Source: Archaeoglobus sp.
Lineage (GTDB): Archaea > Halobacteriota > Archaeoglobi > Archaeoglobales > Archaeoglobaceae
DNA length: 37,016 nt
NCBI GenBank assembly: GCA_017656505.1
Contig: JACDNU010000023.1
Location: 1-37,016, forward strand
Direction: 5' to 3'
The position numbers and the translations under genes are program-made. Shown here piece after piece: positions 1 to 37,016 of the stretch; the stretch's first letter is position 1, and each line of letters opens with the position of its first letter. The notes beneath the pieces are model-generated. The model ran no database searches. It was not told the DNA's origin and saw only the letters and a list, made by a program, of their open reading frames with translations.

Positions 1-2
1 AT

Positions 3-1259
3 GTGGGTAGTTTATTTTCATTGGTTAAAAATGTTTTGTCTAATACTCTAATTAGATCTAAGACTGAAGTTTCTTTTTTGGAGTTATTATGCCACACAAA
101 AGATGGAAAGCAGGTGTGGATAGAAAGCAAAGCAAAGCCAATAATTGAGAGAGGCAGAGTGAAAGCGATATATGGGATTGCAAGAGATATAACTGATAGA
201 AAGATACTAGAAGAAAAACTAAGGGAGAGTGAAGAGAAGTTTAGGAAAATTTTCCTTTCTTCTCCTAACCTCATTGCTATCTTAGACGAAAATGGAACTT
301 TCATTGAAGCAAACCCAGCTATGCAGGAAAGGCTCGGAACAAATCCCATAGGTAAAACACTTTTAGATTTGCTCCCAGAAAAACTCGCTAAAAGTAGGAT
401 AAGAAGGTTGAAAAGAGTAATAAAAAACAACGAAGAAATTATTTTTGAAGATAGAAGAGACAACAGGGAATATCTGAATAAGTTCCTCCCAATTGTTTTG
501 AAGGATAAAAGATATTGTTTAGTGCTAGCCCAAGATATAACAGACTTAAGAAGGATGAACAAGCTTTTAATGACGTTAAATAAGATAAATAGACTTCTGG
601 TTAGTGAAAAGAGCCTGAAAAGAATCTTTAATAGGACGGCTAAACTACTTTCCGAACTCAAAGAATATTATTCTGTTTGGATTGGACTTATTGAGGATGG
701 AAGTGTGGTCAAAGCAGCTTACTTTGATGGGTTAAGGGTGCATCCTGAAAAACTAGAGTTAGATCTCCCCTGCTTTCAGACAGCTCTGAAAATGATGAAA
801 AGCATAAAAAGAGAGACGAACGTGAGAAAGGAGAGCTGCCCTTTTTATGAGCAATTCAAAGATCATTCATGTTTAATTCTACCGATGGTTATTGATAAAG
901 ATGTTCTCGGTTTCATAGTAATACATTCAACCTATGAATTGCCGGGAAAAGATGAGGTAGATCTACTTGAGACTCTCGCAAAGGATCTTGCCTTCACAAA
1001 TAAATCGATTGAATTGGATAAGGCTAAAAGAAAAGCTTACAGGCAGATAGAGAAAAATATTGAGGAACTTGCAATCCTGGTGGATCACATCCGAAATCCC
1101 CTTGCAATAATTAGTGGAACAGCTGAAATTAGTTTTGAAGGTAAGGCCAAAGAGAATATCCTGATTAGTGTTGATAGAATAAATGACGTTATAAGGAGAC
1201 TGGACAAGCGGTGGCTTGAGTCGGAGGAAATTAGAAAGTTTTTGAAAAGATATTTATAG
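3..1259 (+). CDS. PAS-PAS-GAF sensor protein, histidine-kinase-like, 5' end cut by window
   Basis: The frame is open from the window edge, so the N-terminus is missing. The visible part starts in the last strands of a PAS/PAC domain (YGIARDITDRK), followed by a second PAS domain (about residues 75-185, ILDENGTFIEANPAM ... LVLAQDITDLRRM), a GAF-like domain (about 195-335, with VWIGLIEDG and CLILPMVIDKDVLGFIV), and a helical stretch with the H-box-like motif LVDHIRNPLAII near residue 362. The protein stops some 55 residues later, so there is no HATPase_c domain (no N, G1 or G2 boxes). It probably senses a cytoplasmic or redox signal and needs a partner kinase, or works by another mechanism. A response regulator follows 36 bp downstream and is presumably the partner. 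Confidence 0.85.
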   Translation: MGSLFSLVKNVLSNTLIRSKTEVSFLELLCHTKDGKQVWIESKAKPIIERGRVKAIYGIARDITDRKILEEKLRESEEKFRKIFLSSPNLIAILDENGTFIEANPAMQERLGTNPIGKTLLDLLPEKLAKSRIRRLKRVIKNNEEIIFEDRRDNREYLNKFLPIVLKDKRYCLVLAQDITDLRRMNKLLMTLNKINRLLVSEKSLKRIFNRTAKLLSELKEYYSVWIGLIEDGSVVKAAYFDGLRVHPEKLELDLPCFQTALKMMKSIKRETNVRKESCPFYEQFKDHSCLILPMVIDKDVLGFIVIHSTYELPGKDEVDLLETLAKDLAFTNKSIELDKAKRKAYRQIEKNIEELAILVDHIRNPLAIISGTAEISFEGKAKENILISVDRINDVIRRLDKRWLESEEIRKFLKRYL

Positions 1260-1295
1260 TTGAGTATAAATTCCTTTAGGAGGTTGGAGGAGAGC

Positions 1296-1640
1296 ATGAA
1301 AGTGCTCTTAATTGAAGATGAACCCGAATTAAGGGAGATCTTCAAGAAAATGCTCTCCGATTATGAAGTAACAGCTATTTCCGACGGTAAGAAAGCTGTA
1401 GAGCTTTATGGGGAGATCAAACCCGAAATAGTTCTAATGGATATAGTTTTAGAGGTAGGCAGTGGGATAGAAGTGGCCAAGGAAATTCTAAAGATAGATA
1501 GTAATGCAAAGATTATTGCGGTCACAGCTTATGCAAGAGACAATAGGGAAAAAATTCTGGAGGCAGGAATTCTTGAGATTTTGGAGAAACCTTTCTTACG
1601 AAAAGAACTGATCGATATGATTGAGAGATACAGGAAATAG
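1296..1640 (+). CDS. Stand-alone response regulator receiver (CheY-like) protein
   Basis: A 114-residue single REC domain with no output domain. It has the acidic pair in LIEDEPELRE, the phospho-acceptor Asp in VLMDIVLE (about residue 50), the Thr/Ser position in AVTAYA and the conserved Lys in LEKPFL. The ATG at 1296 is chosen because a GGAGG ribosome binding site lies a few bases upstream (about 1287) and the REC fold begins directly at KVLLIEDE; the frame is open further upstream to 1260 but that stretch is the spacer after the sensor gene. It is very likely co-transcribed with the sensor and receives its phosphoryl group from that system. Confidence 0.9.
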   Translation: MKVLLIEDEPELREIFKKMLSDYEVTAISDGKKAVELYGEIKPEIVLMDIVLEVGSGIEVAKEILKIDSNAKIIAVTAYARDNREKILEAGILEILEKPFLRKELIDMIERYRK

Positions 1641-1839
1641 TCCAAGTCCTAACTGCGCAAACAGTTAATGAAAAAAATTTTATTCATGATCTAATCACTC
1701 TTCAATTTCTGCTTCGATTTTGGCATCATATCTAAGTAAAGCTCGATAGTTTCTTTGAATGTTTTTTCAATCTTCCTGATGTTTCTTTTTACTTTTTCAC
1801 CCTTGGCAAAAGAATTTGATATTTTGGATGCAAAATCCG
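1641..1839 (-). other. Intergenic region with possible gene remnant
   Basis: On the minus strand, 1690-1836 reads as a Lys/Glu-rich helical sequence (FASKISNSFAKGEKVKRN, then KIEKTFKETIEL) with no start codon, and it continues best in a second frame (YDAKIEAEIEE) before a stop. This looks like the tail of a decayed small gene with a frameshift, but AT-rich archaeal spacers can mimic this. I see no RNA or palindrome. Confidence 0.2.
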
Positions 1840-2118
1840 TTATTTCCTAATTCTCTCCAGAGCATCCCCTATAAACGTTCCGATAACGAAGAATATTGTA
1901 AAGTACAGAGCGACCAAAGCGAAGCTCAAAGCTCCGACTCCTGCGACTAAAATTCCGACTACAGGGACGAAAAAAGCCACAACCAGGCCTATGAGAAGAC
2001 CAACCACGATCCCGATGATTAGGGCTTTTTTCAGGATGTTCAGGCGATCTTCCTTACCCGGATTTACGAACCCGTATATAACTCCGATTGCAAAAGCTAC
2101 AAGCTCAATCGAAACCAT
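1840..2118 (-). CDS. Small membrane protein, unknown function
   Basis: A 92-residue hydrophobic protein. An N-terminal helix (IELVAFAIGVIYGFV) is followed by a short polar loop (NPGKEDRLNILKK) and then two long glycine/valine-rich segments (ALIIGIVVGLLIGLVVAFF and VGILVAGVGALSFALVALYF), so three or four membrane spans are expected, ending in a short basic tail. I recognise the general style of small archaeal membrane proteins but no family with known function. The gene stands alone, read leftward, with no partner that explains it. Confidence 0.65.
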   Translation of the reverse strand: MVSIELVAFAIGVIYGFVNPGKEDRLNILKKALIIGIVVGLLIGLVVAFFVPVVGILVAGVGALSFALVALYFTIFFVIGTFIGDALERIRK

Positions 2119-2171
2119 ACTTGCTTGAGGAAATAATAGTAGAAGAACTTTTTGATACCTTCCGTTGACAG

Positions 2172-2226
2172 TTTTAACTCGTTTGACTTGTTTAACCTGT
2201 TTAACTGCTTAACCTATTTAACCCCT
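2172..2226. repeat. Degenerate 9-bp tandem repeat
   Basis: About six imperfect copies of a 9-base unit resembling TGTTTAACY lie between two leftward genes. It has no coding role that I can see; probably slippage-derived filler. Confidence 0.5.
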
Positions 2227-2244
2227 AACTTTACTGCCTACCCC

Positions 2245-2982
2245 TTACCCTATACATTCTTTTTCAATCAAAGATGGCTCATGCAGGGGAAGAATTATGT
2301 CTGCTTCCTTTTTCACTCTCAAGACGCTGTCATAGCCGGCAATTATATCTGTGTTTATTCCTGGCGGGATAACAGGCATGAATCTCGCAGCTTTTGGAGG
2401 CGGGAAGAAATTCTCCATTATGCAGCAGAAACCCGTTATGATCGCTTTTCCTTCTTCCGTGCTAACAACAACCGATTGCCCACCTGGTGTGTGGCCGGGG
2501 GTGAAAATCACACCTATGCCATCGAGAATTTGAGCATCTCCTTCGAGCTGAACGATTCTATTTTCTTCGATAGCATCCTCAAGAAGCTCTTTGTCATACC
2601 TGAAATCGATTGGATGTGGATTCAACATGAAGTCAAACTCCTTTTTCTGAACGTAAATTGTCGCGTTTTCACAGTAGAAGTCGTTTTCGCAGTGGTCGTT
2701 ATGCAAATGAGTGTGGATTATTATATCGATATCCTCTGGAGTCAGGTCGAATTTTTCAAGTGCCTCCTCGAATGTGTAGGTCTCTCCAAGCTCTCTTCTC
2801 ACCTCGTTGGTTTTGAAAGGATCCATGGTGCCTGTATCAACGATAATTTTCTTATCTCCCCCCTCTAAATACCACATGAAAACGGGCAGGTACATCGTCT
2901 TATCGCAGTCGAAGTAATAGGTCATTGCACATTTTGGCAGTATTCTTACGCCAACAGCGATGGGATGGATCTTGTATTTCAT
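2245..2982 (-). CDS. Metallo-beta-lactamase fold hydrolase, N-acyl homoserine lactonase-like
   Basis: A 245-residue MBL-fold enzyme. The metal-binding motif is HTHLHNDHCEND (HxHxDH form, about residue 93-98), followed by further ligands in TPGHTPGG (about 169) and LHEP near the C-terminus. IIVDTGTMDP is the early Asp-Gly strand typical of the family. The arrangement most resembles AHL-lactonase-like hydrolases (AttM/AiiB group), but the substrate in archaea is unknown. I prefer the ATG at 2982 (MKYKIHPI) over a non-ATG codon three residues earlier. Confidence 0.85.
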   Translation of the reverse strand: MKYKIHPIAVGVRILPKCAMTYYFDCDKTMYLPVFMWYLEGGDKKIIVDTGTMDPFKTNEVRRELGETYTFEEALEKFDLTPEDIDIIIHTHLHNDHCENDFYCENATIYVQKKEFDFMLNPHPIDFRYDKELLEDAIEENRIVQLEGDAQILDGIGVIFTPGHTPGGQSVVVSTEEGKAIITGFCCIMENFFPPPKAARFMPVIPPGINTDIIAGYDSVLRVKKEADIILPLHEPSLIEKECIG

Positions 2983-3068
2983 GACTTCCAATTCTCAAAC
3001 CTACAAATAGATTTTTTGGATTTTAGGTGAAAGTTGTGCTTATTGTTTAAGCTTTGCCCAATTACCCT

Positions 3069-3950
3069 TTACCCTTTACTCGTTATAACCAAAAGAATTC
3101 CAAAAATGACTGCTATCCCTCCAGTGATCGTCAGAGCTGTTATGCTTTCGTCTAACAAGAGGGCTCCCGAAACTATTGCGACAAAAGGAATTGCTAGAAG
3201 GAAAACGGAAGCTCTTGATGCCTCTTCTCTTTCTAGGAAGTAGTACCATCCGAGGTATCCCAGATAGGTTGAAAACACGCCCAGAAACACAACGGACAGG
3301 ATCAGGTTTAAATTTGGATAAACAAGAATCTTCTCGATCCCAGGAATGGAAAAGTAGAGGATTGGGATCGATCCGAGAAGCATTGCCCAGCTCGTAAGAG
3401 TGAGTGAGTCGTATCTCTGCATGAGCTTCTTTCCCAGAACTGTGTAGCCTGCGGCAGACAAGGAACTGATGAAAACTAAGAACACACCGAAAAAGCTTCC
3501 TCCGCTCTCAGGCTTGGATAGCAAAGCAACTCCGAAAAATGCAATACAAATTCCAAGAACTTTCATCTTCGTGATTTTCTCCTTTAAAAATAGCCATGAG
3601 AGTATCAGGACGAATATCGGGGCCGTTGAGATTATCAGGCTCGCAACCCCAGAAGTTATGTAGATCTCCCCCGCATTGAGGAAAATATGGTAGATTGCCA
3701 CCCCCAACAGACCGAGGATGAAGATTACGGGAATGTCTTCCCTTTTCACGCTTTCTCTACTTTTTCTACTCTCTCTTGTATCTCTTGCCTCTCTCGCCAC
3801 TAAACTTATGAGAAAAAACACATCTGCGATTAAGAACCTCAGGGATGCAAGTTCGTAGGGGCTAAGGAAACTTACTGAGTACTTTATAGCCGTAAATGCA
3901 AGTCCCCAAAAGATGATCGTGAAAGCCAATACCAGCCACTTGTTGAGCAT
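3069..3950 (-). CDS. EamA/DMT-family transporter
   Basis: A 293-residue integral membrane protein with about ten hydrophobic segments in two halves, matching the drug/metabolite transporter fold: opening FWGLAFTAIKYSVSFLSPYE and central YHIFLNAGEIYITSGVASLI are typical EamA signatures. The loop near residues 54-70 is a strongly charged Arg/Glu/Ser stretch (AREARDTRESRKSRESVKRE) encoded by CT-rich simple sequence, probably a slippage expansion in a cytoplasmic loop. The substrate cannot be told from the sequence. Confidence 0.85.
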   Translation of the reverse strand: MLNKWLVLAFTIIFWGLAFTAIKYSVSFLSPYELASLRFLIADVFFLISLVAREARDTRESRKSRESVKREDIPVIFILGLLGVAIYHIFLNAGEIYITSGVASLIISTAPIFVLILSWLFLKEKITKMKVLGICIAFFGVALLSKPESGGSFFGVFLVFISSLSAAGYTVLGKKLMQRYDSLTLTSWAMLLGSIPILYFSIPGIEKILVYPNLNLILSVVFLGVFSTYLGYLGWYYFLEREEASRASVFLLAIPFVAIVSGALLLDESITALTITGGIAVIFGILLVITSKG

Positions 3951-4061
3951 GGAATGCGATTGCCAAAGAGCTTAATAACCTCTTTGCTTTCATCTTCGAT
4001 TTTATTTTCAGCATTCCAAGCCTTCCGGTATTCTTAAATAGATTTCTGCTCTCTCTACTTT

Positions 4062-4967
4062 ATGAAATTGGAAGAGATAACCCAAAACGTCTATTACGTT
4101 CCCGGAGCGGTTAACATTGGGGTTCTGGAGGTTGGTGCTAACGATGCTAATGGGGCCAATGCTGTTTTAATCGACACCGGCTTGGACAGGGAGGCTGGAA
4201 GAAGAATTTTGAAGCTTCTTGAGAAAAATCAACTCAAGGTTAAGGCGATAGTAAATACCCATTCCCATGCGGATCACTTTGGAGGAAACAGCTTTATAGT
4301 AAAAAGATCTCAAGCGAAGGTTTTCGCTCCTGAAATCGAAGCTGGAATAATCCAATATCCCTATATCGAACCGCTCTACCTTTTTTCAGCCCATCCAGTT
4401 AGAGATCTTCAGAACAGATTTCTAATGGCCGAAGCGTCTAGGGTTGATTTCATTCTAAAAGAGTTCGATCACGGTTTGAAGCCTTTGAACCTTGATTTGG
4501 ATCTGGAAATTATTCCTTTGTACGGGCACTCTCCAAAACAGATCGGTGTGGCTGTTGATGATATCCTTTTCTGTGCCGACTCGGTTTTTTCAAAAGAAGT
4601 AATTGAGAAGTACAAGATCCCCCTTTTCATGGACATAGAAAAGCAGAAACAGACACTCTCATTCTTGGAGAAAAGCGATTATGATTTTTACATCCCATGT
4701 CACGCTAAACCGACGTCAGATATTTCTGAACTGGTCGAACTGAATTTGGGGGTTATAGAAAGGGTTGAGGAATTTTTAGCCGCTGAAAGGGGGACAACGG
4801 ATGAGATACTTAGAAGGCTTTGCAAAGAATTTGGGATAAGGCTCGCTGATTTCACATCTTACTCGCTCATGCTGTCTACCTTAAAAGCTTATCTTGGCCA
4901 TCTTTACGATAGAGGGGTGTTGGAGGTAGAATTCGGCGATACCCTTTACTGGAAGGGTGCAAAATGA
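4062..4967 (+). CDS. Metallo-beta-lactamase fold hydrolase
   Basis: A 301-residue MBL-fold protein. It has VLIDTGLDREAG, the zinc motif NTHSHADHFGG (about residues 65-75), a third ligand in PLYGHSP (about 150), the Asp in ILFCADSVFS and a His in FYIPCHAKP. The C-terminal ~70 residues form a helical, winged-helix-like domain (TTDEILRRLCKEFG ... LSTLKAYLGHLYDRGVLEVE), as in MBL proteins with a carboxy-terminal DNA- or protein-binding extension. A TATA-like box (TTCTTAAATAG, about 4032) sits about 28 bp before the ATG, so a leaderless transcript is likely. An MFS transporter follows 29 bp downstream. Confidence 0.85.
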   Translation: MKLEEITQNVYYVPGAVNIGVLEVGANDANGANAVLIDTGLDREAGRRILKLLEKNQLKVKAIVNTHSHADHFGGNSFIVKRSQAKVFAPEIEAGIIQYPYIEPLYLFSAHPVRDLQNRFLMAEASRVDFILKEFDHGLKPLNLDLDLEIIPLYGHSPKQIGVAVDDILFCADSVFSKEVIEKYKIPLFMDIEKQKQTLSFLEKSDYDFYIPCHAKPTSDISELVELNLGVIERVEEFLAAERGTTDEILRRLCKEFGIRLADFTSYSLMLSTLKAYLGHLYDRGVLEVEFGDTLYWKGAK

Positions 4968-4996
4968 TAAAATGAAAAATTAAAGGTAAAAGAAAA

Positions 4997-6148
4997 ATGG
5001 GAAGAGAGCTTCTGTACGTTGGAATTCTCGGAACGCTTTTTGGCGTCACAGCTTTCGATACTCTCCTGCTCGGATTTGCAGTTCCAGACTTGATTAGAAG
5101 ATACGCTCTATCCCATTCGGAAGCTGGACTGCTTGGAACCGGGCTGATGATTGGTGTTGCCTTGGGGGCGATCTCGCTTGGAGCTTTCTCGGACATTGTT
5201 GGAAGGAGAAAGGTTATTTTCCTCTCAGTGGTGACGTTCTCTATATCTACGGGCATTATGGCAATGGCTGGGAGCTATCTGTTAATTCTTTTGCTGCTCT
5301 TCGTTTCCGGATTCGGACTTGGAGGGGGGCTTACTATGGCTATAGCAAGCCTTCCGGATGTTATAGAAAGCAATCTCGACAAGTACATGTGCTACATGGA
5401 ATCCTTCTGGGGTTTAGGAGCTTTACTTGTGGTTTCGGTTTTCTATTTCAAGATAAACCTCAATCAGCTTTTTTTAGCCGGCTTTCTGCCCATTCTGACT
5501 CTTCCAATCTTTCACAGCCTTCCGGATGTGAGGTTGGGTAAAGACAAATCAAGGAGTATAATTAGGAATGTTGGAACTCTGCTCCGGAATTACAAAAAGC
5601 TCACGATTTTGCTTTGGATAATCTGGTTCTGCGGAATTTATACCTATTATGGAGTGTTTTTGTGGCTTCCGGATGTTGTTTCAGCCAAATTCGAGGTTCC
5701 CGTACTCATTCCCGTTTATGGGATTCAGATAGTCTCTCCCCTTTTACTCTCCTTTTTCGCAAGAGAACAGAACACGGAAAAGCTTTTGGCTGCCTATTCG
5801 CTTTTCGCAGCGATTGCAACTCTCGTCTTCGTATTCTCAGCCTCAAGCCTGATGTTTGCTGCTATGCTTGTGCTCTCATTCTTCAGCATCGGTGGGTGGG
5901 TTTTGCTGATTCTATCGACTCAGAAGAGTTATCCCATGGACATTCGCGGTTTGGGAGTTGGAGCAGCTGCGAGTGTTGGCAGAGTAGGCGGTATACTCGC
6001 TCCTTGGCTGACAGGGTATCTGATGGACCTCTTCGGAAACTATATCGTAGCCTTCGTATTGTTTGCGGCACTTTTCCTTCTCATAGCCTTTACAGCCCTT
6101 CCCGTTTCGAAAATCCGTTACGGCTTGGCAAAGATTGATTCTGCCTAA
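4997..6148 (+). CDS. Major facilitator superfamily transporter
   Basis: A 383-residue protein with about 12 hydrophobic segments. The loop between helices 2 and 3 has the MFS signature (LGAFSDIVGRRKVIF, motif A), and the helix 4-5 area is Gly-rich (FVSGFGLGGGLTMAIASLPDV). The second half repeats the pattern (WVLLILSTQKSYPMDIRGLGVGAAASVGRVGGI), resembling metabolite/H+ symporters for organic acids or sugars, though the substrate is not readable. It probably forms an operon with the MBL hydrolase upstream. Confidence 0.87.
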   Translation: MGRELLYVGILGTLFGVTAFDTLLLGFAVPDLIRRYALSHSEAGLLGTGLMIGVALGAISLGAFSDIVGRRKVIFLSVVTFSISTGIMAMAGSYLLILLLLFVSGFGLGGGLTMAIASLPDVIESNLDKYMCYMESFWGLGALLVVSVFYFKINLNQLFLAGFLPILTLPIFHSLPDVRLGKDKSRSIIRNVGTLLRNYKKLTILLWIIWFCGIYTYYGVFLWLPDVVSAKFEVPVLIPVYGIQIVSPLLLSFFAREQNTEKLLAAYSLFAAIATLVFVFSASSLMFAAMLVLSFFSIGGWVLLILSTQKSYPMDIRGLGVGAAASVGRVGGILAPWLTGYLMDLFGNYIVAFVLFAALFLLIAFTALPVSKIRYGLAKIDSA

Positions 6149-6346
6149 AGTTTTACCTCAATTCTACCTAACAAAATGCAACAAAATATTTATCTCGCGA
6201 TTATCAGATGGATAACAGGTAATTGTCCGAATTTTTACTTTTCAACCACTGCCTTTTGGTAAAAGTCCTTGCTATCTTCTCTTTGACTTTTTGCTTTTTA
6301 ATAGTTAGATAAACTTTATACACAACTAAAGAGAAAATTTTCTTGT

Positions 6347-6724
6347 ATGAAATTACGAAGAAGGGCTGCAGCAGTTGTATTTAAAAACGGGAAAATTCTC
6401 CTAGTCAAAGACAAAAAAGCCAAACGATTCTCTCTACCTGGAGGAGGGATTCGCAAAAACGAACCAACTCTCAGTGCGGCAATAAGAGAAGTTTATGAAG
6501 AAACTCATTTAGCTGCAGTTAAAGCCAAAAGAAGACCGGATTTAGACTTTAAAGGAAAAGTAAGCAAGCATAAAGTTTGTTTAATTACGGTCAGGGGGAA
6601 AGTTGTTTTGAATAAAAAAGAGTTAAAAAATCATTTCTGGTGGGACCCTAAAAAACCGTTAACTGTGCCAGTATATCCACATGTTCGCCACATTCTAGGA
6701 AAATTACTGAAAAGTAAGCTTTAA
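6347..6724 (+). CDS. Nudix hydrolase
   Basis: A 125-residue single-domain Nudix protein. The Nudix box runs from GGIRKNE to REVYEETHL (about residues 34-55); the usual Gly near the end of the box is His here. It should cleave a nucleoside diphosphate linked to another group, in the cytoplasm. The sequence is Lys-rich. A TATA box (AACTTTATACAC, about 6311) lies about 27 bp before the ATG, suggesting a leaderless mRNA. It ends about 200 bp before tRNA-His and is chromosomal, not part of the element. Confidence 0.85.
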   Translation: MKLRRRAAAVVFKNGKILLVKDKKAKRFSLPGGGIRKNEPTLSAAIREVYEETHLAAVKAKRRPDLDFKGKVSKHKVCLITVRGKVVLNKKELKNHFWWDPKKPLTVPVYPHVRHILGKLLKSKL

Positions 6725-6874
6725 CAGAACCCAAAAGAAGAAAATTTTACATATGCAAGAAGAGGTCCTTCTCAAATTCGGCAATGGCCACACCGTCGGA
6801 AAAAAATCCAGAACCTTATCGATAAGCTTTTTTAATCGGTCGTAAAACATGTATCATCCACTCCCACCACCAAA

Positions 6875-6882
6875 ATATTTAT
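6875..6882 (+). promoter_or_regulatory. TATA box of tRNA-His
   Basis: ATATTTAT with a purine-rich BRE-like flank (CCAAA) precedes the tRNA by about 49 bp. Transcription would start near 6904, giving a short 5' leader for RNase P. Confidence 0.5.
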
Positions 6883-6930
6883 CCGTCACGCCTAAATGGA
6901 AGTGGGAGGGAAGTGGTCTCAAATCGAACT

Positions 6931-7003
6931 GGCCCGGGTAGGGTAGCGGTCATCCTCTGGGACTGTGGATCCCAGGAGCCGGGTTCGAGTCCCGGTCCGG
7001 GCC
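6931..7003 (+). tRNA. tRNA-His (GTG anticodon)
   Basis: A full cloverleaf is visible. G-1 at 6931 pairs with the discriminator C73 at 7003, the hallmark of tRNA-His. The acceptor stem GCCCGGG pairs with TCCGGGC (one G-T pair), the anticodon stem TGGGA/TCCCA encloses loop CTGTGGA with anticodon GTG, and the T arm is CCGGG-TTCGAGT-CCCGG. CCA is not encoded and there is no intron. The 3' 44 bases (from 6960) double as the left attachment site, so the tRNA stays intact after integration. Confidence 0.97.
6960..7003. repeat. attL, left copy of the 44-bp attachment repeat
   Basis: Identical to 19924-19967. It covers the tRNA-His anticodon loop to C73. The outside base before it and the base after it differ from those at the right copy, which sets the limits. 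Confidence 0.95.
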
Positions 7004-7172
7004 TTCCTATTTTTGGCGATACAGTCACTATGGCAGCTTGGATTCCTTCCTTGGCTGCTCTGATCAAGTTATCAATAAATCCAGACTTGTTGACAACGTT
7101 TTCGTCAAGCCATTTTTTGTGGTCTTTTTCTATCGTAATTGTTATTTTCGTTTTACTGGCTTTTTTCGGCAT
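6960..7172 (-). CDS. int(N): N-terminal fragment of SSV-type tyrosine integrase
   Basis: This is the amino-terminal 71 codons of the element's integrase, truncated at attL. Residues 8-46 (KITITIEKDHKKWLDENVV...) look like a ribbon-helix-helix/CopG-type DNA-binding domain. Residues 57-71 are encoded by the antisense strand of the tRNA gene (PGPGLEPGSWDPQS) and are repeated in int(C). The ATG at 7172 has an AGGAGGT ribosome binding site 8 bases upstream (7181-7187). In the integrated state the frame runs on through the tRNA to a stop at 6879, predicting a 97-residue hybrid with an intact RHH domain but no catalytic part. Confidence 0.88.
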
Positions 7173-7215
7173 TTAGAGGCACCTCCTGGCTTCTTATTTA
7201 TACATACTTTTATGG

Positions 7216-7222
7216 TTTTATA
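7216..7222 (-). promoter_or_regulatory. Likely TATA box of the integrase gene
   Basis: TATAAAA on the minus strand would place the start of transcription near 7195, leaving a short leader that includes the AGGAGGT site. A second TATAAATA at 7195-7202 is closer but would exclude that site from the mRNA. Confidence 0.4.
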
Positions 7223-7307
7223 GGTACTGATTCTTTTAAGATCCCTTTTTATTTAAATTGATAACATCAAAAAATTTAGGAAATTCGAGAATTCAAAAAA
7301 GAAAAAC

Positions 7308-8078
7308 CTATTTTTCTGTGACTTTTATCCAAGTTCCATCTGGATAAACTACGTATCTAGCTTCACCCATCGGTTTTCCACCTGGGTATCTTGCTGTCCA
7401 ATCCAAACTTAACCAATATCTACCCCTTTCGTCTCTATGATAGTAGATTGTTTGATATGTTGAGAGTTGCTTAATTGCTGAATAACTTGTCAAAACTTCT
7501 GCATATGCGTGATTGTCTGTTAGCACAATTCTTGTGGTGGCTCCAATCGATTCCAATAACGCTGAAATCAGAATAGCAAAATCATCACAATCTCCGGCAA
7601 AGCCATTGTGAATAGTTTCACTTGCTCTTGCGAAGTAATCTCTACCCCTCGGATCGTTTACGTATTTCCACTTATTCTTGACATATTTGTAAATTTCAAC
7701 AGCTTGGAAAACGTTCAATTCTCCAGGATATCTAGATGCTAATTTTACAGCTAGGTTTCTGACTGTAGGATTTGTCGAGTCTATAGCTTCTGAAATTTGC
7801 TTTGCAATTTTATCCATTTTTGCGTATTCATAGGATTTGACAACCGGTTTATTTGGTGTGAAAATAGGTGTGGGTAGAGGTCTGGGAGTAAATTTATCAT
7901 TCAAGAAATCCCTTATTAATTTTCCAGACTCATCTAATATTTCTTGGATCCTGTTCTCTACCTCATTTGTGATTTTATCAAGATGTCTGCTAATTTCCTC
8001 ACTTGGATCTTGAGGAATGAAAGAGCATCCTGAGAAAACAATCGTTAGCAAAATTATCAATATCCATAAAGATTTCAT
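7308..8078 (-). CDS. Transglutaminase-like (papain fold) lipoprotein
   Basis: A 256-residue exported protein. It starts with a lipoprotein signal: hydrophobic LWILIILLTIVF, then lipobox FSGC with the modified Cys at 18. A helical and proline-rich linker (about 25-80) leads to a transglutaminase-like domain (about 100-250) with the complete catalytic triad: Cys164 in GFAGDCDDFA, His190 in DNHAYAEV and Asp226 in SLDWTARYPGG. The domain should act as a thiol peptidase or amidase outside the membrane. It lies 50 bp downstream of the membrane-anchored RHH gene and is probably in the same transcript. An envelope role, for example cleaving surface protein or helping plasmid spread, is only a guess. 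Confidence 0.8.
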   Translation of the reverse strand: MKSLWILIILLTIVFSGCSFIPQDPSEEISRHLDKITNEVENRIQEILDESGKLIRDFLNDKFTPRPLPTPIFTPNKPVVKSYEYAKMDKIAKQISEAIDSTNPTVRNLAVKLASRYPGELNVFQAVEIYKYVKNKWKYVNDPRGRDYFARASETIHNGFAGDCDDFAILISALLESIGATTRIVLTDNHAYAEVLTSYSAIKQLSTYQTIYYHRDERGRYWLSLDWTARYPGGKPMGEARYVVYPDGTWIKVTEK

Positions 8079-8128
8079 ATCCTTATACTAGCTGAGAAAA
8101 TAAAAATTTTTTACGTAATTCGGAGTTA

Positions 8129-8692
8129 CTATTTTGAAATGTAACTCAAAGCTTGTGGAGATGGAGAATAATCTGGCTCCTTAAACACAAATTCCTTCTC
8201 TTTAGGCCTGTTAACGTAAGTCTTGTATGCAAAGTAGCCAATCGCAGCCAAGCCAAAGATTAACCCAAGAGCCACAAATACCCTAAAAAGGTTGGCTTTT
8301 GATTGGTTTTTGCCATGCTTCTGGCTAAAGTTAGCATCTCCTTGCGTTAACTGCTCAATCTGCCGATTCAACTTTGGCTCATCTTTATCCTTTTCCGGCT
8401 GAAAGTGGCTTTTTGTGGTGTGCTCGGCTTTGGGTGGTTCTGGCTGGCTAACTTTAACCATTTTTGTATGGCTTTCGTCATGGTCGTGGCTGGTGTTAAC
8501 TGGCTTTTTCTCTACAAAACCACCCACTTTTGTATTATTTTGACTTGGTTTTGAACCAGAGCCACTCTCACCCAAATAGTTAACTACCAGCTCCTTCAAG
8601 ATTTTGCTCTTATTCTTTCCCTCCTTCTTTGCTTTCTCTTCTAAGAGATTGAAGGTCTCTTTATCCAGCCTTATTCCAAGAACTTTACTCAT
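8129..8692 (-). CDS. Membrane-anchored ribbon-helix-helix DNA-binding protein
   Basis: A 187-residue protein. Residues 1-42 form a clear RHH domain (KVLGIRLDKETFNLLEEKAK ... SKILKELVVNYL). Residues 43-135 are a polar, low-complexity linker rich in Ser, Lys, His, Asp and Pro. A single transmembrane helix follows at about 136-156 (FRVFVALGLIFGLAAIGYF), with a short charged tail. This layout would tie a DNA-binding dimer to the cytoplasmic membrane. The ATG at 8692 is chosen because GAGGTG precedes it by about 4 bases; a GTG four codons upstream overlaps that site. A TATA box (TTTATA, 8741-8750) lies upstream, so the gene has its own promoter. Confidence 0.75.
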   Translation of the reverse strand: MSKVLGIRLDKETFNLLEEKAKKEGKNKSKILKELVVNYLGESGSGSKPSQNNTKVGGFVEKKPVNTSHDHDESHTKMVKVSQPEPPKAEHTTKSHFQPEKDKDEPKLNRQIEQLTQGDANFSQKHGKNQSKANLFRVFVALGLIFGLAAIGYFAYKTYVNRPKEKEFVFKEPDYSPSPQALSYISK

Positions 8693-8898
8693 CTTCCACC
8701 TCACTTTCTGTTAACACAGGTTAGTATTAAATTGAAGATCGTATAAAGCTATGATAACGAAAACAATCAATTTGAGAAATGTTTACATTTAATGGTCATT
8801 GGCTTTTGGCTGGCTTTCTGTGGACATTTCTTAGCAAAACCGGCATTAATAGATATTTTCTGACTTCTTCTTGTTAAATCTAAACAAACCATGCCAAT

Positions 8899-9081
8899 TT
8901 AGCCACTTTTGTTGTGTTTCTTCCAGAAGTTAACCAGCTCCTGAATAATTCTGTCATAGCTTAAGTCTTTCTTCCTCCTGGGTTCTTTCTCTATCCCTTT
9001 CTCCCTGAGCATCTCCCCTATCTTCTCCAACTCGAGCAAATTCCTCTTGCTGATCGAGATGTGATACCAACCCTTTACCAC
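8899..9081 (-). CDS. Small putative RHH protein
   Basis: A 60-residue basic protein starting with a beta-strand-like segment (YHISISKRNLLELEKIGEML) and ending in a helix (DRIIQELVNFWKKHNKSG), the order expected of a ribbon-helix-helix domain with an insert in the loop. It begins 3 bp after the ATP-grasp gene stops, so it is translated from the same mRNA. Function unknown; probably a regulator or DNA-binding accessory of the element. Confidence 0.6.
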   Translation of the reverse strand: MVKGWYHISISKRNLLELEKIGEMLREKGIEKEPRRKKDLSYDRIIQELVNFWKKHNKSG

Positions 9082-9084
9082 CTT

Positions 9085-9807
9085 TTATGCACCTCTCTCA
9101 TCCCTTGTAAGCTTATACTCACATGGAGGATGCCAGGAATCCTCTCCTTTAGCCATATCAATCAGATACCATTTCTCTCCAGATTTTGCAAAATCGACAC
9201 TCCAGTATCCCTTTACCTCTCGGCCAACAATCTCAGCATATTCAGTCAGGATCTCTACCTCTTCATCTGTTACCGTGTTAAGCTCTCTAAGCTTCTCCCT
9301 CCAGCCTTCAGGTTCCTTAGCCTCCCAAAACCTTATTGCATCCTCAACCCAGTAAGCATGAATACATTGCACGTTCCCATCTTTGATGAAGACTCTCCTC
9401 TCCCTTGCAATTGGTAAACCGTTGAAGGCTTTGAATACATAATCAAGTTTCAATAGCTCTCTGAAAACCAGAGCATTGATCGGCAAGCCAACTATTCCAG
9501 CCATTGCCGATGATTCTACAAGGTTTGAGATATGAGGCATGAGATCTTTCTCGCTTTCCACATAACAGGTGTATTTCCATTCGTGCTTTCCAGAAAGGTG
9601 ATCGGTTCTCATAAAGAGTGGATATCCTATTTTCCTTGCAACCCTCTTGATCTCATCGATATTCCTTGGAAGTTTGCCATCGAGCAAGTCAAAAATGCTC
9701 TCATTCACTTCAACTATCTCAGTTTTTGGCTGTGGAATGTTGAGGTTCTTAATCTTTGGATACCAATAAAGCATTGAGTTCTCGTCAATCTTTTTGGTAT
9801 CGAGCAT
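9085..9807 (-). CDS. ATP-grasp domain protein, R2K-like
   Basis: A 240-residue protein. Residues about 50-235 fit an ATP-grasp fold: the N-terminal ATP-binding strand (YPLFMRTDHLSGKHEWKYTC), the middle segment with basic residues (PIARERRVFIKDGNVQCIHA) and the C-terminal metal-binding strands (GYWSVDFAKSGEKWYLIDMA, then KGEDSWHP). Small ATP-grasp proteins of this kind occur in phages and mobile elements and have been called the R2K clade; they are thought to ligate amino acids or peptides to an acceptor. The acceptor is not identifiable. GAGGTGGT precedes the ATG. The position between replication genes and RHH genes suggests it is expressed with them. Confidence 0.65.
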   Translation of the reverse strand: MLDTKKIDENSMLYWYPKIKNLNIPQPKTEIVEVNESIFDLLDGKLPRNIDEIKRVARKIGYPLFMRTDHLSGKHEWKYTCYVESEKDLMPHISNLVESSAMAGIVGLPINALVFRELLKLDYVFKAFNGLPIARERRVFIKDGNVQCIHAYWVEDAIRFWEAKEPEGWREKLRELNTVTDEEVEILTEYAEIVGREVKGYWSVDFAKSGEKWYLIDMAKGEDSWHPPCEYKLTRDERGA

Positions 9808-9816
9808 AGGACCACC

Positions 9817-10041
9817 TCAAAACTCTGTATCTTCCTTTGGTTTGCTTTCTCTAATCCAGAATGCTCCAACTTCCTTCCATGCATCGCCTTCCTTAATCAC
9901 AAGCCTGTAATGTGGCTGATTGCTATCCTTATCCCTGTTCGTGTTCTTGAACAGGTAGGCCTGCTTTTTGCCCAGAATTCCCAGATCAATCTCTCCTGCA
10001 AGGTATTTCTTTGCATTTCCTTCTTTTTTCACTTTCTCCAT
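9817..10041 (-). CDS. Small conserved-looking protein, DUF736-like at best
   Basis: A 74-residue protein with alternating strands: AKKYLAGEIDLGILGKKQAY, then HYRLVIKEGDAWKEVGAFWI, ending in an acidic tail. The pattern recalls small beta-rich single-domain proteins of plasmids such as DUF736, but similarity is weak by eye. Its start overlaps the end of the putative nuclease gene by 13 bp and has GGAGGTGA just upstream, so it is translationally coupled to it. Confidence 0.6.
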   Translation of the reverse strand: MEKVKKEGNAKKYLAGEIDLGILGKKQAYLFKNTNRDKDSNQPHYRLVIKEGDAWKEVGAFWIRESKPKEDTEF

Positions 10042-10457
10042 CCTTTCACCTCCTTCTTTTTCTTCTTTTGAGGAACGTCAAGATAGTTCTCAAAGAGAAA
10101 CAAGCCTAACTCCTCAATTGAGCCTGAAAAAATAAGCTCATCATCCTGAAATTGATAAAATGGATTGGACCTTACAATCTTAGAAGTGTCGTATTCGTAA
10201 AGTTTAACAGACTCTCCTTTTGAGAATAGTATCAGTAAAGGAACCTTCAAGCATTTTGCGATTTTCTTCAAGGTAACGAGCTGAAAACCTCTGATAAGTC
10301 CTGAGGTTGATTTCTTTTCCTCAATTATCGCTTGGATCCTACTGCCTGCATCCAGGATGTAGTCTATGTTCGTGACTACTATGTTTCCATTACGATATTG
10401 TTTTAAGGCTCTGTATAGGGTGTTCTCCAAGTAGTTACCGCAATGTGGGCATTTCAT
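10029..10457 (-). CDS. Zinc-knuckle protein with PD-(D/E)XK nuclease-like core
   Basis: A 142-residue protein. It opens with MKCPHCGNYL, half of a zinc-binding site. The core then reads NIDYILDAGSRIQAIIEEKK followed by LVTLKKIAKCLKVPLLILFS: an Asp, then Glu-x-Lys on a strand, then a helix and strand, which fits the order of a PD-(D/E)XK endonuclease or Holliday-junction-resolvase-like fold. The C-terminus is Lys-rich. It overlaps the stop of the primase-helicase gene by 4 bp (ATGA), so a job in replication or recombination of the element is likely. The nuclease call rests on motif reading only. Confidence 0.55.
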   Translation of the reverse strand: MKCPHCGNYLENTLYRALKQYRNGNIVVTNIDYILDAGSRIQAIIEEKKSTSGLIRGFQLVTLKKIAKCLKVPLLILFSKGESVKLYEYDTSKIVRSNPFYQFQDDELIFSGSIEELGLFLFENYLDVPQKKKKKEVKGWRK

Positions 10458-13400
10458 AGGATTATCTCACCTCTTTCCTTCAGCCTTTTGATGTAGAATC
10501 GGACTCTTTCGGTGTTAGCATTCGGAAACTTCTTCAGAATAATTGAAAGGATGTTAGTCTCAATTTGCGTTCTTGGATAGCCTTCTGGCTCTTGCTCTTT
10601 TTTGTATTTCTCGATTGCAGGTTTGACTGCCTCTTTGATCTCGCTAATCAAGGTTTCCTGATCTGGATCTGAATTTGTTGGTTTGTTATCAGGGTTTGTA
10701 AAATCGTAAACTTCTTCAAAAGTTTCATTCTCTCTCAAATCTCCAGAGCCTTCAAGATAGTTTGTTAGCCCAGCCTCAACACTTTCAACTTCTTCAGTTT
10801 CTTGAACTGGGAATCGAACCTCCCAAACATCTTTGTATGAGTTCTTTCTTCTTTCCATTCCAAGTAGCTTCTTTAGCTCAGACTCAACGTTTGCAAGCCT
10901 CTTTGCTAGGCTTTTGGCTGAAGAATAACTTGCTGCATATCTGTCGTCAATTTCACATAGCATTTTATGTAGTTGGGAAGCAGTAAGCCATTCACCAGCA
11001 TTTGATGCTCTAATAAACTCCTTCAATGCAGGAAGCAAAGGATCATCCTGCAAGGTGAAGGCTGATCTTTCATATTCCATCTTCTCTAGGAGTTCATCAA
11101 CATCCTCATCGATCTCTAAAGCTTCAGCAACAACCTTAACAAAAGCTGCCCAATCAGCCAGCCTGTGTGTTGTCGTAATTTCGCTTAAATCCCTATCTTC
11201 AAGCTTTGCAAGGATCTTGTTCAGATCATCCATGTAGAAACTCCACAAAATATCTTGATACTTTTCAATTGGTTTTAACAAAGCCTGAGGTGGAAGAAAT
11301 TCTTCAAATCTCTTAACATGGAAAATTAACATTCTATCTACTACATCATCTCTCTTGAATTTTGGATCTCTGCTTGTGAGTCCGAGAAAACACCTCGGAG
11401 TCTCACGAATTTCATCAAAGTCGGAGTAAAGCTTTCTCTTCCTTACAATAATTCCTGTTGAAATTGTGGCAAGAGCATCCTGGAGCCATTTATGTTGTCT
11501 ATCTATATTGTCAATAAAATAAATCGGACTTTTTGAAGCTACAACGTAGAAATCCTTCTCATCCGGAAGGTCACTTAATTCGAACCCTGGACCCTCCAAG
11601 AACATGCCAATCATTTTGAGTGTTACACTTTTTCCTGATCCTTTCTCACCCACAAGACACATGATAGGCCTTGCTTCTAGGAGATTCTGGAATGGAAATG
11701 CGTAGATATGCAGTAAGAGTTGGAGTCTTTGCTCTCTTTCATTCAGTGCTGTATCATAGCTGAAATTAGTCCTGTTAACTAAGAGGCGATGCAAAATTGA
11801 TCCTTTTCCTTTGAATTCCTCTATTTCACCTTTGATTTCAATTTCAACATTTCTTTTACTGGGAGGAATATACTTGATTGGTGTGGAATTGACTGAATGG
11901 AAGTAAATTCCATTAATCCCATTAGGGAGCTTTTTAATTGTCCTTCCATCCAGAACGTAGTAATGTGAATCTCGATCATAGATGTATAGCTTGTTCTGTT
12001 CTCTATCGTAATAGAACAGCCTGAAAATCTCTATTTCCTCTCCGAACCTGAGAGAATAATTTTCTAAATCTTTGAGGATAAACCTCCCTTCATCGGTTGC
12101 CAGATTAACTCCATAAAGTTCAGATAAAAGAGGTTCAAGCTCTTGGATCTTGTAAACCTTTTTCTCCTGTTCATAAAAATAATAACCCAAATTCGATTTA
12201 TCCTTGAGAAACTTTCCCTTCCTTTCCAGATCTCTCCTTATCACACCGGAAATAACTCTCTTCTTGACTTTCTCCTCAATTGCAGTTGGTGTTCTTGGAT
12301 CAGACTTCTCCGATCTTCTAAATACTGCTATCGCCTTCTTTAAGTCTCTTATACCCTCCAACAGCTCATCTATTGAGGTGTATTCATAACACTGTTCTTT
12401 ATTGTTCCAGGAAGCTCGAGCCATTGATGGATCAATCCCGTTCTCCTTTAATGCAGCCTTGAAAAGGGAGATTACATCTCCTCTGAAGTAAGCAAATGCG
12501 TCATCCTTTGAGATCGCTCTCTTCATAAGCTCCTTGAAGTCATCGGCAGAATGAGTTTTGAAGTAGTCATTGAGGTCTATTTTCTCAACATCCTCAGGCT
12601 TTGGGAGAATGATAAGATAGCTATCGTCATGCAAAGCTTCTAAGATATCCAAGGCTCCTTGTAAGCCTGCCTGAGACTCCTCATTATCGTTGCAAACGTA
12701 GACTTTCTTATTCCTAACCCATTTTTGGATCTCAGGAATGTGCTTCTTCTTGAACCTAACTGTAACCGGAGATAAACATGGAAATCCGTTTGCTATTGCC
12801 GAAATAGCATCAGCTATTCCCTCAGTTATTACAACAAACTCAGAACCTTTTATTGAATCTAGGCCGAAAAGAGGCTCAGAGATAATTTCTGACACATAGG
12901 GATGATTATCTGAATGTTTCAGCTGTTTCTTATACTTTGCATCATCCCATTCTGGAGTCCAGGGTGTTTTTCTTGCTATGAAGTAAACGGGATTACCGTG
13001 CTTGAAGTATGGGATTACTATCCTTCCCTGGAAGAAATCCTTAACACCTTTATCAGTCTTAATGAGCAATCCAGATTTTAGAGCTAGATCAGGTCCAAAT
13101 TTGGATGTGAGGTAATCAGACAGCTTATAACCATCTTCTGGTGAATATCCTATTCCAAATCTCTCAATTACCTCGGTTGAAAAGCCGTATTTTTCTTTGA
13201 TCCAGAATCTATGCTCATCCTTTAGATTTGAAACGAAAAATCTATGAGCAGCCTCGAGAACTTCTCGTATCTTCTCCTCTTCCTCTCTGTATCTTTTCAG
13301 CTCTCTTCTTCTCTCAGGAGTTAGCTCAAATTCAATTCCTGCAATTTCGGCAGCTCTCTTCAAAACCTCTGGGAAAACGTGAGAGATGTTAGAGGCTTCG

Positions 13401-13648
13401 CTACAATCAACAAAACCCTCAGCAACTGCAATCCATTCAAACTTGGATCCTCCAGATTGGCATCTAAAGCAATACCAGACTTCCCTGCCTGGATCAATTA
13501 CAAGATTTTTACCACTGGTAGATCCATGCACGGGATGAGGGCCTTGAAGTTGATGGCCCACTCTCTTAAATCCTGTTGTGTCGATTAGTTCCTCAAGTGA
13601 AGGTAAGGCTTCCCAGATTTCATCCCTGAGATTTTTCAGCTCCGGCAT
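10454..13648 (-). CDS. Primase-helicase fusion, replication protein of the element
   Basis: A 1064-residue protein. Residues about 35-70 resemble a DnaG/CHC2 zinc finger with His38/His41 and CFRC (60-63), lacking the usual first Cys. Residues about 120-380 form a DnaG-type Toprim primase core: Glu in VVITEGIADAIS (about 273) and the acidic pair in VCNDNEESQ (about 316). A helicase domain follows with Walker A GEKGSGKS (about 668), Walker B YFIDNID (about 712), and the sensor-like FLGLTSRD. The last 70 residues are helical and winged-helix-like (ILSIILKKFPNANTERVRFY). It should prime and unwind the element during replication. It heads a leftward operon, with GGAGG a few bases before the ATG. 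Confidence 0.88.
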   Translation of the reverse strand: MPELKNLRDEIWEALPSLEELIDTTGFKRVGHQLQGPHPVHGSTSGKNLVIDPGREVWYCFRCQSGGSKFEWIAVAEGFVDCSEASNISHVFPEVLKRAAEIAGIEFELTPERRRELKRYREEEEKIREVLEAAHRFFVSNLKDEHRFWIKEKYGFSTEVIERFGIGYSPEDGYKLSDYLTSKFGPDLALKSGLLIKTDKGVKDFFQGRIVIPYFKHGNPVYFIARKTPWTPEWDDAKYKKQLKHSDNHPYVSEIISEPLFGLDSIKGSEFVVITEGIADAISAIANGFPCLSPVTVRFKKKHIPEIQKWVRNKKVYVCNDNEESQAGLQGALDILEALHDDSYLIILPKPEDVEKIDLNDYFKTHSADDFKELMKRAISKDDAFAYFRGDVISLFKAALKENGIDPSMARASWNNKEQCYEYTSIDELLEGIRDLKKAIAVFRRSEKSDPRTPTAIEEKVKKRVISGVIRRDLERKGKFLKDKSNLGYYFYEQEKKVYKIQELEPLLSELYGVNLATDEGRFILKDLENYSLRFGEEIEIFRLFYYDREQNKLYIYDRDSHYYVLDGRTIKKLPNGINGIYFHSVNSTPIKYIPPSKRNVEIEIKGEIEEFKGKGSILHRLLVNRTNFSYDTALNEREQRLQLLLHIYAFPFQNLLEARPIMCLVGEKGSGKSVTLKMIGMFLEGPGFELSDLPDEKDFYVVASKSPIYFIDNIDRQHKWLQDALATISTGIIVRKRKLYSDFDEIRETPRCFLGLTSRDPKFKRDDVVDRMLIFHVKRFEEFLPPQALLKPIEKYQDILWSFYMDDLNKILAKLEDRDLSEITTTHRLADWAAFVKVVAEALEIDEDVDELLEKMEYERSAFTLQDDPLLPALKEFIRASNAGEWLTASQLHKMLCEIDDRYAASYSSAKSLAKRLANVESELKKLLGMERRKNSYKDVWEVRFPVQETEEVESVEAGLTNYLEGSGDLRENETFEEVYDFTNPDNKPTNSDPDQETLISEIKEAVKPAIEKYKKEQEPEGYPRTQIETNILSIILKKFPNANTERVRFYIKRLKERGEIIL

Positions 13649-13841
13649 AGACCTCCTCCAGCAGCTCTAACGCGAAAGTAAGCCGTAAATAGAAATCATA
13701 CTTCAATGTTGGAGTTAATTCCAGTCTAAAATCTTCAATAACTGTTTCAATGAGTCTTTTAGCTTTGTAGATACGATCAAAATCGGGATTTGATGTTATA
13801 GATTTATATACTATGCCTTTTATATTCTTTTCAGGAGCCAT
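13620..13841 (-). CDS. Small helical protein upstream of primase-helicase
   Basis: A 73-residue mostly helical protein (DRIYKAKRLIETVIEDFRLE, then YDFYLRLTFALELLEEVYAG). It overlaps the primase-helicase start by 29 bp and is co-transcribed with it. The ATG at 13841 follows a GTGGT ribosome-binding-like site; a GTG three codons earlier is the alternative. No family recognised. Confidence 0.6.
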   Translation of the reverse strand: MAPEKNIKGIVYKSITSNPDFDRIYKAKRLIETVIEDFRLELTPTLKYDFYLRLTFALELLEEVYAGAEKSQG

Positions 13842-13864
13842 ACTAACCACTTTTTTAAAATTTT

Positions 13865-14014
13865 TTAATTCACAGGAGTTAGCACGATCTTTTCATCCTC
13901 GACTGTGATTTCCATAAATTCTGAATCTAGAGAATCGGCTATTTCGTGTGGGATCTGAATCACTTTTTCATTGCCGAATTTTCTAATCTTTCGTATCCAC
14001 TTTGGTTTGACCAT
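13865..14014 (-). CDS. Small AbrB/SpoVT-like DNA-binding protein
   Basis: A 49-residue gene. The product reads WIRKIRKFGNEKVIQIPHEI, then ADSLDSEFMEITVEDEKIVL, the swapped-hairpin AbrB pattern: a basic strand, a Gly turn, the IP-x-E/D-I motif, then a strand pair. It is likely a dimeric repressor. A minus-strand TATA (GATATATAGG, about 14037-14046) puts the transcript start at or next to the ATG, so the mRNA looks leaderless. It lies ahead of the replication operon and divergent to the gene at 14091, so it may control either. Confidence 0.75.
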   Translation of the reverse strand: MVKPKWIRKIRKFGNEKVIQIPHEIADSLDSEFMEITVEDEKIVLTPVN

Positions 14015-14057
14015 GTGTAAAATACTAAGTTATACCTATATATCTCTTTCCCGAGGT

Positions 14058-14076
14058 ATTGGTTTAAATTACCAAT
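14058..14076. promoter_or_regulatory. Operator-like inverted repeat over a TATA box
   Basis: ATTGGTTTAAATTACCAAT has 6-base arms (ATTGGT/ACCAAT) around TTTAAAT, the probable TATA box of the gene at 14091. A dimer bound here would block that promoter. The AbrB-like protein next door is the simplest candidate. Confidence 0.5.
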
Positions 14077-14090
14077 GCATTGCTATCCAT

Positions 14091-14990
14091 ATGAATAGAA
14101 AGGTATTTAAAGAAAGAAAAGGTCTTTCGTTTATGGCACGTAAAATTGTTAACCCTCTAAAAGAAGGTGATATCAGTAAGGTTTTCTTACTGGCCTATCC
14201 GGATTTTATAAGTGGTTATGATATTAATAAAAAGTTGGGTAAAGGGAATAAGGAAGGTTGGATATACCAAGTGATAAATGATTTTGCTCATCTTTTTGAG
14301 ATTAAGAGAGAAACTTCTACTAAGAGAATTAAAAAGTTAATTCGATCAAAATCTGAGCATCTATTAAACGAAATTATAAAAGAATTTGATTTAAAACTTA
14401 ACGAAAAAAGAATGATGAAGTTTAAACAATTTTTTGAAGAAGACTTGAGAGATTTCATTAAAATAGATTACGAGATAATTGAAAAGGAGATAAATAAAAA
14501 AGATGGTTATACGCTTTTAAAGGAGAGGATATTTCGTATACAAGCCTTGGCATTTAAATATGAGTTTCTATACCATGTCAATCTTGTTATTTCCAAAAAT
14601 AGTAAAAAATCCTCTTTTACGGAATTTTTGTCGTATTTCGAGCAAAATTCAGAAAAATACTTGAATCTCTTTAAAGAAATTCCTGATCAAAGTGACAAAC
14701 TTAGAGGTTATTTTCCAATACCTGAAGAAATATTGGAAAAGCTAACTCTAGAATTTTTGGAGTATGATTCAGAAGAAATTCAGTTTCTTAAAAAATTAGT
14801 AGAAAAATATGGTGAAGAATTTGTGTTCTCTGAAATCTACTTAATTTCTCCGCATGAACTCTATTTCATTATTGGATTGATCAGAGGATTAATCAGAATG
14901 CTTATAGAGCTTGCTGAAAATCTTATTAATCTTGAAAAAGAGTTGGAAAACTGTAAAGACGAGTTAGAATCTAAAAAAAGAGGGTCTTAA
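14091..14990 (+). CDS. Unrecognised AT-rich gene with N-terminal winged-helix-like segment
   Basis: A 299-residue product. After a basic N-terminus, residues about 20-70 (ISKVFLLAYPDFISGYDINK then GWIYQVINDFAHLFEIKR) resemble the winged helix of PadR-like regulators. The rest is charged and helical (about 90-290), ending in a coiled-coil-like tail (LINLEKELENCKDELESKK). Its base composition is more AT-rich than its neighbours, suggesting separate acquisition. The ATG at 14091 lies about 25 bp after the TATA-like TTTAAAT; an internal ATG at 14133 is an alternative. No known family; it stands alone between the replication module and the putative origin. Confidence 0.6.
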   Translation: MNRKVFKERKGLSFMARKIVNPLKEGDISKVFLLAYPDFISGYDINKKLGKGNKEGWIYQVINDFAHLFEIKRETSTKRIKKLIRSKSEHLLNEIIKEFDLKLNEKRMMKFKQFFEEDLRDFIKIDYEIIEKEINKKDGYTLLKERIFRIQALAFKYEFLYHVNLVISKNSKKSSFTEFLSYFEQNSEKYLNLFKEIPDQSDKLRGYFPIPEEILEKLTLEFLEYDSEEIQFLKKLVEKYGEEFVFSEIYLISPHELYFIIGLIRGLIRMLIELAENLINLEKELENCKDELESKKRGS

Positions 14991-14999
14991 AGTTTTGAT

Positions 15000-15035
15000 A
15001 TTGAATAAAATAATAAAAAAATCAAAAATTTAATC
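15000..15035. repeat. 36-bp direct repeat, copy 1
   Basis: A perfect match to 15495-15530. Both copies are AT-rich and each sits just past the stop codon of an RHH-like reading frame on the minus strand. Confidence 0.9.
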
Positions 15036-15077
15036 CTCGTAGATCTTTATCTTCCTTGATAGTTTCTCAAAACTAAA
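15030..15077 (-). pseudogene. 3' remnant of an RHH-like gene
   Basis: The minus strand reads FSFEKLSRKIKIYED and a stop, aligned with the last residues of the gene at 15529-15786 (KYSRSKRISLYLH and stop) and followed by the same 36 bases. It looks like the tail of a second, lost copy of that gene. Confidence 0.4.
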
Positions 15078-15494
15078 ATTAATGGGTGTTATAAAAATTA
15101 TCAATCAAAAGTATTTGATTTTTATCTATCGGATTTATGAACATTAAGTTGTTACTTTTCATCTAAAAAGTGTTACTGAATTTGAAAAAGAGGAAGGAGA
15201 GAGGAGCTTTCCGGTTTTCAGGATTTGCTTATACTATAAACTTCTGGGTAGGTATGTAGGGGGTACCCCCTATATATTACCTAAAAAAATTTGACACTTT
15301 TTAAACCGGTAAACCGGAAATTCATGCATGACCTCGTTTTTGGCTATAATTTATTACCCAGGGTGAATTACGGATTCTCAGTTTGGATGTGTTTTAAAAC
15401 CTCGATACAACCTATTTTAAAAATTATAAGTTCGGCAAAATAATCAAAAGAAGCCGTCTCCGGCCTTCCGGTTTACGGATTGATTTCCGAGGAG
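15036..15494. other. Noncoding tract, candidate replication origin
   Basis: 459 bp with no plausible gene. It holds a perfect 16-bp palindrome TAGGGGGTACCCCCTA (15257-15272) and three copies of a TTCCGGTTTW core: 15209-15218 and 15466-15475 on the plus strand, 15310-15319 on the minus strand, the last one doubled next to ACCGGT. It is flanked by a 36-bp direct repeat. Iteron-like repeats plus palindrome and AT-rich stretches are what a plasmid origin or partition site looks like; no function is proven. Confidence 0.45.
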
Positions 15495-15530
15495 ATTGAA
15501 TAAAATAATAAAAAAATCAAAAATTTAATC
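15495..15530. repeat. 36-bp direct repeat, copy 2
   Basis: A perfect match to 15000-15035. Its last two bases overlap the stop codon of the gene at 15529-15786. Confidence 0.9.
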
Positions 15531-15786
15531 AATGTAGATATAGACTTATCCTCTTCGATCTGGAATACTTCTTTCTCAACTCCTCAGCCTTCTTCCACAG
15601 CTTCTCAGCTTCAGGAAACTTCCCTATGGCAGCCAAACAGTCAAGATCTGCACTCAAATCGAGCACAACGTTATGGCTTATGTAGTCCTCTGCCTTATCT
15701 TCAAGAAAGTGATCACTGAATTCTTTCAGCAGGCTGTAAACATCTTTGGGGAGTTTTATTTTCAACTCAACTTCCTCAACAACCAT
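15529..15786 (-). CDS. RHH-like small protein
   Basis: An 85-residue protein. Residues 5-28 (VELKIKLPKDVYSLLKEFSD) look like the strand and first helix of an RHH domain; a second helical part (DLDCLAAIGKFPEAEKLWKK) resembles a helix-turn-helix repeat and ends in a basic tail. Its start shares a base with the stop of the preceding RHH gene (TAATG), so the two are translationally coupled and may form a heteromeric regulator. Confidence 0.65.
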   Translation of the reverse strand: MVVEEVELKIKLPKDVYSLLKEFSDHFLEDKAEDYISHNVVLDLSADLDCLAAIGKFPEAEKLWKKAEELRKKYSRSKRISLYLH

Positions 15787-15980
15787 TACTTCCCCTCTAT
15801 CCCATACATTCCTATTTTCAACTTATTCCATCCAAGGATGTGCTTCCTGACAGCCTCTGCAACAAATTCCTCAACAGATTCATAGCCAAGTTCTCTGTGC
15901 TTTTCCATGAACTCCTCCACCCAAGAAATCAAACCAGCTGGGAGTTTTACTCCAACCAACTCGATTTTCCCAACACTCAT
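15786..15980 (-). CDS. RHH DNA-binding protein
   Basis: A 64-residue protein: strand GKIELVGVKLP, helix ISWVEEFMEKHRELG, then SVEEFVAEAVRKHILGW, the standard ribbon-helix-helix order. The ATG at 15980 is supported by AGGTGA about 6 bases upstream; the frame is open for 18 more codons but lacks a signal there. It is divergent from the RHH gene at 16068, and the shared promoter carries two inverted repeats, so autoregulation is likely. Confidence 0.78.
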   Translation of the reverse strand: MSVGKIELVGVKLPAGLISWVEEFMEKHRELGYESVEEFVAEAVRKHILGWNKLKIGMYGIEGK

Positions 15981-16007
15981 GGTTTTCACCTCTTCTATTT
16001 TACATAC

Positions 16008-16038
16008 TATTTGCATCATTTTAGATGATAGCAAAATA
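16008..16038. promoter_or_regulatory. Inverted repeat in divergent RHH promoter (site 1)
   Basis: The left arm TATTTGCATCAT mirrors the right arm ATGATAGCAAAATA around TTTAG, with one extra base. It overlaps the probable transcript start of the leftward RHH gene pair. The same half-site appears at the promoter of the PRTase-like gene (17387-17399). Confidence 0.5.
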
Positions 16039-16047
16039 TTTAAATTT

Positions 16048-16063
16048 TATGCTAAATAGCATA
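16048..16063. promoter_or_regulatory. Inverted repeat in divergent RHH promoter (site 2)
   Basis: TATGCTAAATAGCATA has perfect 7-base arms. It lies between the TATA-like ATTTAAAT (16038-16045) and the ATG at 16068, where a bound repressor would block the leaderless rightward gene. Confidence 0.55.
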
Positions 16064-16067
16064 CAAT

Positions 16068-16244
16068 ATGCAGCGATATAGAGGAAAAAGAATAACCATC
16101 ACAATACCAGAAGGGATCTGGAGAATTATCGAGGAAAACTTAAAAGGAGTTATGGGAGATAAGGACTCAGAGATAATAAGAAACATCGTTATTGCTTGGC
16201 TTTCTGATAAATCCTACTTGAAGAAAGAGAAAGAAGAACAATAA
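16068..16244 (+). CDS. Small RHH DNA-binding protein
   Basis: A 58-residue protein: QRYRGKRITITIPEGIWRII gives the basic strand and first helix, and KDSEIIRNIVIAWLSDKSYL the second helix of a ribbon-helix-helix domain; the tail is charged. The TATA-like ATTTAAAT lies about 26 bp before the ATG, so the mRNA is probably leaderless. It converges on the PRTase-like gene. Confidence 0.75.
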   Translation: MQRYRGKRITITIPEGIWRIIEENLKGVMGDKDSEIIRNIVIAWLSDKSYLKKEKEEQ

Positions 16245-16318
16245 AAATTTAAACTATCATCTTGATATTTTTGTGATTTCTATGGAAGAATATTCTATTC
16301 AAATTAGAAAAGTTAGCA

Positions 16319-17374
16319 CTAATACCAATATACAGTGTATCCTCTGCTTTTGCTTACTAGGGTAAATTTATCTTTAAAGCGTTCAAGCAATTTTGAGGAA
16401 AAATTTTGTTCTAGGCAGCGACAGCAAACATTAGGGACAAGATCTTTGGGGATGTTTTTATCACAAGTCTCATCTGGACATAGTCTTTGTAAATCATTTA
16501 CATCCAAAATATATGGGGAACAAAATGCCATGGAACTGAGTTTATAGAAAGACCCCTTATGTTTGGCTCTAACTCTTAGCTGCACACGTTCAAAGTCTAA
16601 AATACGTTTCTCTTGATCTGATAAAAATAGATCTCTAAATATATCCGTCACATACTCAAGTTCTAAGGAATATTTGAAATTTGTTTTCTCGTCCACGAAT
16701 AGGACTTCCTCACTTTCAACAACATCTATCTCATTATCGAAAATCTTCAGAAATGACTCTCTAATGATCTCTTTAAGTTCATCTTTGTCTTTACAACCTA
16801 TTTCGCATTCCTCATAAATGTGATCAGTATCAAGAGGTGTTAATCTGGAATGGTAGTAGGCTGTTAATTTTTGATGAACTAGATTGTAATCGTCATCATT
16901 TATTGCCACAACAACGAAGCAAAATTCAGTATCGGGGTGATTAGCCTCCAACCTATTAAGAGTATCCTTTCTAATTACGTAACCCACCACTTTAACTACT
17001 TTTTTATTTAGAGATTCAAGGACTTCTATGACCTTCTCTATCTCCTCACCTTTATTTATCGCATCTACTGCAATTATCAGTTCATTGGGTTCAGGAGCAT
17101 CATACAATTTCTTAATGATCGCAACATCTGATAGTGACTCTAACTTTAACGCAGACACGTTAAATTGGTGCTCCATTAAAAAAGGTAATAAAGGCTGAAA
17201 GAGATGTGTCCCACGTCGATCTATCGTGCGGATATCTTTTGGCCTATCCTTGATAGTGAGAATGCATTTTTTTATTAAGTGATTTAGATCCTTTCTTATC
17301 TGAGCTACTATTTCGTTTGGATTCTTTTCGGATAGGTTGGAAAACATTTCTTCAATGCTTTTTGGTACATCCAT
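16319..17374 (-). CDS. Phosphoribosyltransferase-like protein with C-terminal Cys cluster
   Basis: A 351-residue protein. The N-terminal helical part (1-45) leads to a PRTase-type fold: FQPLLPFLMEHQFNVSALKL, then the strand and loop LIIAVDAINKGEEI (about 100-113), in the place of the PRPP-binding loop, then VVKVVGYVIRKD. The loop differs from the classic acidic-pair/Thr-Gly form, so activity may be altered. Residues about 280-330 carry clustered cysteines (LCPDETC and CCRC), probably a zinc site. It resembles PRTase domains predicted in prokaryotic conflict systems. The ATG at 17374 lies about 25 bp after TATA GATATATTTT, a leaderless start. It is divergent from the wHTH and HD genes. Confidence 0.6.
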   Translation of the reverse strand: MDVPKSIEEMFSNLSEKNPNEIVAQIRKDLNHLIKKCILTIKDRPKDIRTIDRRGTHLFQPLLPFLMEHQFNVSALKLESLSDVAIIKKLYDAPEPNELIIAVDAINKGEEIEKVIEVLESLNKKVVKVVGYVIRKDTLNRLEANHPDTEFCFVVVAINDDDYNLVHQKLTAYYHSRLTPLDTDHIYEECEIGCKDKDELKEIIRESFLKIFDNEIDVVESEEVLFVDEKTNFKYSLELEYVTDIFRDLFLSDQEKRILDFERVQLRVRAKHKGSFYKLSSMAFCSPYILDVNDLQRLCPDETCDKNIPKDLVPNVCCRCLEQNFSSKLLERFKDKFTLVSKSRGYTVYWY

Positions 17375-17386
17375 ATTTTTTGTATT

Positions 17387-17408
17387 ATGATGCAAAATAT
17401 ATCTTTTT
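17387..17408 (-). promoter_or_regulatory. PRTase-like gene promoter with RHH-type half-site
   Basis: TATA box GATATATTTT is followed, before the ATG, by TATTTTGCATCAT, nearly the same as the arms of the repeat at 16008-16038. An RHH protein of the element may bind both. Confidence 0.45.
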
Positions 17409-17488
17409 CTAATTTTATTATCTGTTATCGTGCTATATCAAAAATTTTATAAGAGTAATTAGCATTAGTGTTTCATAACTATATTAAT

Positions 17489-17557
17489 TACTAAAATAGT
17501 AGCAATAGTTCTAATCATTTGTCTAAAATCATAAATTTTAAATACTATTGTTTAGTA
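17489..17557. promoter_or_regulatory. Paired TACTA/TAGTA operator-like sites before the wHTH gene
   Basis: TACTAAAATAGTA (17489-17501) and TACTATTGTTTAGTA (17543-17557) share the same 5-base arms with 3- and 5-base spacers. The TATA-like TTTTAAATAC (17536-17545) partly overlaps the second, which ends just before the probable transcript start. Confidence 0.5.
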
Positions 17558-17563
17558 GAGAAT

Positions 17564-17884
17564 ATGGTGATTAAAATGGCTAAAAAGCCGAAACATGAAA
17601 TTTTGTCAAATGAGTTAAAGGTAGCAGCAGAGATTTATTACCAAGTTCATGAAAAAGGTGAGAAAGTCTGGTTCAATAAACTTGTGGAGCTTTTGAGTGA
17701 TTACATGAGTAGGAGTACAATCCAAAAAGCTCTAAATGTCCTTTTTGATTGGGGTATTGTTAAAGGCGAGTATGGTGAAACTGAAAAAGGTAGAGCTGGG
17801 AGATTACTATTAATAGCCACAGAACACAAGGATACCATCAGGAAAATTTACGAAACTTACTGGAAAGATAAAGACTCCAAGTAA
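17564..17884 (+). CDS. Winged-helix transcriptional regulator
   Basis: A 106-residue protein with one winged-helix domain: KHEILSNELKVAAEIYYQVH, KVWFNKLVELLSDYMSRSTI with recognition helix QKALNVLFDWGIVKGEYGET, then the wing RAGRLLLIA. A leaderless start at 17564 fits the TATA position; an internal ATG at 17576 preceded by GGTGAT is a good second choice. It stops 3 bp before the HD gene, so the two form an operon. It probably represses the operon and perhaps the divergent PRTase-like gene through the paired TACTA/TAGTA sites. Confidence 0.78.
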   Translation: MVIKMAKKPKHEILSNELKVAAEIYYQVHEKGEKVWFNKLVELLSDYMSRSTIQKALNVLFDWGIVKGEYGETEKGRAGRLLLIATEHKDTIRKIYETYWKDKDSK

Positions 17885-17887
17885 AAT

Positions 17888-18661
17888 ATGGACAAAATAG
17901 TATATGTGGGGGTAACCGAAGAAGATGTGGCTAAATTAGATTTCATAGAAGTGTACTCTCGACAAGTTTTGGAGTATGTCCACAGAGGCATACCAAACTT
18001 TCCTAACCATGGCGTCTTTCACGTATTGAATGTGATCGACAACATCAAAGAACTATTGGGATCTTATATTTCACTTGGCTATGAGTTCTCCCCTAAAGAA
18101 TGGTTGATACTTTATTTATCTGCATGGTTACATGACTGGGGAAATATAGTCATTACTTCAGAGGATGAAAGAAGTAAGCATGCTGAATACTCTGTGAGGA
18201 TAATGGAGAAATTAGGTGATTATTTACATTTTCTTGGAAAGGACATCATCGAATGTGTTAAATCTGTAATTTTGTATCACAGTAGTGTTTTTGATTTGGC
18301 TGAATTGCCAACTGAATCACTTGGTGTGAGATTAAGATTAATTTCAGCTTTTTTCAGAATCGCCGATGCTTGCGATGCCTCATTCTCGAGAGCTAGTCAA
18401 ATTCTATTCAAAATATTAGATGAATTTTTATCAGAGGAGAACAGAGAATTCTGGGAGGCTCATCAAGCAATCTTAGATCTACGTTTTTCTAATACAAAAA
18501 TAATTATAGAGGTCGAACATGGGAAAAAAGAGAAAGCTGAAAAGTTGATCAAAAAGATCAACCAAGAAGTAGAAGATGTTAATAAGGTGCTTAAAGAATA
18601 CGAGATGCCAGTTTTATCAGTTGAAGTTAAAGAAACACCACCACTCGGTCAAGAAAGTTAA
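17888..18661 (+). CDS. HD-domain phosphohydrolase-like protein
   Basis: A 257-residue protein with the full set of HD metal ligands: HGVFH (41-45), AWLHDWGN with His82-Asp83, KHAEYS with His98, LYHSS with His131, and RIADACDAS with Asp160/Asp163. The C-terminus (about 195-257) is a small alpha/beta extension (TKIIIEVEHGKKEKAEKLIK). HD domains hydrolyse phosphate esters, often nucleotides or signalling nucleotides. The layout resembles HD domains described in predicted prokaryotic conflict systems. Paired with a PRTase-like protein and a regulator, it may make or destroy a nucleotide signal; the substrate is unknown. Confidence 0.75.
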   Translation: MDKIVYVGVTEEDVAKLDFIEVYSRQVLEYVHRGIPNFPNHGVFHVLNVIDNIKELLGSYISLGYEFSPKEWLILYLSAWLHDWGNIVITSEDERSKHAEYSVRIMEKLGDYLHFLGKDIIECVKSVILYHSSVFDLAELPTESLGVRLRLISAFFRIADACDASFSRASQILFKILDEFLSEENREFWEAHQAILDLRFSNTKIIIEVEHGKKEKAEKLIKKINQEVEDVNKVLKEYEMPVLSVEVKETPPLGQES

Positions 18662-18688
18662 GAAAACTAATAAAACTGATAGATCCCT

Positions 18689-18874
18689 TTAATCGATTTT
18701 AACCACACCACAATTCAAACAAATCCACCCAATACCTACCATCGTTGCCTTCTTGGCATACTGAGATTTAACATAAATCCTTTTCATCAAAGTTCTACAA
18801 GTAGGGCATTTTTCATGTTTTCCTCTGGTTTTCTGGTTCAAATTCCTTAGTTTAAACGGTATAACGTTATTCAC
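18689..18874 (-). CDS. Zinc-ribbon protein
   Basis: A 61-residue protein with two CxxC knuckles, EKCPTCRTLM and WICLNCGVV, about 27 residues apart, a classic zinc ribbon. GTG at 18874 is chosen because GAGGTG lies 5-6 bases upstream; another GTG three codons earlier overlaps that site. It is read in the same direction as int(C), directly downstream of it, and may be co-expressed. Role unknown, perhaps nucleic-acid binding. Confidence 0.65.
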   Translation of the reverse strand: MNNVIPFKLRNLNQKTRGKHEKCPTCRTLMKRIYVKSQYAKKATMVGIGWICLNCGVVKID

Positions 18875-18915
18875 AAGCCACACCTCTTTATTAAAAAATG
18901 AAAAGGTTTGGAGAT

Positions 18916-19967
18916 TTATTCCAAAATCGATTTTACCAACTTTTCAACCTCATTCTTCTGTTCTTTAGTCAGAATCTCTACTTTATCCCAGTATTTCAGC
19001 CAGTCATCACGAATGCTTTCTTTTGTCACTTTGCCTTTGAGGTAATTTTCAATTCTTACAGCATACTTTTCCGTGTCATGGCCTGCTATTATAGCCTCAA
19101 GAAATCCTGGAACTCCAAGCTTGTTCATGCTGTAATCGACCTCAAAATCTCTCAGATTATCGACTTCAATTCCTGAGACTCTTTTCTTTATCACGTCTGT
19201 GATCGTATCTTTGGGAAACATCTTTTTCGATTGTAGTTGGAGCTTCTTTCTCAGTTTCTTGTTTTCCCATATCACCATAAAATGATTCAGAATCCAATGT
19301 GACTCCTTGTTTATTGGAATCAGCCTTTCAAATGGCGTCTTTGTGAATTCTTCTGGCAGAATAAAGTATCTCTTTTTAATTCCCTCCTTAATCTGCTTGT
19401 CCTCAATCCTATAAAGTTCGAAAGGCCTTAATCCAGTTGAAGCACCAAGGATTATCGCTGCAATAGCTCTCAACTTCATGAAAGCATCGTTTACCTTGTA
19501 TCTCCTCCATTTTCCGGAGAGAATCACATCAATCGCCTTCCTTAGCTTCTCTAAAGTTATAGCTTTCTCCTCTTCAGTATAGAGCTTCTTAGTTTTCTTA
19601 CCTTTCCATTTGAGTAGTTTTGCATATTCTTCGAAAACAGGCTCATCGAATCTCTCGGCTAGCCATCTTAGGAACACCTTGAGATCCTTGAAAAGGTTCT
19701 TTCCATAAGGTTCGAATTGATACTTGTCTCTCCACTTAATGAATTCTTCTCTGGATAAATCCTTGATTTCCCTTTGGAATCGCTTTATTTTTGTTCTATA
19801 TCCTGATCTATGCTCTTTTTTGTATCTTGATAAGAATTCTTCTATAATCTCATCACTAAGAAATTCAGTTTTCTTTAGTCTGCGAGCTTCTTTTCGCTTA
19901 ATCTCTTCTTTAAATTCTCTGAAGGACTGTGGATCCCAGGAGCCGGGTTCGAGTCCCGGTCCGGGCC
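18916..19967 (-). CDS. int(C): C-terminal catalytic part of SSV-type tyrosine integrase
   Basis: Open from attR to the stop at 18916, encoding residues 57-406 of the joined integrase. The att-encoded peptide (PGPGLEPGSWDPQS) is followed by a long charged helical region (72-175) and the tyrosine recombinase core: Arg237 in STGLRPFEL, Lys266 in the hairpin (EEFTKTPFERL), Arg329 in NLRDFEV, His353 in IAGHD, and the probable nucleophile Tyr365 in IENYLK. A GTG at 19677 could start a shortened product, but homologous-looking sequence continues upstream to att. While integrated, this piece has no normal start or promoter, so the enzyme is off until excision or re-joining. Confidence 0.9.
19924..19967. 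repeat. attR, right copy of the 44-bp attachment repeat
   Basis: Identical to 6960-7003. Here the tRNA 3' half stands without its 5' half and lies inside the integrase reading frame. Confidence 0.95.
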
Positions 19968-20054
19968 CTATTCTCGAATTACCTTTCTGGTTTTCATATG
20001 TAAGTTATGGTGAAGTTTAATCTTCACGGATCTTCTCGTGGTTGCTACTCCCCC

Positions 20055-20426
20055 CTACTCCCCCTTATCTGTTTTTGATTTCTCCAGCCCCTCCATCATC
20101 TTCAGCAAAACTTTTTTGAGTTCAGGAAGCTGTTCCTTTATTATCACCCACACAATTTCGAGATCTACTGCAAAATAGCCATGAATGACAACATTTCTCA
20201 AACCAACAACTCTGTTCCAAGGTATTTCTCTATATTTTGAGCGGAGGTTTTCGGGAATGTTTTTTGCAGCCTCTCCTATAATTTCGAGATTCCTTAAAAC
20301 TGCATCAACAACCATATCTTGTTCCATAAAATCCTGTGAATCTCTGATTGAAGATATATACCTTTCAATCTTCTCTATAGCCTCAAGCATATCTTGAATG
20401 AACAGCTCTGGAGTTCGTTTAGACAT
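20055..20426 (-). CDS. hepT: HepT-like toxin of a MntA-HepT pair
   Basis: A 123-residue HEPN-fold protein. The signature RX4HXY is present as RNVVIHGY (Arg77, His82, Tyr84). Helical surroundings (LFIQDMLEAIEKIERYISSI and DAVLRNLEIIGEAAKNIPEN) match HepT/DUF86. HepT acts as an RNase and is inactivated when its partner adds AMP to the tyrosine of this motif. Its ATG overlaps the end of the antitoxin gene by 8 bp, so both are made from one mRNA. It lies just outside attR, so it is chromosomal or from an earlier insertion. Confidence 0.88.
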   Translation of the reverse strand: MSKRTPELFIQDMLEAIEKIERYISSIRDSQDFMEQDMVVDAVLRNLEIIGEAAKNIPENLRSKYREIPWNRVVGLRNVVIHGYFAVDLEIVWVIIKEQLPELKKVLLKMMEGLEKSKTDKGE

Positions 20427-20715
20427 AAACTATCTCCCTTTCTATGGATTTCCAGAGTATAGATTTTCTCATAGCAGCCCTCTTTGTGACAACATCAACC
20501 CTAACTCCGAGCAGTTCTTCAAGGAATTCCTTCAAATCGACGATTTCCCAGCCTACAGGTTCGTAAAATTCAACAATAACATCAACATCACTTGTCTCCT
20601 TTTGCTCCCCCTTCGTTACAGAACCAAAAACACCTATACTCTTGATCTTAAACCTCTCTTTCAGAATTCTATCGTTCTCCTTTAGTATCTGGATTACCTC
20701 TTCGAGGTTTTTCAT
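20419..20715 (-). CDS. mntA: MntA-like minimal nucleotidyltransferase antitoxin
   Basis: A 98-residue nucleotidyltransferase with the GSx10DxD motif: Gly31-Ser32 in GVFGSVTKGE and Asp43-x-Asp45 in TSDVDVIVEF. It would AMPylate the HepT toxin. The ATG at 20715 is where the family normally begins (NLEEVIQILKENDRILKERF). The frame stays open upstream to 20850 and even further except for one TAG near 20869, and that sequence looks protein-like (DEDYYLVVLYIVESPSTAMV), so a decayed gene may be fused ahead of it. Confidence 0.85.
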   Translation of the reverse strand: MKNLEEVIQILKENDRILKERFKIKSIGVFGSVTKGEQKETSDVDVIVEFYEPVGWEIVDLKEFLEELLGVRVDVVTKRAAMRKSILWKSIEREIVYV

Positions 20716-21082
20716 AACTCTATTTGATTTTTCACCATACATTATCTTTTCCCCGTCGGTAGAAACAGTAGTTTCGGCAACATCTACCATAGCTGTACTT
20801 GGAGATTCAACTATGTAAAGAACTACGAGATAGTAGTCTTCATCCTCCAAAGCAGCAACTTCGTAAATCTATTCAATTTTACCATAACTATTTTTGAAAA
20901 GTTACAATTTATATAACACACTCTCTATGATGGGCTATCGACACTCTGTAATGGGATCACTGAAAGCATGCAGGAAGAAATTGAGCATTTCATAAAAATA
21001 AAATGAGAGCAGGATTAGAAAATCAACTGTTCTTAGAAATTTTCAGAGACAGCAAGAGAATTCCAAAGCAAAGTTTATATTT

Positions 21083-21102
21083 TCTATTAGCCCACTAATA
21101 GA
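21083..21102. promoter_or_regulatory. Operator palindrome of the RHH-PIN pair
   Basis: TCTATTAGCCCACTAATAGA has perfect 8-base arms. It lies between the TATA box (TTTATAT, 21074-21080) and the ATG at 21104, spanning the expected transcript start; autorepression by the RHH antitoxin is expected. Confidence 0.65.
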
Positions 21103-21103
21103 T

Positions 21104-21334
21104 ATGAACATAAGCGTGGAGTTAACTCCGGAGTTGCTTGAGTACATCGAAAGTAAGGTTAGAAGTGGGAAGTATAAAAGCAGAAGTGAGGTTGTGAGGG
21201 AAGCGATCAGGATGATGATAAAGTCAGATTTAGAGAGAATGCTCGAGGAAAAGGGATTTGATTTAAAAAAGTTTGAGGAGGAGAGGGAAAAGATTTCGGG
21301 TGAGCTGATTGAGAAAAAGTACAGAAAATCTTAG
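21104..21334 (+). CDS. RHH antitoxin, ParD/CopG type
   Basis: A 76-residue protein with a clean ribbon-helix-helix: strand NISVELTPELLEYIESKVRS, then YKSRSEVVREAIRMMIKSDL. The C-terminal part is charged and helical and would wrap the toxin. A TATA box about 27 bp upstream gives a leaderless transcript with a perfect palindrome at its start. The next gene, a PIN toxin, overlaps its end. Confidence 0.88.
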   Translation: MNISVELTPELLEYIESKVRSGKYKSRSEVVREAIRMMIKSDLERMLEEKGFDLKKFEEEREKISGELIEKKYRKS

Positions 21335-21755
21335 GATTGTACTCGACACGAACGTTCTCTTCTCGGCAATAAGATACAGAGGTAAGCCATTTGAATTACT
21401 TGAACGGGCAGAAAGAGAAAATGTCAAGGTTCTAATCCCTGAATACGTTTATGAGGAACTTAGAGAGGTATTCATTAGGAACGACTTAGATTTTAACTTG
21501 GTTGTAAGATTCTTGGCAACATACGAGAACCTATCGATCGTTGAGAGGAAGTTCAGAGGAGAACTGATAGCCCTGGCAGAAGAAATGGTTCCGGACAGGA
21601 AAGACCATCCAGTATTCGCATACACACTCTTACTGCATGAAGAGGATAACGCTATCAGATTGGTAACGGGAGATAAATCCTTAAGAGAAGCTCTGAACCG
21701 TGTAAAAGAGGGATTAGCCTTGAGCGTTGATGAAGCTTTGAGCTTGCTGAAATAG
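21309..21755 (+). CDS. PIN-domain toxin (VapC-like RNase)
   Basis: A 148-residue PIN protein. Acidic residues are visible in IVLDTNVLFS, EYVYEELREVF, PDRKDHPVF and LVTGDKSL, the expected metal-binding set. It should cleave RNA when free of its antitoxin. The start is uncertain: TTG at 21309 has GGTGAG about 4 bases upstream and overlaps the antitoxin gene by 26 bp; there is no ATG before the first catalytic Asp. It belongs to the group of PIN proteins annotated as putative toxin, PIN family. Confidence 0.82.
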   Translation: MRKSTENLRIVLDTNVLFSAIRYRGKPFELLERAERENVKVLIPEYVYEELREVFIRNDLDFNLVVRFLATYENLSIVERKFRGELIALAEEMVPDRKDHPVFAYTLLLHEEDNAIRLVTGDKSLREALNRVKEGLALSVDEALSLLK

Positions 21756-21778
21756 GGAAACTATCTAAAGCGACAAAA

Positions 21779-21984
21779 ATTTCCCACGCTCTTGGAATTT
21801 CCTACCGAGAGATATTATGTAGATTACGATAAGGATGCCGACATCCTTTACATAAGCTTTGAAAGACCCCCAGAAAGCCACCGAAACAGAAGTTAGCGAG
21901 GGAAGAGTCTTGTTAAGATACAGGGAAAATAGGTTAGTTGGTATAACGATTCTGAATGCGAGCAGATTTAAGGTTAAAGCTTAG
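21779..21984 (+). pseudogene. DUF2283 family gene, frameshifted
   Basis: The first part reads YYVDYDKDADILYISFERPP and the second part, one frame over, reads ATETEVSEGRVLLRYRENRL then VGITILNASRFKVKA. Together they make a complete DUF2283 domain. The break is near the C-run at about 21867-21871. No good start codon is visible. The rest of 21756-22077 holds nothing else I can support. Confidence 0.75.
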
Positions 21985-22077
21985 AGCTAGATTTTAAAAT
22001 CAGGTTAAAAGCTGGAAATGGCCTTAATTCAGATTTTGCAATAATAAAACTCTCAGTTCATAAACTTCCTTATTCAC

Positions 22078-23205
22078 CTACTCATACCTCAAAGCCTCAA
22101 TCGGCTCGAGCATGCTTGCCTTCCATGCCGGATAAAATCCGCTTACAACTGCTGTTATTAGGCCGAAGAATACTCCCAACAAAATCGAATTCAGGGTTTC
22201 AAGACTGAAAAGATACTTTGCCGACTGCAGAATCGCAAGCTCAATGAAATAACCTCCGAAAATGCTTAGAAAGCCACCTATAACGCTCCCTATAGCGCCT
22301 AGGATCAAAGCCTCATAAAGGAAAATTCTAAGGATTGTGCCCCTACTCGCCCCAACTGCCCTCATCACCCCGATTTCTTTCGTTCTTTCCAGCGTTGACA
22401 TGAGCATTATGTTTAGAATGCTTACCCCAGCTACTAAGAGCGAAACACCCGCTATCGCGAGCAGGAAAAGATTAATCTGATTAAAAGCTTCGGTTAATCT
22501 TTCCAGAATCGTTCTGAGTTCGAGAACTCTCACCTTCTTCTCCCTCGAATTTATGGACTTCTCAACCAATTCCTTGAACTTGTCGATGTCGTTTAAACTT
22601 TCTACCTTTACAATGATCATGTTGTAGTCTTCCTCGTTAAAGAGGTTGGTAAAGTCCTTATCTGAGATAATTATGACATTGTTGGGGTTCAAATCGAATC
22701 TGGCTCCTTCTTCTTTCAGAATTCCAGAAACCACGAACTCCTTTCCTTCAATCAATATCTTGTTTCCAACCCTGAGTTTAAGCCTCTCTGCAAGATGGCT
22801 CCCAACAACGCAAGAGCTGGAGAGCCTGTTACTTCCCTTTTCAACTTCAAATAACTCTGTAATCGCATCTCTTTCCAAACCATAAACCGTTGTGAAAGTC
22901 CTCTTGTTTTTAAAATAGATGAGAGACCCTTTGTTTTTAATAGGCAGGACGGATTTTAAGTATCCGATCTTTTGAATCTTCGTAACAATCGTTTTATCGA
23001 TGCTCGAGTATCCTCCGGCATAGGAAGGGGCTATGATAACCTCATTCGCAACGTCTTCAAATCGCTCAAGAACACTCTTCTTCAAACCCTCTCCAAAAAT
23101 TCCGATGCTGGAAATGGCCATTACACCGATGACTATACCGATTATTGCAAGAACACTCCTAACTTTCGTCCGGCTGAGATTCCTTCTTGCTAACTCGAAG
23201 TACAT
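22078..23205 (-). CDS. ABC transporter permease, MacB/FtsX-like
   Basis: A 375-residue membrane protein with the FtsX/MacB layout. An N-terminal membrane helix (VRSVLAIIGIVIGVMAISSI) is followed by a large outer domain (about 45-245), then three C-terminal helices (FLLAIAGVSLLVAGVSILNI, ILRIFLYEALILGAIGSVIG, LGVFFGLITAVVSGFYPAW). The family signature RTKEIGVMRAVGASRGTI and the ending PIEALRYE are both present. It is the last gene of a leftward operon with the ATPase and a surface protein, and probably exports or releases a lipid, peptide or protein. Confidence 0.9.
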   Translation of the reverse strand: MYFELARRNLSRTKVRSVLAIIGIVIGVMAISSIGIFGEGLKKSVLERFEDVANEVIIAPSYAGGYSSIDKTIVTKIQKIGYLKSVLPIKNKGSLIYFKNKRTFTTVYGLERDAITELFEVEKGSNRLSSSCVVGSHLAERLKLRVGNKILIEGKEFVVSGILKEEGARFDLNPNNVIIISDKDFTNLFNEEDYNMIIVKVESLNDIDKFKELVEKSINSREKKVRVLELRTILERLTEAFNQINLFLLAIAGVSLLVAGVSILNIMLMSTLERTKEIGVMRAVGASRGTILRIFLYEALILGAIGSVIGGFLSIFGGYFIELAILQSAKYLFSLETLNSILLGVFFGLITAVVSGFYPAWKASMLEPIEALRYE

Positions 23206-23235
23206 TGCTCGATCACTTCCTCATCTATGCCTTAT

Positions 23236-23916
23236 TTATGTGTCTCCTTCAACTATCTTCCCATCCCTGATTCGGATTATTCGCTTCGCGTATCCTGAAA
23301 TCGCAGGATCGTGGGTGACTATTACAAGCGTTACACCTTCTTCCTTGTTCAGATTGGTCAGAATCTCCATGATAATTTCTCCACTCTTCGTATCCAGATT
23401 CCCCGTCGGCTCATCGCAGAGCAGAATGGCGGGATTGTTTGCCAAAGCCCTTGCTATTGCAACCCTCTGCTGCTGCCCTCCGCTTAGCTCTGTAGGCTTT
23501 CTGTCCATTTCTCTCTCAAGCCCGACTTTTTCCAGCAATTCCTTTGCCCTCTCCTCCCTCTTCCTAACATTTAAACCTCGAAAGATCATAGGCAACTCCA
23601 CATTCTCCAAAGCTGTTAGCGTTGGAATGAGATTGTACTGCTGGAAAATGAAGCCAATTTTCTCTCTCCTGAGCCTCGTAAGCTCATCATCGCCGAGCTG
23701 GGATGTGTCAACCCTGTCTATCAAAACTCTCCCCCTTGTTGGCTTATCCAAGCAGCCGATCATGTTGAGCAAGGTCGATTTTCCGCTTCCTGACGGCCCC
23801 ATTATCGCAACGGACTCTCCCTTATCTACTTTAAGCGAAACACCATTCAGTGCGTAAACCTTCTGCATTCCCACAGTATAGATCTTGTAGACGTCTTCGA
23901 GCACGACTTCTTCCAT
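23236..23916 (-). CDS. ABC transporter ATP-binding protein, LolD/MacB type
   Basis: A 226-residue ABC ATPase with Walker A GPSGSGKST, Q-loop FIFQQYNLIP, signature LSGGQQQRVAIARAL, Walker B AILLCDEPTGNLD and the switch His in IVTHD. GNLDTKSG after Walker B is typical of the LolD/MacB/FtsE branch. It pairs with the FtsX-like permease 30 bp downstream and is in the same operon as the COG1361-type surface protein. Confidence 0.93.
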   Translation of the reverse strand: MEEVVLEDVYKIYTVGMQKVYALNGVSLKVDKGESVAIMGPSGSGKSTLLNMIGCLDKPTRGRVLIDRVDTSQLGDDELTRLRREKIGFIFQQYNLIPTLTALENVELPMIFRGLNVRKREERAKELLEKVGLEREMDRKPTELSGGQQQRVAIARALANNPAILLCDEPTGNLDTKSGEIIMEILTNLNKEEGVTLVIVTHDPAISGYAKRIIRIRDGKIVEGDT

Positions 23917-23943
23917 TTTATCGTCTTACTTCTTCTTTTTCTG

Positions 23944-25305
23944 CTATTTTCTTGATTTCAGGACGGCAACGACTATTATCGCAGCGACAATCACGGCAGC
24001 TATTCCAATATAGAGTAAAGTGTTTCGCGGAGTCTTCTCAATCCCCTTGTTGGGTACTGTAAATTCTTGAGATATCGAATTTGACATTCCAAGTTCATTT
24101 GTCCACGAAACCTTTATGACTCCCTTTTTGATCGCTGACGGCATGGAGAAGTCAAAGCTGAAGAAATCTCCAGCATCCAGCTCTCCAACAAAGAAGTTCT
24201 TTGTAACGTTTCCACTCGTCAACTCTATCAAAACGTTTCTTGCCTTTGATCTTCCTCCATTGCTTAGATCTCCTGTAATCTTTACTTCCTCAAGCGTTTT
24301 TTTGACATCAAGGTTGCTTATTCCTAGGATATCCTGGTCGGTAGCCGTAAACTCGATTTTCCTTTCTGCAGCGTAGTCATTCCCCATCTCATCCTTGTAA
24401 CTGACTTCTGCTACAATCTCCTGCTTTCCGGCTTTTTTAGGAGAGAATAGGAAGCTTATGGATGTGGATGAAAAAGGATCCAGATACGCGATCTCTTTTC
24501 TATTTTCAGAGAAAACTGCTCCGTCGCTACTAAGCTCAACGGCGATTTGATAAATTCTATCGTTTCTAAGGTTTACAATGGAAATCGTAAGCTCTGAGAC
24601 GTCGTTTATTGCAAGAACCGAGTAGCTGATGTTCTGGCTCAAGAAAACTCCTTTGCTGCTATCGTATTCGACACTGACATTCTGAATTGTCTCGTGATAG
24701 TTATTCCCGTTGTAGTATGAAATCTTGAAGGAAAGCGGTCTCTTCTCGGTTGGATAGAGCTTAAAAGCTCCTGAAGCCTCCTGAATGCTGTTAAAGTAGA
24801 ATATAGAAGGTTCAGAAACAAATAGCGGCTTTATCATCACCCTTTCAAAGTTTAATCTACTCATGAGTGTAAATTCTACTTCGTTAACCTCATTGAGAGT
24901 AAGCCTGCTTTTCTTCAAGATGATGGTAGGTTTCTCGTCTGCAACCTCAACGTTAAAAATCTGTTTCTTCGTCTCATTCTTTGTGCTAATCAAAACCTCA
25001 ACGCTGTACACTCCTGGCTCGCCCGCTCTCAGCGTGAATGGAAGCTCGTAGCTTGTACCTTTAGATATCGTCCCTATCTCGGTAACGAAACTCGGTGACA
25101 CATCGATTCCACTGGCTCTGAACGATATGCTCTTCACATCCTCATTTTGGGCTGTAAGAATAAGTTTTCCCTCTGCTAAGTCTCCGGGCAGAAGTACTTG
25201 AGGATTTATCTCCACTTTTGAAACCTCCACGGCATTTACTGGGATGGAGATGAGGAGCAGGGTAAGAATTCCAATCCAGACTTTCACTTTCATCCTATTT
25301 TTCAT
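23944..25305 (-). CDS. Secreted membrane-anchored protein with Ig-like repeats (COG1361 type)
   Basis: A 453-residue protein with a signal peptide (KVWIGILTLLLISIPVNAVE), several Ig-like beta-sandwich repeats outside the cell (about 30-415, e.g. VLLPGDLAEGKLILTAQNED, LEEVKITGDLSNGGRSKARN), and a C-terminal membrane helix (LLYIGIAAVIVAAIIVVAVL) with a basic stop. Such proteins in archaea are routinely found before a LolD/MacB-like ABC pair and probably act as its extracellular adaptor. AGGAGG lies 9 bases before the ATG. The promoter carries a palindrome at 25321. Confidence 0.85.
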   Translation of the reverse strand: MKNRMKVKVWIGILTLLLISIPVNAVEVSKVEINPQVLLPGDLAEGKLILTAQNEDVKSISFRASGIDVSPSFVTEIGTISKGTSYELPFTLRAGEPGVYSVEVLISTKNETKKQIFNVEVADEKPTIILKKSRLTLNEVNEVEFTLMSRLNFERVMIKPLFVSEPSIFYFNSIQEASGAFKLYPTEKRPLSFKISYYNGNNYHETIQNVSVEYDSSKGVFLSQNISYSVLAINDVSELTISIVNLRNDRIYQIAVELSSDGAVFSENRKEIAYLDPFSSTSISFLFSPKKAGKQEIVAEVSYKDEMGNDYAAERKIEFTATDQDILGISNLDVKKTLEEVKITGDLSNGGRSKARNVLIELTSGNVTKNFFVGELDAGDFFSFDFSMPSAIKKGVIKVSWTNELGMSNSISQEFTVPNKGIEKTPRNTLLYIGIAAVIVAAIIVVAVLKSRK

Positions 25306-25320
25306 CCAATCATCCTCCTG

Positions 25321-25335
25321 TAGTAAGGCTTACTA
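25321..25335. promoter_or_regulatory. Palindromic operator at the ABC operon promoter
   Basis: TAGTAAGGCTTACTA has perfect 7-base arms with one central base. The minus-strand TATA-like AAGTTTATCT (about 25349-25358) predicts a transcript start near 25328, inside the palindrome, so a repressor bound here would silence the exporter operon. No regulator gene is adjacent. Confidence 0.55.
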
Positions 25336-25381
25336 CAACTTCGCGCAGATAAACTTTGCTGTGGACTGTCGGCAGTTTTAA

Positions 25382-26725
25382 ATGAATTTGGACAAAATAA
25401 TGTTTATGGAAAGTGATGAGGTATTCGAACTCTACGAATTCGTTCAGATGAACCTTTTCTTCGGAGATGAGACCCTCAGCTTGAGAAGGAGCTACAATCC
25501 TCTCGTGCTTTTCACTATCCTCACTTCACTTCTCAACGGGAGGGAGCTGATTTTTGGTGACTATGGAAGCGGGAAAACCACCTCTGCCGAGAGGATAAGC
25601 AGCCTAACCAAAGCAGTCCCGCTTGAATTCATTCAAGCTTCGACCATCCACGGCCATCCAGAGCAGACGGAGGAAAAGCTCAAGGCAACTCTGGACTTAG
25701 CTGCCTTGGAGAAGGAGGGAAAGGAAGTAATAAGGTGGAAACTTCTCCCCTTCTCCCCGGCAATAATAATCGACGAGATCAATCGATTGCCAGTGGGAAA
25801 GCAGAGCATGATCCTGAACGAGGTTGACAGAAACATCTGGAGTTATCGAGGGGAGACTTTGATTTTCGAGGAGGGAAAGCCCTTTTTTGGAACGATAAAC
25901 TATCAGGATGCCGGAACAACCCTCCTTATCCCGCCCTTGCTGGATCGATTCGATATTGCTGTCGAGACGACGATGCTTCATCCGGTACGAAAGAGGCTCG
26001 TCAGAAGGGGAGTGGATGACAGCATACTTCGCGATCCAAAGCTGGCAAAAGAGATGATTGACTACATAATGGAGATGAATTTCTCGGAGAAGGCAGATGA
26101 AATCGTGAGATATGTGGATGAAGTTTCATCATCTTTCAGAGAGGTAATCGAGGAGAGAGCCAAGAGGATGGGATTCAGTCTAAGCATACCAACAAAACGT
26201 GAGGCCAAGGAGATAAGGAGGGAAATAGAATCCTACCCCATATCAACCGATTTCGAACTTCTTATGGACTATCTCGGGCAGGAAATTTACTGTCATCTGG
26301 GAATGCACAAGGACTTCTCGAAGTGCAACGGTTGCCATTACGCGAACTATGTCTGTTCCGATCTCTACGCAATCTCCAACAGAGCTGAGAAAAGCGTTAT
26401 GCTTTACTCAAAGGCTGTAGCATGGTGGAATGGAGACGAGGAAGCGGACATTCAGCATCTAATAAGTGTTCTCCCCTTCGCCTTATGGCATCGAACCGAA
26501 ATCTCAGACAGGAAGAGATCCGAAATCAGGGACATCGAAAAGGATGTTAGCGACGAGTTCTTTGCCGTCAGAGACAGCCTTATGAAAGTTAAGAAGAGAT
26601 GGGAAGAACACAGAAATCTGCAGATTGAAGCTTACAATCTTCTAAAGAAAGGAGATGAGAAAGAGCTCGAGAGAATAGCTGAACTTGTAGCCCATCCTTT
26701 CTTCAAAAGCCTCTTAAGAGGGTGA
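25382..26725 (+). CDS. MoxR-type AAA+ ATPase with four-cysteine motif
   Basis: A 447-residue AAA+ protein. Walker A is GDYGSGKTT (59-67), Walker B is IIIDEINRL (about 129-137) and a sensor-like GTINYQDAG follows near 172, with LLDRFDIAVETTML typical of MoxR ATPases. A spaced cysteine set, C304-x10-C-x2-C-x6-C325, lies in the C-terminal helical part; this could bind an Fe-S cluster or zinc and is not usual for MoxR. The start is the ATG at 25382. Next in the operon is a VWA protein; MoxR-VWA pairs act as chaperones that insert metals or remodel target enzymes. Confidence 0.88.
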   Translation: MNLDKIMFMESDEVFELYEFVQMNLFFGDETLSLRRSYNPLVLFTILTSLLNGRELIFGDYGSGKTTSAERISSLTKAVPLEFIQASTIHGHPEQTEEKLKATLDLAALEKEGKEVIRWKLLPFSPAIIIDEINRLPVGKQSMILNEVDRNIWSYRGETLIFEEGKPFFGTINYQDAGTTLLIPPLLDRFDIAVETTMLHPVRKRLVRRGVDDSILRDPKLAKEMIDYIMEMNFSEKADEIVRYVDEVSSSFREVIEERAKRMGFSLSIPTKREAKEIRREIESYPISTDFELLMDYLGQEIYCHLGMHKDFSKCNGCHYANYVCSDLYAISNRAEKSVMLYSKAVAWWNGDEEADIQHLISVLPFALWHRTEISDRKRSEIRDIEKDVSDEFFAVRDSLMKVKKRWEEHRNLQIEAYNLLKKGDEKELERIAELVAHPFFKSLLRG

Positions 26726-26784
26726 TGAATGGTTAGAAGGGGTTAGAAGGAGAATTAGGGTAGATCGGGAGGAGGTAGAAGGGG

Positions 26785-28218
26785 TTGCTAAGCCCTGAAT
26801 TTCTAACAGAGATCTTTGAGAAAGCAAGAAGGAAACTTTACTTCCCACCTATAGAGAGGTTCGAGGTATCTGAGGGAGTGAGCAAATTTGAGTTTGGTAG
26901 GAGATCTAGGCTGATCGTTGGAAAAGAAGATTTGGTCGCAAATAAAAAAGCTTTGGAGGGGTTCTTCGCTTTAAATTTAAATCACTGGGCTAAGCACCCG
27001 TACGATCTCAAAACAGTTCTGCTTGAAGAGTACTGGTTGAAGGAGTTTGAAAAAAGATCGGAGATAAGGGACATTTTCGATGACCTCGTCTCTGCCTTAG
27101 ACCTCATCTTCAATCGCGGGATAGAGGAGATAATAGACTACTATCGTTATGCTCCGATAAAAGGGAAGCATGATGTGCTGGTAAGAGCTTACCTGCAGAG
27201 GGTAAGCGGGGAGCAAATCATCAAAGCGTCGGAAGAGATCGAGAGCAGAGTGGATGAGCTGATGAAAATAGATTTCCTCGATCTGAGAAAGATGAGGCTC
27301 AGAATGAATCTGATTCGCTTCGCAAATCTCATAGAAGATTTGATAGAAGGCTTTGAACCAAAGATAAAGTTTGAAGATCTTTCGGATGAAGATCTTAGGC
27401 AGGCTTTGAAGGAGGTAGCATGGGAGCTTGATGAAAGGGAATTTGAAGATTTCTGCGCTTTTATAGGAAAGAAAACCGATACAGAGATAAAAAAACCCAG
27501 GAAGCTCTGGTACATGGAAAAGGCGAGAAATTATTCAATCTACATCCAGCCCTTATCGAGAACGGGCTCTTTATATCCTTCGGAAATCAAAGAATTCGAA
27601 TTTGATGACAGAATAGAAGCCTACAACCCTGTTGAGAGCTATGGTAAGCTCATTCCTGGCATTGCAAAGAAGTTTGTTTACGAGGATTTTGAAGGCATGG
27701 CAAGCGGAATTGCCGATGCGGTGATAGTCATGGACTCGTCGGGAAGCATGACGGATCCTGAGAAAAGCGTTTCCTATGCTGTTCTGGGGGCTTTCGTAAT
27801 AGCTCGAAATTACCTTGAAAATGGAGCCAAGGTGGGAGTTGTAAATTTCTCAAATGAGAACATAAGTCTCCCTCCTGCGAGGGGAGAGGTTGTCTTCGAC
27901 CACCTCATCCTCTATCAGGGTGGGGGAACCCATTTGGATGTGGATGAGCTGAAAGGCTATTTGAGTAGGCTCTCACAGCCCGATCTGATCATGATAACCG
28001 ATGGAGGAATCGAGAACATCGATGAGGTGGTTGATTTTGTATCGAAGCTCAGATCATTAACGCTCATATGGATAAAAAAGCATGTTAAGGGGTTGAAGGA
28101 ATTCAAAGAGAGGGTGGAGAGATTGAAAGGGATAAGGGGTGTTGAGATATTCGAGGTTGAGGATGAGAAGGACATCCCATCCATAGCTGTGAAAAGGTTT
28201 GGTGATTTTTATGCCTGA
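26785..28218 (+). CDS. VWA-domain protein, partner of MoxR
   Basis: A 477-residue protein. The N-terminal two thirds are helical and charged. The VWA domain is at about 310-470 with a complete MIDAS: DSSGS in VIVMDSSGSMTD (about 316), Thr in GGGTHLD (about 378) and Asp in IMITDGGIEN (about 408). The start is a TTG at 26785, with GGAGG upstream; no ATG fits. The gene overlaps the first GXGXG gene by 8 bp. It is the expected adaptor that links the MoxR ATPase to its client. Confidence 0.87.
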   Translation: MLSPEFLTEIFEKARRKLYFPPIERFEVSEGVSKFEFGRRSRLIVGKEDLVANKKALEGFFALNLNHWAKHPYDLKTVLLEEYWLKEFEKRSEIRDIFDDLVSALDLIFNRGIEEIIDYYRYAPIKGKHDVLVRAYLQRVSGEQIIKASEEIESRVDELMKIDFLDLRKMRLRMNLIRFANLIEDLIEGFEPKIKFEDLSDEDLRQALKEVAWELDEREFEDFCAFIGKKTDTEIKKPRKLWYMEKARNYSIYIQPLSRTGSLYPSEIKEFEFDDRIEAYNPVESYGKLIPGIAKKFVYEDFEGMASGIADAVIVMDSSGSMTDPEKSVSYAVLGAFVIARNYLENGAKVGVVNFSNENISLPPARGEVVFDHLILYQGGGTHLDVDELKGYLSRLSQPDLIMITDGGIENIDEVVDFVSKLRSLTLIWIKKHVKGLKEFKERVERLKGIRGVEIFEVEDEKDIPSIAVKRFGDFYA

Positions 28219-29017
28219 TTTAAGGCGAATTTTCGACAGATATCCAGATGTACTGGAGTTTGATGAGGTTGAGGAAGTTGATGAGGTTAAGGCTAAAATT
28301 AGAGAAAGAAAGAAGGTTGAATTTAAGGATCTCGGGGATATAGTCGGTATTTACTTAGAAAAAGAAACATCCGATGTCTTCAGACTGAACCCTCACAAAG
28401 CCTTTGAATTTGGCAGGAAAGTTCAGAGAGGTTTTGGTTTGAGTCTGGGAGAGATCGAGGAGATGGTGAACTTAATCCTCCCGCAAAAGATGATCGAGTT
28501 TGAAGGGCAGCTCAGAGTAAAGCTCTGTGATGACCTCTTCGACAGCTATCTCGGTTACTTCTTTTCGGGACTTTACTACGATGTAATCAGAGAAACAGAC
28601 TCAATAACCTTTGATTTTCGCAGAAATTTTCCAAAGTTTCCTCATTTGAGGTACAGGATCGAGAACAAGTGGGGATTTGGATATAGGCATACTAAGGGAG
28701 AATTGATTCTGCTAGGTTATGCCGGCGGTTACGTAGGTCAGGAGATGAGGGGTGGTAAAATTGAGGTCATTGGAAGCACCGGCGATAGAGTTGGATATCG
28801 AATGAGAGGTGGGGAGATTATTGTAAGGGGATCATGCGCTTGGAGAACTGGAGACGAGATGAGCGGAGGCACGATAATCGTGGAGGGAGACACAGGGGAG
28901 TGGACGGGAATTAACATGACCGGTGGAGAGATAAAAGTTCGGAAAAGAATAAGATCGCTGGGGGAGAGGTTTGGGGGAAAAATATCCGTCTGGAAGGATG
29001 GCTGGGTTGAGGTTTAG
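28211..29017 (+). CDS. GXGXG beta-helix protein, first copy
   Basis: A 268-residue protein. After an acidic helical N-terminus (1-150), residues about 155-265 carry four or five repeats of the G-x-x-G-x-x-M-x-GG type (GYAGGYVGQEMRGGKIEV, GDRVGYRMRGGEIIV, GEWTGINMTGGEIKV), the right-handed beta-helix known from the C-terminus of glutamate synthase and from subunit C of formylmethanofuran dehydrogenase. There is no catalytic domain attached. The ATG at 28211 has GGTGAT upstream and overlaps the VWA stop, so translation is coupled. Confidence 0.8.
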   Translation: MPDLRRIFDRYPDVLEFDEVEEVDEVKAKIRERKKVEFKDLGDIVGIYLEKETSDVFRLNPHKAFEFGRKVQRGFGLSLGEIEEMVNLILPQKMIEFEGQLRVKLCDDLFDSYLGYFFSGLYYDVIRETDSITFDFRRNFPKFPHLRYRIENKWGFGYRHTKGELILLGYAGGYVGQEMRGGKIEVIGSTGDRVGYRMRGGEIIVRGSCAWRTGDEMSGGTIIVEGDTGEWTGINMTGGEIKVRKRIRSLGERFGGKISVWKDGWVEV

Positions 29018-29046
29018 GGTTGATTTGGTATAACTTGGTATAGGCT

Positions 29047-29724
29047 ATGGATCGAAAGAAAATTATCAATCAATTGGTTGAAAGAATAGCAATTCCTGAA
29101 CCGGAGGAAAGGAAGAAGCTGAAAATCCAATCGAACAAGATTGAAGATGCTGTTTTAGCCTTCATAGAATGGGCAAAAGACAAGTACGGCTGGAAGAAAG
29201 AGGTTTGGGAGGAAGCATTCAAACTAGGGAGAGAGATTTGCAGTGAGCTTCAGCTTTCTGCTAAGGAGATACCCTTACTTCAGAACTTCAGAATCGGAGG
29301 AATATTTGGATTCTTCATCTCAGGACTGGTTCACGATTTGGAGGGCAGCTTTAAGCTTAAGCTGAATCCAATGTCGGGACTCGGATACAAATTCAAATGC
29401 GGCAAGCTTGAGATTTTCGGAGACAGAATGATCTATCTCGGACTGAGAATGAGGGGAGGAAAAATAATCCTCCACGGAAATGCTGGAAATTATGCTGGAA
29501 GGGAGATGGAAGGTGGAGAGCTCATTGTGAACGGTAACGTGAGAAACTGGGCTGGATACGGCATGAAAGGTGGCAGGCTCGTGATAAAAGGAGATGCCGG
29601 AAACGTCCTCGGAGCAAAAATGGAGGGCGGTGAGATTATAGTTTATGGGAGCTCGGGAGACTGGCTGGGAGACGATGCAAGGGGAGGGAGGATTGAGGTT
29701 AGAGGATTGAAGTCAAGGAGATGA
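29047..29724 (+). CDS. GXGXG beta-helix protein, second copy
   Basis: A 225-residue paralogue of the gene before it, with the same plan: a helical N-terminus (1-100), a short junction (IGGIFGFFISGLVHD), then GXGXG repeats (GDRMIYLGLRMRGGKIIL, AGNYAGREMEGGELIV, RNWAGYGMKGGRLVI, AGNVLGAKMEGGEIIV). It begins 29 bp after the first copy. Two free-standing beta-helix proteins may form a heteromer, perhaps a scaffold subunit of a larger enzyme or the client of the MoxR-VWA pair. Confidence 0.8.
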   Translation: MDRKKIINQLVERIAIPEPEERKKLKIQSNKIEDAVLAFIEWAKDKYGWKKEVWEEAFKLGREICSELQLSAKEIPLLQNFRIGGIFGFFISGLVHDLEGSFKLKLNPMSGLGYKFKCGKLEIFGDRMIYLGLRMRGGKIILHGNAGNYAGREMEGGELIVNGNVRNWAGYGMKGGRLVIKGDAGNVLGAKMEGGEIIVYGSSGDWLGDDARGGRIEVRGLKSRR

Positions 29725-29836
29725 AAATTTTTAATTTTTTACAGAATCGCAACATCTACTAATCATCAACTCATAAACTCATCAGCTCATCATCCTTTTC
29801 AATAAACTTCTAATAGTGCTTAACCAAACAACCTAC

Positions 29837-30496
29837 ATGAAACACAGAATTCTTTCAAGGCCGAGCTACAGCCTGCTCGAGCTTGAACTCGAAAGCGGAG
29901 AGGAAGTGCAGGCTGAGACAGGAGCTATGGTTTACATGAGAAACGTTGAGTTGAAAACGGAGATGAAAGGTGGACTTTTCGGAGGATTAAAGCGGTCTCT
30001 GCTTGGAGGAGAGTCATTCTTCATAAACAGGTTCGTCTCGAAGGGTAAAGGATTGCTCGGACTTGCACCGAGATACCAGGGAGACATCGTGCACATTCCA
30101 ATGGATGGAAGAATGTACGCTCAAAGCGGTGCTTTTCTTGCTTCATCTCCGGAAATAGAGGTTGACACGAAGTGGGGAGGAACAAAAACTTTCTTTGCTG
30201 GAGAGGGGCTGTTTCTGCTCAAGCTGGATGGAAGTGGAGACCTATGGCTCTCATCCTTTGGTGGAATTGAGGAGGTTGAGGTTGAGGATTATTTGAAGGT
30301 TGACACGGGTCACATAGTAGCATTCGGAGAAGGGCTTGATTTCAAAATATCCAGAGCAGGCGGGCTTAAGGCAACTTTGCTCAGCGGAGAAGGATTGGTG
30401 GCTGAGTTTAGGGGAAGCGGAAAGGTCTGGATCCAGACGAGGTCCGTAGGCGAATACGTTGGATGGCTTGCATCGTTGCTCCCGAAAAGGGATTGA
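29837..30496 (+). CDS. AIM24 family protein (TIGR00266)
   Basis: A 219-residue beta-rich protein. The opening HRILSRPSYSLLELELESGE, the segment VQAETGAMVYM and the Gly-rich core GGLFGGLKRSLLGGESFFIN are the family signature, with VAFGEGLDFKI and VWIQTR later. The cellular role of prokaryotic members is unknown; mitochondrial AIM24 is linked to inner-membrane organisation. The ATG at 29837 matches the family start better than the GTG seven codons upstream. It appears to be a single gene, about 110 bp after the GXGXG operon. Confidence 0.87.
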   Translation: MKHRILSRPSYSLLELELESGEEVQAETGAMVYMRNVELKTEMKGGLFGGLKRSLLGGESFFINRFVSKGKGLLGLAPRYQGDIVHIPMDGRMYAQSGAFLASSPEIEVDTKWGGTKTFFAGEGLFLLKLDGSGDLWLSSFGGIEEVEVEDYLKVDTGHIVAFGEGLDFKISRAGGLKATLLSGEGLVAEFRGSGKVWIQTRSVGEYVGWLASLLPKRD

Positions 30497-30700
30497 GCTT
30501 TGACGTTACACTGAATTTGAAAATCGAAAATTTTACAATTATTGTTTTACTTTTATTTTTATTTTCGGAAGCTTCGATGAGAATTATCATAACCAATATC
30601 TTTCCAAAAAATTTATATTTTAAGGAATAATGTAAACTTCAGCTGAGAAGGGCTTTGGCTCTTTTCTTGGCTTATGGGGTTGCTAACAGGGTGTTGCGGA

Positions 30701-33700
30701 ATGGTAGGGCGAATGGGTATTCTGTCTCTTGTCATTTTTATAATCTTAATTCTGGCTCCAGTGCTTGGAAAGGCTGCGACGATATGCGAACGGGGTGGAG
30801 AAGAGAAATGGGAATCTCTGACCCTTTCACAGTTCGAGATTTGGGCTGATAAAGTACCGATCAAATCGGGGGACACAGTTTATTACCACTTTACCATAAA
30901 AAACAACGACCTCTTTCCAATCACCCTTTCCCAAAAGAGGGGCGTGTATCTGCGTTTGAACGGTGAGGAATACCACGTAGCCCTTTCGGGCATCACCATA
31001 CCCGCCGGGAAGAGTCTGGATGTTAAATCCTCTTTCCAAGTCAATGGAAGCGGTACCTGGGTTGCAAACCCCGGGTTATGTGTTGCCCCTCCAAAGAAGG
31101 GAGATATTTGCCACGATTTCGAGACTTCCTGCAGCTTTGAAGTCTTTGCCGAATGCGATTACTTATGTTTAACCGAGAAGCAAGCTCAGGATGGAAACTA
31201 CATCAAGTTATCCGATGAGATATGCAATTACACGATATCCGGAATCGCAGCATTGATAAAAACACCGATGTACTGCTATCGCGAGGTTTTAACATGCCCT
31301 GAGGGTACTCAATGCTTGAGCGTCAGCGATGCGAACAGCAATGGTATGCACATCTACGGCGAATCTCCGATGTTCTGTGGGTATTCTGATGACTACGAGG
31401 AGAAGTACTGCTATCAGCCGGGAATGCCGGATTTGGCGGTATCGCAGGTGTGGCCCGTTGAATCATCGCCCGGCGTTTACAGTCAGCTTCGAGCTTACGT
31501 TTACAACAGGGGTGATTTCAGAGCCGGCAACTTCAGTGTAGCATTTTTTGCTGATGGCGAATACCTCGGGGAGGTTGAGGTTGGTGAACTTGGAGAAGGC
31601 GGGCATACGGTAGCGTCTCTGCCCATCGCGAGGATCTGCGATGGAGAGCAGGATGTTGTCACAGCATTTGCAGACTACAGCAATGAGGTTGCGGAAAGCG
31701 ATGAAACGAACAACCGTGCCAACGCTACCTACACCTGCTCGGGAGGGCTGATACCCAATCTCGAGGTTCTTGAGCTGAATGTTAACTTCGAGTACTGCAA
31801 AGTTGTGGATTACTCGGAAAATCCGATAATCGTAGAAATCAGAAACTCTGGAAATCAGACCTCTCCAGCTGCTAAAGGAAAACTGATGATAGATGGGGTT
31901 GTATGGAAGATCTTCGACATCCCAGAACTGGCTGCTGGAGAAACGGCCACGATTCCTTTGAACGTAAATCTCATGTGCACGGGTGATAACGACGAGCTTT
32001 CGGTGGTTATTGATCCAAACGATCGAATAATCGAATCCAACGAGAACGATAACTCAGCTGATGCAATCGTTCACTGTATCGAGAGGGGTAGCAATGCGGA
32101 TCTGTACATCACGAATTTCACCCATAAAGTCGTGACCGCATACCTTCCCGGACGTGGTGAGATACCCCTTTACGCCGGGATGGTTTACACGATAACGAAC
32201 AAGGGCTATGGCTACGCATGCGATTCCAACACCTACCTCTACGTCGATGACAAGCTCTTTACAGTCGATGCAGTCGAGCCACTGGCTCCGGGTGAAAGCA
32301 GGGAGAGAACGATCCCCTACGGCTTCAATAACTGCACCGACGGCCAGGATACGCTCAGGATCGTTGCGGATGCAACCCATGCGGTGCACGAGACAAACGA
32401 GGCAAACAACGAAAGGATCCTCAACATCAACTGCTACGATCTCCCCCACGTTCCGAAGCCGGATCTCGTCGTGGAGGACGTAAGCTGGATGGGAAGCGAT
32501 GTGAAAGATCTGGATGTGTGGGTTGTCATCTTCAACGACGGAGATGCCCCCAGCACATCAACATCATTATGGCTGACCTTCCGCTATCCCGACGGAACCG
32601 TTGAAGGACACAGATTTGCCGTTCCTCCGATCGATCCGGGACATTCCTACAGGCTGGAATGGAACAATGCGTGGACTCCCCCATGGCAGCACGTCATAGC
32701 AAAAGCCTGCGTGGATGAGATGGACTACGTGAGCGAATACAATGAGGAAAACAACTGCCGGATTAAGGCGTGGACGATCAACGGAATGAGCTGCAGTGAT
32801 GGAGTTAGGAACAGGGATGAGATTGGAGTTGATTGCGGCGGACCATGTCCCCCCTGCGGTTATGTGAGCGTAAGGGGGAGGATAGTTTACGAGGATGGGC
32901 TTTCCAACTTCAAGCCAGCGAGATTTCTGAAGTATAAGGTTGTGGGAGACGCAGATCTCGGCGTCCATATGACGAACAGCCGGGGTGAGATTTGGCTTAC
33001 GCTCCCCCAAAACCTGGCTGGTAAGGAGTTGCAGGTAAAGATTGGCGGGCATGGCATGTACGATACCGGATTCAACTATGCGGTGAAGATTGCCAAGGAT
33101 CTGGACTACTGCAACGAGTACGTCTGGTTTTTGTCCCGAACATTCAGAGTTCCGAGCAGGGGAATACTCGATCTCGGAGACCTCAAGGTTGGTATGAGAA
33201 ATGATATCGACTTCACGAGTTACTGGAAGGAACACAAGCACGGCTTTTGCGGAGGGAGCACACACAGCTTAGGCGGGGGATCGGCTTACTTCAACATAGC
33301 GGATGCGATTCTGACAGCAAGGATGTATGCCGATGCCCACAGAAGCGATAGCGATGGCATAGGGAAGGTTGCCGTGCAGTATCCGGATGCAGACTGGTCG
33401 AATTTCCATCCAATCTGGGAGGAGATAACGCTGTACAAGGGCAACAAGGGAGATCACGGGTTTAAGGACGGAACCGCAATCCACGAGTTCGGACATTATC
33501 TGCAGAAAAGGATCAGCAGCCATGATATCTATTTCGGAATCGATTCGAGTCACACATTTTGCAGCGACAAGGATGACACGGAGTTTGCTTGGAGTGAGGG
33601 ATTTGCCGAATACTTCGGAACGCTTATAGTTGCCAAAAATCCACATCTGGATTATCCAAACGAGGATTACTGGAAAATAGAAAGTCCGCCTTGTGGTAAA

Positions 33701-33988
33701 TCCGGAGACGATATGGAGTCGACGGTTGCGGCGGTTCTCTGGGATCTGGCAGACGATCCTACATTTCCGGGCTCGATCAATGAAAGCTTTGATGCGGTAT
33801 CCGGGATGGATGACATAGTTTTCAGCATCTTCGACAGGGAGCTTGACAACTCGTGGGAAGAGTCGTGGGATGCCCCTGATCTCTGCGAATTTCTGCATGA
33901 GGGGATACAGGGAAGCAGACTCTCACTCAGCAGCTCTACGAAGGCAAAGATTGAGGACATATTCGATCATTACAACGCATGTGATTGA
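30701..33988 (+). CDS. Large secreted CARDB-repeat protein with metalloprotease domain
   Basis: About 1095 residues. A signal peptide (MGILSLVIFIILILAPVLGK) is followed by an Ig-like domain (about 25-140), a Cys-rich part, and four CARDB-like adhesion repeats (about 230-690; typical ends are NEVAESDETNN, DRIIESNENDN, HAVHETNEANN, DYVSEYNEENN). The Cys motif VDCGGPCPPC marks a junction near 710. The C-terminal domain has HEFGHYLQ (HExxH zinc motif) and SEGFAEYFG, which can supply a third ligand, so a gluzincin-type protease is likely. ATG 30701 is preceded by GGTG; an ATG at 30674 is possible. TATA is near 30610. A lipoprotein gene follows 10 bp later. Confidence 0.8.
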   Translation: MVGRMGILSLVIFIILILAPVLGKAATICERGGEEKWESLTLSQFEIWADKVPIKSGDTVYYHFTIKNNDLFPITLSQKRGVYLRLNGEEYHVALSGITIPAGKSLDVKSSFQVNGSGTWVANPGLCVAPPKKGDICHDFETSCSFEVFAECDYLCLTEKQAQDGNYIKLSDEICNYTISGIAALIKTPMYCYREVLTCPEGTQCLSVSDANSNGMHIYGESPMFCGYSDDYEEKYCYQPGMPDLAVSQVWPVESSPGVYSQLRAYVYNRGDFRAGNFSVAFFADGEYLGEVEVGELGEGGHTVASLPIARICDGEQDVVTAFADYSNEVAESDETNNRANATYTCSGGLIPNLEVLELNVNFEYCKVVDYSENPIIVEIRNSGNQTSPAAKGKLMIDGVVWKIFDIPELAAGETATIPLNVNLMCTGDNDELSVVIDPNDRIIESNENDNSADAIVHCIERGSNADLYITNFTHKVVTAYLPGRGEIPLYAGMVYTITNKGYGYACDSNTYLYVDDKLFTVDAVEPLAPGESRERTIPYGFNNCTDGQDTLRIVADATHAVHETNEANNERILNINCYDLPHVPKPDLVVEDVSWMGSDVKDLDVWVVIFNDGDAPSTSTSLWLTFRYPDGTVEGHRFAVPPIDPGHSYRLEWNNAWTPPWQHVIAKACVDEMDYVSEYNEENNCRIKAWTINGMSCSDGVRNRDEIGVDCGGPCPPCGYVSVRGRIVYEDGLSNFKPARFLKYKVVGDADLGVHMTNSRGEIWLTLPQNLAGKELQVKIGGHGMYDTGFNYAVKIAKDLDYCNEYVWFLSRTFRVPSRGILDLGDLKVGMRNDIDFTSYWKEHKHGFCGGSTHSLGGGSAYFNIADAILTARMYADAHRSDSDGIGKVAVQYPDADWSNFHPIWEEITLYKGNKGDHGFKDGTAIHEFGHYLQKRISSHDIYFGIDSSHTFCSDKDDTEFAWSEGFAEYFGTLIVAKNPHLDYPNEDYWKIESPPCGKSGDDMESTVAAVLWDLADDPTFPGSINESFDAVSGMDDIVFSIFDRELDNSWEESWDAPDLCEFLHEGIQGSRLSLSSSTKAKIEDIFDHYNACD

Positions 33989-33998
33989 GGTGGTTAAG

Positions 33999-34817
33999 GT
34001 GAGAAAATTCATCGTTCTGGTATTGATCGCATCTCTCCTCCTTATGTGCGCTGAAAAGCCCGAATCAGAATATCAATCAGAGCAGTCGGAAAAGTCGAAT
34101 TTGGGGCAGTTGAATCAGTCAGAGCAAATGAATGAGCAATCAGAGGAGCAATCGTTCAAGTCGGCTGAAGAGGGTGCATCAGAAAATCCGAGTCCCAAAG
34201 GTAACGTTTCGGGAAATGAGATCTCGGAAAAGCTAATCGAACTCAGCAGCCAGCCCGAGGGCTATTTTGACGAGTTAAAGGAGATCATAGAAAGCGATGC
34301 AGATTCGGCAGCGAAGGAGGATGCTATTATCGGGATGGCGGAACTCTCAATTGCCTTCAACGATACGGAGAGGGTGATCTCATATCTGAAGGAAATTGCG
34401 TACAACGAGGAAAACGATACCGTCAGAACAGCAGCCTACGCTGCCATAGACTTAATAAGGGACTACAAGCCGATCATTCTGGGAGATATGGTGGTTGATG
34501 TTGAAGGGGAGCTTAAGCCAGGAGTCAAATCGGTTATAGTTGTAAAGGTAACTGCATTCAGCGATGTGACAGGAACTGTAAGCTTCGCGAGATTGCCGAA
34601 GGATTTTGAGGTATCCAATCCCTACTACAAGCTCGATTTGGATGCTGGCGAGGAAAAGGAGTTCAGATTTGAGTTCACACCTAAGCAAAGTGGTGAATAC
34701 GCCGTTACAATCGTTTCCCATTTAAGCACCGACAGAGTTGACTACTATGAGCTCCGACAGAAGCTCTTGCTGAAAATAGAGGAGGATGGAGGCGAGGTCG
34801 TTTACATGAGTGAGTAA
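33999..34817 (+). CDS. Lipoprotein with HEAT-like and Ig-like parts
   Basis: A 272-residue exported protein. GTG 33999 is preceded by GAGGTGG 5 bases upstream, directly after the protease gene. The signal is RKFIVLVLIASLLLMCAEK, with the lipid-attachment Cys in LLMC. A Gln/Ser/Glu-rich linker (about 25-70) leads to HEAT-like helices (about 80-155, DAIIGMAELSIAFNDTERVI, RTAAYAAIDLIRD) and a beta-sandwich domain (about 160-265, ELKPGVKSVIVVKVTAFSDV). It may hold or inhibit the protease at the membrane surface; that is inferred from the operon only. Confidence 0.75.
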   Translation: MRKFIVLVLIASLLLMCAEKPESEYQSEQSEKSNLGQLNQSEQMNEQSEEQSFKSAEEGASENPSPKGNVSGNEISEKLIELSSQPEGYFDELKEIIESDADSAAKEDAIIGMAELSIAFNDTERVISYLKEIAYNEENDTVRTAAYAAIDLIRDYKPIILGDMVVDVEGELKPGVKSVIVVKVTAFSDVTGTVSFARLPKDFEVSNPYYKLDLDAGEEKEFRFEFTPKQSGEYAVTIVSHLSTDRVDYYELRQKLLLKIEEDGGEVVYMSE

Positions 34818-34822
34818 TTCAC

Positions 34823-35227
34823 TCAGGATTCAAAAACAGATCTTAAAGCCTTTAGTGCATCTTCGAGGTGGATCGATCTAACCAGGATGTGATCGGTGGA
34901 GTAGGAAGAAAACACGAGTATCGGTATATTTTTCGCAGCCAAAGCTCCGGAGATCTTGGCGATGAAGCCAACGGTATCGAACGGCAGAACGGTTTCGAAG
35001 GTTATGATTCTGAAATCTTTTTCGAGATTGATATTCAAATCCAGGTCTTCCAATAGATCTTCCTCAGCAACGATGGTTATCTCCTTTCCGTCGTTTATCA
35101 GCGCAAAGAATGGAAAGTTGGTAAAGTTCGAAGAGCTTAAATCAAGATCTCTAACTCTGGCAACCGCATATTTTGCCTCGCTAACCCTGAGCTTTATCTT
35201 GCTACCACTCCAATCTTTCTCCTTCAT
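34823..35227 (-). CDS. ACT-domain protein
   Basis: A 134-residue protein. Residues about 10-65 form one alpha/beta half (KLRVSEAKYAVARVRDLDLS, FFALINDGKEITIVAEED) and residues about 75-130 an ACT domain (FRIITFETVLPFDTVGFIAK, NIPILVFSSYSTDHILVR), like the ACT_7/CASTOR group of amino-acid-binding proteins. GGAGG lies 5 bases before the ATG at 35227, which overlaps the end of the PUA-like gene by 4 bp. Likely a small-molecule sensor; ligand unknown. Confidence 0.82.
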   Translation of the reverse strand: MKEKDWSGSKIKLRVSEAKYAVARVRDLDLSSSNFTNFPFFALINDGKEITIVAEEDLLEDLDLNINLEKDFRIITFETVLPFDTVGFIAKISGALAAKNIPILVFSSYSTDHILVRSIHLEDALKALRSVFES

Positions 35228-35676
35228 AAAATCCTCCTGTTTTTTGGCACGAAGTTGATAATTCGATTTCCTTTCACCTTTCCACATCCGAGGAAATAGG
35301 AGCCGGACTTGATAATGACGTATTTCCCAACCTCCTCGCTTAATCCGATTTTTAAGTCATTCCCACCCATCCACTCTTCAGCTTCCTGCTTGCTAACTTC
35401 CACAACGTTTTTCCTCGCTTTCGGCCCAACGAGAAAGGAACCCTCGATGGAAAGCCTTAAGCCATCTTTCTCAATTGTCCCAAAGTAGATGCCTTGGCTG
35501 ACCTTTCTGAGTATTAACCCTTCACAGTTCGTATAAGCATAGATCCTCTTTTTCCCCATTTCTTTGAAATTCAGATAAGCTAAATCCGTCATTTCAACTC
35601 CGAACTGTTCTTTTAGCACGCTCTTTATTTGCTCTTTTATCTCTTTTTCCGCATTTTTTTCTCCATTATCATTCAT
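35224..35676 (-). CDS. PUA-like RNA-binding protein next to Nop2/Sun methyltransferase
   Basis: A 150-residue protein that begins with a charged helix (NAEKEIKEQIKSVLKEQFGV) and has a C-terminal PUA-like domain (KYVIIKSGSYFLGCGKVKGN, then RIINFVPKNRRIL). It matches the C-terminal RNA-binding module found fused to some Nol1/Nop2/Sun/Fmu methyltransferases. Here it is a separate gene starting 6 bp after the methyltransferase stop, so it probably acts as its RNA-binding partner. Confidence 0.75.
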   Translation of the reverse strand: MNDNGEKNAEKEIKEQIKSVLKEQFGVEMTDLAYLNFKEMGKKRIYAYTNCEGLILRKVSQGIYFGTIEKDGLRLSIEGSFLVGPKARKNVVEVSKQEAEEWMGGNDLKIGLSEEVGKYVIIKSGSYFLGCGKVKGNRIINFVPKNRRIL

Positions 35677-35682
35677 CGTAAC

Positions 35683-36627
35683 TCACCCCGGCTTGGAAAT
35701 CTTTGCCACGAAGAAGCCTTCGGTGTCGTTATCTTGGGGGTGAATTCTGAGGCACTTCCTGACTTCCCGGTTAAATTTAACCCCCTCAAATTCAGCGATT
35801 CCCCCTCTCGCTTTAACTGGCAGCCTGATCTCTTCAACTTCCGCATCTGTTGTTGAAAGCAAGGAATCTACAACTTCTTCGTTCTCTCTGACATCCAGCG
35901 TGCAGGTTGAGTAAACCAAGATACCATCGGGCTTTAAAGCCTTGTATGCAGCTCTGATAAGCTGCTTTTGCAGTCTTGAGAGAGCCTCAACCTCCCTCAT
36001 GTTCCATATCTTGAGATACTTGAAGTTCTTCCTTATCATTCCAACGTTGCTGCAGGGAGCATCCAGCAAAACCCGATCGAATTTGTTCTCATGCTTACCA
36101 AAGCTCCTACCATCCATCATCGTTACCACCGCATTAATCACCCCACACTTCTGGAGATTGGAGATCAGAATGTTGAGTCTGGAGTATTTTACATCGTTCG
36201 CAACTATACAACCTTCGTTCCCCATATAGCTGGCTATCTGCGTTGTTTTTGCTCCGGGAGAAGCGGCCATATCTAAGACAAGCATTCCCGGCTCAACTTC
36301 CAAAGCTATTGGTGGGATCATCGAGCTGGCCTCCTGGGAGAAGATAAGGCCAAGCTGATGCTCGATCGTTTTCGTTATTCTTTTGTCCCGCTCGTAAACG
36401 AAGTAACCCTCGCTGCACCAGGGAATTCGCTCAAGATCAAATTCTAAGGAGAGATTTCTTACCACTTCTTCCGGTTTACCCTTCAGCAAGTTTACTCGAA
36501 AGCTCTGCCTCAAAGGCTTGAGCATGAACGCCATGAATTCCTCAGTCGGATCTATTTTTGAATACCTTTCGAAGAATTCCGTGTTTATTTGAGTCAGATT
36601 TTCGATCTCGTTTAATCCATCCACCAT
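35683..36627 (-). CDS. Nol1/Nop2/Sun family RNA m5C methyltransferase
   Basis: A 314-residue SAM-dependent enzyme. Motif I is VLDMAASPGAKTTQIA, motif IV is DRVLLDAPCSNVG and motif VI is VYSTCTLDVRENE; the cysteines in the last two are the catalytic pair. The end RIHPQDNDTEGFFVAKI is the family's closing motif. It methylates cytosine C5 in tRNA or rRNA. The N-terminal ~80 residues are the usual RNA-recognition part (MLKPLRQSFRVNLLKGKPEE). It leads a three-gene leftward operon with the PUA-like and ACT proteins. Confidence 0.93.
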   Translation of the reverse strand: MVDGLNEIENLTQINTEFFERYSKIDPTEEFMAFMLKPLRQSFRVNLLKGKPEEVVRNLSLEFDLERIPWCSEGYFVYERDKRITKTIEHQLGLIFSQEASSMIPPIALEVEPGMLVLDMAASPGAKTTQIASYMGNEGCIVANDVKYSRLNILISNLQKCGVINAVVTMMDGRSFGKHENKFDRVLLDAPCSNVGMIRKNFKYLKIWNMREVEALSRLQKQLIRAAYKALKPDGILVYSTCTLDVRENEEVVDSLLSTTDAEVEEIRLPVKARGGIAEFEGVKFNREVRKCLRIHPQDNDTEGFFVAKISKPG

Positions 36628-36890
36628 TTTTAGAACTATCCTGAGGTTTTAAAAATTGAATCGTTGGTGGGGCTGCTTGGGCTGCTGGGGGTTGAAATCT
36701 AAAGTGCGAAATTGTGAAATTTGAGATAAGTGGGGCATTGATTAATTTCACTCAATTACCTTTTGTACTCAATTAACACCCTTTCGGCAGTCAACTTCCT
36801 TAAAAGTACCACTACAATCTCCTCTTTTGGATGGTTTATTCTAATAATAATATGCTACTCAGTCTCCTAAGTTGAATGTTTGGTTGTGAA

Positions 36891-37016
36891 ATGATTTTGC
36901 GATACTATGAATTTAGGGTAAAGAAAAAGGAACAGGAACGTATAACCAAAAAACTTCAACCAACCTCAGCCAAACCCAAACCCGAGCTTCGAAGCCAGAT
37001 TCAGTATCCCCACCTT
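36891..37016 (+). CDS. Possible gene start running off the window
   Basis: An ATG at 36891 opens a frame of 42 codons to the last base. The peptide is basic (ILRYYEFRVKKKEQERITKK, then a Pro/Lys-rich stretch) with no family I recognise. A weak GGTTGTGA lies just before the ATG and an AT-rich stretch near 36840 could hold a promoter. The region 36628-36890 before it contains nothing else I can support. Confidence 0.4.
   Translation, partial: MILRYYEFRVKKKEQERITKKLQPTSAKPKPELRSQIQYPHL

Follow-up and report, generated by a model that had tools for sequence, protein, structure and literature searches.

Archaeal defence is much less explored than that of bacteria. Among the described systems closest to the locus studied here are PsyrTA (RqlHI) and ShosTA, which likewise have a PRTase domain as a conflict component. 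RqlH is toxic in a manner that depends on residues in the PRPP pocket of its PRTase domain (PMC4670107), and E. coli is protected against T7 and lambda by a pair of PRTase and DprA (PMC9122126). Another relative is PRTase-CE (PF24390), a prokaryotic PRTase-fold conflict protein. Within the phylum of our locus, PRTase-CE genes (L040, L041) are flanked by a C5 cytosine methylase gene on one side and a large ATPase gene on the other, and their products keep the DD loop. A further conflict-associated family, HD-CE (PF24391), occurs elsewhere in the same archaeal family as the N-terminal domain of proteins of approximately 900-960 aa (L014, 1115-3991; L015), the rest of which appears HSP90-like by eye. 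PRTase-CE and HD-CE reportedly originate from a comparative paper in J Bacteriol of 2020.

The window, a stretch of 37,016 nucleotides of Archaeoglobus DNA, represents an entire contig (C23) of a 2.5 Mb genome. It encodes a set of three proteins: a PRTase-fold protein, a winged-helix (wHTH) protein and an HD protein. The set differs from PsyrTA and ShosTA in having neither DprA nor helicase, in its partners wHTH and HD, and in a degenerate PRPP loop. An assignment to these systems was rejected, as the PRTase had no PADLOC match and no DprA-like gene was present among the annotated neighbours; nor did the set as a whole match a defence system in PADLOC. The window protein was likewise rejected as a member of PRTase-CE (no profile match; hhalign probability 0.4% against one member), and distant members of its family gave sub-threshold PRTase-CE matches. 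The HD protein is a member of HD-CE, yet stands alone behind the wHTH protein. A full-text literature search, with a coverage that excludes the comparative paper mentioned above, retrieved no description of the set. Provisionally, the set is considered new.

Gene organization and intergenic region

The positions of the three ORFs given in the first-pass annotation were confirmed, and all three are intact. The gene of the PRTase-fold protein (16319-17374, minus strand, 351 aa) is divergent from those of the wHTH protein (plus strand, from alternative ATG starts at 17564 or 17576 to 17884) and the predicted HD-CE phosphohydrolase (17888-18661, plus strand, 257 aa), the latter beginning 3 bp past the wHTH stop. 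The intergenic region (17375-17563) contains candidate promoters for both strands. A TATA-like AAAATATAT, recognized by eye on the minus strand at 17394-17402, is located about 25 bp upstream of the PRTase ATG at 17374, and the N-terminus MDVP is common to the window protein and its Archaeoglobales relative; hence this ATG, and not the TTG at 17395, is the preferred start of the PRTase. On the plus strand, the wHTH start is preceded by a TTTAAATA box at 17537-17544.

The region had been interpreted as a shared, regulated divergent promoter. The divergent order is indeed present in every HD-containing locus with the full set of three genes, but approximately 140 bp separate the two promoters and an operator was not found: ungapped matching of the intergenic regions of the loci gave no common operator for the window. 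Outstanding matches were limited to those of the two intergenic regions within a single virus contig (ACTAAAAAAC[GT]AAA[GC]TAACTTT), of two Methanomicrobiales loci (G292 and G511) and, weakly, of L025 with L019 (p ~0.02); the comparison used mono-nucleotide shuffles over many pairs, and its p values are indicative only. An Rfam scan of 13600-20100 yielded no match. Small ribbon-helix-helix-like ORFs, recognized from the sequence only, are located directly downstream of the PRTase gene (16069-16245, plus strand; 15786-16034, minus strand). A possible small zinc-ribbon protein, seen by eye, is encoded at about 18680-18880 (minus strand), between the HD gene and the integrase gene int(C).

The PRTase-fold protein

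By sequence, the window PRTase shows a weak Pfam UPRTase match (E 0.0047). An AlphaFold model built from eight homologues reached a mean pLDDT of 74, and its top PDB matches in Foldseek were type I PRTases (uracil, orotate, adenine and PyrR; best E 3.7e-5), with TM scores by target mostly of 0.40-0.58. At this moderate model confidence, the prediction supports a PRTase fold of type I and thus does not refute the PRTase-like nature originally proposed.

The altered PRPP loop and the cysteine cluster noted before are real and largely conserved. Every HD-linked PRTase carries the loop D[ACS]IxxGxE, in the window as IIAVDAINKGEE. Only one residue of the usual acidic pair is left and an E replaces the terminal T, whereas catalytic type I PRTases have both acids and a GxT/S end. 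The C-terminal, zinc-type Cys motif (CCRCLEQNFS in the window) has the consensus CxxC-x3-N-x-[ST] with an additional upstream Cys and is kept wherever the C-terminus is complete, the N position being variable in the copies from viruses and in a further member. The HD-linked clade may thus bind PRPP, perhaps without turnover. Since the loop has lost one acid and its terminal T has become E, a ligand sensor is more likely than a synthase. The suggestion that one protein makes a nucleotide which the other hydrolyses therefore finds no support for the HD-linked clade, in which the PRPP loop is degenerate and the conserved pair consists of the PRTase and the wHTH protein.

The wHTH and HD proteins

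Of the three proteins, the wHTH protein is conserved best, with 46-61% identity to those of the other module loci, and it shows weak matches to several winged-helix families. Its conservation, greater than that of the PRTase, would also be expected of a simple autoregulator.

The HD protein affiliates with Pfam HD-CE (E 7.4e-20), at 71.9-72.2 bits against the PF24391 cut-off of 27; the viral copy scores 66 bits. It displays the pattern H...HD...H...H...D of the HD superfamily, and the predicted metal ligands H45, H82, D83, H98, H131 and D160 are invariant in an alignment of eight loci. Its structural model (mean pLDDT 87) is closest in Foldseek to domain III of Ppx/GppA, followed by cyclic-nucleotide phosphodiesterase and HD-GYP folds, with 3rf0 (TMt 0.66), 1u6z and the HD-GYP protein 4mcw as best matches. 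These predicted similarities suggest phosphohydrolysis without naming a substrate, which is not transferable from the fold matches because sequence identity is just 10-18%.

Distribution of the gene set and exchange of the PRTase

The wHTH protein was searched by pattern scan in 84,980 prokaryote species, each represented by one genome, and in IMG/VR, followed by profiles of all three proteins; the scan used exact short patterns, and more distant copies may exist elsewhere. The divergent arrangement of the PRTase gene and the wHTH-HD genes was recovered in a second Archaeoglobales genome (G018), in G292, in a Methanoregula MAG (L022, also G511), in Methanoculleus (L025, also G438) and in Methanosarcina Ant1 (L023, also G642). 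In G111, the PRTase gene and the start of the wHTH gene are located at a contig end. Two loci, G437 (L024) and G650 (L073), contain wHTH and HD genes, and a hidden or broken PRTase gene sought there was not convincingly found, which weakens the case for an obligatory PRTase sensor. Two IMG/VR virus contigs encode two PRTase-wHTH pairs and a single HD protein, in the order PRTase, wHTH, PRTase, wHTH-HD, adjoining the genes of a head-protease-like protein and a major capsid protein. The set thus recurs in unrelated settings, namely Archaeoglobales, Methanomicrobiales, Methanosarcina and two archaeal virus contigs, which answers the neighbourhood question raised at the outset. Its distribution is very patchy (5 of the 394 genomes of the phylum). 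The PRTase and HD proteins gave no tblastn match in phage records, nor did the PRTase in plasmid records, and no PRTase profile pattern was confirmed in viral contigs; a wider PRTase alignment (A7) was too divergent for searching.

The loci of G292 and G511, both Methanomicrobiales, share nearly identical wHTH (92/97 residues) and HD (249/260) proteins with a dN/dS of about 0.05-0.07, whereas their PRTases agree in 259/363 residues and synonymous sites are saturated. DNA identity is approximately 70% over the PRTase gene and 93% over wHTH-HD; the break falls in the intergenic region, with the rise at the start of the wHTH gene, and the flanking sequences bear no relation to each other. Most simply, this would mean that recombination has exchanged the PRTase gene and that the module occupies different places in the two genomes. 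Type I R-M genes adjoin the complete loci in G292, G511 and G438, in G292 together with an Mrr-type endonuclease. This proximity, found in 3 of about 7 loci and noticed after the fact, includes in G511 an hsdS gene on a small contig; a rough chance for a strong N6-methylase within 8 kb, computed post hoc, is 0.6-2% per locus. The copies in the window and in Methanosarcina have no R-M neighbour.

More distant PRTase-wHTH pairs were encountered in the order that was searched starting from G120 (G339, G345, G354, G597 and G600), all of them tail to tail and with no HD-CE gene in the surrounding sequence examined. The PRTases of these HD-less pairs retain the DD acids in an FDD[ST]I loop, and a matching Cys motif. 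In G339 and G345, related membrane proteins (BLASTP 8e-37), one of them with a weak DUF2254 match, are encoded on the same strand just upstream of the PRTase gene; we infer that they may be the effectors. The PRTases of G597 and G600 begin with hydrophobic segments of their own. In G322, the wHTH, Cys and PRTase domains are fused in permuted order (aa 55-130, 253-313 and 382-520), and the fusion gene is convergent with that of an HD-like protein. The latter was rejected as a member of the HD family proper, as it aligns to the HD profile only at the HD motif. The PRTase and the wHTH protein constitute the conserved core and the HD protein a replaceable part; the third partner is HD-CE in one clade, whereas in other cases a membrane protein is encoded alongside or the PRTase is itself membrane-anchored.

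The integrative element

The placement of the module within a mobile element was borne out, with exact ends now provided by repeats and a split integrase. An element of 12.96 kb is integrated in tRNA-His (6931-7004, located with ARAGORN) between perfect 44-bp direct repeats, attL (6960-7003), which comprises the 3' part of the tRNA gene, and attR (19924-19967). The integrase is of the partitioned SSV type. Its N-terminal part, int(N) (6960-7172, minus strand), reads MPKKASKTK...GRPGPGLEPGSWDPQS into the left repeat. Its C-terminal part, int(C) (18916-19967, minus strand), has a frame open from attR; within the right repeat, the integrase sequence picks up again with residues identical to the int(N) end GRPGPGLEPGSWDPQS. 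With the attachment site in the int gene and a tRNA gene as target, the element is of the SSV-type or "suicidal" type, in which integration splits the integrase (as reviewed in PMC8371274). All three module genes are located inside, adjoining int(C).

The replication backbone of the element is represented by a DnaG/Toprim-type primase-ATPase (10454-13648, minus strand), for which no relatives were found in viral contigs. A related SSV-type element is present in tRNA-Pro of another genome of the family (G019:C1 609161-619194; L080, L081). It shares the primase (46-47% identity) and neighbouring replicon genes and carries different cargo; the PRTase, wHTH and HD genes are absent from it. The module is therefore cargo, being absent from an element with a matching replication backbone. 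Also inside the window element, an ATP-grasp protein of the R2K type is encoded at 9085-9807 (minus strand; Pfam R2K_3, E 1.6e-5), near genes of a ribbon-helix-helix protein and a transglutaminase-like protein. Just beyond attR (20055-20850, minus strand) lies a HEPN-like/MNT-like nucleotidyltransferase pair with, by eye, the look of a toxin-antitoxin system.

Proposed function and alternative explanations

The conflict-type setting supposed in the first-pass annotation is real: the module is found on mobile elements, on virus contigs and beside type I R-M genes, and its PRTase has been swapped. Our favoured reading, to which we give a little less than an even chance, is an archaeal conflict module borne on mobile elements, in which a PRTase-type protein would sense, a wHTH protein would regulate and an HD effector would act on a nucleotide. 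A fixed pair with a varying third partner is the strongest structural argument for such a sensor/effector system. A conflict function as such may be true or false with about equal probability, and the assignment of the HD protein as effector falls just short of that; the role of the PRTase as sensor rather than enzyme is somewhat more tentative.

The PRTase-like protein would be the component sensing a ligand or target, since it shows the fastest divergence, has been swapped from allele to allele and, in the HD clade, has partly lost the catalytic loop. The wHTH protein would be its partner and control the divergent promoters. Together, the pair might sense a perturbation such as infection, a rival element or a nucleotide imbalance, upon which the HD protein would be expressed or released and could hydrolyse a phosphorylated nucleotide, so that growth or the replication of the intruder stops. 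If this is true, the system is compact: a PRTase fold that has apparently turned into a sensor works together with a DNA-binding protein and an exchangeable effector. It would share its logic with other threshold-type immune systems and be carried by mobile elements, presumably against rivals, and the HD-CE family would gain a new genetic context. A broader and rather doubtful extension is an archaeal immune-system family with a core of PRTase (C-terminal CxxC-x3-N) and wHTH, sometimes fused, and interchangeable effectors (HD-CE, a membrane protein or a membrane-anchored PRTase). Such a family would be located on integrative elements and viruses and in restriction islands, with loss of the canonical PRPP loop accompanying the gain of HD.

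A small DNA-binding protein gene directly upstream of an enzyme gene, on an integrated element, is also what a toxin-antitoxin-like addiction module retaining the element would show, with the HD protein (or the PRTase, as in PsyrT and ShosT) as toxin and the wHTH protein with a partner as antitoxin or repressor. The HD-less family members do weakly resemble ShosT (2.5e-4) and PsyrT (0.018) in PADLOC. The window PRTase, however, matches neither and is without a DprA-like partner, and its gene is transcribed divergently, outside the wHTH-HD operon; we regard this explanation as unlikely. Less probable again is a nucleotide-salvage or -homeostasis operon, in which the PRTase and HD proteins would tune pools for replication of the element under a PRPP- or nucleotide-responsive wHTH protein. 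The stably degenerate PRPP loop of the HD clade, the patchy distribution and the allele swapping argue against it, and the Cys domain and the wHTH partner are foreign to salvage enzymes, even though both enzyme domains are typical of nucleotide metabolism and the fold matches include UPRT, APRT and OPRT.

PyrR is a PRTase that serves as a regulator, and by this precedent the divergent PRTase and wHTH proteins might form an immunity- or lysogeny-type switch that regulates the element or virus, with the HD protein as minor cargo. The divergent promoters, the copies on viruses and a wHTH relative standing alone near the head genes of two virus contigs are compatible with such a switch. We consider it very improbable, as modules also occur in chromosomes (G292 and G438), where they adjoin R-M genes and no integrase was seen in the vicinity, and the HD protein is under strong purifying selection. 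The lone relative, encoded at 7989-8288 of the IMG/VR contigs L028 and L029 beside a head morphogenesis gene, shares 38% identity with the module wHTH and could be a decoy or counter-regulator.
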